Below the pieces are notes generated by a model. It was not told the DNA's origin and did no database searches. It saw only the letters and a list, made by a program, of their open reading frames with translations. Positions 1 through 64,000 of a stretch of 64,000 bases of DNA are shown piece after piece (within the stretch, counting starts at the first letter, position 1; the number at the start of each line of letters is the position of its first letter). The stretch is from the NCBI GenBank assembly GCA_020630955.1, contig JAHDIE010000007.1, forward strand, positions 62,001-126,000. Reading direction: 5' to 3'. This stretch comes from Saprospiraceae bacterium (lineage in GTDB: Bacteria > Bacteroidota > Bacteroidia > Chitinophagales > Saprospiraceae). The position numbers were made by a program, and so were the translations under genes.

Positions 1-177
1 TTGGTAAAAGAAGCAAGAAACTTAATGCTAGATTGCCACGTCAAAGTGTATGCTCAAGAATTGAAAGAAAACTATCAACAATTATCATTTTCACATTTAA
101 GCGCTATAAAAGTTGATGATGATCATAAGAAGGTTTTAAAGGAATATGCTCAAGCCTTACTTAACAGGAATTCTTAA
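1..177 (+). CDS. C-terminal fragment of an unidentified protein
   Basis: An open frame enters from the left edge and ends at a TAA at 175-177, giving the last 58 residues of a protein whose start lies outside the window. The fragment is charged and probably helical (it begins around VKEARNLMLDC and ends ALLNRNS). It has no signal peptide, membrane segment or motif that I recognise. Its stop overlaps the stop of the convergent metallopeptidase gene by 4 bp, which supports a real gene end here. Function unknown. Confidence 0.5.
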   Translation: MVKEARNLMLDCHVKVYAQELKENYQQLSFSHLSAIKVDDDHKKVLKEYAQALLNRNS

Positions 178-650
178 AAGTCAAATAATTCATCAAGTAA
201 GGATGCACGAGTAGTTTCATTATAATTGCTCATGCATAATTCTCCAGTCCCAGGTTCCATTATGCTCAGGCAAGTATTATTTGAATCTGATTCCGAGGTA
301 TGAGAACGATTTAAAACGCAATGACCCAATTCATGAAACATTACATATTCTCTTTCTAATTCGGAAGCTAATTTCCAATAGATGGGATCTACTGCAATAC
401 CAAGATTTTCTCCCGTCTCACTTCTTAAACACCTTCCTATCACGGATGGATCTGCAATATTTTCGAACTTTACTTCAATATCAATTGATTCAATGGTGAT
501 AGGATAATCTCTTTCATTGGCTTCAAAAACAAAGCTTTCTATATAAGGAAGTAAATCAGGATCAATGGTTTCCTCAGGCTCTTCTTGGCAAGAAAAAACA
601 GTTAAAACAATTAAAGGAAGAAAATATAAAAAATAGCGAAATTTTGTCAT
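174..650 (-). CDS. Putative zinc metallopeptidase lipoprotein
   Basis: A 158-residue protein with a lipoprotein signal (hydrophobic residues 5-19, lipobox ending in Cys21), so it is probably anchored in the outer membrane or periplasm. It carries a zinc-peptidase motif HELGH (His106, Glu107, His110), a further His117, and a Met-turn-like SIMEP at 129-133. This resembles small metzincin-like peptidases found in Bacteroidota. The spacing from the second to the third His is six residues rather than the classical five, so the third ligand is uncertain. Substrate unknown. It overlaps the upstream convergent fragment by 4 bp and stands alone otherwise. Confidence 0.7.
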   Translation of the reverse strand: MTKFRYFLYFLPLIVLTVFSCQEEPEETIDPDLLPYIESFVFEANERDYPITIESIDIEVKFENIADPSVIGRCLRSETGENLGIAVDPIYWKLASELEREYVMFHELGHCVLNRSHTSESDSNNTCLSIMEPGTGELCMSNYNETTRASLLDELFDF

Positions 651-697
651 TTATTAATACTTATATGCTACCAACGCAAAAATTCATTAAATAGTTG

Positions 698-1072
698 TTA
701 ATCTGCCTTATCAAATCTATGAAGAAAATACCCAATAGTCAAAATTATAAAGACTGTCAAGTGGGCATAAAAGGCTCCTTTGTGCGACAAATAGTTTGAA
801 TTTAATAAACTATAGCATTGAAACGTCAAAAATAATTGGAAACCCATTGCTAAAAGATAAAATTGTAATATCAATTTGGTATTCGGACTGGAAGTTCTTA
901 TGAGAAAAATGTAGGCGATTGCGAAAGAAACTGCCAAAATACCATACATTTTGATGATAGGATAAGCTTGAGTTTGTTCAATTCCTTTATAAAAAAGCAA
1001 CCTGGGATATAAAAATAGAAGGATTCCACCTAGTCCTTCCAAGACAATATGGGCCCAAAGAAATTTCTTCAT
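698..1072 (-). CDS. Four-helix membrane protein, divergent from tetR
   Basis: A 124-residue hydrophobic protein with about four membrane segments (near 8-22, 42-58, 66-84 and 100-118). No enzymatic motif is visible and I do not recognise the family with confidence. It is transcribed divergently from the TetR-type regulator at 1119, with only 46 bp between the two start codons and a palindrome in that spacer. Regulators of this class commonly control the adjacent divergent gene, so this is the best candidate target. The function of the membrane protein is unknown. Confidence 0.65.
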   Translation of the reverse strand: MKKFLWAHIVLEGLGGILLFLYPRLLFYKGIEQTQAYPIIKMYGILAVSFAIAYIFLIRTSSPNTKLILQFYLLAMGFQLFLTFQCYSLLNSNYLSHKGAFYAHLTVFIILTIGYFLHRFDKAD

Positions 1073-1097
1073 GCTACAAAGTAAAGATTAGCTCATA

Positions 1098-1115
1098 ATA
1101 AAATTGTAATTTTAT
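1098..1115. promoter_or_regulatory. Palindrome, candidate TetR operator
   Basis: ATAAAATT-GT-AATTTTAT is a perfect inverted repeat with 8-bp arms. It ends 3 bp before the tetR start codon and begins 25 bp from the start of the divergent membrane-protein gene. Location and symmetry fit a TetR dimer site controlling both genes. The A/T composition makes chance symmetry more likely than usual. Confidence 0.4.
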
Positions 1116-1118
1116 CTT

Positions 1119-1790
1119 ATGAATTCTCAAAAGAGGCAAGAAAAGGAGAGAGCAATCATAGATGCGGCAGAATCAGTATTTCGTTCTGTTGGATTTAAGA
1201 ATGCAAAAATGGATGATATTGCAAAAGTAGCAGGTATAACCAAGGTAACTTTATATTCTTATTTTCAAAGCAAAGAAAATTTGTATCTAAGTATTACTTG
1301 GAGAGCCACGAATGAATTGACAAAAACTTTTAGTGATATCGTCAAAAGAAATCCCGAAAAACCACGCTTAGAAGTAATCTTGTTAATTGTAGAATCCTTT
1401 ATGGATTTCTGCGCCCAGAATTTTTTATACTCTGAAGCCTTACTGGATTATTTTGAAATGAATCGATCAAGTAATTCTGGGCAAGATACTTCAAGATTGA
1501 CAGAGGCTGTATTGCAGAGTAATTATTACAAAAAAATCCAAGTCATACAAAATCAACCATTTAAGATTTTAGCAAGAGAAGTTGCCAGAGGACAGGAAGA
1601 AGGTAGTGTCAAAATGACCATCGACCCCATGTTGTATACATTACATGCTTGGACTGCTTCCTTAGGTTACATCAAGGTTATTAACTCCAACGGGTCTCCA
1701 ACAATTTTCAATATTGATTTTAGTAAGCTGAAGTTGATGAATTTAAAATTGGCTGAGCAAATTTTGTTGGGTGATCTTGATTTGAGTTAG
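1119..1790 (+). CDS. TetR/AcrR family transcriptional regulator
   Basis: A 223-residue one-component regulator. The N-terminal 60 residues form the typical TetR DNA-binding domain: an IIDAAESVF helix, MDDIAKVAGI, and the recognition stretch KVTLYSYFQSKENLY. The remainder is the variable helical ligand-binding domain, so the effector cannot be predicted. It faces the membrane-protein gene at 698-1072 across a 46-bp spacer carrying a palindrome (1098-1115), so autoregulation plus control of that neighbour is likely. TetR proteins are usually repressors released by a small molecule. Confidence 0.88.
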   Translation: MNSQKRQEKERAIIDAAESVFRSVGFKNAKMDDIAKVAGITKVTLYSYFQSKENLYLSITWRATNELTKTFSDIVKRNPEKPRLEVILLIVESFMDFCAQNFLYSEALLDYFEMNRSSNSGQDTSRLTEAVLQSNYYKKIQVIQNQPFKILAREVARGQEEGSVKMTIDPMLYTLHAWTASLGYIKVINSNGSPTIFNIDFSKLKLMNLKLAEQILLGDLDLS

Positions 1791-1820
1791 CTCTCTTTAA
1801 ACAGAAATTCAATTTCTCAG

Positions 1821-2540
1821 CTATGTATCCTTCCCAACATGCTTAGGAACAATCTGATTTACAAAATTCTTTACTTCAGTAAGTTCAATACCAATTCCAT
1901 TCTCAACTTGAAGTGGAATTGTTTTTCTTTGAATTTGCCTCGTGGCATTGGCTGTATTAACTCCTACAACATTTCCATTAAGATCAAAGATGGGGCCTCC
2001 ACTCATTCCAGGAAGAGAGGGGTGTTGTGTGATTAAAGAATCAAATGGTTTTTTAAAAAAACTATTTTTCTTAATTCTATCCATTTTCATAGTTGGTTGC
2101 CAATATTGTCTTACCTGGGATACATCTAGTTTGACGCCAACCAAATTTTCATTGTTGGTGAGTTTCTTTGAAGTAATATGAGGCAGGGGATATCCACAAA
2201 GTGAAATTGATTGGCCGATTAGTGCTTCTTGTTCTGCCATAGTTAATGGCGGTAATCTTTCTTGATCTATTCGACCTAAGGCCAGATCGGTTCTTTTATC
2301 TTGCGCCAACACTTGAATTGGCATAGGTTTTTTTGATTGAAAACTATTGTTAGGAATGTTTCCAAGATAAGCAAGATTAGCTCCTTGAGGGAGTGCTTGG
2401 ATAACATGGTTAGCTGTTAGGAAGTGACCATCTTCATCAATAAAAAATCCTGTACCCAATGAGCCATGAGTTCCATTGTGACCAAAGAAAAAGATAGGAA
2501 AAATTGATTTTCTAACCTTTTGAATAGCTTTTGTAAACAT
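1821..2540 (-). CDS. Trypsin-like (HtrA/S1C-type) serine protease without signal or PDZ
   Basis: A 239-residue trypsin-fold protease. The catalytic triad is readable: His45 in TANHV, Asp85 in TDLAL and Ser180 in PGMSGGPIF. This is the DegP/HtrA-type arrangement. It lacks both a recognisable signal peptide and the C-terminal PDZ domain of classical HtrA proteins, and it is about half their length. It may therefore be a cytoplasmic or stress-related stand-alone protease domain. The gene is convergent with tetR and is followed upstream by the pentapeptide-repeat gene on the same strand (104-bp gap). Confidence 0.8.
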   Translation of the reverse strand: MFTKAIQKVRKSIFPIFFFGHNGTHGSLGTGFFIDEDGHFLTANHVIQALPQGANLAYLGNIPNNSFQSKKPMPIQVLAQDKRTDLALGRIDQERLPPLTMAEQEALIGQSISLCGYPLPHITSKKLTNNENLVGVKLDVSQVRQYWQPTMKMDRIKKNSFFKKPFDSLITQHPSLPGMSGGPIFDLNGNVVGVNTANATRQIQRKTIPLQVENGIGIELTEVKNFVNQIVPKHVGKDT

Positions 2541-2644
2541 AATCTAAAATGTTAATTCAATCAATATACCTAATAATCGAACCAAATTAATTTTTAGGAC
2601 TATTTGACATTCCAAAGCTGGAAACGTATGTTAAAATGTCCTTG

Positions 2645-3217
2645 TTATTTTAGTTTGATGTCATATTTGCTTAACAGACCTATAACATTTTCCGCAGAGA
2701 AGCTTGTTTTGTAGATTTTGTTTCGTTCCGGTTCGATTATAAAATTAGAACAATTGCTTAAGTCTAGGTTTGACAAATCTGTGTTATCAAAAGTAGCTCT
2801 TGTGAAATCACAGTTGTCAAATTCAGCTTTCTTCAAGTCACTGTCCGAAAAATCAGTTTCTTCAAAATAACACGAACTAAATACTGAATTCATAATTCGC
2901 ATCCCTTGAAAAGAAGCATGAGCAAAACTGCAGTCATTTGCCTTGAGTGAAAAAAGTAAATTACTGCATTCGTAAAATAGTATGCCCAATAATTTACAAT
3001 GATCAAACTGGCAAGATCGGAATCCGGTATTGATCGTATTGGCCATGGAGATGTCGCATTCAATGAACTTGCAATCTGTAAATTTGATATTTCTTAAATC
3101 CGCTTTTGAAAAGATGCAGTTATGGAAATAACAAGATTCATATTCTTTTCCTGAGATGCGATTTTCAAAATAATTTTGGTTTTCAAAAATTTGCTCAAAT
3201 TGGATATTATCTTCCAT
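2645..3217 (-). CDS. Qnr/McbG-like pentapeptide repeat protein
   Basis: A 190-residue protein made almost entirely of A(D/N)Lxx-type pentapeptide repeats (for example FSKADLRNIKFTDCKF and FDNCDFTRATFDNTDLSNLDL), which fold into a right-handed quadrilateral beta-helix. The C-terminal end (about 145-190, ending GLLSKYDIKLK) resembles the helical dimerisation cap of Qnr/McbG proteins. Those proteins mimic DNA and protect type II topoisomerases from quinolones or microcins. That role is an inference from layout only. Other pentapeptide proteins have unrelated or unknown roles. No signal peptide, so it should be cytoplasmic. Confidence 0.75.
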   Translation of the reverse strand: MEDNIQFEQIFENQNYFENRISGKEYESCYFHNCIFSKADLRNIKFTDCKFIECDISMANTINTGFRSCQFDHCKLLGILFYECSNLLFSLKANDCSFAHASFQGMRIMNSVFSSCYFEETDFSDSDLKKAEFDNCDFTRATFDNTDLSNLDLSNCSNFIIEPERNKIYKTSFSAENVIGLLSKYDIKLK

Positions 3218-3330
3218 GGATTAAAACTAATGGAAATGAGCTAATTCATTGTAAATTAAGGAATTGTAAATCAAAAAAATTTAAGAATAATTTCATATTA
3301 CGAATATCTATATATATATTTATTCATAAT

Positions 3331-3534
3331 ATGAGAACTACACAAACAAGGTCTACGGTTTCAGACCTAATTTTGGCAGTTTTTCTATTGTCTATTTTTT
3401 TGCTGCTAGAGAATCAAAAGGAATCAAAAGCACAGAATGATACAACAATGGAAGAATTGACTTTGCCCTCTACTCCTGAAGTGGAGCTACAGAAAGTTGA
3501 AAGTTTGTTGTCTGTAACCATAATTGCAGATTAG
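3331..3534 (+). CDS. Small single-pass membrane protein, hypothetical
   Basis: A 67-residue frame starting at ATG 3331. It has a short polar N-terminus, one hydrophobic segment at about residues 12-26 (LILAVFLLSIFLLL), then an acidic, threonine-rich tail. A longer frame upstream overlaps the pentapeptide gene antisense and is rejected as the start. Nothing identifies a function. It precedes the GIY-YIG-like gene by 43 bp on the same strand. It could be a chance frame, as small AT-rich frames often look hydrophobic. Confidence 0.4.
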   Translation: MRTTQTRSTVSDLILAVFLLSIFLLLENQKESKAQNDTTMEELTLPSTPEVELQKVESLLSVTIIAD

Positions 3535-3577
3535 CTGGCTTTATTTTTGTTCCTAGTTCATTAGTAATCAATGAATT

Positions 3578-3946
3578 ATGAATACTAAATCAAAACGGGC
3601 AGAGCGGCTTACTCATCATGTTTATGTGGTAGAATTGCATAAACGAGTTTGGTCAGAACGCAAAAAATTTAGGGATGCCAATCCTCATTATCGTGGGGTA
3701 ATGGGATGTCTTTATGTTGGAATGAGCTTCCATACTCCACAAGAAAGATTTGACAAGCATAAGTCTGGTTATCGCAATAAAAAGGGCTATAAGATTTCTT
3801 CTCCATATGTTGAAAAATATGGATTATACCTTCGATCGACGTTATTTTCGCATTTTAATCCTCTGACGAGAAACGATGCGGTACGCTTAGAAAAAAATCT
3901 TGCTGAAAGTCTAAGGAAGCGGGGTTATGCTGTTTGGTGGAATTAA
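3578..3946 (+). CDS. GIY-YIG-like small protein
   Basis: A 122-residue basic cytoplasmic protein. VYVVEL near residue 15 and CLYVGMS near 44-50 are spaced like the two strands of a GIY-YIG nuclease core. They are followed by PQERFDKH, resembling the Arg of that fold, and a C-terminal AVRLEKNLAESLRKRGYAVW stretch with the acidic position. The canonical residues are changed, so catalysis is uncertain. Similar short proteins occur scattered across bacteria without a known role. Stand-alone gene followed by a 300-bp non-coding stretch. Confidence 0.55.
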   Translation: MNTKSKRAERLTHHVYVVELHKRVWSERKKFRDANPHYRGVMGCLYVGMSFHTPQERFDKHKSGYRNKKGYKISSPYVEKYGLYLRSTLFSHFNPLTRNDAVRLEKNLAESLRKRGYAVWWN

Positions 3947-4136
3947 ATTTTTCCTTTTACCTATTCTTTTGCAAATATGTCTTGGATATTAGCTTGTTCA
4001 CTAAAGTTATCATTCTATTTGAAGTGCTGAAAGTAGAGATCCTCGGTAAAGAAAAACCAATAACATAAAGTGGATTTCTGACTACTTATGCTGTCTTCTA
4101 TCCAATGAATTAGTTCTCGATTTCTCGTTTATATAG

Positions 4137-4154
4137 TTTCCCATTTTTACCCTA
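4137..4154 (+). promoter_or_regulatory. 18-bp operator candidate, copy 1
   Basis: TTTCCCATTTTTACCCTA, identical to 5918-5935. It ends 41 bp before a -7-like box (CAATTTTG, 4196-4203) and lies upstream of the methyltransferase gene at 4247. The second copy has exactly the same 41-bp spacing to its box. The AraC-family regulator encoded between the two copies is the likely binder. Confidence 0.6.
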
Positions 4155-4195
4155 TGTGGTTTCTAAATGATCGTGTTCAATAACTTTAAGCACTG

Positions 4196-4203
4196 CAATT
4201 TTG
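4196..4203 (+). promoter_or_regulatory. -7-like promoter box of the methyltransferase gene
   Basis: CAATTTTG matches the Bacteroidota TAnnTTTG -7 consensus at all but the first base. It lies 43 bp before ATG 4247 and 41 bp after the 18-bp repeat. No TTTG -33 element stands at the usual distance, which fits an activator-dependent promoter. Confidence 0.4.
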
Positions 4204-4246
4204 TACTTAGTTAACTTATTCTAAAAAAAATAAAATTAATTAATAG

Positions 4247-4873
4247 ATGATTAAAAGTAACTTGGTAGAAGAAACACTTCAAATATTACACGACGACGCA
4301 AAAAATGATTATATAAAAATAGCGAAAGGAATGGCCAAGTCAATATTGCGCCCCATCAAGCCGACGGACTTCGAAAATGCTTATCTACCGATTTCAAAAG
4401 CACAAGGAGAACATTTGCATAATCTTATTGTTCAAAATGATTTTCAAAATGTAGTCGAGTTTGGCACCTCATTTGGAATCTCAACAATATATTTGGCGGA
4501 TGCGGTAAGCCAAACGGGCGGAAAGGTAATTACAACAGAGTTGTTAGAAAGTAAGGCAAAAATTGCCAATAAAAATATTGCTCAAGCAGGATTACAGGAT
4601 TTTGTTGAAATAAGAATTGGTGATGCCATGAAGACCTTGAAAAATGAAAATGCTAAAATTGATTTTCTATTTTTAGACGGCTGGAAAGATTTATATTTAC
4701 CCTTGTTTAGAATGTTAGAAACTAATTTTCACAAAGGGACTTTGATATATGCGGACAATATGAATATGGCAGATACCCTGCAATATTATAATTATGTTCA
4801 AGGAAATTCCAATACTTATACATCAAAATTGATAGGTGGAGGGAAGGCGATGCTTACTTCTTTGGCTGCATAA
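4247..4873 (+). CDS. Class I SAM-dependent methyltransferase (O-methyltransferase-like)
   Basis: A 208-residue cytoplasmic enzyme with the Rossmann-type SAM-binding motif VVEFGTSFGIS (about 69-79), an acidic residue after strand 2 (TTELL, about 97-100) and the strand-4 motif FLFLDGW. This pattern fits the O-methyltransferase / Methyltransf_24 group. The substrate is unknown. The gene is upstream of the AraC regulator (156-bp gap) and has the same 18-bp upstream site as the operon at 6014. It is therefore probably controlled together with that operon. Confidence 0.78.
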   Translation: MIKSNLVEETLQILHDDAKNDYIKIAKGMAKSILRPIKPTDFENAYLPISKAQGEHLHNLIVQNDFQNVVEFGTSFGISTIYLADAVSQTGGKVITTELLESKAKIANKNIAQAGLQDFVEIRIGDAMKTLKNENAKIDFLFLDGWKDLYLPLFRMLETNFHKGTLIYADNMNMADTLQYYNYVQGNSNTYTSKLIGGGKAMLTSLAA

Positions 4874-5029
4874 GATATTTGTGAATTTAAAAACAATAAA
4901 TGAATCTCAGAGGTTGAAATGATATGGCTGCTTTATTCTGGATAAAGGTATCGTCAAATCCTTTGTTAATTATTAAAATAGTATCTAGCTCAATGCTGAA
5001 AGCTCAGTAATTATTGATTTAATGGTATA

Positions 5030-5914
5030 ATGGTTAAGAAGTTTAAAGAAATTAAATTTGAAAATAAAAATTCAAAGGAGTCTCGTTTTGATATCGTTCA
5101 ATTTGAGGAATTGTTGAAGCGAAAGCCAATGGATCATAGTCAATTTGAATTTCACAAACTTTCTTTTTACGTGTTTTTTTTATGTACAAAAAACAAAGGG
5201 CTGTATAACATAAACTTTAAAGATTATACTTTCCAAAAGGGAACTTTATTTACTCTGCGTAAAGATAACATCCATAAATTTTATGAAAGTAATGCTGAGG
5301 GTTTACTTTTACTATTCACAGAGGATTTTATCCTAAGTCATGCTAATCCAACAGAGTCAGCAAAGACCTTTTTGCTTTTTAATGAGTTACTCGCCTCACC
5401 AAAGACTCAGTTAGACGATAGTAAGTATAATGAGCTTATGGAGTTGATTTCCTTAATCAAGCAGGAGTATTTTGATGTCAGAGATGACTATTCAGTTAAT
5501 ATCATCAGAAACCTAATCCAGGTTATAATCGGGAAATTGTATCGAGCTAAATCAAAAGACCAACTTGATCTTGCGAACAGGAAATATTTGAAATTATTTT
5601 TGGATTTGCAGGATCGAATAGAGCAAGAGTGTTTAAGTAATAAGCAGGTATCCTATTATGCGAAAAGTCTAGGAGTAACCAGTAAAACCTTGAATAATGT
5701 TACTCAAAGCATTTTGCATAAATCTACAAAGGCATTGATCAATGATATTGTGATAATCCAATCAAAGAGAATGATTATTAATTCAGAAGCTTCACTGACT
5801 GAAATAGCTTATCAAGTTGGCTTTGATGAGCCCACCAATTTTTTTAAGTACTTTAGGAAGTATACAGGAGTATCTCCTAGTCAATTTAGAACTCAATACC
5901 GTTCCAAAGGATAA
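5030..5914 (+). CDS. AraC family transcriptional regulator
   Basis: A 294-residue regulator. The N-terminal half (about 40-110) looks like a cupin sensor (FQKGTLFTLRKDNIHKF). The C-terminal 100 residues carry the two helix-turn-helices of the AraC/XylS family: VSYYAKSLGVTSKTLNNV, then LTEIAYQVGFDEPTNFFKYF with the family signature GVSPSQFR. It is flanked by two units (4247 and 6014) that share an identical 18-bp upstream element, making it the natural candidate activator of both. No copy of that element precedes its own gene. Confidence 0.88.
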   Translation: MVKKFKEIKFENKNSKESRFDIVQFEELLKRKPMDHSQFEFHKLSFYVFFLCTKNKGLYNINFKDYTFQKGTLFTLRKDNIHKFYESNAEGLLLLFTEDFILSHANPTESAKTFLLFNELLASPKTQLDDSKYNELMELISLIKQEYFDVRDDYSVNIIRNLIQVIIGKLYRAKSKDQLDLANRKYLKLFLDLQDRIEQECLSNKQVSYYAKSLGVTSKTLNNVTQSILHKSTKALINDIVIIQSKRMIINSEASLTEIAYQVGFDEPTNFFKYFRKYTGVSPSQFRTQYRSKG

Positions 5915-5917
5915 TAA

Positions 5918-5935
5918 TTTCCCATTTTTACCCTA
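5918..5935 (+). promoter_or_regulatory. 18-bp operator candidate, copy 2
   Basis: TTTCCCATTTTTACCCTA, identical to 4137-4154. It begins 3 bp after the AraC gene's stop and ends 41 bp before a TACTTTTG box (5977-5984), upstream of the SnoaL operon. Identity over 18 bp plus identical spacing to the promoter box argues for a regulatory site. Confidence 0.62.
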
Positions 5936-5976
5936 ATTAGATTGTTTTTAATCTGAACCTACTGTAGTCACTAAGC

Positions 5977-5984
5977 TACTTTTG
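5977..5984 (+). promoter_or_regulatory. -7 box of the SnoaL operon promoter
   Basis: TACTTTTG is a full match to TAnnTTTG, 29 bp before ATG 6014. There is no TTTG about 19 bp upstream, so activation from the 18-bp site at 5918-5935 would make sense. Confidence 0.5.
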
Positions 5985-6013
5985 TTGTATTCAATAATAA
6001 AAATTAGATTGTT

Positions 6014-6421
6014 ATGACAAACAAAGAAGCGGTCCTCTCTTTTTACGAAAAAGCTCTAACTGTAAATGATGAAACAACACCAGAAGCTGTTCTTTCCAAT
6101 ATCTTGTTAGATGGCTTTGTTTCCAAAGGTTCAGTAGAATCAAAAACCAAAGAACAATTGATTGGTCAACTTGGATTCTTTTGGAAATTAATTCCAAATC
6201 TTAAATGGTTACCTCAAGAAATTATTTCCGAAGGAAACAAATTTGTAGTCAGAAGCACTGCATCGGGAAATCCCAACGGAGAATTTATGGGCCTTCCAAC
6301 AGATGGTTCAAAGTCGTTTATGATTATGACGATTGATATCCACACCGTTGTAGATGGGAAAATACAAGAAGTTCATCATTTAGAAGACTGGGGTACAGCT
6401 ATGAAACAATTGAAGTCATGA
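6014..6421 (+). CDS. SnoaL-like NTF2-fold protein (cytoplasmic)
   Basis: A 135-residue protein with the features of the SnoaL/NTF2-like superfamily: an N-terminal helix (NKEAVLSFYEKAL), a central LIGQLGFFWKLIPNLKW segment, FVVRSTASGNPNGEFMGLP, and a closing DGKIQEVHHLEDWGTAMKQL strand and helix. This is the ester-cyclase-like pattern in which a small cup binds a hydrophobic ligand. No catalytic role can be assigned. First gene of a four-gene operon; its stop overlaps the next start (ATGA at 6418-6421). Confidence 0.75.
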   Translation: MTNKEAVLSFYEKALTVNDETTPEAVLSNILLDGFVSKGSVESKTKEQLIGQLGFFWKLIPNLKWLPQEIISEGNKFVVRSTASGNPNGEFMGLPTDGSKSFMIMTIDIHTVVDGKIQEVHHLEDWGTAMKQLKS

Positions 6422-6957
6422 GAGCAACATTAATTACACTTTGGTTTTCTTTTTTGCTTCTTTTTGTAGGATGTGATCAAAGCAATAATGAGCAAATAAA
6501 AATCGAAAAAAATAATCAAAATAATAAAGAGCTTAAAATGGAAATACAATCAAAAGCAACCTTAGATGTTGCGATGAAATTTATGGATGCTATGGGTAAA
6601 GGAGATAAGGATTCGATGAATCTACTCATGCATAAAGATATGGTCTGGCAAAATGCTGGGGATTCTCGAGTGCCATGGATTGGTCCTTGGGAAGGTAAGG
6701 AAACTATATTAAATGACTTCTTGCCTAAATTTGGAGCAGGTTTTAAAACCATAAAATGGGAACCGAATGATGCCTTTGCGCAAGGGGATACCGCTGCTTT
6801 TTTTGGTCAGATGATTGGCGAATTAAGCCATTCCAATGCCCAAACCAAGGAATTCACATATGCGCTTCGAGTAAAAGTGAAGGATGGTCAAGTAATTTTA
6901 TGGAATTGGTTTGAAGATAGTTTTGAAGTTTCGAGAGCATTTCATGATAAAAATTAA
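6418..6957 (+). CDS. SnoaL/NTF2-fold lipoprotein
   Basis: A 179-residue lipoprotein: hydrophobic residues 5-17 and a lipobox ending in Cys19, then an Asn/Lys-rich linker to about residue 42. The rest is a second SnoaL-like NTF2 domain (DVAMKFMDAMGKGDKDSMN, MHKDMVWQN, WEGKETILNDF, and a C-terminal DGQVILWNWFEDSFEV). Translationally coupled to the preceding SnoaL gene by a 4-bp overlap. A cytoplasmic and an exported version of the same fold in one operon suggests handling of one ligand on both sides of the inner membrane. That is inference. Confidence 0.75.
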   Translation: MRATLITLWFSFLLLFVGCDQSNNEQIKIEKNNQNNKELKMEIQSKATLDVAMKFMDAMGKGDKDSMNLLMHKDMVWQNAGDSRVPWIGPWEGKETILNDFLPKFGAGFKTIKWEPNDAFAQGDTAAFFGQMIGELSHSNAQTKEFTYALRVKVKDGQVILWNWFEDSFEVSRAFHDKN

Positions 6958-6967
6958 TCGCTAAAAA

Positions 6968-7372
6968 ATGATGAAATCGAAAATACCACTTTGGGTAAAT
7001 ATTATGCAGGTTTTGTTGATTCTAATTATGATAGGACAAGTTTACATGTATTTTTTTAATCATCAAATGATGGCAGATACAGGTGTAGTTGTTGAAGGAA
7101 GTCCGATGCTTAATTTGGTTTATGAGATGGGAGCAAGGACTTTGGTTATGGTTATTGCATCTATTTTTGTAATCATTACTCAAGACCCAAAACAATATCT
7201 AGTTGTCTTACTCATGAATGTTTTTCGAGAGAGTTTTGAGATGATTATTGATCCTTTGTATCCTGTATTAAATGCACCTGCTACACCACCTGTAGACTTT
7301 GGAATTCATGTGTTAATTGTCGCTATTGAAATTTTAGCCCTAGTGACTGTTTTTAGAAAAATTAAAAATTAA
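6968..7372 (+). CDS. Four-helix membrane protein in SnoaL operon
   Basis: A 134-residue integral membrane protein with about four hydrophobic segments (8-27, 47-66, 71-85 and 108-127). No cofactor motif is seen and I do not recognise a named family with certainty. It follows the SnoaL lipoprotein by 10 bp and precedes the next lipoprotein by 3 bp, so all four genes must be cotranscribed. Two adjacent starts (6968 and 6971) are possible. Confidence 0.65.
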   Translation: MMKSKIPLWVNIMQVLLILIMIGQVYMYFFNHQMMADTGVVVEGSPMLNLVYEMGARTLVMVIASIFVIITQDPKQYLVVLLMNVFRESFEMIIDPLYPVLNAPATPPVDFGIHVLIVAIEILALVTVFRKIKN

Positions 7373-7375
7373 AAA

Positions 7376-7921
7376 ATGAAATTGAATAAAATATTTTATA
7401 TACTATGTTTTGGTCTTCTTTCAATTGTTTCTTGTACAGAAGAAGAGGACACAACACCGCTGAGTGAAGGAGTAAATATTACTTTAAGAAATACTCTACA
7501 AGACCCAAATGAACCAGAAGTAACTTATCCTAGTTTATTTGGTCAAGCGGATGATGCATATGATGAATTTGCAACACTGTCTAATTCTTCAGCAGAATTC
7601 CCAACTGCTCTAGCGCAAGATGGTACACCATTTGGTAACTTGAATGGCTTATATAATATTGATCTCACTGAACAGAGCATTAATTTTTCTGTTTTACCAA
7701 CCGAGGCTGACCCATTTTGGTCAAATGTTTTTGGATTATTTCCATCAGGTAAAACTGATAGATATTACTTTACTTTTTCAGAAGCACATAACATTACAGG
7801 CTTTACCAGTAATAATGATGCATTGAATGTCAGAATTGATGGTGAAAAAGTGATTGTTGTTGAACTTTCAGAAGGTTATGACTTGCAGCCAGGAGTTAGC
7901 TTTTTTATTGATTTGAAATAA
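7376..7921 (+). CDS. Lipoprotein of unknown function, last gene of SnoaL operon
   Basis: A 181-residue protein with a lipoprotein signal ending in Cys20 and an acidic segment directly after the Cys (TEEEDTTPL). Acidic residues there often mark surface or outer-membrane lipoproteins in Bacteroidota. The mature part is predicted beta-rich and acidic. I cannot name a family. It is closely linked (3 bp) to the membrane-protein gene and is followed by a strong terminator, closing the operon. Confidence 0.65.
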   Translation: MKLNKIFYILCFGLLSIVSCTEEEDTTPLSEGVNITLRNTLQDPNEPEVTYPSLFGQADDAYDEFATLSNSSAEFPTALAQDGTPFGNLNGLYNIDLTEQSINFSVLPTEADPFWSNVFGLFPSGKTDRYYFTFSEAHNITGFTSNNDALNVRIDGEKVIVVELSEGYDLQPGVSFFIDLK

Positions 7922-7963
7922 TAGAATACGCTAGTTAACTCCGATTCCAGTAATGGAATAAAT

Positions 7964-8008
7964 AAAAAACTACAATTTTATCTGGCTCTGATAAATTGTA
8001 GTTTTTTA
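7964..8008 (+). terminator. Rho-independent terminator of the SnoaL operon
   Basis: Left arm AAAAAACTACAATTTTATC and right arm GATAAATTGTAGTTTTTT pair over 18 bp with one bulged base and a 7-nt loop. The A-rich start and T-rich end let it work in both directions. Confidence 0.8.
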
Positions 8009-8134
8009 TTTTAGATGGTAGAGGATTCAATTTTAGAAATTCAATGCTATTTACATTGAAAGGATCATTGAAATCTATGATAGTTGGTTTTTTCGTGCAA
8101 ACAAAATTAGACAGAAATCGTATGTTTGTTTTTA

Positions 8135-9286
8135 ATGTTTCCAAATTTTAATATTTATTCTACCCCTTTACTAATTCTTGTAATACAAGGTCTTATTCTA
8201 GTATGTATGTTGTTGTTAAAGGCAAAACGACTTCAAGATATTTCTAGTTTGATTTTAGCAGTTTTATTATTAGTTACCTGTTATCATAGAACAACTTATA
8301 CGATTGGTTTTTTAGGGTGGTATGATACATTTAGAAATACAAAGATTAACTACTATCTCATTCCATTGGTTTTAAGCATTGGTCCTTTAATTTTATTTTA
8401 CATAAAATCAATTGGAGTCAAAGATTTTAGAATGACCAAATGGAACTATTTTCATTTTGCACCTCTATTTTTGTTCGTGATTTATAGATTGATTTTATTA
8501 ATTTATGACAGTAACCAAGATGGTTATGCCGAGACTCAAAATGGTATTTTGATGCAAAGGGGCATTGAGCATTTGGGTGAGCTATTTAATATCATTTTTG
8601 CAGTTCATTTATTTATTTATTTAGTATTATCATTTATTTCTTATTATCAAATTAGGCGTCACTTAGAAAATCATTTTTCAAATACATATAAATTTGAATT
8701 AAAGTGGTTAAGAAATTTTTTAGTAGTCTTTAGTGTTTTGTTTGTGTATGATGTTATTCAATTCTTTATTGAAAGTGTTGTAGTTGATTTGCACTGGACT
8801 GAAGAGTGGTGGTTTCAGTTTTTCTCTTTGTTGGTGGTCTTATATGTTGGTATTAAAGGTTATTTTACTCCTATAGAAAATCTACCTCTATTGGATGCAG
8901 ACATATTTGCAGATAATATTTTAAAAGGAGAAAATGCTTCAAAATCGGAGTTACAAAAGCAAATAGTGGTAATTAGAAACACTATTGAAAAGGATCAATT
9001 ATACTTGGATCCAAATCTTAGTTTAACAAAATTAGCTCATGCCTCAAATCTTGCTCCTTCTCAGTTGTCACTTGCAATTAATAAGGGCTTAAATAGAAAC
9101 TTCAATGAATTTATAAATGCTTATAGGGTTTCAATAGTTAAGCAAAATTTGCAAGATGAAAAATTTTCTCACTTGTCTATTTTAGCCATTGCTTTTGATG
9201 CTGGTTTTAATAGTAAGGCTACATTCAATAGAGTATTTAAAAAAATTGATGGTAATCCTCCTTCCTTTTATAGAAAGCGGAAATAA
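8135..9286 (+). CDS. Membrane-anchored AraC family regulator
   Basis: A 383-residue protein starting at ATG 8135 (a TTG three codons upstream is possible). Residues 1-250 contain about seven hydrophobic segments, a 7TM-like sensor region. The C-terminal 100 residues are an AraC-type DNA-binding domain (LSLTKLAHASNLAPSQLSLAIN; then SILAIAFDAGFNSKATFNRVFKK and GNPPSFYRKR). Such membrane AraC proteins are frequent in Bacteroidota and respond to unknown signals. The neighbouring DUF2807 gene downstream is a possible target. TATGTTTG at 8121-8128 resembles a -7 box but overlaps the start region. Confidence 0.82.
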   Translation: MFPNFNIYSTPLLILVIQGLILVCMLLLKAKRLQDISSLILAVLLLVTCYHRTTYTIGFLGWYDTFRNTKINYYLIPLVLSIGPLILFYIKSIGVKDFRMTKWNYFHFAPLFLFVIYRLILLIYDSNQDGYAETQNGILMQRGIEHLGELFNIIFAVHLFIYLVLSFISYYQIRRHLENHFSNTYKFELKWLRNFLVVFSVLFVYDVIQFFIESVVVDLHWTEEWWFQFFSLLVVLYVGIKGYFTPIENLPLLDADIFADNILKGENASKSELQKQIVVIRNTIEKDQLYLDPNLSLTKLAHASNLAPSQLSLAINKGLNRNFNEFINAYRVSIVKQNLQDEKFSHLSILAIAFDAGFNSKATFNRVFKKIDGNPPSFYRKRK

Positions 9287-9427
9287 CACAACTATCAGAA
9301 AATCAATTGGTTAGAAGATTTGAGCCGTCTCAATTTTTAAAATGATACTGATAGATACTTTATGAGTCTCATGAATCAATGTATCGTACCACCTTCGTAC
9401 TATTATTTCAGATCAAAATTTTTAAAA

Positions 9428-10306
9428 ATGAAACAAATATTCCTATTGATAAGCATTCTGACCATAGGTTCCAATCTTTATGGGCAAATCTATGGTAATG
9501 GAACTTTAGTTAGTAAAAATGTTAAAATCCAGGGTTTGACGGATATTGATATTGAGTTAAACGCAAATGTAATTTTAGATTATTCTGCTAATGAATCGAT
9601 AAGTATTGTCTCTGATGAAAATGTCATTGAATTTATTCAAATCAATATTGAGAATGGTAGAATGAGAATAGATCAAAAAATGTGGATTGAACCAAGTTCG
9701 TTACCCATAATTAAAATCGGTTGCCCTTCTCTTCGATATATATATCAAGGAACTCATTCATCCACATTCGTGAAAAATGTTAATATTCCGGATTTGAAAC
9801 TTGCAGGAAACGTTGGTGAAATTACCTTAGAAGGTGTAGTTGATAATTTATATATAGAAATTGATGGTACAGACTTAAATTTAGAAAATTTGGTAGTAGG
9901 AGAAATGTACATTGCTGAGCATTCAGAAGGTAATGTTGTTGTAAATAAAAACGGTCAGTTAAGCAAGGTCGACTTATCAAATACTAATTTGAATTGGGTT
10001 GACAATTCCCAAAAGGATAATAATGCGAGCATAACTAAAAAGCCTAAAGTTGACCGAGAAAGAAAGGTTAAATATATCGAATTTGAAATTAGAAATAACT
10101 CTTTAAAGAGATCACACTTCTATGTAAAAGGTCCTAATGGTAGAGGAGGTACCTTTAGCTATGGTTTTTCTATGCTTCCTCAAACAAAACGCGATGAAAA
10201 TTGGTCTATTGGCACAAAAGTTTATCAAGAAGGCAAAAATGGTAAGTTGACTAAGTTGTTAACCATTAAAGCAGATGATGAAGGAAAGATTTTAGATTTA
10301 TATTAA
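9428..10306 (+). CDS. Secreted DUF2807-like (head GIN domain) protein
   Basis: A 292-residue protein from ATG 9428, chosen because a standard signal peptide (MKQIFLLISILTIGSNLYGQ) begins there rather than at the upstream in-frame ATG 9362. The region after the signal (GNGTLVSKNVKIQGLTDIDIELNANVILDYS, about 24-55 in the mature numbering) and the repeated short beta strands match the head GIN domain. That domain is a right-handed beta-helix common on Bacteroidota exported proteins. The C-terminal 100 residues are basic and unusual for the family. Role unknown, likely cell-envelope. Confidence 0.65.
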   Translation: MKQIFLLISILTIGSNLYGQIYGNGTLVSKNVKIQGLTDIDIELNANVILDYSANESISIVSDENVIEFIQINIENGRMRIDQKMWIEPSSLPIIKIGCPSLRYIYQGTHSSTFVKNVNIPDLKLAGNVGEITLEGVVDNLYIEIDGTDLNLENLVVGEMYIAEHSEGNVVVNKNGQLSKVDLSNTNLNWVDNSQKDNNASITKKPKVDRERKVKYIEFEIRNNSLKRSHFYVKGPNGRGGTFSYGFSMLPQTKRDENWSIGTKVYQEGKNGKLTKLLTIKADDEGKILDLY

Positions 10307-10421
10307 GGCCGTGAAGATCAACAAAGGGCGTGCTATAATGAATGTGCGCCTTTTTGATCACCAATCCAATTAAAATTAACTTTTTAGTTCTTTTAATTGT
10401 GTAAGTTATTTAATACCAGAT

Positions 10422-10452
10422 AATAAGGCCTCAATTTATCAGAGGTCTTATT
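10422..10452. terminator. Hairpin terminator after the DUF2807 gene
   Basis: AATAAGGCCTC and GAGGTCTTATT form an 11-bp stem with one G-U pair and a 9-nt loop, followed by TTTAATT on the + strand. A weaker G/C hairpin lies just upstream at about 10323-10353. Confidence 0.65.
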
Positions 10453-10463
10453 TTAATTAAAAA

Positions 10464-10485
10464 GACCCCTCAAAATTGAGAGGCC
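10464..10485 (-). terminator. Terminator of the tRNA-Leu gene
   Basis: Read on the minus strand, GGCCTCTCAA and TTGAGGGGTC pair over 10 bp (two G-U pairs) and are followed by a T run. It lies 16 bp beyond the tRNA 3' end, so it should end the tRNA transcript. Confidence 0.7.
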
Positions 10486-10500
10486 TCATTAAAAGCGCAG

Positions 10501-10582
10501 TACCGAAGGTGGGAATCGAACCCACACTCTCGAAAGAACTGGATTTTGAATCCAGCGCGTCTACCAATTCCGCCACTTCGGC
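10501..10582 (-). tRNA. tRNA-Leu (anticodon CAA)
   Basis: The minus-strand sequence folds as a full cloverleaf: acceptor GCCGAAG with CTTCGGT, D-arm containing GGCGGAATTGGTAGACGC, anticodon stem CTGGA/TCCAG with loop TTCAAAA (anticodon CAA, reading UUG), a long variable arm typical of class II tRNAs, and T-arm GTGGG-TTCGAAT-CCCAC. The discriminator base is A as expected for Leu. The CCA end is not encoded. Confidence 0.96.
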
Positions 10583-10613
10583 ATTCGGTACTCGAGCTTG
10601 AGTCTTGCTCGTG

Positions 10614-11177
10614 TTAAGCGAGCCCAAATTTATTCAAATTTTCACGAATCCGCAAAAGGTATTTCCTTTTAAAAAAATACTCTTTTAATTGCTCTAGATC
10701 TTTGTTGCTAATTTTCTCCTTTTTATATTCTTTGATAATGTTCGAAACTCCTGTAAATAAGCTTTCTTCAATCTCTTTCAGTTCGTTTATTAATGCACTC
10801 AAACCATTTTTGTTGCCTTCCATCTGTACATCCATTAATTTCTCATTAAAGTCCATCATTTCCATTAAAAACGTTTGCGGAAGCGATTGCTTGCTTTCCT
10901 CAAAGTCCACGCCATGCATCAAAAGGATGTACTTAAATCGGCTATCTGGGTTTTTAAGCGTTTTGAAGGCAGTGTTATTAAAGCTTGAAAGCTGCAATAT
11001 TTGCATTTTTTCTGCTTCAGACTTATCGGTATGAAAATCAGGATGATATGCCTTTGAAAGCATTAAAAAATTCTTTTTAAGGATTCCAAGATCGAGTTCG
11101 AAGCTTGGTTCCAAATCAAAATGCTCAAAGTAGTTTTTATTTTCCAAAAGGCCAATGTCTTGAGATGTCCAAGCCAA
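10614..11177 (-). CDS. hscB: HscB, Fe-S cluster assembly co-chaperone (J-domain)
   Basis: A 187-residue J-domain co-chaperone. NYFEHFDLEPSFELD opens the J domain, and HPDFHTD near residue 45 is the HPD motif that triggers the ATPase of the partner Hsp70 (HscA/DnaK). The C-terminal three-helix half would bind the IscU scaffold. HscB moves Fe-S clusters from scaffold to target proteins. The start at 11177 overlaps the end of rseP by 41 bp. A TTG ten codons later would shorten the overlap. No isc genes lie nearby. Confidence 0.85.
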   Translation of the reverse strand: MAWTSQDIGLLENKNYFEHFDLEPSFELDLGILKKNFLMLSKAYHPDFHTDKSEAEKMQILQLSSFNNTAFKTLKNPDSRFKYILLMHGVDFEESKQSLPQTFLMEMMDFNEKLMDVQMEGNKNGLSALINELKEIEESLFTGVSNIIKEYKKEKISNKDLEQLKEYFFKRKYLLRIRENLNKFGLA

Positions 11178-12471
11178 AGGCGTAGATCATCAATCCAATC
11201 AATAGAATAAATCCTGCCAAGGTGGCATATTCAATGACCTTGTCGCTAGGTTTTCTGCCCGTCAGCACTTCCCATAGTAAAAACATCACATGACCCCCAT
11301 CCAACGCAGGAATAGGAAGTAGATTTAAGAATCCTAATAATAAAGACAGCATAGCAGTCATACTCCAAAACCTTCTCCAATCCCATTCCTTTCCAAACAT
11401 TTTGCCAATTGAAATCACAGAACCCAGACTTTCACTTGCTTTGATCTTTCCACTAAACATCTGTCCAAATGCAAAAATTTGATCTCCGATAAATCCAGTT
11501 GATCTTTTCCAGCCTGCTTTCCAAGACTCAGCAAAGGCGTATTTTTTATTTTCTACTTCTAAAAAGGACATTGGATCTTTCCAATACAAACCAAATTTTC
11601 CATTTTCATCCAAAGTTATGCTGTTGGTAATGGTATCTCTTCCTCTCAAAGCAGTAAGTTCAAATTTGTCACCTTCTCTGTTATCAACCAACTTGTACAA
11701 GTCATTATGAAAAGGGGTAGGGCTTCCATTCATAGCAATGATTTGGTCTCCTTTTCTAAATCCGGCATTCAAGGCAGGACCTTCGCCGAGACTATCGATG
11801 ATGGCAGGGATACGAGGGCCAACCAAGCTAACATTTCTGTTCGCATATTTTGAAAGTATTCCTACATATTTTTCGTCAATCGGTAATTTAATTTCCTTGT
11901 TATTTCTTTCAACAACAATCTCTCTTGCTTCATTAATAATGATTCCAGATTTTAACTTTCTATGATCAAAATGAATGAAGTCTTCATTGCCAATCTTTTT
12001 GATTTTGTCTCCATCTCTGAATCCCATTTCGTAACCAATGCTGTCTGCATAAATCCCATTGGTGACGCTTTCGTTGACGATGAACTGATCTCCCCATTTG
12101 AATATGATTAAAGAAAACAGAACCACACCCAGAATAAAATTAACGGTAACACCACCCAGCATGATAATTAATCTTTGCCATGCTGGTTTTGATCTAAATT
12201 CCCAGGGTTGAGGAGGTCCTTCCATTTGTTCTTTGTCAAAACTTTCATCGATCATGCCTGCAATTTTGACGTAACCACCGAGCGGCAACCAACCAATTCC
12301 ATACTCAGTTTCTCCTTTCTGGACTTTGAAGAGTGAAAACCAAGGATCAAAAAACAGGTAGAACTTTTCTACTTTTGTTTTAAACCATTTCGCAGGGAAA
12401 AAATGGCCACATTCGTGTAGTACCACTAAAATTGATAAACTTGCGAAAAATTGTAGAATGGTAATGAGCAT
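11137..12471 (-). CDS. rseP: RseP-type site-2 intramembrane zinc protease
   Basis: A 444-residue M50B protease of the inner membrane. His19-Glu20 and His23 (HECGH) in the first transmembrane helix bind zinc. The C-terminal LDGGH motif (about 390) gives the third ligand. One or two PDZ domains (roughly 120-290; GDKIKKIGNEDF and GDQIIAMNGSP) lie between. The enzyme cuts transmembrane anti-sigma factors or signal peptides. The gene is divergent from rsmE. A TACATTTG box at 12530-12537 on the minus strand is a possible promoter element. It is followed by hscB with overlapping ends. Confidence 0.92.
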   Translation of the reverse strand: MLITILQFFASLSILVVLHECGHFFPAKWFKTKVEKFYLFFDPWFSLFKVQKGETEYGIGWLPLGGYVKIAGMIDESFDKEQMEGPPQPWEFRSKPAWQRLIIMLGGVTVNFILGVVLFSLIIFKWGDQFIVNESVTNGIYADSIGYEMGFRDGDKIKKIGNEDFIHFDHRKLKSGIIINEAREIVVERNNKEIKLPIDEKYVGILSKYANRNVSLVGPRIPAIIDSLGEGPALNAGFRKGDQIIAMNGSPTPFHNDLYKLVDNREGDKFELTALRGRDTITNSITLDENGKFGLYWKDPMSFLEVENKKYAFAESWKAGWKRSTGFIGDQIFAFGQMFSGKIKASESLGSVISIGKMFGKEWDWRRFWSMTAMLSLLLGFLNLLPIPALDGGHVMFLLWEVLTGRKPSDKVIEYATLAGFILLIGLMIYAFGLDISRHWPFGK

Positions 12472-12501
12472 ATTTGCTTAGCTTAATGGTTGTAATTTGA
12501 T

Positions 12502-12519
12502 GGAAAAATAGCTTTTTCC
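12502..12519. promoter_or_regulatory. Palindrome between rseP and rsmE
   Basis: GGAAAAA-TAGC-TTTTTCC is a perfect inverted repeat with 7-bp arms in the 102-bp divergent spacer. It could be an operator or a stem at the 5' end of the rseP transcript. No regulator is identified. Confidence 0.3.
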
Positions 12520-12573
12520 CAACGATTGGCAAATGTAATATAAATCCAATACAAACTGATAACCAGCGTATAG

Positions 12574-13275
12574 ATGAATAAGTTCTTGTTTATTGGCAAC
12601 AAAGTGGATCAAAACACGGTAATGATTGCAGATGAAGACTTTCGACACTGCATAAAAGTTCTCCGTTATAAGCTTGAAGATGCTATTCAGTGCACCGATG
12701 GTCTTGGGAATCATTTCGTTGGTAAAATTTCGGATATTCGCAAAAAAGAACTGCTTTTTGAAATTGAAGAGGAGCATTATGTTGAAGCCAGAACCCATCA
12801 ATTACATATAGCCATTGCCCCTACAAAAAACATGTCGCGAATTGAAACAATGATTGAAAAATGTGTGGAAATCGGTGTTGATGAAATCAGCTTTCTAAAA
12901 ACTAAAAATTCTGAAAGGAAGATTGTTAAAATTGATCGAGTAAAGAAGATTGCTTTAAGTGCAATGAAACAATCTTTCAGAACAAGGGTACCTATTCTTC
13001 ATGAAATGTGTGATTTTGGGCAATTTCTTGTTGAGACTTCCGTAAATGATTTTAAGTATCTCCTCCATTATAAAGAAGGTGCAAAACATTTACATGATGC
13101 TTCATGGGGAGCAAAAAACATTGTTTTGATCGGGCCAGAAGGTGATTTTACTGCGGAAGAAGTTTACGCAAGTGAAAAAGCAGGCTATCAAAATATGATT
13201 CTCGGAGAAACTAAGCTGAGGACAGAAACTGCAGGAATTGTCGCTTGCTCAATATTCAATGTAATAAATAGATAG
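12574..13275 (+). CDS. rsmE: RsmE, 16S rRNA m3U1498 methyltransferase
   Basis: A 233-residue SPOUT-class methyltransferase. The N-terminal 70 residues form the RNA-binding PUA-like barrel. The C-terminal part holds the knotted SAM-binding domain with IVLIGPEGDFTAEEV (about 185-199) and LGETKLRTETAG (about 210-222), both family signatures. It methylates N3 of U1498 in the small-subunit rRNA decoding centre. It heads a unit with the DUF4159 gene 43 bp downstream, an arrangement I associate with Bacteroidota. Confidence 0.94.
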   Translation: MNKFLFIGNKVDQNTVMIADEDFRHCIKVLRYKLEDAIQCTDGLGNHFVGKISDIRKKELLFEIEEEHYVEARTHQLHIAIAPTKNMSRIETMIEKCVEIGVDEISFLKTKNSERKIVKIDRVKKIALSAMKQSFRTRVPILHEMCDFGQFLVETSVNDFKYLLHYKEGAKHLHDASWGAKNIVLIGPEGDFTAEEVYASEKAGYQNMILGETKLRTETAGIVACSIFNVINR

Positions 13276-13318
13276 GCTAAATCCGTTATATTTACAATTC
13301 AAACAGAAATTAGACACT

Positions 13319-13999
13319 ATGAATTTTAAGTTGGGTATGATTGTATTTCTCTTTGCTTTTCTGTCAATGTCGTTTACAGTCAGTCATTTTTCTGTTGAAA
13401 AGCCAGTGATCAAATTGGCCTTGCTGAAATACAATGGTGGAGGGGATTGGTATGCTAATCCAACCGCATTACCAAACCTAGCAATATTTTGTAATAAGTA
13501 TTTGGGGACAGAATTGGACCCTTACAATGCGACGGTAGAAGTGGGTAGCTTGGAAATTTTTAATTATCCCTTTGTTCACATGACCGGACATGGTAATGTT
13601 GTTTTTTCAGATCAAGAAGCGGAAAATCTAAGAACCTACCTTTTGGCAGGTGGGTTTTTACATATCGATGACAATTATGGAATGGATCCCTATGTACGAC
13701 CGGCAATGAAAAAAGTGTTTCCTGAATTGGAATTTATCGAATTGCCATTTGATCATCCAATCTACCATCAAACGTTTAAATTTAGTAACGGTGTTCCGAA
13801 AATCCACAAACATGATGACAAGCCCTCAAAGGGATTTGGGCTGATTTGGGAAGGAAGACTGTTGTGTTATTATAGCTATGAAACAGATCTTGGAGATGGA
13901 TGGGAAGATCAAGAAGTACATAATGATAAGCCAGCAGCTAGACAGAAAGCGCTGCAAATGGGAGCAAATATTGTTGAATATTCATTTACCGAATATTAG
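13319..13999 (+). CDS. Exported DUF4159 domain protein
   Basis: A 226-residue protein with an N-terminal signal peptide (about 1-25). The mature part has the DUF4159 pattern: LLKYNGGGDWYANPTALPNL, then FVHMTGHGNVVFSDQEAENLRTYLLAGGFLHIDDNYG, resembling a glutamine-amidotransferase-like flavodoxin fold. The catalytic residues of true amidotransferases are not evident, so binding rather than catalysis is likely. It is probably cotranscribed with rsmE. The cellular role is unknown. Confidence 0.8.
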   Translation: MNFKLGMIVFLFAFLSMSFTVSHFSVEKPVIKLALLKYNGGGDWYANPTALPNLAIFCNKYLGTELDPYNATVEVGSLEIFNYPFVHMTGHGNVVFSDQEAENLRTYLLAGGFLHIDDNYGMDPYVRPAMKKVFPELEFIELPFDHPIYHQTFKFSNGVPKIHKHDDKPSKGFGLIWEGRLLCYYSYETDLGDGWEDQEVHNDKPAARQKALQMGANIVEYSFTEY

Positions 14000-14119
14000 T
14001 AACCCTTCAGGTTGTCGCTGCAACCAATCTGAATGATCGACTCTGCTGAAGAATATTTGGCAAAGCTTCAATTCGATTTGTCGTTTTTTTATATATTGAG
14101 TTGATCAATTTTCTTTTTG

Positions 14120-14341
14120 ATGAAAATTATAACTTCTTTGCGCAATCTTATTGAAAGATACTCCTTTGGTGTCTGTTCTGCGATCGGTGAAAAATGGGGA
14201 CTTCAATCCAGTAAGATTCGTTTGTACTTTATCTACACTGCCTTTGTAACCATGGGTTCTTGGATCATCATTTATCTGATTGCCGCTTTCTGGCTAAATA
14301 TTAAATCATATTTCCGGAAGGGATCTGAGGTTAGTTTTTAA
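14120..14341 (+). CDS. PspC domain membrane protein
   Basis: A 73-residue protein with the PspC-type arrangement: an amphipathic N-terminus (IERYSFGVCSAIGEKWGLQSSKIRLYFIY) running into one or two hydrophobic helices (about 37-57), then a basic tail. PspC-family proteins sit in the inner membrane and sense envelope stress in proteobacteria. In Bacteroidota the role is not settled. ATG 14120 is preferred over the TTG just before it. Stand-alone gene. Confidence 0.7.
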   Translation: MKIITSLRNLIERYSFGVCSAIGEKWGLQSSKIRLYFIYTAFVTMGSWIIIYLIAAFWLNIKSYFRKGSEVSF

Positions 14342-14374
14342 GAAGAACTTCTACTAGCGTTGGTTTCAAATTAA

Positions 14375-15325
14375 CTATTTATTGACTGCCACAGGTGGCA
14401 TGTTGGCTTTAAATTGATAGGTGCCATAGATTCCAATATGATTAAGTTTTTTGTCTTCTAATTCAAGGAAGTCAATGCACTCAAGGTGATTGGTATACAT
14501 GATGTGATCATGTGGAATTCTAAATTTAGAAACTGCAATATTCCTTCTTGAAAAACCAAGGTTGGTTGCTTCTCGAAAATCTCTTACTTCATTAGACCAT
14601 GGAACGAGATTGTAATCTCCCACCGCAAAAAGTGGAGTATTTGTTTCTTTTACTTTTTGAGAAATCAAATCTAAATGATTTTCCATGTTTTCGGCAGATG
14701 ATCTATTGAATGGAGGGAGCAGGTAACTGCTAAGAATAATTAATGGTTGATCACCTAGGGTGAATTCAGATTTTAAATTTGGAATGCTTTTGTACATGAA
14801 AGTATCAACCTTGGCCAAATCTAGTTTAGCATATATAGCCATCCCGTAGGTATCCATTCTCACCAATGAATACCTGGATTTATAATCGCGATTGAGATTT
14901 GATTTAAGAATAAAATCCCAGTCTGGTGTAACCTCTTGAAAAGAAATAATCTCTGGCTTCAAGTCATGTATAAGGGTCAACAATTCTTCATAACCTTGAT
15001 CAATATAACTCAGGTTAATTTGAGCAATGCTCACTGTTGGTGAGTTATTTCTGGCCGGAAATATTAAATTATTATTGGAAGAACTTTTTAAAAATAGACA
15101 CAGAATGGCTGTACAAATGAGGCTTACAGCCATCAGTTTCTTTTTGTCCACGACCATGAAAAGCATGCCCAAAAGAAGGAAACCAAGCATGATAAAAACT
15201 GCATATTCAGCCCCTCTTTTGAGAAAACTCATATTGGGAGGGAACATAACCACAATGGTAGTCAAGACAATCATGATCCCAATTACCCATCCAAGTAAGT
15301 TTTTTGTTCCTTTTAAAGGCTCCAT
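14375..15325 (-). CDS. Membrane-anchored endonuclease/exonuclease/phosphatase family protein
   Basis: A 316-residue protein. Three hydrophobic segments fill residues 10-85. The remainder is an EEP-fold domain with readable active-site blocks: ISFQEVTPDW (metal-binding Glu), VGDYNLVPWS (Asp-x-Asn) and the terminal PHDHIMYT (Asp-His pair). The catalytic domain would face the periplasm, as in other membrane EEP proteins of Bacteroidota. Its substrate may be a nucleic acid, lipid or phosphodiester; the sequence does not decide. Monocistronic. Confidence 0.82.
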   Translation of the reverse strand: MEPLKGTKNLLGWVIGIMIVLTTIVVMFPPNMSFLKRGAEYAVFIMLGFLLLGMLFMVVDKKKLMAVSLICTAILCLFLKSSSNNNLIFPARNNSPTVSIAQINLSYIDQGYEELLTLIHDLKPEIISFQEVTPDWDFILKSNLNRDYKSRYSLVRMDTYGMAIYAKLDLAKVDTFMYKSIPNLKSEFTLGDQPLIILSSYLLPPFNRSSAENMENHLDLISQKVKETNTPLFAVGDYNLVPWSNEVRDFREATNLGFSRRNIAVSKFRIPHDHIMYTNHLECIDFLELEDKKLNHIGIYGTYQFKANMPPVAVNK

Positions 15326-15516
15326 AGAATCATAAAGCTACGGATAAGAACAATCATATGGAAGATAATTATATACATTATTTATTAATGTAATATATAA
15401 GTAATTATTTTTGTGTGACTTATGTATAAAATGAATAAAAATGTTAGTTTTGTGTTAATCTTAGCAACAATATTTCTCCCAAAATATGTTGTTATTAACC
15501 AGATAACCGATTAAAT

Positions 15517-15696
15517 ATGAGCACTGATACCAAGTCAGTTGATCATCTATCCTCTTATGAGAATATTATATTTTCAAATAAAGAGTGGTGGATATTAATA
15601 TTTCTTTTTTTATTCAGCATCATAGGAGTTTTTCTATGTACTTCTCAAAACGAAGGAATTGATAAAGATTATATCGAAATGAGCCTAAACTATTAA
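15517..15696 (+). CDS. 59-residue single-pass membrane protein
   Basis: A small frame from ATG 15517 to TAA 15696. Residues 1-23 are polar, 24-41 are strongly hydrophobic (WWILIFLFLFSIIGVFLC), and the tail is charged. A TAGTTTTG box at 15445-15452 matches the -7 consensus upstream, and an inverted repeat (TACATT...AATGTA) lies at 15374-15392. These support expression. No family is recognised. The gene is isolated in a 470-bp interval between two minus-strand genes. Confidence 0.5.
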   Translation: MSTDTKSVDHLSSYENIIFSNKEWWILIFLFLFSIIGVFLCTSQNEGIDKDYIEMSLNY

Positions 15697-15797
15697 GCAT
15701 TTCCTTATTGAATGATAGTCTTCATATATTCATCTTGAAAGATTTGATCATCAAAATCAAATTAAACGACGTCATCAAAACAAATTAGCTATTTAAT

Positions 15798-16262
15798 TTA
15801 TACTTTCAGAATCATGGCCATATGTGGGATGCCATCTTCTAAGTATTCTTCTCCTGTTGCTTCAAAACCAAGTTTGCCATAGAACTTATTCAAATGAGAT
15901 TGCGCTGATATTTTTATTTTTGAAGAAGGGTATAGCTTTTTGGATGCTTCAATAGATGCTTCCATTAGTCGAAATCCTTCTCCTGTTCCCCTTGCTTTTT
16001 TATGAACAACAACTCTTCCTATGGAAACATAATCTTGATAAGAAATACCTTTAGGTACAATTCGAGTGTATGAAAGCAGTGAATTATTTTCATTAACTCC
16101 CATTACATGCCATGAAACTTGGTCATTACCATCTGCATCAAGGTAAGGACAATCCTGTTCAACAATAAAAATATCTTGTCTTAATGCTAAAATTGTGTAG
16201 AGCTCTTCAAGCTTGAGCTCATCAAATTTTTTTAGCCTATAATTGACAACCTGGATTTTCAT
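15798..16262 (-). CDS. ElaA-like GNAT N-acetyltransferase
   Basis: A 154-residue acetyltransferase of the ElaA type. LYTILALRQDIFIVEQDCPYLDADGND is the family hallmark, followed by YTRIVP, IGRVVVHKKARGTGEG (acetyl-CoA pyrophosphate loop) and FYGKLGFEATGEEYLEDGIPH. The start is placed at ATG 16262, because that is the natural ElaA N-terminus and it overlaps the preceding stop by 4 bp (ATGA). A longer frame would run into the upstream gene. The acceptor substrate is unknown. Confidence 0.88.
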   Translation of the reverse strand: MKIQVVNYRLKKFDELKLEELYTILALRQDIFIVEQDCPYLDADGNDQVSWHVMGVNENNSLLSYTRIVPKGISYQDYVSIGRVVVHKKARGTGEGFRLMEASIEASKKLYPSSKIKISAQSHLNKFYGKLGFEATGEEYLEDGIPHMAMILKV

Positions 16263-16564
16263 TGCTTGCAAATAATCTCTGAAATAATGCCAGCTTGGCA
16301 AATTCCCATCATATCTGGCCTTTCGACCAACTCTACATTCGCGGCTACATCCTCTCCGAAAGTTTCAAAGTAGTCATGAAGATTAATGACATCATATCGT
16401 TGATCTCCTTTGATAAGCATCCAACTACATCCATCTAAGTTGCTAAAGTTTGCCATGGTATAGAATTCTGCATTTGGACAATTGTTTTCCATGTCTGCTG
16501 GACGGTCGCATTGTAGAAATCCAAAAGATAAAATTGAAATGATGACTATTATTAATTTGCTCAT
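16259..16564 (-). CDS. Small cysteine-containing lipoprotein, hypothetical
   Basis: A 101-residue protein with a lipoprotein signal (ISILSFGFLQC, Cys19). The mature part has several Cys residues (NCPN, DGCSW, GICQ and IICK) that could form disulphides in the periplasm. No family recognised. It is cotranscribed with the ElaA-like gene (4-bp overlap) and starts 11 bp after the large secreted protein gene upstream, so all three may form one transcript. Confidence 0.6.
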   Translation of the reverse strand: MSKLIIVIISILSFGFLQCDRPADMENNCPNAEFYTMANFSNLDGCSWMLIKGDQRYDVINLHDYFETFGEDVAANVELVERPDMMGICQAGIISEIICKQ

Positions 16565-16575
16565 AAGCTTTGGTT

Positions 16576-18375
16576 TTAATCAAGAAAATCTGCCAACACG
16601 CAGCTTAACTTGCCACTAAGAATATCTCCATCTGGGTGAAATAGTTCATATACTAAAATATATATCCCGATTGAGGCAACTTGTTGATTGTTTTTAGTTC
16701 CATCCCAGGTTAGAATACCATTTTGAGAGAGCAAGGAATTATTATTTAAGGTCTTTATAAAGTATCCCCTATCATTGTAAACTTTAACAGTGGCCAAATA
16801 ACCAGGTTTGTCTAAGGAATAATTGATGAGTAATTGGTCCTTGTCTCCATCCTGATTTGGTGAAAAGACTTTTTCTTGCAGGGTGAAATTTGCAGTATGG
16901 TTTATGTTTTCAGTAAACTGTGAGTTGGCATAGCCCGGAGTTCCAAATCCTGCATTTTCTGCTGCAGAATGCCAATTGTTGCGATCATTGGTTGTAAGGT
17001 TTGGACTGATTTTTTCAAGACTAACTCCTTCTTCGTCATCTAAAAGTACAAAGTGCCAATCCTCATCATAATCCAAAGAGTCGGTCATAATTCTAACACC
17101 TGTTCTTTGTCTACTAAAAATACTTACATTACCATCATCGTCATTGAAGCTCGGCATTTTATTTTCCAATACTTGATTTGGATAAATTACATTGTAATTG
17201 TTTTCAAGCCATTCAATGTTTTGACAAAATGCAAGGTATTGACCAGGATAGAATACACCACTTGTTTCCACATTTTCATAAATGTCTTTTTGTACGTTGG
17301 CAATGATCAAAGTACTTAGGTCAATTAATTTATTCGATGCATTATAAATTTCAACAAAATCGAATCCTCCTGTCGATGGATTGAATAAAATTTCATTGAC
17401 ATAAATGTCTCCTGGTAAAGCTGGTTCAACCAACTGTAAAACTATTTCAGATCTATCAATTTCATTACCCGCTAAATCAAGTAAATTTTTAACAATAAGT
17501 GTATAGTCGATTCCACTTTGGAGTGGGTTAGATGTGTAAAATAAAGACACAAGACTTGTGTTTTCAGTATTGACATTTACGGAAGTAGGTGTATTTAAAT
17601 TTGGCTCAATGGTGTAATTGTTTAAATTTTCTAGTGTTGATGGATCCATGGGTTCAGAAAATCTAACATCGATTTGTGATGGAGAAACAAGATCCGCAGA
17701 AAGAAGCAAGGGTTTTTCAACATCAGGTAAAAGAGGTTCTACAACGATGTCATCAAAAAAGAATTTATCAGTTCTTGAACTTGTGTATTTGGTGTAGAAG
17801 CCAAAAAATTTAGCAGTATGCAACCAATCAATGTTCATATTCATTTCCCATTCCAATTGGAATCCCGTTTGATTATAATCAACATAGAAACTCCAAATGT
17901 TATCGATGTCTTTCTCAAGAATAAAGGTAAATTCAGCTGGTTCAAACCCAACGGCACCCATACTTGCAGAGGCTATAAGTTCTATAAGTCCAAAATTGTT
18001 TTGATAGAGATGTATCGCATCTTCAGAGCCAGTTTCTCCAATCTGAAAATACAAACTATTGCCTTCTTCAACAATTGTAGAATCAGCGGCAAGATATATT
18101 CTCAATAAGTTTGAGCCTGAAGGAGCAAAATCCATTTTGCAATAGCTACTCCATCTTATACTATCTGCTAACTCAATGTTTGAATAAATTAAAGATTCTC
18201 CAGCAGAAGGTGCCATCAATTGAAGTACATTTTCATCATTGACAATAAAATGCTCTGCAGTATCGATCCAAGTTGGATTGACATCGAGATTCCCATCACT
18301 AAAATTGTCGTTCAGCTGGCAATAAGATGTGATTGAGCTATTTAAAAGAATCGATAGTATGATTAAGCATCTCAT
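16576..18375 (-). CDS. Secreted multi-domain protein with Ig-like and lamin-tail domains
   Basis: A 599-residue exported protein. Signal peptide at 1-19, then a beta-rich region (about 20-205) resembling a concanavalin-like lectin fold, and an SbsA-type Ig-like domain (about 218-315; PSQIDVRFSEPMDPSTLEN). A lamin-tail-like domain follows (about 320-480; IYVNEILFNPSTGGFDFVEIYN and GVSLEKISP). Last is a C-terminal FlgD/CHU_C-like segment (VFSPNQDGDKDQL, YNDRGYFIKTL, WDGTKNNQQVASIGIYILVYEL). Domains of this kind often decorate surface proteins exported by type IX secretion. Role not known. Confidence 0.72.
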   Translation of the reverse strand: MRCLIILSILLNSSITSYCQLNDNFSDGNLDVNPTWIDTAEHFIVNDENVLQLMAPSAGESLIYSNIELADSIRWSSYCKMDFAPSGSNLLRIYLAADSTIVEEGNSLYFQIGETGSEDAIHLYQNNFGLIELIASASMGAVGFEPAEFTFILEKDIDNIWSFYVDYNQTGFQLEWEMNMNIDWLHTAKFFGFYTKYTSSRTDKFFFDDIVVEPLLPDVEKPLLLSADLVSPSQIDVRFSEPMDPSTLENLNNYTIEPNLNTPTSVNVNTENTSLVSLFYTSNPLQSGIDYTLIVKNLLDLAGNEIDRSEIVLQLVEPALPGDIYVNEILFNPSTGGFDFVEIYNASNKLIDLSTLIIANVQKDIYENVETSGVFYPGQYLAFCQNIEWLENNYNVIYPNQVLENKMPSFNDDDGNVSIFSRQRTGVRIMTDSLDYDEDWHFVLLDDEEGVSLEKISPNLTTNDRNNWHSAAENAGFGTPGYANSQFTENINHTANFTLQEKVFSPNQDGDKDQLLINYSLDKPGYLATVKVYNDRGYFIKTLNNNSLLSQNGILTWDGTKNNQQVASIGIYILVYELFHPDGDILSGKLSCVLADFLD

Positions 18376-18466
18376 GTCGATAAAAGTAGTATAATCCTTG
18401 TTATTAGAATATATTTGTAATTAAATAAATGACAAACAATTATAATTAAGGCAAAAGAATAGGATC

Positions 18467-19474
18467 ATGAAATTAGCAGTAGTTGGTGTTACAGGTCTAG
18501 TTGGGACAGAGATTTTGGAAGTGATGAATGAATTCAATTTTGAGTTTGATACTTTTATTCCCGTTGCTTCTGAACGGTCAGTTGGAAAGAAAATCAAATA
18601 TAGAGAAGAAGAACATACCATTGTAAGCATGGATGAAGCCATCGCAATGGCTCCTGATATTGCTGTTTTTTCTGCAGGGGGTAGCACCTCCAAAGAACAT
18701 GCTCCTAGGTTTGCTGAAGTGGGAACATATGTAATAGATAATTCCTCTGCTTGGAGGATGGATCCAAATAAGAAGCTAATCGTTCCTGAGATCAATGCGG
18801 AAGAGCTATCTGAAAATGATAAAATTATTGCAAATCCAAATTGTAGCACTATACAAATGGTAGTGGCACTTGCTCCACTTCACAAAAAATATGGAATAAA
18901 AAGGTTGGTTATTTCTACTTATCAATCTTTTACAGGAACTGGCGTCAAGGCTGTCAAACAATATGAAACAGAAAAAGAGGGTGGTAGTTTAAATGGAGAA
19001 AGTGCATATCCTCATGCAATATTTGCAAATTGTCTTCCTCATTGTGATATATTTTTGGAGAATGGTTATACAAAGGAAGAAATGAAATTGGTCCATGAGA
19101 CCAGGAAAATTTTAGGAGATCAAAATATTGGTATTACTGCAACTGCAGTGAGGGTTCCAGTATTTGGTGGACATTCTGAGTCAATTAATGCTGAATTAGG
19201 AAACGATTTTGAGATTAATGAGGTTATAGATATGATGGAAAAGATGGAGGGATTAATTGTTCAAGACGACATCAGTAAAAATATTTATCCAATGCCACTA
19301 AATGCTCATAAAAAAAATGAGGTATTTGTGGGTAGAATTAGAAAGGATGAATCGAATGAACGCACTTTGAATATGTGGGTGGTAGCAGACAATTTGAGAA
19401 AAGGTGCTGCAACCAATGCCATCCAAATTGCACAATATGTCAAAGATAAATTTTTAGTTACAAGACACCACTGA
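18467..19474 (+). CDS. asd: Aspartate-semialdehyde dehydrogenase
   Basis: A 335-residue NADP-dependent enzyme. It converts aspartyl phosphate to aspartate semialdehyde, the branch point to lysine, diaminopimelate, threonine and methionine. Visible: the Rossmann glycine motif VVGVTGLVGTEIL (4-16), the active-site Cys126 in ANPNCST, the substrate-binding stretch STYQSFTGTGVKAV, and the conserved VPVFGGHSESI (catalytic His). Length fits the family. A short stem (GATGCA-GTA-TGCATC, 19480-19494) followed by TTTT may end the transcript. Confidence 0.95.
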   Translation: MKLAVVGVTGLVGTEILEVMNEFNFEFDTFIPVASERSVGKKIKYREEEHTIVSMDEAIAMAPDIAVFSAGGSTSKEHAPRFAEVGTYVIDNSSAWRMDPNKKLIVPEINAEELSENDKIIANPNCSTIQMVVALAPLHKKYGIKRLVISTYQSFTGTGVKAVKQYETEKEGGSLNGESAYPHAIFANCLPHCDIFLENGYTKEEMKLVHETRKILGDQNIGITATAVRVPVFGGHSESINAELGNDFEINEVIDMMEKMEGLIVQDDISKNIYPMPLNAHKKNEVFVGRIRKDESNERTLNMWVVADNLRKGAATNAIQIAQYVKDKFLVTRHH

Positions 19475-19545
19475 AAACTGATGCAGTATGCATCTTTTAA
19501 ACAGGAGATTTTTCTCCACAGTAAAAACAAAAAAATTACCGTAAG

Positions 19546-21486
19546 ATGAAAAAGAAAATTGTTATCTGGGCCAATGATGAAAATGACAAAAAAATTCTTG
19601 TTGGTTTAGAACTGAAAGCACAAGAAAACAAAATTGCAGTACATACATTTCCTGAAGAAATTGCAACAGAATTATTCTACAATGAAATGATGGAGAATTG
19701 GAGGAATGATAAAGATGTTGTCTTTCCTGAAGGGTATACTACCATCGAAAGAGAGTTAAATGTGACAGAATCAATCTTGCCTGATAACATTAAAGTTAAT
19801 CGTTCAGACATTGTCAATAGGGCAGCAACAGAATGGCAATTTATTGTTCTTTCTACCAAGCTATATGAAATGTATAAATCTGAATTGGAAGATAGGAAAG
19901 AAAAGGTAATGGAGATGACATATTTCGATAAAGGGGTGTGGGCAGAGATGAAAGAATTTTGGGGTAAGGTGCAAAATCAAGTTTATGATAACAATCTATT
20001 GAGAGATCATGCAAATCAACTCAAAGAAGGAACCAATGCAATTTTTGAAAAATTGAAAAAATTAAGATTAGCATTGGATAAGGAGCTTGATGAAATCTCA
20101 AAAAGAAATAAAGGAGTATTCAATGCTAAGCTTGCGGAGGTTGACGAAAAAATAAATAAGGGACTTGGTTTAAAGCCAATATTCGAAGAATTGAAAAAGA
20201 TTCAGCTTGAATACAAAGATTCCAAATTCAATAGAAAAGATAGGTCAGAAATCTGGGATCGTATAGATGCAGCATTTAAAAAAGTAAAAAGTAAAAAGGG
20301 AGGGGGAACAAATCAAAAGCAAGGAGGCTCCAATAATTCATTAACTCGTATACAAAGAAGATATGATGGATTAATGTCAGCTTTGGGTAAAATGGAACAC
20401 TCAATTGTTCGAGATCAAAAAGATATTGATTATGAAAATAGAAAAATCAATACAACTGATGGTCAGTTAGAACAACAAATTCGTCAAGCAAAACTTAAGA
20501 TGATTGAAGAAAGAATATCATCAAAAAAAGTGAAGTTAGATGATATGCTGAAAACCAAAGCCGAACTTGAATTGAAATTGGAAAAAGAGAAAAAGAAAAT
20601 TGAAGTAAACAAAGCAAAGTTAGCAGCAAAAGAAAAAATTGCTTCTCAAATCCAAGAAAAGAATGAATCACTTTCTGAAGAGGATCAATCAAAATTACAA
20701 AAGGCAGCTGAAGATTTGGCGGAAGGGAAGAAGCAAAAAACCAAGAAAGACCCGGCTAAAGTGGTAAAAGCCAAAGAAGAAATGAAAGAGGTGATTAAGA
20801 ATGATGCTGCAGAGCTGAAAGAGGCGATTGCAGATGTTAAAGAAGCGGCTGATGATGTTGCAAATGATGAGGCAAACAGCGATGCAAGTAATGAAGAAAG
20901 TTTAGGAGCAGGAATTTTGGGAGCAGTGGGTGGAATGATGGCAACGGCCAAAGATATGGTGGAAGATGCTATGGATTCTGTGCAGGCCGCAGCAGAAGTG
21001 GCAAAGGATAGCATTAGCGAAGCAATGACAGGAGAAAAAGATAATGATGATATCGTACCTTCTGCAACAGAGCAAAGAGGAGAAAAGGTCAATGAACTAT
21101 TGAGCTCAACGGAGAAAGATGAAAGCACGGCAGAAGAAGCTTCAAGTGGAAGTTTGTTAGAAGCTGCGACAGGCTTATTTGGTGGTGCTTTGGAAAAAGC
21201 CAAAAATCTTGCTAGCGAAGCAACAGAAAAAATTGAAGAATTAGGAGATAAAGTTGAAGGTAAATTTGATGATATTATGGATGGCATGGAAGAAAAATCT
21301 GAGGGAAAAACTGAAAAGGAAACCAAAGAAGGATCTAATGGAGGCATTCTTGGAGCTGCTGCTGGCCTTTTAGGAGGAGCTATGGCCACTGCCAAAACAC
21401 TTGCTGGTGAAGCCAAAGAAAAATTGGAGGATCTCGGGGAAATTGTCGAAGAAAAATTTGAAGATAGTTTTGGCGAAGAAGAATAA
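19546..21486 (+). CDS. Large coiled-coil protein with three glycine-rich C-terminal repeats
   Basis: A 646-residue charged protein I cannot assign. Residues 1-110 look globular (KIVIWANDENDKKILVGLEL). Residues 110-430 are long Lys/Glu-rich coiled coil. The C-terminus holds three related units at about 454-490, 535-584 and 599-646. Each has a GxLLGAAxGLxGGAxxxAK glycine-alanine helix followed by an EAxEKxExLG amphipathic helix. No signal peptide. The repeats resemble membrane-inserting glycine-zipper helices or LEA-like segments; that comparison is inference. A clear terminator follows at 21506. Confidence 0.7.
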   Translation: MKKKIVIWANDENDKKILVGLELKAQENKIAVHTFPEEIATELFYNEMMENWRNDKDVVFPEGYTTIERELNVTESILPDNIKVNRSDIVNRAATEWQFIVLSTKLYEMYKSELEDRKEKVMEMTYFDKGVWAEMKEFWGKVQNQVYDNNLLRDHANQLKEGTNAIFEKLKKLRLALDKELDEISKRNKGVFNAKLAEVDEKINKGLGLKPIFEELKKIQLEYKDSKFNRKDRSEIWDRIDAAFKKVKSKKGGGTNQKQGGSNNSLTRIQRRYDGLMSALGKMEHSIVRDQKDIDYENRKINTTDGQLEQQIRQAKLKMIEERISSKKVKLDDMLKTKAELELKLEKEKKKIEVNKAKLAAKEKIASQIQEKNESLSEEDQSKLQKAAEDLAEGKKQKTKKDPAKVVKAKEEMKEVIKNDAAELKEAIADVKEAADDVANDEANSDASNEESLGAGILGAVGGMMATAKDMVEDAMDSVQAAAEVAKDSISEAMTGEKDNDDIVPSATEQRGEKVNELLSSTEKDESTAEEASSGSLLEAATGLFGGALEKAKNLASEATEKIEELGDKVEGKFDDIMDGMEEKSEGKTEKETKEGSNGGILGAAAGLLGGAMATAKTLAGEAKEKLEDLGEIVEEKFEDSFGEEE

Positions 21487-21505
21487 CTAAAATGTACACA
21501 AGCTT

Positions 21506-21540
21506 AAAGCCTGATTTGTTTTCAAATCAGGCTTTTTTTA
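21506..21540 (+). terminator. Rho-independent terminator after the coiled-coil gene
   Basis: AAAGCCTGATTT and AAATCAGGCTTT form a perfect 12-bp stem with a 6-nt loop and a T run. Confidence 0.92.
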
Positions 21541-21638
21541 TAGGTGGAATTTAACAAACTACTTTAATGAGCATTTGTTATAAAAAAAATCATTATAAAT
21601 ACTGTGGATATCATGTTGATAATAACCAACGATGGATC

Positions 21639-21669
21639 TTTTGGTATTTGATCTGTAGGTTTAAATTTG
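21639..21669 (+). promoter_or_regulatory. Bacteroidota-type promoter of the TonB-dependent receptor
   Basis: TTTTG at 21639-21643 and TAAATTTG at 21662-21669 match the -33 and -7 elements (TTTG / TAnnTTTG) with an 18-bp spacer. The predicted transcript start lies about 25 bp before ATG 21701. Confidence 0.68.
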
Positions 21670-21700
21670 TTGTTAATTAAACCAACAAAATAAACCATAT

Positions 21701-24700
21701 ATGAAAAATGTTTTAACCCTTTTAATGGTATTTTTTACCACAGGGTTGTTTGCGCAGGTTACCACTTCAAGCATGAGTGGGACAATCTCTAATAAAAATG
21801 GCGAAGAACTGATAGGAGCTACGGTGATAGCAACACATGTTCCAACTGGAACAAGCTATGGTGTTGTCACCAATGTTAATGGCAAATTCAATATTGCCAA
21901 TATGAGAATAGGTGGGCCGTATACTGTAGAGTCAAGTTATCTTGGCTATACAACATTATCTCAAGATGAGATCTACTTATCATTAGGTCAAAAGCTTTCT
22001 TTGGATTTTGAATTGAAAGAAGATGGAGTACAATTGGATGAAGTGGTTATAAGTGGGGCATTGGACCCAATACTCAATGGAGAAAAGACTGGTGCTGGAA
22101 CTACAATTGATTTAGATAAGCTCCAAAATCTTCCAACTATTTCGCGTTCAGCAGATGATTACACAAGATTGAATCCTATGTCTGCAGAAGGTGGATCATT
22201 TGCTGGAAGAAATGATCAGTTTAATAATTATAGCCTTAATGGGACCATTTTCAATAACCCATTTGGATTGGATGCTGCAACTCCAGGAGGACAATCGGAT
22301 GCCCAGCCAGTTTCTTTGGATGCAATAGATCAAATTAGCGTTAATATCGCTCCATATGATGTAACTCAATCAGGATTTACAGGTGCTTCTATTAATGCTG
22401 TAACCAAATCGGGTACTAATAAATTAAAAGGAACCGCTTATGGCTTTTATAGAAATAGTGCAATGACAGGAGGGAAGGTTGACGGCCAAGAGGTTCCAAA
22501 GGGAGATCTAAGTTCTTCGCAATATGGTCTTGCATTGGGTGGACCAATCGTTAAAAACAAAGTTTTCTTTTTTGCAAATCTTGAAATTACCAATCGATCT
22601 GACTTAGGATCTTTGTTTGAACCAAATACTGGGTCAGGAGCTTCAAATGAATCTCGTGTCTTGGCTTCAGATATGCAACTGGTTTCAGATTTACTGATGG
22701 AGAACTATGGTTATGACACTGGTGCTTTTTCGAACTTTAGATACAGTAGTGATAATACCAAGGCTTTGTTGAAATTGGATTTTAACTTGAATCAAAATCA
22801 TACATTATCTGCAACCTATAACTTCTTAAATGCTTTTAAAGAACAACCAGCACACCCTTCGGCAATTGGAAGGAGAGGTCCTGATTTTACGACCTTGCAA
22901 TTTGAAAATAGTGGCTATAGAATCAACAACAAGATCAATTCAGGTATTGTAGAACTTAAATCATTGTTTGGTAATGTTGCCAATAAGATGCAATTAGGTT
23001 ATACTTCTTTTAGAGATCATAGAGATCCATTTTCTGAGCCATTTCCAGTAATTAATATTGCTAAAGATGGAATAAACTATATCATTGCTGGGCATGAACC
23101 TTTTTCTGTAAATAACGTATTGAGCCAAGATGTTATTCAATTCAATAATAATTTAAATATTTACGCAGGAAATCATAACATTACAATTGGAACATCTTTT
23201 GAAAAATTTGATTTCGATAATTCATTCAATTTAACCTCATATGGTTTTAGAGTATTCTTCCCAGGCTTTGATATTGCAGATGCAGAATCAGTACTAACTT
23301 CAGAAGATTTTGCTGCAGAGGTAGAGGCTGCAAGAGCAGCTTATGCTGCAAACAATGCCAATGACAGCTGGGCATTAGCAGAAACAAATCTTGGTCAATG
23401 GGCTTTGTATGTGCAAGATGAATTGCAAGCAAGTGACAAGTTATCAGTAACTTATGGGGTTAGAATGGATGTTCCTTTGTATTTTAATACTGCAGATTTA
23501 ATTCAACAAAATATTGATCGAAAAGGAGGTCTTTTAGCAGATGGAGGAGTATATGCTCCTGAGGTTACTTACTACAATGCAAGCGGAGAAGCAGTTCAAT
23601 ACAATCATACTGATTTACCGAAAGGTAATATACTTATCAATCCAAGAGTTGGTTTTAATTATGATGTGAAAGGAGATAGAACATCCCAACTTAGAGGTGG
23701 AACTGGATTGTTTGCAGGAAGATTTCCAGCGGTTTGGATTGGAAATCAAGTAGCGAACCCAGATTTCTTTTTCTATAATATGACAGATCCTGCTTTTAAG
23801 TTTCCCCAAGTTTGGAGAACAAGTTTAGGATATGATCAGAAAATAAATGATTGGACCGGAACCGTTGATGTATTATATACCAAAGACATCCAAGCACAAA
23901 TGGTTCAGAATCATGGTTTGAAACTACCAACGGGCCAATTGAATGGTCCTGATAATAGACCTATTTACCTAGATGGAGACAGAGCGCAAGGTCCTTTTGG
24001 TGGAGCTACCAATGCTTATGTGTTTACCAATACAAACCTAGGATCTTCATTGAATGTGTCATTGAATATGCAAAGAGCATGGAGTAATAACTTTGTTATG
24101 ATTGGATATAATTATCTCAATGCAAAAGAGGTTAACTCTATTGATGCGGAGATATCTTCAGACGCTTATGATAGAAACCCTGCTAATATTATGCATACTA
24201 ATGAAGCTAACCTGGCTCCGTCTTTATATGGCAACAAACATAGAGTTTTAGCTGCTTTTTCTAAGAAATTTTCATACGGTAAAAGAAGTGCAACCACTTT
24301 AAGTTTGTTTGGCGAATATGTAAAAGGAGGAAGATTTAGTTATACTTATGGAGGAGATATTAACAATGATGGATCTTTTTTAAACGATCTATTGTATGTG
24401 CCAACAGATGCAGAAATAGATGCAATGAGTTTTACAGGTGATGAATCAAGTCAGAGATCTGCTTTCAAAGCCTTTATATCACAAGATGAATACTTAAGTG
24501 GCTTAAGAGGGGAGTACACAGAAAGATATGGAGCATTATCTCCTTGGTATTCAAATTGGGATTTCAGAGTTCTTCAAGATTTTGGAATCAATGACGGAAG
24601 CAAATTCCAAATTAGTCTTGATGTCTTGAATATAGGAAACCTAATTAGTAGCTCATGGGGTGTTAGACAAAGAGCATCCAATACAGGTCTTACCCAACCA

Positions 24701-24832
24701 ATTGCAGTGAATGTTGTTGATGGAAACCCGGTTTATACTTTTGATACAAGTAGAACGCAAACCTTCTTCAACGACTTTGGATTGAATAGTAGATGGCAAG
24801 CACAATTGGGATTGCGGTACATATTTAATTAG
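21701..24832 (+). CDS. TonB-dependent outer-membrane receptor, Oar-like
   Basis: A 1043-residue outer-membrane protein. Signal peptide at 1-18, carboxypeptidase-regulatory-like beta-sandwich at about 22-110 (GTISNKNGEELIGATVIATHVPTG), plug domain at about 120-235, then a long beta barrel ending in an aromatic-containing strand (LGLRYIFN). The N-terminal domain with a barrel of this length matches Oar-like receptors. No SusD-type partner gene follows, so it is not a typical glycan SusCD pair. Its ligand is unknown; peptides or proteins are possible. It has its own promoter (21639-21669) and terminator, and is monocistronic. Confidence 0.9.
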   Translation: MKNVLTLLMVFFTTGLFAQVTTSSMSGTISNKNGEELIGATVIATHVPTGTSYGVVTNVNGKFNIANMRIGGPYTVESSYLGYTTLSQDEIYLSLGQKLSLDFELKEDGVQLDEVVISGALDPILNGEKTGAGTTIDLDKLQNLPTISRSADDYTRLNPMSAEGGSFAGRNDQFNNYSLNGTIFNNPFGLDAATPGGQSDAQPVSLDAIDQISVNIAPYDVTQSGFTGASINAVTKSGTNKLKGTAYGFYRNSAMTGGKVDGQEVPKGDLSSSQYGLALGGPIVKNKVFFFANLEITNRSDLGSLFEPNTGSGASNESRVLASDMQLVSDLLMENYGYDTGAFSNFRYSSDNTKALLKLDFNLNQNHTLSATYNFLNAFKEQPAHPSAIGRRGPDFTTLQFENSGYRINNKINSGIVELKSLFGNVANKMQLGYTSFRDHRDPFSEPFPVINIAKDGINYIIAGHEPFSVNNVLSQDVIQFNNNLNIYAGNHNITIGTSFEKFDFDNSFNLTSYGFRVFFPGFDIADAESVLTSEDFAAEVEAARAAYAANNANDSWALAETNLGQWALYVQDELQASDKLSVTYGVRMDVPLYFNTADLIQQNIDRKGGLLADGGVYAPEVTYYNASGEAVQYNHTDLPKGNILINPRVGFNYDVKGDRTSQLRGGTGLFAGRFPAVWIGNQVANPDFFFYNMTDPAFKFPQVWRTSLGYDQKINDWTGTVDVLYTKDIQAQMVQNHGLKLPTGQLNGPDNRPIYLDGDRAQGPFGGATNAYVFTNTNLGSSLNVSLNMQRAWSNNFVMIGYNYLNAKEVNSIDAEISSDAYDRNPANIMHTNEANLAPSLYGNKHRVLAAFSKKFSYGKRSATTLSLFGEYVKGGRFSYTYGGDINNDGSFLNDLLYVPTDAEIDAMSFTGDESSQRSAFKAFISQDEYLSGLRGEYTERYGALSPWYSNWDFRVLQDFGINDGSKFQISLDVLNIGNLISSSWGVRQRASNTGLTQPIAVNVVDGNPVYTFDTSRTQTFFNDFGLNSRWQAQLGLRYIFN

Positions 24833-24840
24833 AAGAATAA

Positions 24841-24890
24841 TTATTAAGCAAAAAAGGCGGAAGTGATATTTCGCCTTTCTTGCTTAATAA
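24841..24890. terminator. Bidirectional terminator between convergent genes
   Basis: TTATTAAGCAAAAAAGGCGG and its near-complement at 24870-24890 form a stem of about 20 bp with one mismatch and one bulge. It lies between the receptor gene and the convergent serine hydrolase gene. Confidence 0.78.
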
Positions 24891-24928
24891 TTTACCCAAT
24901 GTTTTTGTCTCGGTTGAAGTTTGATTTG

Positions 24929-26947
24929 TTATTCATTTCTAAGTAGAAATACTTCCAAAGCTCTAATGAATTCGTCTCCTAGATTGCTATTGGCAAAAGC
25001 AATGTAGGCGAATTTTTTATCTGGATTGTAGCCAAATTTACTATCAAAGTCTCCGTTATTTCCTCCGTGTGCTAACAATTTCCCATCTGGAGTATCCTGG
25101 ACGAAAAATCCTTGTGAAATAAATTGAGGTAGCTCAGGGTCATATATTCTTTGTTCTGCATTTAATATGGTGTAAGGTTTGTAGATCAATTCATATGAAT
25201 TTTTATTTAGTACTTTTTCATTCATAAGCGCAAGTATGAAACCTTTAAAAAGGTGTGCATTTGTTAGAAAGCTGGAGGCAGGGCTCGATCGCCATTCTCT
25301 CTCTTTGAATTCAGGGTAAATTTGGCGATGACCCAAAGTCATTCTATTCTTGAGGTGTTCATGATAATTAAAGTATGAGTCTTTTATCTCAAATTGATTG
25401 GCAATTTCTTGCTCGTAAAGCATTTCTATGCTTTTACCCGTAATCTTTTCAATCACTCTACCTAAATAATTAAAGGCCTCTCCAGAGTAATGAAATTCAT
25501 TACCTGGTTCAGCAATTAATTTGGTTTCTCTACCATTTTCCCAAGCATGTGGTCCTCCCCAAGGCCAATTGGGCAAACCAGCCTGATGACCAAGAACAAT
25601 TCTTGCTGTGATAAGTTTAGATCGTTCATCATTTTCAATGTTTGGAAAGGCTAAATATTGATATAGAGGCTTATCCAAATCTATTATGCCTTGCTCAGCC
25701 AATCGCAAAACAAGAACGGCAAAAATGGATTTTGTGATAGATGCAGCTTCAAATAAAGAATAATTGTCTACGGCATCATTTGATAAATTATGTTTTATGC
25801 CTATTGTTTGGTCGTACACTACCTGATTGTCTCTGATGACAACCACAGATACTGCAGGAATTTTGTAATATTCCTTATAAGCATTTACAAAATTGTCAAT
25901 TTCTTTTACTGTTAAAGTTTCAATGGGAAGTGTGCTATTTTCTTTCTTTTCAAATTGCGGAACATCGATAATTTTCAATGTTAAGTCTTCAGATTTTGTG
26001 ATTCCATTATTTGAAATTTTAAATTTTGGAGAACCTATATACTTGAGTTTTCGGGTATTTTGTTTAAAGCCAGCAGAGTAAATTGGAGATGTGAAAAATC
26101 TAGTTGGTTTAAGTTGGTAGTTACCTTCCGGTAAATATTTTTGAAAGTACCCATTTGAATCAATACTTGCTCTTAGCCAAAGTGATGGATTGTCAATAGA
26201 AACAATATCTATGTTGTCAATTCTTTCATTGGTAGGAATAGTACTCATGTCTATTTTTCCTTCTAGTTTACCAACTTTAGGGTTTTTATCAGATAATAAT
26301 AGTTGTCCTAATCTTTCTGAAGCAATACTTTTCGCAAATAATCCTTTCCAAAGTAGAATTGCATCATTTTCTGATTTTCCGTCAAAATCATTAATCATAA
26401 AGTCAAGTCCGATAACATTATTTGCTCTTATTTTATCTTTGATTTCCAATCTCCATTCGTATTGCGTAATGTTTCCTGCTCTCTTGCGTTGGACCTGAGC
26501 CTGCTCTAAAGTCATAAATAAATTTCTCCCATCAAATGCTTCTTGTTTATGATTCACTTCCAACAGTTTGGAAGTTGCAGTATAGTACAGTGGAGCGCCA
26601 CCTTTTCTATCGTGCGTTGGATCAATGTATAAAAGTATATTATCTCCCGGACTGTTTTCTGAGCCATCGTCTTCAATTAGGTAATCATCTATTACCTTTA
26701 AGGCAATGTAAATCGCCTGTTCTTCTTCATTATAGGCTGCAGAAAACTGAGCGCTAAAGTCTTCGTTTGACTGATTGGCATCTCCATAATGATTAACTAA
26801 ATTGTACCAATTTACTTCTTCAGGCCAATCCTTAAAGCTTCCGTCAATGGTTAGCGGATTTGTGGGAATTGCAATGGCGGTTTCTTGAGAAAATAATTGG
26901 GAGATAACAAAAACGAATGGAAAAATTGAAAAGAATAATTTATACAT
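24929..26947 (-). CDS. Secreted serine hydrolase: CBM9-like domain plus class C beta-lactamase-like domain
   Basis: A 672-residue exported protein. Signal peptide at 1-20; a sugar-binding-like CBM9 domain at about 22-215 (IDGSFKDWPEEVNW, NILLYIDPTHDRKGGAPLYY); a linker; then a beta-lactamase/penicillin-binding-protein-C fold from about 345. The catalytic Ser403 and Lys406 lie in SITK, the Tyr motif is YSG, and the C-terminal motif is HGGNNG. Such enzymes act as esterases, D-aminopeptidases or peptidases rather than necessarily on beta-lactams. It lies 2 bp after the C45-like gene, so the two are cotranscribed. Confidence 0.82.
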   Translation of the reverse strand: MYKLFFSIFPFVFVISQLFSQETAIAIPTNPLTIDGSFKDWPEEVNWYNLVNHYGDANQSNEDFSAQFSAAYNEEEQAIYIALKVIDDYLIEDDGSENSPGDNILLYIDPTHDRKGGAPLYYTATSKLLEVNHKQEAFDGRNLFMTLEQAQVQRKRAGNITQYEWRLEIKDKIRANNVIGLDFMINDFDGKSENDAILLWKGLFAKSIASERLGQLLLSDKNPKVGKLEGKIDMSTIPTNERIDNIDIVSIDNPSLWLRASIDSNGYFQKYLPEGNYQLKPTRFFTSPIYSAGFKQNTRKLKYIGSPKFKISNNGITKSEDLTLKIIDVPQFEKKENSTLPIETLTVKEIDNFVNAYKEYYKIPAVSVVVIRDNQVVYDQTIGIKHNLSNDAVDNYSLFEAASITKSIFAVLVLRLAEQGIIDLDKPLYQYLAFPNIENDERSKLITARIVLGHQAGLPNWPWGGPHAWENGRETKLIAEPGNEFHYSGEAFNYLGRVIEKITGKSIEMLYEQEIANQFEIKDSYFNYHEHLKNRMTLGHRQIYPEFKEREWRSSPASSFLTNAHLFKGFILALMNEKVLNKNSYELIYKPYTILNAEQRIYDPELPQFISQGFFVQDTPDGKLLAHGGNNGDFDSKFGYNPDKKFAYIAFANSNLGDEFIRALEVFLLRNE

Positions 26948-26949
26948 AA

Positions 26950-28029
26950 TTAAAATTTTAGAAATATTGATTCCTTTGTTGATGGATTAATGAATTCAAT
27001 ATGCGGATTAGAGTTCTTTTTGAAAGAAACAATAAACCGCAAATAAGTTTCTTTATTTAGTATTGGAGTTTGTGCACAAATTTCATTGATTTCTTTCGGG
27101 ATATCGACATTAGGATTATTGCTTAGCTCCATTCTAATTGAGTCCATAAAATGATACCGTGAACAATTTGGTTTTTTGTAAATTTCATATTTGTAATCAT
27201 CATTTTTGATAGGGAAATTGGTGTGGGCATGAAACTCATTTTCAGCGACCGAAATCCATTTTGTTTGATTTTTTGAAATCTCGGCACTTACAACCCATTC
27301 GTGATTAATCATTAGTAGATTTTGACCTATGGTTAATGGCACATTTTCTACAAATGCTTTAGCAGAATTTGTGGATTTGGTAGCCAATAATTTTCTGATG
27401 TAAAAAGGCAATGGAAGTGCATTTTTATTCATTTTCAGCATTGGGAGTGAATTACAACTTACCGCGAGGTTTGTAGAAACTCCGCTTAAGGCAATGCAAC
27501 CTGGCATTGTGAAAACATAGTGTTCTTTGTGCTGTAAAATTATTCTTTGACCATTGCCATGAAAGAATTCAGGCAAATCTTGATTATAGGCTAAAGTATT
27601 TTCATGCATTCCATTAAAAGCAATATTTGAGCAAGACTCAAAATTGGCAGTACAGTAATTGAAAATTTCTTCACCCAAATTGTATAGAAGTACTAGCTCT
27701 CGAGTAATTTCTGCTCCATCTGCAATTCCGTTTATTTCTTCTAAAAATTCAGGTGCATGTAAATTTATTGAACCCAAAAAATTTGTGTGTTTATGGACTA
27801 TGTTTGACATACTGTCCCTATTTATGTTTAAATAAGACTTAATAGCTTGCTCCCAGTTTTGGATTTGATGGCTGATTTCCTTCTTCATGATCTGTCCATG
27901 CTTCAATCCATTTTCATAAAAGGATCCATATTGAGGGATAATTATAATTGAGCTAGCTTTTGGAACCTCTGTATTGGTTGTACAAGCAGCGCTAAACATC
28001 ATCAGTAGAACAAAATAATATCTTGTCAT
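26950..28029 (-). CDS. C45 (acyl-CoA:6-APA acyltransferase-like) Ntn-hydrolase lipoprotein
   Basis: A 359-residue lipoprotein (lipobox Cys16 in MFSAAC). The central block EEINGIADGAEITRELVLLYN (about 97-117) followed by Cys133 in ESCSNIAFNG and TLAYNQD (about 145-151) is the layout of the peptidase C45 / penicillin acyltransferase family. There the Cys becomes the N-terminal nucleophile after self-cleavage. Natural substrates in bacteria are N-acyl amides or peptides. It stands directly before a beta-lactamase-fold hydrolase in the same operon, and an AraC gene is 41 bp upstream. Confidence 0.68.
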   Translation of the reverse strand: MTRYYFVLLMMFSAACTTNTEVPKASSIIIIPQYGSFYENGLKHGQIMKKEISHQIQNWEQAIKSYLNINRDSMSNIVHKHTNFLGSINLHAPEFLEEINGIADGAEITRELVLLYNLGEEIFNYCTANFESCSNIAFNGMHENTLAYNQDLPEFFHGNGQRIILQHKEHYVFTMPGCIALSGVSTNLAVSCNSLPMLKMNKNALPLPFYIRKLLATKSTNSAKAFVENVPLTIGQNLLMINHEWVVSAEISKNQTKWISVAENEFHAHTNFPIKNDDYKYEIYKKPNCSRYHFMDSIRMELSNNPNVDIPKEINEICAQTPILNKETYLRFIVSFKKNSNPHIEFINPSTKESIFLKF

Positions 28030-28070
28030 AAGTGTAGTTGAAAAGTCAAATTTAGATTGCTTTTGCTAAG

Positions 28071-28889
28071 CTAAATTGTATAATAGCGAAAAGTTTCTTT
28101 TTCGTCAGTGATGAATATGCTTTGATGTGGAATTTTATTGGGCGAGTAGCCCCAATATTTCTTAAACAGTCTATTCAAATGAGCTTGGTCATAGAAGCCA
28201 TGTTTGTAAGAAAGATTAGTGATGGTTAGTTTTTTAGGATTGTTTTTTAACTCTTCGGTAAATTTTCTGAATCGAATTCCAATGGCATATTGTTGAGGAG
28301 ACAAACCTATGCCTTTCGTAAATTTATTTTCAATGGTTCGAGCAGAAAGTCTTGTGTCTTTTAAGTAAGTATCCTTTGCTTGTTTAAAATCAATATAGCC
28401 GGTGTCAAGTAAAGAGCAACAATTTTGGAGAATTCTCCAATTTGTTTGTTCGCCATCTGCGTTACTTAATTCTTGACTTATAATGTTGAGAATGGTGTTG
28501 AGGTCTATTACAGAGTCTAAATCCTTTAATTTATTAAATAATGCTTTGTTTAATTCTTCGAATGGAACAGTGTTGTTTAGACTTTCTCTAAAATCAAATT
28601 TAGAAAGGATGCTTATAATCCAAGGTTCAAGTTTTATAAATGTGATGTGCGTATCGGGAAGAATTTCTAAATCTAAGGGTTGATTCATTTGTCCTCCTAA
28701 GTAGATTCCTTTTGTGAAAGTTTCAGTTTTACAATTTCTAATAGTTCGATATCCATTTCCTTTTACAAAAACGAGTTCAAATCTACCGTCTCCTACCATG
28801 ATGCCGGTATTTCGCTTATACATGGAAGAGGAATTTTCCAAGATCCAAACCTTTTTAATGAATCGATGATATTTTGAATTTACTTTCAT
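28071..28889 (-). CDS. AraC family transcriptional regulator
   Basis: A 272-residue regulator. The N-terminal 150 residues look like the DUF6597-type sensor seen in many Bacteroidota AraC proteins (DGRFELVFVKGNGYR, IYLGGQMNQPLDLEI). The C-terminal part is the AraC DNA-binding domain (KDTRLSARTIENKFTKGIGLSPQQY; LTITNLSYKHGFYDQAHLNRLFKKYWGYSP). The C45-like and serine hydrolase genes follow on the same strand after 41 bp, so it is probably their regulator and may be cotranscribed with them. Confidence 0.86.
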   Translation of the reverse strand: MKVNSKYHRFIKKVWILENSSSMYKRNTGIMVGDGRFELVFVKGNGYRTIRNCKTETFTKGIYLGGQMNQPLDLEILPDTHITFIKLEPWIISILSKFDFRESLNNTVPFEELNKALFNKLKDLDSVIDLNTILNIISQELSNADGEQTNWRILQNCCSLLDTGYIDFKQAKDTYLKDTRLSARTIENKFTKGIGLSPQQYAIGIRFRKFTEELKNNPKKLTITNLSYKHGFYDQAHLNRLFKKYWGYSPNKIPHQSIFITDEKETFRYYTI

Positions 28890-29203
28890 TATTTACAGAA
28901 GTAATCGATCATCAATAATATGAAGGTAAAGAAAGGTAGTTTTCTGAATCAATGGGCTGAGCTGACTGGTTATCTAATCCAACGTTTATTCGAAGTTAGA
29001 TATTTCTTTGGTGTTCCACAAGTTGTTTAATGTCCTTCAGTTATCACAATTGTTGTGAAAATACAGGGTTAAGTTAATACTACTCCAATTTTTATATCAG
29101 GCTTTGTGTGATGAAATTCATCGAGTAGGTGCTTAACATCTCATTTACAATAATTTACACTTTGTTAATTTAATCTATGCTTGCAAGTGTTAATTTTATC
29201 GCC
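28890..29203. other. 314-bp divergent intergenic region with two small palindromes
   Basis: Separates the AraC gene (-) from the hydrolase lipoprotein gene (+). It holds two perfect inverted repeats, TCACAA-TTG-TTGTGA at 29044-29058 and GATGAA-A-TTCATC at 29110-29122, which could be regulator sites. I see no coding frame of note, no terminator and no clear TAnnTTTG box. Confidence 0.45.
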
Positions 29204-30115
29204 ATGAAAAACAAAGCTATTTTATTCTTATTCACGACTTGCTTTTTATTGAGTTGCACAAGCAGCAAAGATGATATTGTCTCAAAAAACATTAAAAATA
29301 TTGAAGTGTTCAATGATTTGATTTCCTATCAGTATTTGTACAATTCGAGTAATGTAGCTAATGGACCAATTATAGAATCCTATGAAATCAAATATCGGGT
29401 TGATGGATTAATGATCACGGGTTATATCCATAAACCAAAAGCTGAGGATAAAATTTTCCCTGCCATTATTTATTGTCGTGGTGGTAATAGGGATTTTGGA
29501 ACCATCGATAGGAATGAATTAGAAAAACAAAGAGATCTTGCAGGCGGTGGTTTTGTTGTGTTGGCTAGTCAGCTACGCGGAAATATTTTTAGTCAAGGAT
29601 ATGACCAAATGGGTGGGGACGATCTTCAGGACATTATAAAATTGATTGAGATCGCTCAGAATCTTCCTTTTGTGGATGGAGAAAGAATTGGAATTCATGG
29701 AGTATCCAGAGGCGGAAGGAATGCTTACCAAATAAGTAGACTGAGTGATGAAATTCAATCGGTATCAGTTATTGGCACTTCTGTAGATATACGCGATAGT
29801 CACTCACATCGACCTGATAAATACACCAAAGTGAATTTACCTTTAATTGGGGATACCATAAATTATAAAGAGGAATATGATAAGCGGTCTCCGATTCTTT
29901 GGGTAGATGAATTAAATGAACCTTTACTTATTCTACATGGAAGGGATGATTGGCGTTCTAAAGTAGAATTGGTAGAACGAATTATACCAGAATTGCAAAA
30001 GCATGAAAAGGAATTTGAGTATCATTTTATTGATGGAGGTACCCATGGATTGGGTTCGCATCGTGAGTTGAGAGATAGTCTAATAATCGATTGGCATTCT
30101 CGGTATTTAAAGTGA
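29204..30115 (+). CDS. S9-like alpha/beta-hydrolase lipoprotein
   Basis: A 303-residue lipoprotein from ATG 29204, where a proper lipoprotein signal begins (FLFTTCFLLSC). It has the prolyl-oligopeptidase-type hydrolase fold: the nucleophile Ser sits in GVSRGGRNAYQ, the acid in LILHGRDDWRS, and the His in DGGTHGLGS. GxSxG is preserved, so an active serine hydrolase (peptidase or esterase) is likely. It overlaps the end of the convergent TrpF-like gene by 9 bp. A start at 29177 is possible but would place residues before the signal. Confidence 0.8.
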   Translation: MKNKAILFLFTTCFLLSCTSSKDDIVSKNIKNIEVFNDLISYQYLYNSSNVANGPIIESYEIKYRVDGLMITGYIHKPKAEDKIFPAIIYCRGGNRDFGTIDRNELEKQRDLAGGGFVVLASQLRGNIFSQGYDQMGGDDLQDIIKLIEIAQNLPFVDGERIGIHGVSRGGRNAYQISRLSDEIQSVSVIGTSVDIRDSHSHRPDKYTKVNLPLIGDTINYKEEYDKRSPILWVDELNEPLLILHGRDDWRSKVELVERIIPELQKHEKEFEYHFIDGGTHGLGSHRELRDSLIIDWHSRYLK

Positions 30116-30793
30116 CATTCCTTGGTCTACAGCTTTGAAAAAGTCTGCTAATTTTGTTTCATTCAAAACATTATTGCTTCTGACGCCACTGCAAAGATCA
30201 AGCCCGAAAGGATTTACTTGCTCTATGGCTCTGGATACATTTGAGCTATTTAGTCCTCCAGCGAGAATGATGGGAGTTGCAGACAGTTCAACAATTTTTT
30301 TACTTATTTCCCAATTGTGTGTCTTGCCTGTACCTCCTAATGTTTTTATTTTGGCGTTTGGATTGCCACTATCCAAAAGAATAAAATCTACTTGATTTTT
30401 CAAATCCAAAACTTCTTGAATGGACTTTTCATTTTGTACATGGATTACTTGTACAATCTTTAAGGACGGAAATTTAAATCTAAGTTTTTGATATACCGTT
30501 TTTTCTATCTTGTCAACAATCTGAATATAATCTGGATTAAACTTTTCAATTTGTTCAATTATGTCTGAAGCCTGTGACTTACTGGTAAGTAGGAATGTCG
30601 CTATATCATTTGGGATGGCATTTGAAATTTGCAATATTACATCATCTTCAATGATGCCAGGTCCACTTGGCATAGAGCTAACTAGCCCAAGGGCAGAAGC
30701 TCCATATTTTATGGCCAAGTTGGCTTCTTCAACGCTACTAATACAACATATTTTTATAAATTGCTTTTCTTGATAAAGATTATACATAAGCAT
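30107..30793 (-). CDS. Divergent phosphoribosylanthranilate isomerase (TrpF-like)
   Basis: A 228-residue TIM-barrel protein of the TrpF family. FIKICCIS near the N-terminus carries the catalytic Cys16, Asp141 in FILLDSG is the partner acid, GGTG (153-156) and LAGGLN (177-182) bind phosphate, and DLCSGVR (199-205) is the end motif. The usual SPR loop is replaced by MPSGPG (41-46), which marks a distinct clade. No other trp gene is nearby, so tryptophan synthesis is not certain; a related isomerisation is possible. Confidence 0.72.
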   Translation of the reverse strand: MLMYNLYQEKQFIKICCISSVEEANLAIKYGASALGLVSSMPSGPGIIEDDVILQISNAIPNDIATFLLTSKSQASDIIEQIEKFNPDYIQIVDKIEKTVYQKLRFKFPSLKIVQVIHVQNEKSIQEVLDLKNQVDFILLDSGNPNAKIKTLGGTGKTHNWEISKKIVELSATPIILAGGLNSSNVSRAIEQVNPFGLDLCSGVRSNNVLNETKLADFFKAVDQGMSL

Positions 30794-30846
30794 CTCTTTA
30801 TTAATTTGACTAACATAAGGTTTCTTTCTTTTTCATTTGTCAATTT

Positions 30847-33800
30847 TTAGTAAATTTCTTCAAATTTAAAATCATGAACTTCAAGAAACCATTGATTCAC
30901 AAGAGGATGATGAATGTCGGAGATTTTATTTTTAAGAAATTCAACAAATTGTTCTGAATTGGGATAATTGGATCCGCTATATTCTTTATGAAAGTGCTGA
31001 AGTATCTTCAAGAATTCTTCTTCACCTATTATTTTACTTATTTGGTGAAATGCAATTGTACCTTTGCCATAAGCAATGTAATCCTGATTGGATCTTACTT
31101 TGAACAAAGGAGGTTCTTTTCCTTTTTCTCTTTTACGTCCCCTTTGATATCTTTCGAATTGTTGTTCAAGAAATTTGTTTGCCATTTCTTGGCCTTTATA
31201 TTTTTTGTAAATACAAAATGTTAGGTATTCTGTAATACTTTCTGAAATCATCTTCGCCCCTGGTCCTTTGGCAGGTTTAAGTTGATTTCCAAACCATTCA
31301 TGGGTCAACTCATGGGCCATTACATAAAAAGCTAAATTGGATTTATTCTTCATAGCATTGGTATTGAGATTAAATAATAATTCCGATGAAGGGATATTAT
31401 TACAACTTAGCGTTGCTGCATATCTTTCTAGGATATGAGGATACTCAATAATTCGAACATGCTCATGAGGGTAGTTTCCAAATTGGCGATTATAATCTAA
31501 TGAGGCTTTAATCCCTTCAAACATTTCATCAAAATTATAGCTATGGTTCTCGTGATGCATTAATTCAATTTTAGTAGAATCTGAGTATTCTCTAGCAGTG
31601 AGATATTTACCCGAGTGAAAAGAAAAATTAATTTTAATTGGAAATGATGTTGCATAGCTAAAATAATTTCGATTTCCATCTTTGAAACTATCTACTAAAA
31701 CTCCAGGAGATATAGCAATTTGATCTTCTGAGGTACTAATTTTAGTATGCAGATGGATGGTATGTGCATCGTCATGGAAATAGTGAAATTGTCTTGAGTT
31801 GTCAAGGTCTTCCTTAAATTGATATCCAATTCTTGGAAGAATATCATGTTTTAAAAATGTTCCGTTTGTTAGGACATTAGAATTTCTAGTGAAAGTTGTA
31901 TTTTTTCCATTTCGAATATCAAATTTAAAAGTCAAACTATCGCCTGGGTTTAATTGCTCCTTTAAGATAAATAATTGAGATTTCATGATTTTATCTTCTA
32001 GAATAAGTTCAGCTTTATCCTCCAAATATATATTACTAATCTCATCAAACCCAGTTCTAATCAATAGTGTATCAATATTGTCATGACTATTGTTGATTAG
32101 TTTAGTAACTCCCTCTGCATAGAAGTTTTGTGTGCGGGGAAATAAATCTAGCTTTAAATCTATTTCGGTAATGATTGGCTGAGTTATGTTTGCATATTTA
32201 TTCCATACGGCTTTATGTTCGTTCAGTGCTTTTTTTAATTGTTTTGAACTATAATTATTTTGCTTTTCGTTCTTTTCTTCTTTGTATAGGCTTAAAGCAA
32301 AATAGGTAAAATTTAGAACGAATAATAAAAGTAGTAATGCATTGACTGGATTTAATCTCTGTTTGATCAAATGTAACCGTTCTTTAAATGAGCTTGCAGA
32401 TCCTCGTCTCCAGAAAAAAGCCAAGCAAGGAATGATTACAAAAGCGAAGCTTAACCAATAGTTGCTAACTAAAAAATATCCTTTCAGTTGATTTCCGAAT
32501 CCATTAAAATCGGAGTATTCCAAATTGGGCATCAAGTTGTACGCAAGAAGATGAGTGTTTATTCCTAATTGATCCAATGATTGTGAACCCAACCAAAGGC
32601 AAGAAAGTAAAAACAAACCAATCATACGATTTGATATCAATGAATGAAATAAAAGACTTGTAATTGTCCAAACAAACAAACTAGGTAAACTTAAAATGAA
32701 GAGTTGGATAAAATACAAATCGAACTCAAAATGATAGTACTTGTTTGCTAGTTGGATGATTATACTAACCAATAGAAACAAGATAAGTTGAAATACTTGC
32801 ATAGCAGATACCGCCAATACCTTTGATCCAATGAGTTGCCAATTTTGAATGGGAGTAGCATCCATCAATAGATGCATTTTGTTTATCCTACTTCTTTCTA
32901 CAATGAGGTTTGAAAAGAGAAAGGTGCAAAAGATAATAATTACAGAATAGATTTTTAATGGTGCGCCAATGAAAAGTCTGGTCAATGGCAACAAATTAAA
33001 ATCTCCAGTGTTGACTACTTTCAATTGGATAAAAAAAATGGTAATAATTCCAAAACTGGATGAAAGGATAAACATCCAGCTATTAAATATTTGCCTTAAG
33101 TCTGAAATTGAAAGAAGCAAAGTGTATCTGATTTTCGCTAATATGTCATGTCTGATATGGACAGTGAATTCAGTAGATCTAGGCTTTGTGCTGCTTTCCA
33201 ATAATTCTTTTGGTTTAGCTTGTTGGCCAAATTCAATAGGTTTTTTAAATAGAAAATCAAACTTCTTATGTAAGAAATAGAACATAATAAGTGCTAAGCT
33301 CATCCAAAATAGTCTATTAGCAACAAGCATTTTGGACAATGGTAAACTGCTTGAATTTCTCGTTGTTTGTGTCCAATCTTCCGTTGCCAAATAAAAAGCG
33401 TTTTGAGCAAAGGGGTCTAATAAGGCCAAAGTCCTAGGATAATTAAAAAGAGCGTTTTCTAAAATGATTTGTAGGAGGACAAAACAAAAAATGACTACGA
33501 ATCCAGCAAACAGATTTCTTGTCAATGTCACACTAGTAAAGACAAATACACCAATAATTATCAATGTCCATAGCAAGTAAAAAAAGTAAGCAACTAGATA
33601 TGCCTTAAATTGAAAATTGGTAATTTGGGGATTGTTTTTTCCTAGCATTATTTCTCCAAAATATATCCCTGCAAAGACAAAGAATGAGCACAGTGCTACA
33701 AAAAGAGCAGCGCTCCAGAATTTTCCATTTAAATATTGGAATTTTTTAATTGGAAAGCTGAAGAGAATAAGATGACTATTATGGCGGTAATCTCTAAAGC

Positions 33801-34047
33801 TTCCAAGGCCAAAGAATATCACCAATACAAATAATAAAAATTTTGCAAACAAAAAACCATTAAGACATAAAGCATACGGTGAGTTTAGAAAATTTACTGA
33901 CTCTTTTGTTTCGATTGGACCATCAAAAAAGCCACCAGTTCCAAGCATGATAAACCACGAAAAACAAAGGAAGCTTACCAATAAAAAGTAGCTAAGCGGA
34001 GATTTTAGCCAGTACCTTAATTCATAATTAAATATGGGATTATACAT
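30847..34047 (-). CDS. ABC transporter permease fused to M1 family aminopeptidase
   Basis: A 1066-residue inner-membrane protein. Residues 1-590 hold about twelve membrane segments arranged as two ABC-2-type permease halves. The C-terminal 470 residues are an M1-like zinc peptidase domain with HELTH (His912, Glu913, His916) and the third ligand Glu936 in SES, facing the periplasm. This fusion recurs in Bacteroidota next to a dedicated ABC ATPase. Here the ATPase gene is directly upstream and overlaps by 8 bp. Substrate unknown; the peptidase may process an exported peptide. Confidence 0.85.
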   Translation of the reverse strand: MYNPIFNYELRYWLKSPLSYFLLVSFLCFSWFIMLGTGGFFDGPIETKESVNFLNSPYALCLNGFLFAKFLLFVLVIFFGLGSFRDYRHNSHLILFSFPIKKFQYLNGKFWSAALFVALCSFFVFAGIYFGEIMLGKNNPQITNFQFKAYLVAYFFYLLWTLIIIGVFVFTSVTLTRNLFAGFVVIFCFVLLQIILENALFNYPRTLALLDPFAQNAFYLATEDWTQTTRNSSSLPLSKMLVANRLFWMSLALIMFYFLHKKFDFLFKKPIEFGQQAKPKELLESSTKPRSTEFTVHIRHDILAKIRYTLLLSISDLRQIFNSWMFILSSSFGIITIFFIQLKVVNTGDFNLLPLTRLFIGAPLKIYSVIIIFCTFLFSNLIVERSRINKMHLLMDATPIQNWQLIGSKVLAVSAMQVFQLILFLLVSIIIQLANKYYHFEFDLYFIQLFILSLPSLFVWTITSLLFHSLISNRMIGLFLLSCLWLGSQSLDQLGINTHLLAYNLMPNLEYSDFNGFGNQLKGYFLVSNYWLSFAFVIIPCLAFFWRRGSASSFKERLHLIKQRLNPVNALLLLLFVLNFTYFALSLYKEEKNEKQNNYSSKQLKKALNEHKAVWNKYANITQPIITEIDLKLDLFPRTQNFYAEGVTKLINNSHDNIDTLLIRTGFDEISNIYLEDKAELILEDKIMKSQLFILKEQLNPGDSLTFKFDIRNGKNTTFTRNSNVLTNGTFLKHDILPRIGYQFKEDLDNSRQFHYFHDDAHTIHLHTKISTSEDQIAISPGVLVDSFKDGNRNYFSYATSFPIKINFSFHSGKYLTAREYSDSTKIELMHHENHSYNFDEMFEGIKASLDYNRQFGNYPHEHVRIIEYPHILERYAATLSCNNIPSSELLFNLNTNAMKNKSNLAFYVMAHELTHEWFGNQLKPAKGPGAKMISESITEYLTFCIYKKYKGQEMANKFLEQQFERYQRGRKREKGKEPPLFKVRSNQDYIAYGKGTIAFHQISKIIGEEEFLKILQHFHKEYSGSNYPNSEQFVEFLKNKISDIHHPLVNQWFLEVHDFKFEEIY

Positions 34048-34918
34048 TTAATGATCGATTTAAAGTCATGAAATAATAGTCCTCTAACTTTGGTTTTACT
34101 TTGATAAAATTTGAATTATTCTCATTTGAATAAATTCTGTTTATCAAGATATTATCCTCATTATACTTTTCACTCAATGCAGTGAACGAGATATTTTTGT
34201 CTGATAGTTGTTTAATTGAAAAGCTAGTTTCCCATATTTTTCCTTTTAGCTCATTAATTGCTTGTATAGGTTTTTTTTGATTTAACAGTGTTCCTTTGTT
34301 GATGATGGCCATATCGTTACAAAGTTCTCGGATGTCTTCAACCAGATGTGTTGAAAAAATTACAATATTATCTGTACTAAGACTTCTGAGCACATTTAAA
34401 AACCTAATTCTTTCTGCTGGGTCAAGTCCTGCTGTTGGTTCATCTACAATGATTAACTTTGGATTATTGAGTAATAATTGAGCAATACCAAATCGTTGTT
34501 TCATTCCGCCGGAATAAGTACTAACACTTTGTTTTCTAGCATCAACCAAGTTGGTAGTTTCAAGCACTTGTCCTATTATCAGGTTCCGATCTTTCTTTGA
34601 GTAAATGCCTTTTAGAATAGCAAAATAATTTAAAAGAGATTGCGCAGATTCTTTCTGATAGACGCCAAATTCTTGAGGTAGATAGCCTAATGTCCTTCTG
34701 TATGAGTGTCTATTTTTAAAAATATCTTGCCCATTAAACAAAATATTACCCTGTGTAGGATGTTGTAAAGTTGCAAGGGTTCGCATGAGAGAAGATTTTC
34801 CGGCACCATTTGGGCCAAGAAGCCCAAACATTCCTGCATTGACATCAAGGCTAATGTCATTCAAGGCTTTGACTTTGTTTGAATAGATTTTGCTGATATT
34901 TTGAATCGATAAATGCAT
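34040..34918 (-). CDS. ABC transporter ATP-binding protein
   Basis: A 292-residue ABC-2-type ATPase. Walker A GPNGAGKSS (35-43), Q-loop PQEFGVYQ, signature YSGGMKQR (about 139-146) and Walker B LIIVDEPT (about 156-163) followed by the STH switch are all present, so it should be active. The last 80 residues are a family-specific tail. It drives the permease/peptidase fusion encoded immediately downstream (8-bp overlap). The two genes form a minimal exporter operon. Confidence 0.93.
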   Translation of the reverse strand: MHLSIQNISKIYSNKVKALNDISLDVNAGMFGLLGPNGAGKSSLMRTLATLQHPTQGNILFNGQDIFKNRHSYRRTLGYLPQEFGVYQKESAQSLLNYFAILKGIYSKKDRNLIIGQVLETTNLVDARKQSVSTYSGGMKQRFGIAQLLLNNPKLIIVDEPTAGLDPAERIRFLNVLRSLSTDNIVIFSTHLVEDIRELCNDMAIINKGTLLNQKKPIQAINELKGKIWETSFSIKQLSDKNISFTALSEKYNEDNILINRIYSNENNSNFIKVKPKLEDYYFMTLNRSLNV

Positions 34919-35059
34919 AAGAAGTAATTATTTGATTCAAAACTAGGAAGCTATTATCCCTATGTCCAATTTTGTAACTTCAAAGATGGTTCATAGGATT
35001 CCATGGAACTTCTTTAGATTCCCAAAGGATGATTTGGGACACTGGAACCCCTATGGATA

Positions 35060-35896
35060 TTAAGGTTTATTCAATTTTTTCAAATATTCGGATGGAGAGC
35101 ACCCAACCGAGGATTTAAAGGCTCTGTAGAAGCTACTTTTAGATGGAAATCCACAATTTAAGGCAACACCAACAATTGAAAGTCCATTATTTTCAGATTT
35201 TCTAATTTCAGTTTTGAATTTTTCAACGCGAAACTGATTTACCCATTCATAGAAGTTGGAGCCGATATGTTGATTGATAAGGTAGGAAACTTTCTTTTCT
35301 GTACTATCTATGGATTCTGCTAGTTCTCTTAAGGATAAATCCTGATTTAGATAGAGTTGTTTTTCATTCATAGCGAGTAGAAGCTTTTGTTTCAATTTGT
35401 CAGCTTCAGCGGTATTGAGAATGTTGTTGTTCTCATATGGATTTTTGGTTGCTTTATAAATAATTGCAGGTTTGGCTTTCTTAATAAGATGGTCTCTTGT
35501 GAGTTTATAAATAAAAGAAAGATTAAGGGCAAGGAAAAAGACATTTGGAGAACCGAAAATAAAGCTATCTCTGCTAAATAGAGATTTTTGAAAAGTTAGC
35601 GATTCATCTAAAAATAGATATAGGACAATGCGAAAAAGTTCAGGAATGATAAAAAGAAATGAAGCTAAAAGAGCATATTTTTTCCAAGTTGCTATCGAGA
35701 AATATTTTGGAATCAGGACTAAGGCATTGATATATATAAAAACAGGGAAGATAAGTACAGACAACGGGGCAGGTTGCTTTGGTCTTATACTAGGATCTAA
35801 CCAATTGGCTGACCAGTCGACATTTACTGCAGAAAAAATGAATATCCAAAAAAGGATATGAATGAATATCTCTAATTTATTCTTTAATATTGGCAC
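35060..35896 (-). CDS. Membrane-anchored AraC family regulator
   Basis: A 278-residue protein. About four hydrophobic segments occupy residues 10-130. The C-terminal 110 residues are an AraC-type DNA-binding domain (LSLRELAESIDSTEKKVSYLIN; LSIVGVALNCGFPSKSSFYRAFKSSVGCSPSEYLKK). It is divergent from the beta-glucan operon at 36092 with 195 bp between starts. It is the best candidate regulator of that operon, though the ABC exporter downstream on its own strand could also be a target. Confidence 0.84.
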   Translation of the reverse strand: MPILKNKLEIFIHILFWIFIFSAVNVDWSANWLDPSIRPKQPAPLSVLIFPVFIYINALVLIPKYFSIATWKKYALLASFLFIIPELFRIVLYLFLDESLTFQKSLFSRDSFIFGSPNVFFLALNLSFIYKLTRDHLIKKAKPAIIYKATKNPYENNNILNTAEADKLKQKLLLAMNEKQLYLNQDLSLRELAESIDSTEKKVSYLINQHIGSNFYEWVNQFRVEKFKTEIRKSENNGLSIVGVALNCGFPSKSSFYRAFKSSVGCSPSEYLKKLNKP

Positions 35897-36091
35897 TGAG
35901 GTATTTTATGACTATCAAACGCGAAAATAGAATTTATTTAATTTAAAGCTTTAAGAGTTGAGAAAATTAGCGCAACTATTCAGTTTCGACGTTTTAATTA
36001 AGAATTGTTGATTTTTCTATTTAATTTGATCGCAATTCGATTTTGTTAATATTCCAATTAAAGAACAAACTTTGGTATAAAGAATCAATCG

Positions 36092-37414
36092 ATGTATAAA
36101 TTCATTTTTGTTTTTTTCTTACATATTATTTCTGAACAACTTATTGCTCAAAATATAAACCAAGTAAAACTTGTTCACAATGAGATTGGTTACTATCTCC
36201 TTATTGATGAAGAAAAATTTATCGTTAATGGAATGAATTGGGATTATGTTCCAATTGGCACCAATACCCTGAATGCTAAATTCTGGGAAAAGTCAGATGA
36301 AGTCATTAGGGCTGGATTAGCCTCTGAAATGTCTCTTTTGAAGGCAATGAATGTAAATGCTATAAGGCAGTATACTGGAGTTCCTCCAAGATGGATTAAA
36401 TACATTTATGAAAATTATGGAATCTATACTATGCTTAATCATTCTTTTGGTCGGTATGGTTTATTGTTGAACGAAGAGTGGGTGGCAACCACTGATTATT
36501 CTCAATTGGATGTGCAGCATCAGCTTCTAAAAGAAATAGAAGAGCTCGTCGCAGAGTATAAAAGTACCCCCGGGTTATTGATGTATTTATTAGGAAATGA
36601 AAATAACTATGGATTATTTTGGTCAGGGTCTGAAACAGAAGACTTTCCCGAACAGCAATATGCACAAGCAGTTGTGGGTGAACAAAGAGCCAGACCGATG
36701 TATGCATTAATGAACAAAGCAAGTCAACTCATCAAAAAATTAGATAAAAACCATCCAGTTGCAATATGCAATGGTGATCTTATGTTTATCGATATCATAG
36801 CTGAAGAATGTAGAGATGTGGATATATTTGGTACTAACTCATATCGAGGAGTTTCTTTTGGTGATATGTTTGAAGTAGTCAGTCAAAAATTGAAAATGCC
36901 TGTCTTGTTGACAGAGTTTGGTTCTGATGCATTTGATGAATTGTGTCAAGAAGAACATCAGTCAAAACAAGCATACTACATGGTTGAAAATTGGAGAGAA
37001 ATTTATGAAAATGTTGCAGGTCTTGGTAAAGCTGAAAATGCTTTGGGAGGATTTACTTTCCAATTTAGTGACGGTTGGTGGAAGTACGGATTTGATGACA
37101 GAGTCAATGAAAGAATACATGATCTCAATGCCTCTTGGTCCAATGGGGGCTATGATTTTGATTATAAAGTAGGTAAGAATAACATGAATGAGGAATGGTT
37201 TGGAATATGTGCTAAAGGTCCCAGTGAGGCAAATGGCTTGTACCAGCTGTATCCAAGAGCGGCTTATTTTGCGCTCAAAATTGCGCATGAATTAAATCCT
37301 TATTCTCAGAATATTACTGTTGCTTCAATCAAAGATCACTTCGGAAGAATTCAAATCTATGAGGCTTTATTAAAGTCTGAAAAGTTTAGGAACCAATTGG
37401 TAGTAGAAAAGTAA
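36092..37414 (+). CDS. Secreted clan GH-A glycosidase (GH2 catalytic-domain-like), probable beta-glucanase
   Basis: A 440-residue exported enzyme with a signal peptide (about 1-20, ending LIAQ). It has a TIM-barrel glycosidase layout: FIVNGMNWDYVP, ALLKAMNVNAIRQYTGVPP-like strand, acid/base Glu170 in LGNENNYG and nucleophile Glu275 in LLTEFGSD. The sandwich domains of true GH2 enzymes are absent. Clan GH-A is clear, the exact family is not (GH2-C, GH158 or an unclassified relative). First gene of the beta-glucan operon, followed by a phosphorylase-like gene after 134 bp. Confidence 0.7.
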   Translation: MYKFIFVFFLHIISEQLIAQNINQVKLVHNEIGYYLLIDEEKFIVNGMNWDYVPIGTNTLNAKFWEKSDEVIRAGLASEMSLLKAMNVNAIRQYTGVPPRWIKYIYENYGIYTMLNHSFGRYGLLLNEEWVATTDYSQLDVQHQLLKEIEELVAEYKSTPGLLMYLLGNENNYGLFWSGSETEDFPEQQYAQAVVGEQRARPMYALMNKASQLIKKLDKNHPVAICNGDLMFIDIIAEECRDVDIFGTNSYRGVSFGDMFEVVSQKLKMPVLLTEFGSDAFDELCQEEHQSKQAYYMVENWREIYENVAGLGKAENALGGFTFQFSDGWWKYGFDDRVNERIHDLNASWSNGGYDFDYKVGKNNMNEEWFGICAKGPSEANGLYQLYPRAAYFALKIAHELNPYSQNITVASIKDHFGRIQIYEALLKSEKFRNQLVVEK

Positions 37415-37548
37415 TGGGATTTGCTCTAGAAATGGCCCATTTTCTGTTTGATTAAAGATTATTATACCTAATGTTTTAAAGGAAACGACAGGCGATTATT
37501 ATATTCGCAAATTGTTCGATTAAATAAACTTATTAAAGGAATTAAAGC

Positions 37549-40500
37549 ATGGAAGATTGTGCTGTTGAAAAAGCAATAAATTTTACTGATTCGGTGGATA
37601 TTGAAGATATAGTTATAGCAGGAGAACGCTTTTTTAAGATTAGAAATAATGATAAGATGCGTCCGTTTTTTATGAGCATCGTTAGTGGAGATAATCATTG
37701 GATGTTTATATCAAGTAATGGAGGGTTAACGGCGGGAAGAAGAAATGCTGAATATGCTCTTTTTCCGTATTACACCGATGATAAAATTACGGAGTCCACT
37801 GAAGTCACTGGCTCTAAAACTATCTTACACGTTTCTTCCAAGGAGGAGACTTTTCTTTGGGAACCATTGTCCATTCGTCAAGAAGGAATATATTCGATAA
37901 GTCGCAACCTTTATAAAAATGAATATGGAAATAAGGTCATATTTGAAGAAATAAATCATGATCTTAAATTATGTTTTAGATACCAATGGAGTTCAAGTAA
38001 TAAGTTTGGCTTTGTGCGGAGCTCCTCTTTAATTAATCAGTCAAAAGGCGAATTGAAAATTAAGATTTTGGATGGTATTCAAAATATTTTGCCTGCAAAG
38101 GTGGAACCAGATTTACAAAATGCGGCAAGCAATTTAGTGGATGCTTATAAGAGAAATGAGTTGGTGGTATCTGCCGGTTTAGGGATATATGCTTTAAGTG
38201 CCACGATTGTAGATAGGGCTGAACCTAGTGAAGCCTTGAAGGCAAATGTGGTTTGGAGTTTGGGAATGTCCGATCCTAAACATCTGGTTTCATCTCTTCA
38301 ATTAAATGAGTTTAGGAAAGGAGGAGAAATTGATCTAGAATATGATGTAAAAGCTGAAAAAGGAGCTTACTTTTTGGTCGATAATTTTTCTTTATACCCC
38401 GATGAAACCAAAGGTTGGTTGATTGTTGCTGATGTTAATAAGAATCATAGTGATATTGTCTCTATTATTAAAAGTATAAATGAAAAAGATGATTTATATG
38501 ATCAGGTAATTAGGGATGTTGAGGTTGGAACCGAAAAACTGATCAAAAGAGTAGCTACTTCAGATGGATTGCAATGTACTAATGATTCAAAAAAGGATTC
38601 ACGACATTTTTCCAATACTCTTTTTAATATTATGAGAGGAGGAGTTTTTCCTTTTCATTATGACATTTTACGCAAGGATTTTGTAGAATATTTAGAGAAG
38701 GCAAATTCTGAAGTTTATAAGAATTCTAAAAACATACTTGATTCTCTTTCTGATAAATTTTCACTACAGGAATTGAAATCTTTGGTTCAACAATCCACTG
38801 ATAAAGATCTTAAAAGATTGGCTTTGGAATACTTGCCATTGACTTTCAGCAGAAGGCATGGTGATCCGAGCCGACCTTGGAATAAGTTTGATATCAATAC
38901 ACAAAATGAAAATGATGGATCAATCAAATTTTATTACGAAGGCAATTGGCGAGATATATTTCAGAATTGGGAATCATTAGGATTATCTTATCCTGCTTAT
39001 GTGGAAAGCATGATGCATAAATTTTTTAATGCAACCACTTTTGAAGGTTACAACCCTTATCGTGTTACAAAAGATGGCTTTGATTGGGAAGTTGTTGAAC
39101 CAGATAATCCTTGGTCTTACATTGGGTATTGGGGAGATCATCAAATTATATATCTGCTAAAGTTTTTGGAGTTTCTGAATGAATATGATTCATCAATATT
39201 AGAATCATATTATGATCAAGAACTTTTTGTATTTGCCAATGTGCCATATAAAATAAAGAGCTACCAGGATATATTTAAAAACCCTAAAGAGACCATTGAT
39301 TTTGATTTTGAGTTAGATCAAAAAATTAGAAATCATCGAAGTAAAATTGGAGCAGATGGTGCTCTTTTGTATGATGCCAATGATAATTTACATCGTGCCA
39401 ACCTGATTGAGAAAATGATGGTTACACTCTTGTGTAAATTATCAAATCTCATTCCTGATGCTGGTATTTGGTTGAATACCCAACGTCCTGAGTGGAATGA
39501 TGCCAATAATGCCTTAGTTGGGAATGGAGTATCCATGGTTACCGTTTACTACCTAAGACGATTTATTTCGTTCTTCGATAAAATTATTTCTAATCATGGC
39601 ACCCAATTGGTGAAAATATCATCAGAATTACTTTTGATGTTTGATAAGTTAGAAGATATTTTCCAAAATTATGCCGAAGCATCCTACGAAAGCGGGATGA
39701 GTAATGAGGAACGTAAATCTTTTATGGATAAGGCAGGAGAAGCTGCATTTGTATACAGGGATGGTGTCTATAAAAATTCATTTTCTGGAAATAAGGGCAG
39801 CCTAGAACTTAGCCGTTTATCTCAGTTTTTAACTGATGCTAATAAATGTATTGAAAAAACAATAAAATCTAATAAAAGAGAAGATGGTTTGTATCATGCC
39901 TACAATCTCATACAATCAGATAAATCAGGTGGTGTTGTCGTTGGCTTTCTTGACGAAATGTTAGAAGGGCAAGTTGCTTTGTTAAGCTCGGGATTCTTAA
40001 ATGGAAAAGAAGTTTTGGATGTTTTGTCGAACATGAAATCAAGTAAGCTATTTAGAGAAGATCAATACAGTTATATTCTTTATCCAAATAAGAATTTGCC
40101 AAAATTTCTTGAGAAAAATAATATCTCAAGCTTAGAAGTGCAGACCTCAAAATTATTATCTCAATTGATCCTAGATAAAAATTTTGAAATTGTTGAAAAG
40201 GATCATAATGGTGATGTTCATTTTAATGGCAACTTTAGAAATGCAATTGATCTAGAATCGGCTTTGATTGGGTTGAAGGATTCTACTTATGCAGAATTAG
40301 TAGAAAGAGAAATGAAAAGTATTTTACAACTTTTTGAGAAAGTATTCCAACATAAGAAATTTACTGGGAGATCAGGTACATTCTATGGATATGAAGGTTT
40401 AGGATCTATATATTGGCACATGGTATCTAAACTTTTGCTATCAGTTCAGGAATGTTTATTGGATGCGATTGCTTCTGGAGAAGACAAAATGGTTATTGGT

Positions 40501-41010
40501 GGATTATTGGATCACTTTTATGAAATCAATGCGGGCATTGGTGTCCACAAACCACCCACCTTATATGGGGCTTTCCCAACAGATCCTTATTCGCACACCC
40601 CTGGAGGAAAGGGTGCACAACAACCTGGAATGACAGGTCAAGTCAAAGAAGATATATTAAGTAGATTCGGAGAATTAGGAGTTTCTCTAAAAAATGGAAG
40701 TTTGGTTTTTAATCCTTGCTTACTCAGAAAAGAAGAGTTTTTAAAAGAGGCTAAAAAGTTTGAATATTGGAAGATTAATGGAGAAAAAGAGCTTATAAGC
40801 CTTTCTGAAGAATCTTTGGCTTTTACAGTTTGCCAGGTTCCAGTTGTTTATCAAATTGGAGATAGAAATTCTATTTCCATTATTACGGATGACAACACAG
40901 TACAATTAGAGGGATTGATCTTGGATCACGCAAGCAGTCAAAGTATCTTTAATAGGGAAGACAAAATTAAATATTTGAAACTCAGCATACTTTCTTCAAT
41001 TCTGAAATGA
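37549..41010 (+). CDS. Giant glycoside phosphorylase, GH149/GH94-like (probable beta-1,3-oligoglucan phosphorylase)
   Basis: A 1153-residue protein without signal peptide, so cytoplasmic. The N-terminal third is a beta-sandwich (GGLTAGRRNAEYALFPYYTDDKI). The middle is an alpha/alpha-barrel with YEGNWRDIFQNWE (about 461), GYWGDHQ (526-532; Asp530 a candidate general acid), EWNDANNALVGNG (648-660) and a C-terminal sandwich. This matches inverting phosphorylases such as GH149 and GH94, which split oligoglucans with phosphate. The assignment to beta-1,3 rests on the adjacent GH17. It is followed by that gene after 10 bp. Confidence 0.62.
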   Translation: MEDCAVEKAINFTDSVDIEDIVIAGERFFKIRNNDKMRPFFMSIVSGDNHWMFISSNGGLTAGRRNAEYALFPYYTDDKITESTEVTGSKTILHVSSKEETFLWEPLSIRQEGIYSISRNLYKNEYGNKVIFEEINHDLKLCFRYQWSSSNKFGFVRSSSLINQSKGELKIKILDGIQNILPAKVEPDLQNAASNLVDAYKRNELVVSAGLGIYALSATIVDRAEPSEALKANVVWSLGMSDPKHLVSSLQLNEFRKGGEIDLEYDVKAEKGAYFLVDNFSLYPDETKGWLIVADVNKNHSDIVSIIKSINEKDDLYDQVIRDVEVGTEKLIKRVATSDGLQCTNDSKKDSRHFSNTLFNIMRGGVFPFHYDILRKDFVEYLEKANSEVYKNSKNILDSLSDKFSLQELKSLVQQSTDKDLKRLALEYLPLTFSRRHGDPSRPWNKFDINTQNENDGSIKFYYEGNWRDIFQNWESLGLSYPAYVESMMHKFFNATTFEGYNPYRVTKDGFDWEVVEPDNPWSYIGYWGDHQIIYLLKFLEFLNEYDSSILESYYDQELFVFANVPYKIKSYQDIFKNPKETIDFDFELDQKIRNHRSKIGADGALLYDANDNLHRANLIEKMMVTLLCKLSNLIPDAGIWLNTQRPEWNDANNALVGNGVSMVTVYYLRRFISFFDKIISNHGTQLVKISSELLLMFDKLEDIFQNYAEASYESGMSNEERKSFMDKAGEAAFVYRDGVYKNSFSGNKGSLELSRLSQFLTDANKCIEKTIKSNKREDGLYHAYNLIQSDKSGGVVVGFLDEMLEGQVALLSSGFLNGKEVLDVLSNMKSSKLFREDQYSYILYPNKNLPKFLEKNNISSLEVQTSKLLSQLILDKNFEIVEKDHNGDVHFNGNFRNAIDLESALIGLKDSTYAELVEREMKSILQLFEKVFQHKKFTGRSGTFYGYEGLGSIYWHMVSKLLLSVQECLLDAIASGEDKMVIGGLLDHFYEINAGIGVHKPPTLYGAFPTDPYSHTPGGKGAQQPGMTGQVKEDILSRFGELGVSLKNGSLVFNPCLLRKEEFLKEAKKFEYWKINGEKELISLSEESLAFTVCQVPVVYQIGDRNSISIITDDNTVQLEGLILDHASSQSIFNREDKIKYLKLSILSSILK

Positions 41011-41020
41011 TGATTAGCTT

Positions 41021-42295
41021 ATGGTGAAGAATGTATCAATAGTTGTATTTTTTTGCATAGCATCTTTGTTTATAGCATGCCAAAGCGGAGATGATAACAA
41101 ATCAATATCGCAGACAAAAGATGAAGGGCCAACTGCAAAAGAAATTTTAGGAAATAAAAATTATCAAGCAATTGCATTTGGAGGTTACAGGATGCAGACA
41201 CGAGAAATACAACCCACTATTGCAGAGCTGAAGGAGGATCTTAGAATATTAAATGCACTAGGTATTAAGGTCATTCGAACTTATCAAACGGAATTAGAAC
41301 ATCCAAGAAATGTTTTAAAAGCGATCAAAGCCTTGAAAAGTGAAGACTCAAATTTTGAAATGTACATGATGGTTGGAGCTTGGATAAATTGCGAAAATGC
41401 TTGGTCTTCACAACCAAATCACGATAAAGGTGACTTTGAATATAATAAGGCAGAAATAGATCGAGCTGTGGAAATGGCCAAAACTTATCCTGACATTGTA
41501 AAAATCATATCGGTTGGTAACGAAGCCATGGTGAGGTGGGCGACAAGTTATTATGTTCACCCAAAAGTTATTTTGCATTGGGTGGAATATTTGCAGGACC
41601 TAAAAGGAAAAGGTGAATTGCCTAAAGATTTATGGATTACAAGTTCAGATAATTTTGCTTCTTGGGGCGGGGGAGATTCGACTTATCAAGTGGATGCCTT
41701 AAAGTCTCTGATTAAACAGGTTGATTATATATCGATGCACACTTATCCGATGCATGATACACATTACAACCCTAGCTTTTGGGGTACTCTTGATTTGGAA
41801 TTAAACAAGTCTAAAGAAGAAAAAATTTTAAGTGTTATGCATCGAGCCCTAGACTATGCTAAAAAACAATATGGCAGTACCAAGGATTTTGTTAATAGTG
41901 TAGATCCTGAAAAAGAAATACATATTGGAGAAACAGGTTGGGCAAGTGTGTCGAATGGTTTGTATGGTCCATCTGGTTCAAAAGCGACTGATGAATATAA
42001 ATCAGGTTTGTATTACAAGCTTATGAGGGAATGGACCAATCAAAATGAGATAAGTTGCTTTTACTTTGAAGCATTTGATGAGCCTTGGAAAGATGCCAAT
42101 AACAAAGAAGGATCTGAAAACCATTTTGGTTTGTTTACGGTTGAAGGTAAGGCAAAATATCCAATTTGGGATTTGGTCGATACAGGTGCCTTCAAAGATT
42201 TAACGAGAGGCAATAAGCCAATTGTAAAAACCTTTAATGGTAGTTATCCTGATTTAATGAATGAAGTGCAACTCCCTTCACTATTAAATAAATAA
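41021..42295 (+). CDS. GH17 family beta-1,3-glucanase lipoprotein
   Basis: A 424-residue lipoprotein (lipobox Cys20 in FIAC). It shows the GH17 signatures: acid/base Glu168 in SVGNEAM and nucleophile Glu304 in IGETGWAS, on a TIM barrel with FGGYRMQTREIQPT at the first strand. GH17 enzymes hydrolyse or transfer on beta-1,3-glucans such as laminarin. Outer-membrane anchoring suits cutting polysaccharide or periplasmic oligosaccharides. It lies 10 bp after the phosphorylase gene and 55 bp before the symporter gene. Confidence 0.86.
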   Translation: MVKNVSIVVFFCIASLFIACQSGDDNKSISQTKDEGPTAKEILGNKNYQAIAFGGYRMQTREIQPTIAELKEDLRILNALGIKVIRTYQTELEHPRNVLKAIKALKSEDSNFEMYMMVGAWINCENAWSSQPNHDKGDFEYNKAEIDRAVEMAKTYPDIVKIISVGNEAMVRWATSYYVHPKVILHWVEYLQDLKGKGELPKDLWITSSDNFASWGGGDSTYQVDALKSLIKQVDYISMHTYPMHDTHYNPSFWGTLDLELNKSKEEKILSVMHRALDYAKKQYGSTKDFVNSVDPEKEIHIGETGWASVSNGLYGPSGSKATDEYKSGLYYKLMREWTNQNEISCFYFEAFDEPWKDANNKEGSENHFGLFTVEGKAKYPIWDLVDTGAFKDLTRGNKPIVKTFNGSYPDLMNEVQLPSLLNK

Positions 42296-42350
42296 AGTTC
42301 ACAAGAGAAATAGATAATTAAGTTATCTTAACCAACCAAATTGACCTATC

Positions 42351-43763
42351 ATGAACACAAAATCAGTGAAAGTACCAATGGGGCAAAAAATTGCCTTTGG
42401 AATTGGAATGTTTGCAAATCAAATGTTTCCTGCAATTTTAGGAATTTTTATGGTGGTTTTGGTTCAAGATTTAGGATTCCCAGGTTGGATGTGGGGGCTG
42501 ATATTTTTTGCTCCCAGAATTTTTGATTCTATTACTGATCCAATTATGGGTTTCATTTCTGACAATACCAAATCTAAGTGGGGTAGGAGACGGCAATATG
42601 TTTTCATCGGAGGATTGATTATGGGAGTATCCTACATATTCATGTGGCAATTGTTCAAAGAAAATTCTTTGGAATATAATTTTTGGTATTTCTTACTTTG
42701 GTCATTGGTGTTTTATTTTGGTTTGACAATTTTTAGTGTGCCATATGTTGCCATGGGTTATGAAATGACTGAAGATTTTCATGAGCGTACCAACATCATG
42801 GCAATTGCTCAATGGATAGGTCAGTGGGCTTGGGTAATTGCACCATGGTTCTGGGTAATTATGTATGACCCTCAATGGTTTCCTTCTGCAGATGTTGCGG
42901 CTAGAAAATTGGCAATTTGGGTGGCAATACCATGTGCAATCTGCGCCATTGTTCCTGCAATCTTTATTAACAGTGAATCAACTTTAGAAAAAGATTATGC
43001 GCCGTTAAATTTGGCTAATATTGGTAACAGTATAAAAGGTATTATTGATGGATTCATTGAATCCTTTAAAATTCAGTCTTTTAGAAAATTATGTTTGGCT
43101 ACTTTTCTAATCTTCAATTCATTCAACACCGTGGCTTCCTTAACTTTTTTTGTAATAGTTTATAAATTATTCAATGGGGACGCTGCGGCAACTGGTGTTT
43201 GGGTTACTCTATTTGGTTGTTTAGGTGCTTTAGGTACTACCTTCATTGTAATACCTGCTGTAACTAAAATGTCAAAAGTATGGGGTAAGAAGAAAGCATT
43301 TATGGTCGCACAAGGAATTTCTCTGATTGGGTATAGCATGTTGTACTTCCTGTTTGTACCTGGGAAACCTTGGATGTATATCTTTGCACTTCCTTTCTTT
43401 TCATTTGGAATCGGCAGTCTGTTTACTATTATGATGTCTATGACAGCTGATGTGATAGATATAGATGAGCTTAATACTGGTCTTCGGAGAGAAGGAATAT
43501 TTGGTGCCATTTATTGGTGGATGGTAAAATTTGGTTATGGCATTGCTGGAGGACTTAGTGGATTAATCATTGCTTATGTAGGATTTAATCCAGAACTTGC
43601 TACTACTGATCAACAATCGGCAGTCGATGGATTACATGCCATTTTCTGTTTCTTTCCAATGATCGGGACCATCATAGCCATGTTGGTAATGCGTAATTAT
43701 GATATCTCAGAAGAAAGAGCTAATGAAATTCGAGCAGCAATAGATCGAAAGAATGCATCCTAG
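42351..43763 (+). CDS. GPH-family (MFS) glycoside-cation symporter
   Basis: A 470-residue inner-membrane transporter with about twelve hydrophobic helices. The loop after helix 2 (FDSITDPIMGFISDNTKSKWGRRRQYVFIGG) is the glycoside-pentoside-hexuronide:cation symporter signature. It should import a glucoside or oligosaccharide together with Na+ or H+. As the last gene of the GH-A / phosphorylase / GH17 operon, it probably brings beta-gluco-oligosaccharides to the cytoplasmic phosphorylase. No hairpin terminator was found downstream. Confidence 0.87.
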   Translation: MNTKSVKVPMGQKIAFGIGMFANQMFPAILGIFMVVLVQDLGFPGWMWGLIFFAPRIFDSITDPIMGFISDNTKSKWGRRRQYVFIGGLIMGVSYIFMWQLFKENSLEYNFWYFLLWSLVFYFGLTIFSVPYVAMGYEMTEDFHERTNIMAIAQWIGQWAWVIAPWFWVIMYDPQWFPSADVAARKLAIWVAIPCAICAIVPAIFINSESTLEKDYAPLNLANIGNSIKGIIDGFIESFKIQSFRKLCLATFLIFNSFNTVASLTFFVIVYKLFNGDAAATGVWVTLFGCLGALGTTFIVIPAVTKMSKVWGKKKAFMVAQGISLIGYSMLYFLFVPGKPWMYIFALPFFSFGIGSLFTIMMSMTADVIDIDELNTGLRREGIFGAIYWWMVKFGYGIAGGLSGLIIAYVGFNPELATTDQQSAVDGLHAIFCFFPMIGTIIAMLVMRNYDISEERANEIRAAIDRKNAS

Positions 43764-43976
43764 CATTTTTTTTCTTTCTTTTGGTTCTTACGTTTTTCTT
43801 CTTTACTATTTATTTAAAAACAATAAAAGTTCCTAAAACAAGTGGACCAAATGGAACTTTGAGTAGAAAAGTTATTTTTTGTAATTTTTAGGTGAGAGAA
43901 AGTTTGCTGATTTTTCAACATATTTTATTTGTTTTTTTGGAGCTTTAAGCAAATGTCAATTGTAACTGTTTCAACT

Positions 43977-44438
43977 TTAGATTTCCATTCTCATTTCAAT
44001 AAGGTGTTTTTTCATGCCAATTTTTTCATATGCTCTTACAGCTTGATCATTGTCATGATAAACATTCAATCTCACTTCATTCATTCCTTTGGATTTTGCC
44101 CATTGGATTAGTTTTTTAATGATGGTTTGACTTATTCCTTTTCTTCTATGATCTGGTTTTACATAAATAAATCCGATATAAGCCAAGCTTTCAAATTTTA
44201 AATAAGGTTTAGCTTTTATTATTTTCACATAACCTGACCCAATTATTTCCTCGCCTAATACTGCCAAAATAATTTCTACATCATCTTGCTGAATCATTTT
44301 TTTAAGATCATAATAGTTAATCTTGCCTTCTTTTAAAGTTGGATCAAAAGGTCGTTCAGCAGATATAATTCCTTGCTCGAATTCATACAAATATTCAAGA
44401 TCAGAAGTTTTAGCGGTTCTATAATTAATCTGAAGCAT
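43977..44438 (-). CDS. GNAT family N-acetyltransferase
   Basis: A 153-residue GNAT acetyltransferase. IGFIYVKPDHRRKGISQTIIKKL (about 93-115) is the acetyl-CoA binding strand and loop, and ARAYEKIGMKKHLIEMRM-like closing motif (here AVRAYEKIGMKKHL) ends the domain. No signal peptide. The substrate is unknown. Stand-alone, 91 bp from the feoB stop, transcribed on the same strand as feoAB but downstream of it. Confidence 0.85.
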   Translation of the reverse strand: MLQINYRTAKTSDLEYLYEFEQGIISAERPFDPTLKEGKINYYDLKKMIQQDDVEIILAVLGEEIIGSGYVKIIKAKPYLKFESLAYIGFIYVKPDHRRKGISQTIIKKLIQWAKSKGMNEVRLNVYHDNDQAVRAYEKIGMKKHLIEMRMEI

Positions 44439-44529
44439 ATATCAAATTATTATATATTGTAATGATAAATTCTTACTATTTATAATTTTAACCAAAGTTA
44501 TAATAATTCACTTGAGTGAATAGTGGGAT

Positions 44530-46515
44530 CTAAAAAATATTATAGGCAAGTAATGCTGCACAGTATGCCAAAATGAGCATAGCAATAAACTGGTACAGAG
44601 CATATTTCCATTTTCCGGTTTCTTTCCTGACAATGGCCAAGGTACTCATGCACTGCATCGCAAAAACATAAAATAAAAGAAGGGAGATGGATGTTGCCAA
44701 ATTGTATCTTTTTTGCCCTGTCTTTAAATTGGTCTCGTTTCTAAGTCTTTCTGTGATAGTTGATTCATCTTCTGATCCTATGCTATAGATCGTGCTCAGG
44801 GTGCCTACAAATACCTCTCTAGCTGCAAACGAAGTTATTAAGGCTATGCCAATTTTCCAATCATAACCCAAAGGCTGTATGGCAGGCTCAATTAATTTAC
44901 CTAAGTATCCAGCATATGAATATTCAATAGCAATAGATTCTCTGTTTATGACTTCTTGGTTTTGATCTATAGTAGAAATGTAGCTTTCGTATTGTTGGTC
45001 TATGAATTCTTCACTCTTCGGACTAAAGCTTGCCAATACCCATAAAGCAACCGAAATAAGAAAAATAATCTTACCAGCAGAAACTACAAAGGACTTCGTT
45101 TTAGCATAAGCATTGTAAAAAACATTCTTCCAATTGGGCATTCTATACATCGGTAATTCTAGTGTCCAAGCTGCTGCAGAAATAAATTTGCTTCGTTTAT
45201 TGATAAACCAAGCCACTACTAAAGTTGCAACTAACCCCAATAAGTACAAGAAGAAAAGCATCAAGCCTTTGGCATTGATAAATCCATCGCCATTTTCAGG
45301 AAACATAACTGCAATCAAAATGGTGTATACGGGCAGTCTAGCACTACAGGTCATCAATGGGGATGCTAGAATAACCGCCATTCTTTCTCGATTGTCCTCA
45401 ATCATACGCGTGCTCATGATGGCCGGAATAGCACATGCCCAGGAGGACATTAAAGGGATAACTGATTTTCCACTCAAACCAAATTTTTGAAGAAAGTTGT
45501 CTGATATATAGGAAATTCTTGAAAGGTATCCTGTGTTTTCTAAAATACCCAATAGGATAAACAAAATGGCAATTTGAGGAATAAAAATTAGCACCCCGCC
45601 TAGTCCAGCAAGAACTCCATCTGAAACCAAGGAAGCCAACCATTGCGTGCTGATGTTTGCATTTGCTTTTTCAGACATCCAAGCAAAAAGTTGGTCAATC
45701 CAATCCATTGGAATCCCTGCAAGAGTAAATACACTTTGGAAAACAACCAACATTACCAATAGGAATGTAATCATGCCCCAGATAGGATGTAAGAGAATCT
45801 TATCAACCTTCTTGCTGCTAGCAAGGATGTCTAGTTTTGTTGGATCCTCTTTTAGAACCTCATTGGTAATTTTACTTACCAATAATTGTCTTTGACTAAA
45901 ATCTGCTTCTAAAAGCTGATATTGAGCGTTTGTGAATTTATTCTGATGGTCTTTGATTGTTTTTAAATAGATATTTTCAAAGCCATTTTTATCCATCTTT
46001 TCAAACTGGCTCCTTCTGAAAGTGTGTGGGATCTGTGCCTTATTTTCTCTGATCAAAGCTTTCAGTTCATCAAGACCTTCTCCATTTTTTGAGTTCATTA
46101 AAACTACTTCACATCCTAGATGGTTTTTAATTTTTTCTTTATCCAGAACCAACTGTGACTTTTTTAATTCATCCTTGAAGTTGATGACCAAAATCATAGG
46201 GATTTGAAGATCTGCAATTTCTGAAAAAAGCAATAATGAATCGGCCAATTGAACTCCGTTGGCTACAAATAGAAGAGGGCTATTTGTTTCAGCATAATCC
46301 AATATTTCCCTAAGGCTAATTTGTTCATCTAGACTATCAACCCAAAGTGATTTTAATCCTGGTAGATCAATAATTTTTACACCTTCGAAAATTCCTGATT
46401 TCTTTTCGACCGTAACTCCAGAATAGTTTCCAATTTTTTGATTTAGGCCTGTCAGTTTATTAAACAGACTGCTTTTCCCTGAATTGGGTTTTCCTATAAG
46501 TGCAAGTTGTTTCAT
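44530..46515 (-). CDS. feoB: FeoB ferrous iron transporter
   Basis: A 661-residue inner-membrane Fe(II) transporter. The N-terminal G domain has GKPNSGKSSLFN (8-19), G2 SGVTVE, G3 DLPG and a divergent G4 NFKDE in place of NMxD. Residues 250-661 hold the FeoB membrane helices with two Gate-like regions (for example SWACAIPAIMSTR and AAREVFVGTLSTIYS). It is shorter than E. coli FeoB but complete. It is translationally coupled to feoA (4-bp ATGA overlap) and takes up ferrous iron. Confidence 0.94.
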   Translation of the reverse strand: MKQLALIGKPNSGKSSLFNKLTGLNQKIGNYSGVTVEKKSGIFEGVKIIDLPGLKSLWVDSLDEQISLREILDYAETNSPLLFVANGVQLADSLLLFSEIADLQIPMILVINFKDELKKSQLVLDKEKIKNHLGCEVVLMNSKNGEGLDELKALIRENKAQIPHTFRRSQFEKMDKNGFENIYLKTIKDHQNKFTNAQYQLLEADFSQRQLLVSKITNEVLKEDPTKLDILASSKKVDKILLHPIWGMITFLLVMLVVFQSVFTLAGIPMDWIDQLFAWMSEKANANISTQWLASLVSDGVLAGLGGVLIFIPQIAILFILLGILENTGYLSRISYISDNFLQKFGLSGKSVIPLMSSWACAIPAIMSTRMIEDNRERMAVILASPLMTCSARLPVYTILIAVMFPENGDGFINAKGLMLFFLYLLGLVATLVVAWFINKRSKFISAAAWTLELPMYRMPNWKNVFYNAYAKTKSFVVSAGKIIFLISVALWVLASFSPKSEEFIDQQYESYISTIDQNQEVINRESIAIEYSYAGYLGKLIEPAIQPLGYDWKIGIALITSFAAREVFVGTLSTIYSIGSEDESTITERLRNETNLKTGQKRYNLATSISLLLFYVFAMQCMSTLAIVRKETGKWKYALYQFIAMLILAYCAALLAYNIF

Positions 46516-46745
46516 TTTTCAGAAAACTTGACTACTTCAATATTAATAGCATCGTGGTTTCTGATACTTATCATCTTTCCCCTTATGGAAATGTTGCAAA
46601 GTTTAGCAAAAGAAGGACTATAATTCTTTTCTATTAGGCTGCCAATACAAACTCCATTGAGTAGCAGTGATTTTTTAATGTCTTCTCCTACATTGATTGA
46701 GGCTAGGATAGCGCTATCACCTTCTTTTAATTCTTTCAGATTCAT
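46512..46745 (-). CDS. feoA: FeoA small SH3-like protein
   Basis: A 77-residue cytoplasmic SH3-like protein needed for FeoB function. LKELKEGDSAILASINVGEDIKKSLL and the closing ISIRNHDAINIEVVKF strands fit the FeoA fold. It overlaps feoB by 4 bp. A TAAATTTG -7-type box lies at 46754-46761 on the minus strand, only 8 bp before the start, which would give a nearly leaderless transcript. No Fur-type palindrome could be recognised. Confidence 0.88.
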   Translation of the reverse strand: MNLKELKEGDSAILASINVGEDIKKSLLLNGVCIGSLIEKNYSPSFAKLCNISIRGKMISIRNHDAINIEVVKFSEK

Positions 46746-46821
46746 TTCGAATCCAAATTTAGAATCTTATTTTGACTTAATCTAAATAAGGGGCAAATAA
46801 ATCTATTTTGTTAACCCTAGT

Positions 46822-47511
46822 CTATTTGATTAATGGTTCCCCATTCAAATCATGGGTTAAAATTTCACTCATATAATCAAAAAAAGGACGTACGGCTTTA
46901 TATTGCTTGACCAATAATTTTAAAAAGCCTTTGTCTGTTACCTCACTGTCCTTAAATTTGACATAAGTTAAAAATTGTTTATGTCTTAGCAGATCAATGG
47001 CTGGATCTTCTTTATCATAACCCTTTGGGCAAGATTTTAATTTTTCTCCTTGCAATTCACCAAAATGATCTTTGAATTTTTTGCTGTTTAAAATTTTTCT
47101 TAGTGGTCTAGGGTCAGCGGAAATCTGGTCTCTAATTAATTTAAGATCTTCTTTATTTGGATTCCAAAATCCTGCGCCCATCATAGATTTTCCGCCAGGT
47201 TGTATACCAAAGTAATATCCACCTCTTAACCAAGGGGTATCTCTCGTTAGGCTTCCACCAACATAGGTCTTGTATGGACTCTTGTCTTTAGAAAAACGTA
47301 CATCTCTATATATCCTGAAAAGTGTTTTCTTAGGTGAAGTGGGAACGATGCTGTCATGCTTTTGCATTTCATCCTGGACTGCTTCAGCAAAATCCTGCAT
47401 ATTCTGATGCATGGCTTCATATCTGCTTTTGTTATCATTAAACCACTCCCGATTATTGTTTTTTTCTAAATCTTTGAGAAATTTCAAGGAACTTTTGTCG
47501 ATCTGTGACAT
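46822..47511 (-). CDS. DUF2461 family protein
   Basis: A 229-residue cytoplasmic protein of the DUF2461 / TIGR02453 family. The N-terminal LKFLKDLEKNNNREWFNDNKSRYE and the following LFRIYRDVRFSKDKSPYKTYVGG with GGYYFGIQPGG are characteristic. The biochemical function is not known. It lies 10 bp after lgt on the same strand, so the two are cotranscribed. That link is probably genomic rather than functional. Confidence 0.85.
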   Translation of the reverse strand: MSQIDKSSLKFLKDLEKNNNREWFNDNKSRYEAMHQNMQDFAEAVQDEMQKHDSIVPTSPKKTLFRIYRDVRFSKDKSPYKTYVGGSLTRDTPWLRGGYYFGIQPGGKSMMGAGFWNPNKEDLKLIRDQISADPRPLRKILNSKKFKDHFGELQGEKLKSCPKGYDKEDPAIDLLRHKQFLTYVKFKDSEVTDKGFLKLLVKQYKAVRPFFDYMSEILTHDLNGEPLIK

Positions 47512-47521
47512 AAATATTTAT

Positions 47522-48697
47522 TTAATAAGTTTGAGAAATGGGTTCATCCTTAGGTAGCATTTTTAAAATAATACTACCAATTATGCCTGTAACAATAAAT
47601 CCTATTGCAATCCATTGAGATAAGGACCAATCCATACCCAGAAGATCATATTTTGGGTTTACTCGGATGCCCTCAATGAAGAAGCGCTCTATTCCATTAA
47701 GAATTAGCATAATGAAAAATAGCATTCCAGCAATCTTAATTCTCTTTCTCAATACCCAAAGTATTGCCAACACGATGAATGACATGGTAATTTCATAAAT
47801 TGGAGTAGGATAGACAGGTTCCTCAAGCTTGGTGCAGTAAATACCCTCACAACCTGTCATTTGAACACCTTGTTGAATCACATTGTGAGGATAGTCATAT
47901 GCCCATACCCAATCTGGCAAAAACCACCATCCTGGTTGTGCAGCAAGATTAACTATTCCCCAATCACCATCTCCTGCAAAGTGGCATCCCATGCGTCCAA
48001 CTGCGTAGCCAACCATAATCGCTGGTGCCGCTACATCCATCATGTGCCTTGTGTTTAAGCCTATCTTTTTGAAGTACATTGGAACAAAAATAAAACAGCA
48101 GATTAATCCTCCATATATGGTTAGACCACTTCCAGAAAACATTTGGCCAATTGGGTCAGCTATAAAATCGCTCCAGTTCTCTAATAATGAAAATAGCCTT
48201 GAGCCAGCAACACCGACAATTGCACAAACAATCATGATGTCTCCAAGTTTTTGATGGGGATTGACCAAATATTCTCCATCAACAGTTGTCGCTTCCACCT
48301 TATGGTTTCCGTTAAAGTAGTAAAAGGCTCCTAAAGCCAAAGCACCGACAATTCCTCCGATCCAAGAACCATTTAGAGAAAAAATAGTACCCGATGGATC
48401 AGCTTTAAAGGCAGGAAAGTTCATAAGGATGTAAGGTATCTTAAATCCAAAAAATAAACCGATAAGCCCATTAATGATAGCTTCTCTGATTGCCATCTTA
48501 CCTTTGTCAATCTTTTTAATCTTAATTTTTGGGAGTAAACCTTCTTTTTCTTTTCTAATCATTTCCTTTCGCACCAAAGCAGCAGCGGATAATAGCGCCA
48601 AAGCAAGGAAAACCCCAAAGGTTTTGAATATGGAAGTCCAATTGTCAACATTGGTTCCAAATAGGTCGTGGAAGAAGTAGGACAGGTCTGGATACAT
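47522..48697 (-). CDS. lgt: Prolipoprotein diacylglyceryl transferase
   Basis: A 391-residue inner-membrane enzyme that transfers diacylglycerol from phosphatidylglycerol to the lipobox Cys of prolipoproteins. It shows about seven hydrophobic helices and the Lgt signature GRMGCHFAGDGDWG (about 231-244), plus LTIYGGLI upstream. It is longer than the E. coli enzyme because of an insertion around residues 45-130. Essential for the many lipoproteins predicted in this window. Followed by DUF2461 on the same strand. Confidence 0.93.
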   Translation of the reverse strand: MYPDLSYFFHDLFGTNVDNWTSIFKTFGVFLALALLSAAALVRKEMIRKEKEGLLPKIKIKKIDKGKMAIREAIINGLIGLFFGFKIPYILMNFPAFKADPSGTIFSLNGSWIGGIVGALALGAFYYFNGNHKVEATTVDGEYLVNPHQKLGDIMIVCAIVGVAGSRLFSLLENWSDFIADPIGQMFSGSGLTIYGGLICCFIFVPMYFKKIGLNTRHMMDVAAPAIMVGYAVGRMGCHFAGDGDWGIVNLAAQPGWWFLPDWVWAYDYPHNVIQQGVQMTGCEGIYCTKLEEPVYPTPIYEITMSFIVLAILWVLRKRIKIAGMLFFIMLILNGIERFFIEGIRVNPKYDLLGMDWSLSQWIAIGFIVTGIIGSIILKMLPKDEPISQTY

Positions 48698-48850
48698 TCT
48701 TTTTTACATTTATGGGCACAAAATAGGAAACTGCTTGTCAATAAATCCAAAACTCTATACTAAACCATGCAAAATATCTGTTAACTGATTATACTTGCCT
48801 TCTCATTGCAAAATTGGTTAATTTCGACACTTTAGATCTAGTATACTCAA

Positions 48851-49429
48851 ATGAAATGTAGACAATTAGCAATTATATCAATTTTCTTTTCATTTTATTT
48901 TGTTGGATTTGGTCAAGGAATGACCATCTATTCAGGAACTAGTTCTATGAAATCCGATTTGCTTAGCTTAACAGCCAAAAATAAATCGCACACCGGGTAT
49001 TTAGTGGGTGCCGATGGAAGGCTTGGTGATGATAGCTTTTATTTTATGATTGGATTGCAATATCATCAATTGAATTTTTTCCCAACCCAAAAATTTAGCT
49101 TAAAAGTTAATAATCCTTCTATCGATATCATCAAAGGAAGAGGTGGATTAGCTTTTAGGATATGGGAAGTAAGCAAAGAAATACAAGTAAGAATCAGATT
49201 GATGGGATCTGTGGATTATTTTTTGAAAATACCTCTTGCTGTTTCTGATGATAATCCCTCTAATCTTGAATTTAATGAGGGAGTAGGAGGCGCTGTTGGA
49301 GGCTTTGAGTTCGATATTTATTTTCTCACCTTAAATTTGGAATATCAACGTGGTTTTTTTAATTCAGTAAAAAATACTGAAGGAAGTAGTATGCACTACT
49401 TTACAACCAGCCTTGGTATTAACTTTTAA
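48851..49429 (+). CDS. Secreted outer-membrane beta-barrel-like protein, hypothetical
   Basis: A 192-residue exported protein with a signal peptide (about 1-22, ending VGFGQG). The mature part consists of alternating hydrophobic beta strands with Gly/Ser turns (for example FYFMIGLQYHQLNFF and FTTSLGINF at the end), as in small outer-membrane barrels of Bacteroidota. No specific family recognised. It is divergent from lgt and ends 5 bp before the convergent mtaB stop. Confidence 0.6.
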   Translation: MKCRQLAIISIFFSFYFVGFGQGMTIYSGTSSMKSDLLSLTAKNKSHTGYLVGADGRLGDDSFYFMIGLQYHQLNFFPTQKFSLKVNNPSIDIIKGRGGLAFRIWEVSKEIQVRIRLMGSVDYFLKIPLAVSDDNPSNLEFNEGVGGAVGGFEFDIYFLTLNLEYQRGFFNSVKNTEGSSMHYFTTSLGINF

Positions 49430-49434
49430 TAATT

Positions 49435-50763
49435 TTAAGTCAAACTGGCTTCAAATACTCCTTCTGGAGTAAGATTTTCAAGTTTGACAGACCTGAGCTC
49501 GTTAACGAGCGATAATTCACCCTTAACCTTTACCTTGATATAGTTACTGGTAAATCCAGTAAGTGTATCAAGGTTTTTTGTATATTCTAACAACACCTTT
49601 TTTATTTTACCTTGGTGCTTAAGATAAAATTGACGTTTTTTTCTTGCTGATAGATTTCTTAAAATCTCATTTCTCTTTCTTCTGAGTTCCATTGGCACAA
49701 TATCTTTCATTTCACTGGCCAAAGTATTGGAGCGCTCGGAATAGGTGAAAACATGGAAGTAGTTAACATCAAGATTGGATAAGAATTGTAAAGTTTCATT
49801 AAAGTGAATTTCACTTTCTCCTGGGAATCCAACAATGACATCAACACCTATACAACAATCTGGCATTTTTTCTCTGATCCATTCAATTCTTTCTTCATAC
49901 AATTCTCTTAAATACCTTCTCCTCATCAATTTGAGAATCTCATTCGAACCAGATTGAAGTGGAATATGAAAATGTGGAACAAACTTTTCTGATTGCGAAA
50001 CAAAATTGATAATTTCTTTCGTCAAAAGATTGGGTTCAATAGAAGAGATTCTAAATCTTTCAATCCCATCGGTGAGCTCGAGTTGTTTTATCAGGTCGAT
50101 AAAAAGAGCTTCTTTTTTAGGTTTTATTCCTTCAATTACTTCTGTTCCATTTCCAAAATCACCCAGATTTACTCCAGTTAAAACAATTTCTTTCACGCCT
50201 TTGGCAGCTATTTTTGATACATTTTGTAAAACATTTTCGATGGTATCACTTCTTGACTTGCCTCTTGCTTGAGGAATCGTGCAGAATGAGCAATTGTAAT
50301 TACAGCCATCTTGGACTTTTAAAAAAGATCTGGTTCTATCCCCAAAAGAAAATGACTCGACAAAACTATTTGCTTCTTCTACTTCTCCAGCGATGACCAT
50401 GCCCTTGTCCATGGTTCCAATTTGGTCAATGTAATTGAGAACATTAAATTTTTGAGCTGCACCAAGCACTAAGTCAACGCCAGGAATATTAGAAATTTCT
50501 TCTGGCTTTAATTGGGCATAACAACCAATAACAACAATTTTTGCCTCTGGATTGGCTTTTTGAGCTTGTCGAACAGCATATCTGCATTTCCGGTCTGCAA
50601 AATCTGTGACGGAGCAAGTGTTGATTACATAAACATTCGCTGGTTCACCAAAATCAACTGTAGAATAACCTTTATCTTCAAACATTCTACGAATACTCGA
50701 AGTCTCTGAAAAGTTCAATTTACACCCTAAGGTGTGAAAAGCTGCGGTTTGTGGTGTTGCCAT
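49435..50763 (-). CDS. mtaB: MtaB, tRNA ms2t6A37 methylthiotransferase
   Basis: A 442-residue radical-SAM methylthiotransferase. The radical-SAM cluster Cys154, Cys158 and Cys161 (CNYNCSFC) is complete. The N-terminal auxiliary cluster Cys14, Cys50 and Cys81 (TLGCKLN, INTCSVT, IGCYAQ) is also visible, and a TRAM-like domain ends the protein. MtaB converts t6A37 to ms2t6A37 in tRNAs that read ANN codons. TATCTTTG at 50768-50775 on the minus strand is a -7-like box very close to the start. Confidence 0.92.
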   Translation of the reverse strand: MATPQTAAFHTLGCKLNFSETSSIRRMFEDKGYSTVDFGEPANVYVINTCSVTDFADRKCRYAVRQAQKANPEAKIVVIGCYAQLKPEEISNIPGVDLVLGAAQKFNVLNYIDQIGTMDKGMVIAGEVEEANSFVESFSFGDRTRSFLKVQDGCNYNCSFCTIPQARGKSRSDTIENVLQNVSKIAAKGVKEIVLTGVNLGDFGNGTEVIEGIKPKKEALFIDLIKQLELTDGIERFRISSIEPNLLTKEIINFVSQSEKFVPHFHIPLQSGSNEILKLMRRRYLRELYEERIEWIREKMPDCCIGVDVIVGFPGESEIHFNETLQFLSNLDVNYFHVFTYSERSNTLASEMKDIVPMELRRKRNEILRNLSARKKRQFYLKHQGKIKKVLLEYTKNLDTLTGFTSNYIKVKVKGELSLVNELRSVKLENLTPEGVFEASLT

Positions 50764-50818
50764 TTTGCAAAGATAAAAATCATTATAATCCTATTTTATC
50801 TTACTTTCGTCAAATATT

Positions 50819-50826
50819 TAGTTTTG
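50819..50826 (+). promoter_or_regulatory. -7 box of the HEAT-cyclophilin gene
   Basis: TAGTTTTG matches TAnnTTTG and lies 16 bp before ATG 50843. Only a degenerate TTTTA is present at the -33 distance. Confidence 0.35.
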
Positions 50827-50842
50827 CCTTAATAATGCTATT

Positions 50843-52852
50843 ATGGATCTTAAGTATTTGCTTTCCTTTATCACAATAATTTTGATTTCAGCCTGTGTTC
50901 CAGAATCAAAACAAGAACTTACAGAAGTCAAATTTGATCTCCAAAACCCTATCGTGCAAAGAATTATTCAACATGAGTTGAATCAAAATAAGGATAGTCT
51001 ATTCCATTATGCTCATTCACCTGATCCAACTCATCGATATTTGGTTGCTAAAGCTTTAGCATCATTTCAAACAGAAAGATCATTGCCAATCTTAGATAGT
51101 TTGATCAATGATCCAACAAGAAGAGTTGCAGCAATGGCAGCCTATGCTTTGGGTCAGTCAAAATCACCAAAAGCAGAAAAAATATTGGTATCAGCATTTA
51201 GATCTCAAGATACCTCATCGGTAGATAATATACTCAATAATAGAATCTTAGAAGCCATTGGAAAAACTGGCGGAATGAAAATGTTGGAGGCAATGGCCTC
51301 GGTAACTACTTATCGGAATACGGATACTTTACTTCTTTTAGGACAAGTAAGGGCTTTTTATCAATTTGCTAAAAGAGGAATTATTTCTGAAAATGCTACA
51401 AAACAAATTATTGAATACATCAATGATGGAACCTTTCCTGATCAAGTACGATTGATGGCAGCGCATTATCTCGCACGATCAAAAAATGTTTTAATCGATG
51501 ACTATAAATATCAGATTACTCAGGCCATCATCAAAGAACAAAACCCAAACATCAAAATGGCTCTACTTTTGAGTCTTAGAAAAATTAAGGATAAAGAAAT
51601 TCAAGAAGTTCTTTTAGATCAATTAAAGCTTGATCAAGATTGGAGGATTAAGATAAATGCAATAAAAGCTATCAGTGCTCAGGACTATATTACTGGGGCA
51701 GAAATTATGATTGGAACTTTAGACGATCCTGATATCCGCGTAGCTCATGCGGCAGCAGATTTTTTTGTACAAAATGGAAACAAAGATGATGCAGTGATCT
51801 ATCGAAATTTGGCAAGGCAGAAAAACAGACCTTGGTTGATTCGATCAAGATTGTATTATGCTGTTTTTAAAAATCTCCCGTATAATTATACAAAAACCCT
51901 TTCTGCGACCCGTTGGGAATTATTGCAGCTCATTAAAGATCAAGAAAACCCATTTGCGAAAGCATCATATATCTCAGCTTTAGGTAATGATCCTGGCGCA
52001 TATTCAGATCTCATTAAATTAATGGAAGAAGAAGAGAACAATACGGTTTTGTATTCGATTATGAAGGCATTGGAATCCATCGTTACTCACGATGAATTTA
52101 ATCAGACATTTCAAAGTACCAGAAGATACGTGCGTGGTCAAATTATGAACATCATCAACCGAGGTTTAGAATCAAATAATCCTGGAGTAATTGCAGTTGC
52201 TGGTGATATGATAGCCAATGAAAAATCTGGTCTTGCAACATTACTAGACTCTACAGCTTTGATTGAAAACGCACTAAATGATTTGAATTTGCCTAGAGAC
52301 ATAGAAGCTTACAGGGCACTAGAAAAAGCATTGGCAAAAGTGAAAGGGGTTCGAGATCCGGTATTAACAAATGCTGATTCCAAATTCAAACCAGATTTCT
52401 CCTTACTCGAGCAGTTTAAAGATCAAAACTTAGTGATTGTTAAAACGGAAAAGGGTGTTTTTACCATTGAGCTATTTCCGGACCACGCACCAGTTTCAGT
52501 ATTAAATTTTCTGAGCCTAGTCAATACTGGGTATTATAACGACAAAGCTGTTCATAGAGTTGTTCCTAATTTCGTTACACAAATCGGCTGCGATAGAGGT
52601 GATGGATATGGTAGTTTAGATTATGTCATACGTTCGGAAGTAGGTCCAATGTACTATGATGATGGAGCATATGTTGGGTATGCTTCTGCTGGCTTGCATA
52701 CTGAATCTTCTCAGTGGTTTGTCACGCATTCGCCCACTCCTCATTTGGATGGCGCTTATACTATTTTTGGGAAGGTAGTAGATGGAATGGATGTACTTTC
52801 AAAAATAGAAATAGGAGATAAAATTCAAGATATAATTATTAAAGTGATATAA
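50843..52852 (+). CDS. HEAT-repeat lipoprotein with C-terminal cyclophilin peptidyl-prolyl isomerase
   Basis: A 669-residue lipoprotein (lipobox Cys18 in LISAC). Residues 40-500 are HEAT-type helical repeats (RRVAAMAAYALGQS; DIRVAHAAADFF). The last 150 residues form a cyclophilin domain (FTIELFPDHAPVSVLNFLSLV, then HRVVPNFVTQIG with the catalytic Arg, Phe and Gln retained). It probably folds or scaffolds proteins at the outer membrane. The combination is known in Bacteroidota. The gene ends at gcvT with a 1-bp overlap. Confidence 0.87.
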   Translation: MDLKYLLSFITIILISACVPESKQELTEVKFDLQNPIVQRIIQHELNQNKDSLFHYAHSPDPTHRYLVAKALASFQTERSLPILDSLINDPTRRVAAMAAYALGQSKSPKAEKILVSAFRSQDTSSVDNILNNRILEAIGKTGGMKMLEAMASVTTYRNTDTLLLLGQVRAFYQFAKRGIISENATKQIIEYINDGTFPDQVRLMAAHYLARSKNVLIDDYKYQITQAIIKEQNPNIKMALLLSLRKIKDKEIQEVLLDQLKLDQDWRIKINAIKAISAQDYITGAEIMIGTLDDPDIRVAHAAADFFVQNGNKDDAVIYRNLARQKNRPWLIRSRLYYAVFKNLPYNYTKTLSATRWELLQLIKDQENPFAKASYISALGNDPGAYSDLIKLMEEEENNTVLYSIMKALESIVTHDEFNQTFQSTRRYVRGQIMNIINRGLESNNPGVIAVAGDMIANEKSGLATLLDSTALIENALNDLNLPRDIEAYRALEKALAKVKGVRDPVLTNADSKFKPDFSLLEQFKDQNLVIVKTEKGVFTIELFPDHAPVSVLNFLSLVNTGYYNDKAVHRVVPNFVTQIGCDRGDGYGSLDYVIRSEVGPMYYDDGAYVGYASAGLHTESSQWFVTHSPTPHLDGAYTIFGKVVDGMDVLSKIEIGDKIQDIIIKVI

Positions 52853-53955
52853 TGAAACGTACACCTTTATATGATACACATGTAGCTTTAGGAGCAAAAA
52901 TGGTTCCTTTTGCAGGATACGATATGCCTTTAAAATACGATAATATCATAGAAGAACATCTGGCAGTTCGAAGCAACTGTGGAATTTTTGATGTATCTCA
53001 TATGGGACAATTTATCATCAAAGGAAAAGAAGCACTAAATCTAGTGCAAGTGGTTTCCAGCAATGATGCCAGCGTTTTAGAAATTGGAGCCGCACAGTAT
53101 AGTGCCATCATGAATGCAGAGGGAGGAATTGTTGATGATATGATTGTATACCGATTGGATGAAGATCAATGCTCAGAAGGGGAACAAGCCTTTATGTTGG
53201 TCGTCAATGCATCGAATATTGAAAAAGATTTGGCTTGGATCAATGAAAATAATGTTTTCGATACAAGGGTAATTAACATATCATATCATACTGGATTATT
53301 AGCTATCCAAGGCCCAAACGCAACAAATTTATTGCAAGAACTTACGGATATTGATCTGTCAGAAATTGAATTTTACCATTTTAAAAAAGGAATCTTTGCC
53401 GGCATTGAAAATGTTCTTATAAGTGCAACAGGTTATACGGGCGCAGGTGGATTTGAACTCTATGTTGATAATGAAAATATGCTTGCCTTATGGAATGCAA
53501 TTATTGAAAAAGGACAAGCTTTTGAGTTAAAACCTGTCGGACTCGGCGCTAGAGATACTTTGAGATTGGAAAAAGGATACGTTCTTTATGGCAATGATAT
53601 AAATGATGAAACTTCTCCAATTGTTGCTGGTTTAAATTGGATTTCAAAACCCGATAAAACACCTAGTTTTAGAGGCGTAGATCATTTTAGATCGCTCAAG
53701 GCAAATAAGAATCGCGAAATCTTAATTGGTTTTAAGATGGATGGAAAAAGAATTCCTAGGCATGGATATGAAATCTTAGATATGCAGGATAATGTAATAG
53801 GCAAGGTAACTTCCGGTGCGATGTCACCAAGTTTAGACATTCCTATTGGTATGGGCTATGTGCCACGATCATTCAGGAAGCCAGGAACAAGTATTCAAAT
53901 ACAAATTGGTAAAAAACAAATGGAAGCAGAGATTGTAAAGCTTCCATTTGTATAA
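52852..53955 (+). CDS. gcvT: Glycine cleavage system T protein (aminomethyltransferase)
   Basis: A 367-residue cytoplasmic enzyme. It takes the aminomethyl group from lipoylated GcvH and forms methylene-tetrahydrofolate and ammonia. Signatures: FDVSHMGQFIIKG near residue 45, QGPNA (about 150), TGYTGAGGFELYV and the C-terminal GKVTSGAMSPSL barrel. Length is normal for the family. gcvH and gcvP are not nearby. It is transcribed with the HEAT-cyclophilin gene upstream and followed by a hairpin. Confidence 0.95.
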   Translation: MKRTPLYDTHVALGAKMVPFAGYDMPLKYDNIIEEHLAVRSNCGIFDVSHMGQFIIKGKEALNLVQVVSSNDASVLEIGAAQYSAIMNAEGGIVDDMIVYRLDEDQCSEGEQAFMLVVNASNIEKDLAWINENNVFDTRVINISYHTGLLAIQGPNATNLLQELTDIDLSEIEFYHFKKGIFAGIENVLISATGYTGAGGFELYVDNENMLALWNAIIEKGQAFELKPVGLGARDTLRLEKGYVLYGNDINDETSPIVAGLNWISKPDKTPSFRGVDHFRSLKANKNREILIGFKMDGKRIPRHGYEILDMQDNVIGKVTSGAMSPSLDIPIGMGYVPRSFRKPGTSIQIQIGKKQMEAEIVKLPFV

Positions 53956-53962
53956 ATATTTT

Positions 53963-53993
53963 AACTAAAGAAGCGAAGTTTTTCTTAGTTTTA
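53963..53993 (+). terminator. Terminator-like hairpin after gcvT
   Basis: AACTAAAGAA pairs with TTCTTAGTT (one bulge), followed by TTAAA. The T run is short, so efficiency is uncertain. Confidence 0.45.
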
Positions 53994-54044
53994 AACAATT
54001 TGGAAAATTTTTAGTTTACCTATCCAAACTTCAATCCTTACTAA

Positions 54045-54545
54045 ATGGAATATCAAGAAGGAAAAGGAAAATTTATTAAAACTTGGGGAGAACTCGGTAC
54101 CAATTGGGGAATTAATAAAACCATGGGACAAATTCATGGCTTACTACTTATCAGTATTTCAGAATTAACAACTGATGATATTATGTCAGAATTAAAGATC
54201 TCTAGAGGTAATGTAAACATGAATTTGCGCTCATTAGTAGAATGGGGACTCATTGTAAAGGTTGAAAAAGATGGAGACAGAAAAGATTATTATGCAGCTA
54301 TTAAAGATATATGGACGGTATTTAGACATATCATAAAAAAAAGAAAAGAGAAGGAATTACATCCGATGATTCATTTATTAGAAGAGTTGGAGGCGCTACA
54401 ACCTTTGGATGATAAATCCGTAGAATTTATTAAGATGATGGATGAATTAAGTCTTTTTTCCAACAAAGCAGACAAAGCATTGGATAATCTAGTCAATTCA
54501 AAAGCTAATATTTTGGTTTCTTCCTATATGAAATTTATGCGCTAA
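54045..54545 (+). CDS. GbsR/MarR-type transcriptional regulator
   Basis: A 166-residue winged-helix regulator of the GbsR branch of the MarR superfamily. The winged helix lies at about 35-90 (LTTDDIMSELKISRGNVNMNLRSLVEWGLI, then KVEKDGDRKDYYAA as the wing). The C-terminal helices form the dimer. GbsR proteins are usually repressors of osmoprotectant or stress genes, but ligands differ. The DUF1015/amidohydrolase operon starts 67 bp downstream, with a palindrome next to its -7 box, and is a probable target. Confidence 0.82.
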   Translation: MEYQEGKGKFIKTWGELGTNWGINKTMGQIHGLLLISISELTTDDIMSELKISRGNVNMNLRSLVEWGLIVKVEKDGDRKDYYAAIKDIWTVFRHIIKKRKEKELHPMIHLLEELEALQPLDDKSVEFIKMMDELSLFSNKADKALDNLVNSKANILVSSYMKFMR

Positions 54546-54583
54546 TAGAATGAAAAAGATTCTTCACTTATTCCAATCAATTT

Positions 54584-54603
54584 TATATTTGTCCTAAGAC
54601 AAA
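54584..54603 (+). promoter_or_regulatory. -7 box with overlapping palindrome before the DUF1015 operon
   Basis: TATATTTG (54584-54591) matches the -7 consensus. It overlaps the perfect inverted repeat TTTGTC-CTAA-GACAAA (54588-54603), which covers the expected transcript start. A repressor bound there would block initiation. The GbsR-type regulator is encoded just upstream. Confidence 0.5.
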
Positions 54604-54612
54604 ACAAAAAAG

Positions 54613-55725
54613 ATGAATTTAATTCCTTTTCAGGGATTGTTTCCAAAGATCAAGTTAATTGCCGATCTAGAATCTTTCTTTTCAAATGTAAAAGTAAATT
54701 ACCCTCAATTTGTCGGTAATGGTTTTTATGAAAAGGAAGCATCCGAAAGTATATACCTATACCAAATTATTGGACCCAATCTTTCTCATTATGGAATAAT
54801 TACAGCCATTGATATTAAAGAGTTCCTAAATAATTCAGTGCTTCCTCATGAAAAGACACTTGCTTCGAAAGAACAAGAACAATTACAATTGACCTTAGAA
54901 AGAAAAGCTTTTATTAAGCCAGTTTTAATTGGCTTCAAACCTTTTAAATCATTTAGAACCTTTGCTGAAAATAAAATCAAAACAAAACCAGATCTAGAAC
55001 AGAAATTAAAAAGTAAAAAGGAAATCCATCGATTTTGGAAAATCAGTAAAGGAGAGGATGTGGAGATGGTTTCCAATATGTTTAAAAAGAAAGTGTCCAA
55101 AGCCTACATTGCGGATGGTCATCATAGATGTTCTATCGCAAAAATACTTTGGAATCAATCCTCAAAAGCAATGGTTCCATTTAGAATTGAATCACTGCTG
55201 TCGGTTCTGATGCCTTTTGATCAATTGAAAATTAATGATTTTAATAGAGTTATTGAGTTGGGAACACAAATGAGACCTGTTCAATTCATTGCAGCACTTT
55301 CCGATTTGTTTAAAATCATACCTTTAAAATCCAAGCAAAAACCCTCTAAGAAATATGAAATGACCTTATTTATTGATGATATGTGGTTTCGTCTAAAGTG
55401 GAAAAAGGACATTATTGCTAAGTACAAAAAAAAACAAAAAGTACTTTTGGATTACTATCTTCTCAATGAATTGGTTCTCAAGAAAATTCTTCAAGTTGCT
55501 GATGTTAGATCACATGAAGGCATAAAATATGTACCCGGTGTTGAAAAATTTAAAGGAATGAAAAAGGAATCAAGGAACATGCTAAACCCAGCGGGGTTTA
55601 TGCTATATCCAATCAGTGCGAAAGAGATATGCTATTATGCAGATAATGATATGATCCTTCCACCTAAAAGCTCTTACTTCGAACCAAGGGTCATCAATGG
55701 AATGATCGTACAAGAAATAAAATGA
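54613..55725 (+). CDS. DUF1015 family protein
   Basis: A 370-residue cytoplasmic protein of the DUF1015 family. The N-terminal [11 protein letters not shown] and the central ADGHHR motif (167-172) are family hallmarks. The motif is thought to be an active or metal-binding site, but the function is not established. It overlaps the following amidohydrolase start by 4 bp (ATGA at 55722-55725), so the two are translationally coupled. The GbsR-type regulator upstream may control the pair. Confidence 0.83.
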
Positions 55726-56912
55726 TACCACACAGAATAATATCAGCAAATAATATCCTCACTGGCCATGGAGAAAGTTTAGAACAAAAGGTCCTCATTG
55801 TCGATGAATCTGGAAAAATCCTGGCCATTGAGAATTTCGAAGACCATGATAGTAGTTCTATTCAATTTTGCGAAGGATTTATTATTCCAGGATTGATAAA
55901 TACCCATTGCCATTTAGAGTTGTCTCATATGAAATCCAAAATTCCATCTGGTACTGGATTAATAAACTTTATATCTCATGTTGTTAAATTTAGAGATGTT
56001 GATCAGCATGAAATTGACGAAGCCATTGTTGCAGCAGATACAGAAATGTTTAACAATGGCATCCAAGCGGTAGGGGATATTTGCAACAAAATAGACACAG
56101 CAAAACAGAAAAATAAAAGCCCTATTGCCTACTATAGCTTTATTGAAATGTTCGATTTTCTCAATCCTGCATTAACCGATCAGTTCTCCAAACAATATCA
56201 AGAAGTTTTTGATTATCAATCCGATGAAGGCAATAATAAAAAATCAATGGTTCCTCATGCACCATACACGGTTAGTCAGGACTTATTTGATTACCTATCG
56301 GACCATAGCAAAGCCAATGAAACAATAAGTATCCATAATCAAGAAACTGCTGCTGAAGACCAATTGTTTTTAAACAATGACGGAGCATTTTTAGATTTTT
56401 ACGAAAGTATAGGTATGCCATTAAAGGAAGTTCCTACTCGTGGTGTGCACTCAATTATATATGCTCTTGCAAATATGGATCCTAGAAGGAAGACTTTATT
56501 AGTACATAATACCTTGACCAGAGCCAAGGATATCGATGATGCACATGATTGGTCAGATCATGTTTATTGGGCAACCTGCGCCAATGCAAATTTGTATATC
56601 GAGAATAAACTACCAGATTACAAAATATTTATTGAAAAGAAGTGCAAAATGACCATCGGAACGGATAGTCTTAGTTCTAATTGGCAATTGAGCATTTGGG
56701 AGGAAATGAAAACCATATCAAAATATAATTCTTTCATCGATTTTGATACTTTATTAAAATGGGCAACCATCAATGGGGCGGAAGCTTTGGGTTACCAAGA
56801 TGAGCTTGGGTCCATCGAAGTTGGAAAAAGACCTGGACTACTTCATGTACACACCCATTATCGAGGAAAGGAAACCGATATCCAAAATGTAAAGCTGTCC
56901 AGATTGGTTTAA
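55722..56912 (+). CDS. Amidohydrolase family protein (cytosine-deaminase-like)
   Basis: A 396-residue metal-dependent hydrolase. The metal site starts with [11 protein letters not shown] (His62 and His64), followed by PHAPYTVS and HNQETAAED in the middle, and [10 protein letters not shown] with the C-terminal Asp. The HxH-LELSH variant is seen in aminodeoxyfutalosine-deaminase-like enzymes of the menaquinone route. That route cannot be confirmed here. Coupled to the DUF1015 gene. Its stop lies 23 bp from that of the convergent GSCFA gene. Confidence 0.78.
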
Positions 56913-56935
56913 CTACTTTTCAATTATTATAAATT

Positions 56936-57949
56936 CTAAGTTTTCACTTGGTGGTCTTTTGTTCCACTTCTCAATGACGATAAGATAGAAAGTTCTGTAT
57001 CAAAACTTATCTCTGGGTAAGTTTGCATCATCAAGTCAATTTTATGTGCTGTTACATCTAAGAATTTTTTGTATTGGGCTGAACTAGATAAAAAAGGCCT
57101 GTGGTTCAGATTGTTTTTGATGGCTTCCATTTTTGCAATAAGTTTCAAACTTTCAACATGGATTCCAAAGTTTTTGAATCTGTTCCAAATGTATTGAATT
57201 GCCTGCTGAGTTGGATGTGCCATATCTTCTTTAAACCATCGATAATCTCTTAATTCTTCATTAAGGATTTCGTAGGATGGAAAATAAAATAGATTTGGAT
57301 CTTCTTGGCACATAAGATGCACAGCCTCAATAAGTCTGCTTTTGCTTCTTAAGTTCTGAACGAGACCATCTCTTAAGTGTCTTATGGGGCTTACTGTAAG
57401 TATTACTCTTAAATTATTATGGGATTTCCTTAGATTATGAATTCCCTCTAAAGTTAGTTTTACGATTTGTTCAATACTCATTAATTCTCTATGAAACTCA
57501 GATGCAGGAATTTTATGGCAATTATTGACAATTCTTCCATCCCTTTTTTGTTTGAACACAAAAGCAGTTCCAAAACTGATCAACAACCAATCAAGACCTT
57601 CTTTTTCAAAGTGAGAGGCATCATTAATTGCTGTATTTATGTATTTTTCTGTCGCATATTTGTCAATACCATTAAAACGACTGTGGAAGTCAGGATGACA
57701 ATTGTAATCTTGGCATAATTGTAGTTCCTTTGCAGTAATTAAAGAGTTCTCGTGCAATCTGTACAAACAGGATGAAATTGATCCTGGGTTATACATGATA
57801 CCAAAAGGATTGCATAAGATGTTGAATTTATTTTCGATAAGATTTTGTCCGATATGCTCTGCAAAGCATGATCCAACTGTCAAAATTCGCTCTTTATGAT
57901 GGATTTTAATTGGATTTTCCCCGAATTCAGCTTTTGTAAGAAGATTCAT
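56936..57949 (-). CDS. GSCFA domain protein
   Basis: A 337-residue cytoplasmic protein containing the VGSCFAEHIG motif at residues 25-34, which names the family and resembles the first block of SGNH-type hydrolases. SPIRHLRDG near residue 195 and HPTQ near 250 are further conserved blocks. ATG 57949 is preferred to the longer frame, which begins with TTG at 57973. GSCFA proteins are common in Bacteroidota and their role is not established. An esterase activity is possible. Confidence 0.85.
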   Translation of the reverse strand: MNLLTKAEFGENPIKIHHKERILTVGSCFAEHIGQNLIENKFNILCNPFGIMYNPGSISSCLYRLHENSLITAKELQLCQDYNCHPDFHSRFNGIDKYATEKYINTAINDASHFEKEGLDWLLISFGTAFVFKQKRDGRIVNNCHKIPASEFHRELMSIEQIVKLTLEGIHNLRKSHNNLRVILTVSPIRHLRDGLVQNLRSKSRLIEAVHLMCQEDPNLFYFPSYEILNEELRDYRWFKEDMAHPTQQAIQYIWNRFKNFGIHVESLKLIAKMEAIKNNLNHRPFLSSSAQYKKFLDVTAHKIDLMMQTYPEISFDTELSILSSLRSGTKDHQVKT

Positions 57950-58185
57950 CAATTTTTTTTGAGATTTTAACAACCTATAAGCAACTAAATAACGACATTT
58001 AGACTAATACTTATAGCAACTCGTATGATTTTCAAAGCCCTTGTAATATAATTGGTTAGTTAACGAATTACTAATTGATTATATATGAATAGTATCTGAC
58101 ATTTTTTTCAGATTCTACTCATGTTTTTTTAACTTGGGGCAGATTGCCTCGGCAATAACTAAAACCAGTAACTGTACACTTGATT

Positions 58186-59232
58186 ATGACACGATTTAAA
58201 AGTTTGTTGATTTTAATGTTCCCGCTTTTCATGGCAGGATCTATGAATGCACAAGACATTCACTTTTCACAGTTTTACATGTCACCACTGAATCTAAATC
58301 CAGCGATGACAGGTGTAATGAATTGTAATACCCGTTTAGTAGCCAATTATAGAAACCAATGGGCTGCTGTATTACAAAGTGATGCATATAATACATATTC
58401 AGTTTCTTATGATCAGAAGATTCCGGTGGGAAGATCTGATTATTTTGGTATAGGCGGGTCTTTCTTTGGAGATGTTGCTGGTGCTACCAGATTTGGAACT
58501 ATACAAGGGAGATTATCAATTGCATATAGTAAGAAAATGGGAGGCTATAGAAAAAAGGCTCATTACCTCTCAATAGGCGCTGATATTGGCGAAGGTCAAA
58601 GAAAGATAAATTCAGAACAATTGAAATGGGGTACCCAACATGATGGTCAAGGTGGATTTGATCCAACTTTACCGAAAGGTGTTGTAACCCAGCCAGATTT
58701 CCTTTATTCTGATATTTCTGCAGGTTTGTTATGGTTCAGTACCTTTGATGCCAACAATAACTTTTATGCAGGTTTGTCCATGGCGCACCTTAATCAGCCA
58801 AACGTTTCTTTTCAATCACAAAATTTTGTTGCACTTTATAGCCGTCTTACTGTTCATGCAGGAGGTATGATTGAAGTTGCAAAAGGAATTGGTGTGATTC
58901 CAAACGTTGTTGCTATGTTTCAAGGTAATCACAGAGAATTTAATGTTGGTTCCTCTGTAAGATTCGCTTTAGGATCATCAAGAATTGTAAGACAATCTTG
59001 GCAAGCAGGTCTTTGGTATAGATTAGGAACCAAAGAAGATGGAGGAATACATTCAGATGCATTAATCTTTACAACAAGATTTGATTATGAAACTTACGGC
59101 ATAGGATTTAGCTATGACTACAATGTTTCAAAATTACAAGAAGGAGGAAACTTCAATGGAGCTTTTGAGTTCTCATTGGTTTATTATATCTGCGGATCAG
59201 AAAAAAGGTCTGTTTATTGCCCGAGATTCTAG
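58186..59232 (+). CDS. PorP/SprF family type IX secretion-associated protein
   Basis: A 348-residue outer-membrane protein from ATG 58186 (the longer frame starts with TTG). Signal peptide at about 1-22 (MAGSMNAQ). The mature start DIHFSQFYMSPLNLNPAMTGVM is the PorP/SprF signature, followed by a beta-barrel with the family block YRNQWAAV. Members help place type IX secreted proteins or adhesins on the cell surface. Monocistronic; no other type IX genes lie in the window. The next transcript starts after a strong terminator. Confidence 0.9.
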   Translation: MTRFKSLLILMFPLFMAGSMNAQDIHFSQFYMSPLNLNPAMTGVMNCNTRLVANYRNQWAAVLQSDAYNTYSVSYDQKIPVGRSDYFGIGGSFFGDVAGATRFGTIQGRLSIAYSKKMGGYRKKAHYLSIGADIGEGQRKINSEQLKWGTQHDGQGGFDPTLPKGVVTQPDFLYSDISAGLLWFSTFDANNNFYAGLSMAHLNQPNVSFQSQNFVALYSRLTVHAGGMIEVAKGIGVIPNVVAMFQGNHREFNVGSSVRFALGSSRIVRQSWQAGLWYRLGTKEDGGIHSDALIFTTRFDYETYGIGFSYDYNVSKLQEGGNFNGAFEFSLVYYICGSEKRSVYCPRF

Positions 59233-59259
59233 AGAAACATAAAGAAATTTCATATATTG

Positions 59260-59294
59260 AAATCCTTGCATCTAACCAATGCAAGGATTTTTTT
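59260..59294 (+). terminator. Rho-independent terminator after PorP/SprF
   Basis: AAATCCTTGCAT and ATGCAAGGATTT form a perfect 12-bp stem with a 7-nt loop and a T run. It overlaps a false upstream start of the bactofilin gene. Confidence 0.9.
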
Positions 59295-59314
59295 ATAGAC
59301 CAAAACTGACAAAG

Positions 59315-59731
59315 ATGTTTGGAAACAACAAAAAACCAATAGCTGATAGTTCAAGCCCCAACCAAAGTTATAATGCATCAGGAATCAATAGCTTGGTTAG
59401 TGGTACAGGAATAGAAGGTAACATTAAAGCACACAGTGATATTCGCATTGATGGTGAGTTAAATGGTAATCTTGAATGTTCAGGTAGGGTCATCATTGGA
59501 ACTGATGGAAGAATCAATGGTGAAGTAAAATGTCAAAACGCCATTGTTGAAGGATACATTCAAGGAACTTTGATTGTGTCTGATGAACTGGACATAAGAG
59601 AAACTGGATCTGTTCATGGAGAAGTGAATACAGGAAAGCTCAAAATCGCTCCTGGTGGTATCTTCAACGTAAACTGCAATATGAGTGGACAAAAGATTAA
59701 ATCCATTACACCTACAGAGTTGGAAGCCTAG
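59315..59731 (+). CDS. Bactofilin family cytoskeletal protein
   Basis: A 138-residue bactofilin. ATG 59315 is used because the upstream in-frame ATG lies inside the terminator hairpin. The core (about 40-115) is made of short, evenly spaced beta strands (DIRIDGELNGNLECSGRVIIGTDGRINGEV, VEGYIQGTLIVSDELDIRETGSV), giving the beta-helix that polymerises into filaments. Bactofilins scaffold cell shape or envelope enzymes. It heads a compact gene row with AtpZ, a membrane protein and a biotin carrier protein. Confidence 0.87.
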   Translation: MFGNNKKPIADSSSPNQSYNASGINSLVSGTGIEGNIKAHSDIRIDGELNGNLECSGRVIIGTDGRINGEVKCQNAIVEGYIQGTLIVSDELDIRETGSVHGEVNTGKLKIAPGGIFNVNCNMSGQKIKSITPTELEA

Positions 59732-59741
59732 TTTGCACTAG

Positions 59742-59972
59742 ATGAGTTCTGAAAAAAATCAACCAAAACAAAACAGACACCCCAACGCATACCTGAAATA
59801 CTCGGGCATGGTCATGCAATTGCTCGTTTTATTACTGATAGCAGCATTTTTTGGTAAAAAAATTGATGCCTATTTTGAAAACACCACACCTTATGGCATA
59901 GCATTTCTTGTGCTCTTTTCCGTAGTTGCCTATCTTGTAAAAGTTTATTTTGAATTATCTAAGAATCCATGA
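59742..59972 (+). CDS. AtpZ/AtpI-like membrane protein
   Basis: A 76-residue protein with a polar N-terminus and two hydrophobic helices (about 24-40 and 50-70), with YSGMVMQLLVLLLIAAFFGKKIDAYF between them. This matches the AtpZ/AtpI assembly factors of the F1Fo-ATP synthase, which often precede the atp operon. The atp genes themselves do not follow here. It starts 10 bp after the bactofilin stop and overlaps the next gene by 4 bp (59969-59972). Confidence 0.82.
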   Translation: MSSEKNQPKQNRHPNAYLKYSGMVMQLLVLLLIAAFFGKKIDAYFENTTPYGIAFLVLFSVVAYLVKVYFELSKNP

Positions 59973-60349
59973 ACTTATCTTCATTCTTTAGTGGCCTGAT
60001 AGTGACGATCCTGGTATCAATTGGTCTTTATTATTTGCTTATCCATTTTTTTCCAGCTTTTAGCTACAGCGATCTAAATCTGATTGCCTTGCTACTTTTT
60101 TCAGTTATTTCCTTATTTGTGTATTATCTAGCCATCAAAGCAGCTCAAAGCACCAATAAGTATTCTTTTTTGAACATTGTAGTTATGAATCTATTTATTA
60201 AGGTCTTTGCTTCTTTCTTGGTGGTCGCGATCTATGTAAAATTGACTAATCCCGAGGATAAATGGTATTTGATTCCTTTTACCATGAATTACCTTATTTT
60301 TACAATCTTTGAGACCTATTTTTTGAGTAAAGCAGCAAAGGTTACATGA
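59969..60349 (+). CDS. Four-helix membrane protein (AtpI-like position)
   Basis: A 126-residue protein with four hydrophobic segments (about 8-27, 34-52, 68-88 and 95-118). No residue motif identifies it. By position after AtpZ it could take the role of AtpI, a weak inference. It overlaps AtpZ by 4 bp and the biotin carrier gene by 4 bp, so all are one transcript. Confidence 0.65.
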   Translation: MNLSSFFSGLIVTILVSIGLYYLLIHFFPAFSYSDLNLIALLLFSVISLFVYYLAIKAAQSTNKYSFLNIVVMNLFIKVFASFLVVAIYVKLTNPEDKWYLIPFTMNYLIFTIFETYFLSKAAKVT

Positions 60350-60825
60350 AAAAATATTCCTTCAAGTCCGAGAACCTAACAATACATTCTGAGGACATCA
60401 AAGAAATTAATTCATTCAAGGTTCTATCTGTAGATAAAGATCATTGGGTTGTGCAATTTAAAAATAAAATACACCATTGCACCATTAGCTCTTTTGATCC
60501 AAACACCAAAGAATATTCGATTCTTATTGATCATCAAACCATATCATTTACGCTCCAAGATGAAGTTGATCGAAGAGTTGAACGGATGGGTATGAATGAA
60601 ATTATAAAGCCTGCACTTGATCAATTAAAAGCTCCAATGCCAGGACTTGTCATCAACATAGATGTTAAAACAGGAGATATCGTTAACGAAGGAGATAACT
60701 TATTGGTTTTGGAAGCCATGAAAATGGAAAATGTTATCAAAGCAGTAGGTACTGGTACAGTGAAAGAAATCAAGATTTCAAAAGGAGACAAGGTCGAGAA
60801 AGACCAAGTGTTGATCCAATTTTAA
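60346..60825 (+). CDS. Biotin carboxyl carrier protein (biotin/lipoyl-binding)
   Basis: A 159-residue protein. The C-terminal biotinyl domain (about 95-159) has the attachment motif EAMKMEN, with Lys126 the biotinylation site, and the standard strands APMPGLVINIDVKTGDIVNEGD. The N-terminal half is a linker with a beta-rich segment. It would carry CO2 for an acyl-CoA carboxylase or a pyruvate/oxaloacetate-type carboxylase; the partner subunits are not in this window. Its start overlaps the preceding gene. Confidence 0.87.
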   Translation: MKKYSFKSENLTIHSEDIKEINSFKVLSVDKDHWVVQFKNKIHHCTISSFDPNTKEYSILIDHQTISFTLQDEVDRRVERMGMNEIIKPALDQLKAPMPGLVINIDVKTGDIVNEGDNLLVLEAMKMENVIKAVGTGTVKEIKISKGDKVEKDQVLIQF

Positions 60826-61015
60826 GCAGATGGAATTATAGATGATTTGTGGTTGTTTATAAGTGAATAAAATTATATTAGGGATAGCAAAGCCATAATA
60901 CTTGTCCGTTTAGAAATATTGATGAAAAGTATAAGCTACAATAGATCCCTAAATCTTTGTAAGATAAAATCCAAAAGTCCCTCATTCTTAACCAAGCATT
61001 GAGATTAATAAAAAT

Positions 61016-61978
61016 CTATTTAGTAGAACGCTCGATGACTTTAATAGCAGCCTCAACTATATTCTGTATTCCTAATCCATATTTGTCCAAGAGCTGTGCT
61101 GGCTTGCCTGATTCGCCAAAGGAGTCATTGACTGCAACATATTCTTGAGGAGTAGGGTGGAATTGGGCTAAAACCTGTGCTACACTATCTCCAAGGCCTC
61201 CATTTCTCTGGTGTTCTTCTGCAGTAACCACTGCACCAGTCTTCGTGGCTGAGTTAAGAATCGCATCATTATCCAATGGTTTGATGGTGTGGATGTTGAT
61301 CAATTCAGCATTTATACTGTGTTGAGATTTTAAAATCTTCACCGCCTCCATGGCATGATACACCAAATGACCTGTAGCAAATATACTTACATCAGAACCT
61401 GCTTGCATCATGATTGCTTTTCCAATTTCGAAACCTTCTTCTGGCATAAAAACGGGCCAAGATGGTCTACCGAATCTTAGGTAAGCTGGCCCATTCATTT
61501 CAGCAATAGCATGGGTGGCTGATATTACCTGATTGTAATCACAGGGGTTGATAACGGTCATACCAGGCAACATTTTCATCATACCTATATCTTCCAAAAT
61601 TTGATGAGTCGCTCCATCTTCTCCTAAAGTAAGACCAGCATGAGAAGCACATATCTTTACATTTTTATGGGAGTAAGCCACCGACTGTCTAATCTGATCA
61701 TACACTCTTCCTGTTGCAAAGTTGGCGAATGTTGTAGCGAAAGGAATTTTTCCGGTGGTTGCCAGACCAGCTGCCATTCCAATCATGTTGGCTTCTGAAA
61801 TTCCAGCTTGAATAAATCTTTCTGGATGTTCTTTTTGAAAGTTATTCAATTTTAAGGAGCCTGTAAGATCTGCACACATGGCTATGACCTGATCATTTTT
61901 TTGCCCAAGTTCAGACATGGCCTTACCGAATCCATCCCTAGTAGCTTTTTTGTCTTTTATTTCGAATCTGTCTAACAT
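61016..61978 (-). CDS. Transketolase, C-terminal subunit
   Basis: A 320-residue protein holding the pyrimidine-binding (about 1-170) and C-terminal (about 190-320) transketolase domains. GLTLGEDGATHQILEDIGMMKMLPGMTVINP is typical of the split form. With the N-terminal subunit it forms active transketolase, which interconverts pentose phosphates using thiamine diphosphate. It lies 9 bp after the N-terminal subunit gene, in the same operon. Confidence 0.93.
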   Translation of the reverse strand: MLDRFEIKDKKATRDGFGKAMSELGQKNDQVIAMCADLTGSLKLNNFQKEHPERFIQAGISEANMIGMAAGLATTGKIPFATTFANFATGRVYDQIRQSVAYSHKNVKICASHAGLTLGEDGATHQILEDIGMMKMLPGMTVINPCDYNQVISATHAIAEMNGPAYLRFGRPSWPVFMPEEGFEIGKAIMMQAGSDVSIFATGHLVYHAMEAVKILKSQHSINAELINIHTIKPLDNDAILNSATKTGAVVTAEEHQRNGGLGDSVAQVLAQFHPTPQEYVAVNDSFGESGKPAQLLDKYGLGIQNIVEAAIKVIERSTK

Positions 61979-61987
61979 AGTTTGTAA

Positions 61988-62830
61988 TTAATAGTCTCCT
62001 AAGGTTTCATCTAATTGGTTTAATGCAATTTGGGTTTGTTCAGCATTAGGTGCTTTTCCATGCCAATGGTGGGTACCTTCCATAAAATCAACTCCTTTGC
62101 CCATAGCTGTTTTCATGAGTATTACTTGGGGCTTTCCCTTGCCAGCATTTTCTTTTGCCTTATTGATTGTTTTGATTAGGTCGTCATAATCGTGACCATC
62201 CATATGAAGGACATCCCATCCAAATGATCTCCATTTTCCTTCCATGTCACCTAGTGTAATAACATCATCGTTGGGGCCATCAATTTGCTGTCCATTCCAA
62301 TCAACAACGGCAATAAGATTGTCTACCTTATTATGCGCTGCATACATCAATGCTTCCCAAACCTGACCCTCTTGTAATTCTCCATCTCCAGTGAGTACAT
62401 AGACAAGTTTAGCGTCTTTGTTTAGTTTTTTCGAAACAGCTGCACCTATCGCAACAGAAACCCCTTGTCCAAGAGAACCTGAAGCAACCCTGATTCCTGG
62501 CAATCCTTCATGAGTAGCTGGATGACCCTGCAACCTTGAATTTAACAATCGAAAAGTTTTTAATTCTTCTACTGGAAAATATCCAGATCTGGCCAATACA
62601 CTATACCAAACAGGTGAAATGTGACCATTGGATAAAAAGAACATATCCTCATTGTGACCTTCCATGTTGAAGCTATTGTCATGCTCCATGATGTTGAAGT
62701 ACATTACAGTGAAGAAATCAGCACATCCTAGAGATCCTCCTGGATGTCCAGAATTTACGGCTGCAACCTGTCTGATGATGTCTCTTCTGACCTGACTAGC
62801 AATTGATTTTAATTCTTGAACGTCTTTCAT
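61988..62830 (-). CDS. Transketolase, N-terminal subunit
   Basis: A 280-residue protein with the thiamine-diphosphate-binding domain. HPGGSLGCAD (about 28-37), GHISPVWYSVLA and the GDGELQEGQVWEALMYAAHNKVDNLIAVVDWNG motif (about 147-180, metal and diphosphate ligands) are all present. It is one half of a two-gene transketolase, an arrangement seen in many bacteria. Its ATG is 68 bp from the stop of hup, and a hup terminator separates them. Confidence 0.94.
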   Translation of the reverse strand: MKDVQELKSIASQVRRDIIRQVAAVNSGHPGGSLGCADFFTVMYFNIMEHDNSFNMEGHNEDMFFLSNGHISPVWYSVLARSGYFPVEELKTFRLLNSRLQGHPATHEGLPGIRVASGSLGQGVSVAIGAAVSKKLNKDAKLVYVLTGDGELQEGQVWEALMYAAHNKVDNLIAVVDWNGQQIDGPNDDVITLGDMEGKWRSFGWDVLHMDGHDYDDLIKTINKAKENAGKGKPQVILMKTAMGKGVDFMEGTHHWHGKAPNAEQTQIALNQLDETLGDY

Positions 62831-62841
62831 GGCGTGAAATT

Positions 62842-62875
62842 AAAAAAGGCAACCTAAATTACTTTAGATTGCCTT
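62842..62875 (-). terminator. Terminator of the hup gene
   Basis: On the minus strand, AAGGCAATCTAAA and TTTAGGTTGCCTT pair over 13 bp with one G-U pair, followed by a T6 run (62842-62847). Confidence 0.85.
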
Positions 62876-62898
62876 CATTTCTTTTAAAAAAAGAGTGC

Positions 62899-63174
62899 TT
62901 AGCTGTTTACAGATTCTGCAAGTGCTTTACCTGCTTTAAATTTTACAACTGTTTTAGCAGGAATTTTGATGGTTGCACCAGTAGCTGGATTTCTTCCATC
63001 TCTTGCAGCTCTACTTGATGTAGAAAAAGTTCCAAATCCAACGAAAGCTGCTTTGTCTCCTTTTTTCAAACTTCTTTCGATAGCATCGAATACTGAATCA
63101 ACTGCTGCTGTAGCTTGTGCTTTTGATACTCCTGCATCATCAGCAACTCTTGTGATTAAATCTCCTTTATTCAT
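62899..63174 (-). CDS. hup: HU family DNA-binding protein
   Basis: A 91-residue histone-like HU protein with MNKGDLITRVADDAGVSKAQATAAVDSVFDAI helices, VGFGTFSTSSRAARDGRNPATGATIKIPA (the DNA-inserting beta arm with the Pro) and the VVKFKAGKALAESV end. It bends and compacts the chromosome. The gene is monocistronic, with a consensus promoter 37 bp upstream and its own terminator, as expected for a highly expressed protein. Confidence 0.96.
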   Translation of the reverse strand: MNKGDLITRVADDAGVSKAQATAAVDSVFDAIERSLKKGDKAAFVGFGTFSTSSRAARDGRNPATGATIKIPAKTVVKFKAGKALAESVNS

Positions 63175-63210
63175 TATTATTTGTTTAGTTTATTAATGAT
63201 TAATACGCCT

Positions 63211-63243
63211 CAAATATAGGTTCACATAATTATATAAACAAAA
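63211..63243 (-). promoter_or_regulatory. Consensus Bacteroidota promoter of hup
   Basis: On the minus strand TTTTG (63243-63239) and TATATTTG (63218-63211) fit the -33 and -7 elements with a 20-bp spacer. This predicts a leader of about 30 nt before ATG 63174. Confidence 0.75.
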
Positions 63244-63325
63244 TATAGATATGAAAATCAGGCTAGAAAGCCTATAAATAGGGTCATTTTAAGCTTTTTT
63301 CTAATATATAACGGAATTTTTAACA

Positions 63326-64000
63326 TTAAGACAGGTATTTTCCCACGATTGGCATCCTCCTTCCTACCCCAAAAGCCTTAGTAGAAACCCTTAGTACTGG
63401 GGCGGTTTGGTACCTTTTGAACTCATTGATGTTGACCAATCTTAGGATTCTTTTGACCAATTTTGGATCATATCCTAGCTCAATAATTTCATTGGGCCCC
63501 TGCACTTTTTCGATGTATTCAAACAGGATACTATCGAGAATATCGTAGTCTGGTAGGCTATCTGAGTCTTTTTGGTCGGGTCTTAATTCGGCTGAAGGGG
63601 GTTTTTCAATGGAGTTTATTGGAATGATTTCACCATCTTTATTGATATAATGTGCCAGTTTATACACATCTGTTTTGTACACATCTGCTATGACAGAAAG
63701 CCCACCTGCGAGATCCCCATATAGCGTGCCATAACCCACAGCCATTTCACTTTTATTGGTGGTATTTAATAATATGTTTCCATATTTATTCGATAATGCC
63801 ATCAGGAGGGTGCCTCTTGTCCTGGCTTGAATGTTTTCTTCTGTCACATTAAATGGTGCATCTTTGAAAATAGGAGAGAGCTTAGTGAGGAATTCATCAT
63901 ACACATCTTTAATGGCAATGATATCATATTGAATGCCCAAATTTTCTGCAAGCACTCTTGCATCATCTACACTGTGATCTGAAGAAAATTGAGAGGGCAT
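63326..64000 (-). CDS. nadE: NAD+ synthase, C-terminal part (runs off right edge)
   Basis: The last 224 residues of a glutamine-dependent-type NAD+ synthase; the start lies beyond position 64000. MPSQFSSDHSVDDARVLAENLGIQY is the ATP-binding PP-loop region. ENIQARTRGTLLMALSN, LLNTTNKSEMAVGYGTLYGDLAGGLSVIADVYKTDVYKLA and KPPSAELRPDQKD are the substrate-binding blocks. The frame stays open to the edge. The end KAFGVGRRMPIVGKYLS is typical of the long, glutaminase-fused form. The enzyme makes NAD from nicotinate adenine dinucleotide. Confidence 0.94.
   Translation of the reverse strand: MPSQFSSDHSVDDARVLAENLGIQYDIIAIKDVYDEFLTKLSPIFKDAPFNVTEENIQARTRGTLLMALSNKYGNILLNTTNKSEMAVGYGTLYGDLAGGLSVIADVYKTDVYKLAHYINKDGEIIPINSIEKPPSAELRPDQKDSDSLPDYDILDSILFEYIEKVQGPNEIIELGYDPKLVKRILRLVNINEFKRYQTAPVLRVSTKAFGVGRRMPIVGKYLS

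Follow-up and report, generated by a model that had tools for sequence, protein, structure and literature searches.

Two described systems are close to the locus studied here. In Escherichia coli, the binding of AraC at araI2 directly recruits RNA polymerase, and the protein both activates and, without arabinose, represses by looping (PMC4760080, in the part of the text available to us). In Bacteroides, direct-repeat operators with a spacing of 21 bp have been predicted for RhaR, and the spacing is 21 bp on average for hybrid two-component regulators (available parts of PMC3870299 and PMC3878776). Bacteroidota promoters are described as a TAnnTTTG box combined with a TTTG at -33, and the -33 motif was not identified in F. 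johnsoniae, according to the accessible portion of the source (PMC7366714). We analyzed a window, i.e., the whole stretch of 64,000 nucleotides, from a Saprospiraceae bacterium, for which a preliminary description had proposed a small and seemingly undescribed regulon. Our searches of the open PubMed Central literature turned up neither the regulon nor its site or targets, and the first 16 bases of the repeated 18-bp element matched none of the open PubMed Central papers searched. The novelty is nevertheless partial: because 21-bp direct-repeat operators of AraC type have already been published for Bacteroides, in the parts of those papers at hand, the regulon is real and new in detail, but its control principle is known.

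The 18-mer TTTCCCATTTTTACCCTA is present without mismatch at 4137-4154 and at 5918-5935, the latter copy lying 3 bp past the stop of the araC gene. Each copy is followed, after 41 bp, by a -7-like box, as the preliminary description had also noted. The box before the SnoaL gene, TACTTTTG at 5977-5984, matches the TAnnTTTG of sigma-ABfr, and the one before the methyltransferase gene, CAATTTTG at 4196-4203, differs from it at one base. The reported lack of a -33 TTTG at either promoter holds as well: the TTTG of the -7 box is the only one in 4040-4246 and in 5915-6013, and no sigma-ABfr TTTG near -33 was found in 4040-4195 or 5915-5976. A generic sigma-70 promoter scan gave a signal no higher than in shuffles. 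The genes around the copies are those announced from the sequence, and all features of the two units are on the forward strand. The first unit would comprise an O-methyltransferase-like gene (4247-4873; Pfam PF01596, 3.7e-14) and the AraC-family regulator (5030-5914). The second would comprise a SnoaL-like protein (6014-6421; PF07366, 1.4e-14), a SnoaL_2 lipoprotein (6418-6957; PF12680, 1.1e-11, with a lipobox recognized by eye), a small membrane protein of no clear Pfam family (6968-7372), and a lipoprotein of no Pfam family (7376-7921). The last two proteins recur in the clusters described below and had no Pfam match at 0.001. An A/T-rich hairpin followed by a T run (7960-8011; MFE -19.5 kcal/mol, z -7.66) probably terminates the SnoaL unit; it is not among the matches of a consensus terminator scan, which requires 3 G-C pairs.

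The repeated 18-mer is a real element and not a product of chance. Genome-wide (3.97 Mb, 95 contigs), two copies are exact, none has one mismatch, one has two, and nine have three. The total of 12 matches at up to three mismatches is about that of a reversed-pattern control (13). When the window was shuffled and three mismatches were allowed, the mean was 0.19 matches and 2 of the 100 shuffles gave two, but both real copies are exact. A chance origin was thus rejected by the shuffles, by the genome search, and by the model and phylum-wide pattern searches presented below. The presence of two identical 18-mers in one place could also suggest a recent duplication or the scar of a mobile element, without regulatory role. 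We rejected mobile or duplicated DNA as the source because identity between the copies ends at either edge of the 18-mer. Moreover, the element is present in two families, Saprospiraceae and Flavobacteriaceae, where its spacing is constant and its flanks differ, and no scatter of copies is seen across the genomes of the genus, which leaves this explanation with a negligible probability.

The element turned out to be larger than proposed. Each 18-mer holds an internal direct repeat, read from the sequence as TTTCCCA-N3-TTACCCT with a 10-bp step. Downstream of the aligned 18-mers there is a looser second copy, and then TAnnTTTG. Among 60 sites chosen by their match to the 18-mer alone, an AYC is found at +21 in 55, vs 14 at the next-best offset. 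The 18-mer therefore stands as a real repeated element, but it is only the upstream half (I1) of a predicted tandem operator made of two half-sites in the same direction with a period of 21 bp. In the window, the second half-sites (I2), both 21 bp 3' of I1, are at 4158-4175 and 5939-5956. The former holds little beyond an ATC core and is weak taken alone, and sites comparable to its operator precede the methyltransferase in other loci. The distance to the promoter box is nearly constant: nAnnTTTG occurs at a gap of 40 or 41 bp from I1 in 52 of the 60 sites, whose selection used neither the box nor I2. The full TAnnTTTG occurs at gap 40 in 20 sites and at gap 41 in 21, with only two occurrences elsewhere in the scanned tails, and the stretch between I2 and the box measures 19-20 bp. 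The distance from the araC stop to the start of I1 is more variable (0-10 bp in 26 of 61 sites, 11-50 bp in 21, farther in 14), in a set chosen on I1, I2, and box jointly. In one clade-B locus (L018:2364-2410), the second half-site TTTCTCATTCTTACCATT, 21 bp on, is almost as good as the first; the row of this locus in the 45-site alignment is anchored on its I2.

The PBAD sequence that served for comparison with E. coli is present in 5348 of 5426 genomes of that species. In PBAD, the I1-I2 period is 21 bp, I2 ends 20 bp before the -10 box, and I1 starts 58 bp before it; in the same 17-bp frame, the values here are 21, 19, and 57 bp. Both systems have tandem direct-repeat half-sites with the same period, an I2 about 20 bp from the -10/-7 box, which would place the promoter-proximal half-site at or beside -35/-33, and a protein joining a RhaR/AraC-type regulatory domain to a DNA-binding domain with two helix-turn-helix motifs. 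They differ in that the box here is the TAnnTTTG of Bacteroidota, the distances are shorter by one bp at gap 41 and by two at gap 40, and the targets are SnoaL and methyltransferase genes. We claim only the geometry as shared, since the identities with araI1 (11 and 12 of 17 positions) are not significant: 6.4% of shuffles reach at least 11. The Bacteroides RhaR and hybrid two-component operators are closer in taxonomy, being direct repeats of about 21 bp in the same phylum, but they involve other proteins and site letters, their targets serve sugar or polysaccharide use, and the available parts of PMC3870299 and PMC3878776 do not state a constant spacing relative to a -7 box.

We consider it very probable that the predicted I1-I2 operator is bound by a dimer of the AraC protein encoded at 5030-5914, which would replace the -33 element and activate both units. 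The dimer would bind I1 and the weaker I2. Since I2 covers approximately the -33 place, the bound protein would take this position and contact RNA polymerase, as AraC does on araI1-I2. It would then switch on the methyltransferase-araC unit, in a positive feedback loop, and the unit encoding the SnoaL protein, the SnoaL lipoprotein, the membrane protein, and the lipoprotein. The positional activation put forward in the preliminary description agrees with the two units, the near-constant spacing, and the co-occurrence with araC across families. The conserved operators, spacing, and -7 boxes define a set of likely activator-dependent Bacteroidota promoters. To our knowledge, there are few accounts of how activators act at promoters of this phylum in which no -33 element can be recognised.

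The regulator itself has the expected architecture. Its C-terminal part is a double helix-turn-helix domain (HTH_18, 6.8e-19, 68.4 bits vs a cut-off of 33.6), whose helices span residues 207-290 of the predicted structure (pLDDT 86.1) and match the fold of AraC-type DNA-binding domains, among them MarA bound to DNA (Z 13.7, 2.3 A over 107 residues). The N-terminal part is a cupin-like domain close to the regulatory domain of RhaR (Z 18.8, 2.4 A over 156 residues), with the Pfam AraC_binding family falling just short of its cut-off (20.2 vs 21.1 bits). The top NCBIfam match is that of the HpaA-type regulators (TIGR02297, residues 41-289), at 89.6 bits vs a curated cut-off of 274.65; the protein is hence outside this equivalog, and its neighbours differ, being SnoaL and methyltransferase genes. 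The RhaR-like domain would respond to a small molecule. We guess that this is an aromatic or polyketide-like compound because the partners are SnoaL and methyltransferase proteins.

If this protein reads the site, the two should be found together, and this is what was observed when relatives were searched starting from the protein. Of the 35 loci retrieved by similarity to the AraC protein (the window, L014, L016-L021, and L043-L069), 32 have some version of I1 close to araC, and L049, L050, and L053 lack it. This set excludes L015, which has the site letters of L045 and was taken as the same locus, L026, where a contig end leaves a fragment of 86 residues, same-genus matches below 35% identity, and L070-L073. 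The AraC protein search gave 27 named relatives with 48-67% identity, from Saprospiraceae, Chitinophagales, Tenacibaculum, Aquimarina, Lacinutrix, Allomuricauda, and unplaced Bacteroidetes bins, while four weaker matches were not used; the loci of the same genus have 43-65% identity. In a larger set of 64 distinct AraC relatives (two of 66 rows, with less than 28% identity, were dropped), 60 have an I1 match of at least 13/18 between 5 bp before and 400 bp after the araC stop, vs 53 of 1280 mononucleotide shuffles. As these 64 include relatives reached via operator matches, 32/35 is the cleaner figure. The four below the threshold are L049, L053, L136, and L159, and the sequence model still finds a site in the last two. 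A recurrent arrangement runs from an operator through methyltransferase and araC to a second operator, and then to SnoaL, SnoaL lipoprotein, membrane protein, and lipoprotein; many loci are partial. One Aquimarina locus (L057:3087-5858) carries a closely spaced pair of araC paralogues from this clade, and downstream of each there is a separate operator.

The converse search, starting from the motif, gave a concordant picture. We built a sequence-only model (R1) from 37 of 45 sites, omitting the two L058 sites and six sister-clade sites. In this genome, it scored the two sites at 45.7 and 31.9 bits, the next match being at 15.4. Across 298 genomes of the family, with 16 candidates scored per genome, it had 69 matches in 45 genomes at E <=0.001. 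These are on 55 contigs, of which 14 were taken as model-building contigs and 41 as new, although one of the latter (G416:C324) may be the L058 contig that the protein search had yielded. An AraC relative (29-63% identity) lies within 1.5 kb of the match in 29 of the 41 new contigs, and in five more the only cluster gene within this distance is of the SnoaL, methyltransferase, or membrane type. In contrast, none of the 31 control loci around noise matches has any of the six query proteins; the controls are from this genus only and span about 3 kb, and trimming the test stretches to 1.5 kb per side left the counts unchanged. The seven remaining contigs (L141, L142, L144, L151, L156, L157, and L165) have no cluster gene; in two of them, L141 and L165, the match lies before a member of the family found after clade-C operators. 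When the pattern of I1 plus box was searched across the phylum, it occurred at three places in 3 of 395 genomes (none for the reversed control), and all three, including the window, adjoin araC and SnoaL.

These counts also bear on whether the nearby araC is a bystander, the site being read by another regulator such as the second AraC-like gene, which is present 2 kb downstream (8126-9286). No relative of this gene was found in the available flanks of the other loci, where the 5030-5914 clade is always present, in loci that were chosen by the 5030-5914 protein. The contigs chosen by motif point the same way, with 29 of 41 carrying the 5030-5914 type, and the letters of the site shift with the clade of this protein. 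We regard this alternative as highly improbable.

The operators fall into two classes according to the gene that follows. When a SnoaL-type gene is the next one parsed, the box starts with TA in all 32 rows (one a duplicate; two boxes end in TTTA), whereas it starts with C or G in 11 of the 13 operators followed by a methyltransferase. The next-gene set required the A and most of the TTTG in the box and left the first base free; it has 83 rows, including two duplicates (L122/L140 and L112/L172), and 28 rows lack a matched next gene, 13 of them having no parsed ORF start. The operator is followed by the methyltransferase and then araC in seven loci (the window, L014, L043, L044, L045, L047, and L067), and lies directly before araC in three (L051, L052, and L058), which suggests positive feedback. 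In addition, a third operator-like site in L137 (4432-4497) is followed by a gene whose product resembles PycTM, a Pycsar effector domain, though below the threshold (25.3 vs 27.2 bits).

The AraC protein might bind I1-I2 and yet mainly repress, or loop I1 to a distant site, as arabinose-free AraC does. Two operators 1.8 kb apart could form a loop, and the E. coli protein performs both activation and looping repression (PMC4760080, available part). However, the box is on the polymerase side at a fixed 40-41 bp in the 52 sites mentioned above, I2 stops 19-20 bp before it and leaves it free, and the C or G at the start of the methyltransferase boxes would suit a need for an activator. As for looping, 19 of 32 loci have a single operator, so that a pair is not needed, even if contig ends may conceal some. 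Repression thus seems improbable, and activation from I1-I2 is the reading that we retain.

Finally, the letters of the site vary with the AraC clade, being ACCCTA, ACAGTC, or TGTC. Two clades are apart from the clade-A side in the AraC tree: B, with 9 proteins and the site ACAGTC, and C, with 11 proteins including L136 and TGTC in most sites. L138 is on the clade-A side and yet has a B-like CCAGTA site, likely a second origin. By analogy with MarA and AraC, the first helix-turn-helix would read the upstream half of the operator. An arginine at position 223, in the first recognition helix, goes with [T/A]GTC at the 5' end of the site in 9 of 9 proteins, with GTC present in none of the 52 others (the L136 site in this count was taken from the next-gene set). 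The predicted pairing of Arg223 with GTC is a lead and not a proof, because clade C is a single branch. Residue 272 in the second helix-turn-helix was considered as a reader of ACCCTA vs ACAGTC, since it is F in 40 of 40 clade-A proteins and Y in 7 of 10 CAGT proteins, and was rejected because the other three CAGT proteins retain F. Since protein and site vary in step among the three clades, the recognition code lends itself to direct testing. A broader and rather speculative possibility is that these are activators whose operator fully replaces the -33 element, polymerase reaching the -7 box only with an AraC dimer fixed 40-41 bp away; the weak (C/G)AnnTTTG on the araC unit would delay feedback behind the effector unit, and swaps of a few recognition-helix residues, matched by changes in the half-site, would insulate the paralogous clades.

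Several observations concern other proteins. A family of about 350 residues follows the clade-C type operators in ten loci, all ten alike (L136, L141, L143, L147, L148, L149, L158, L165, L167, and L168). A CotH-like nature of this target was a guess that we dropped, with no Pfam match in the two proteins scanned (L143 and L168). In the window, the regulon links two proteins of no known family to SnoaL and methyltransferase enzymes. One of them, the lipoprotein at 7376-7921, has a confident, beta-rich model (pLDDT 87.5); a spondin-like fold was rejected for it, with no Pfam match, no PDB match at E <=0.001, and a best VIA match at Z 4.4. The second AraC-like gene (8126-9286), directly after the regulon, encodes a hydrophobic N-terminal half and an HTH_18 C-terminus. 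On the reverse strand, the translation of an ORF at 2645-3217 shows, by eye, a pentapeptide-like repeat pattern.
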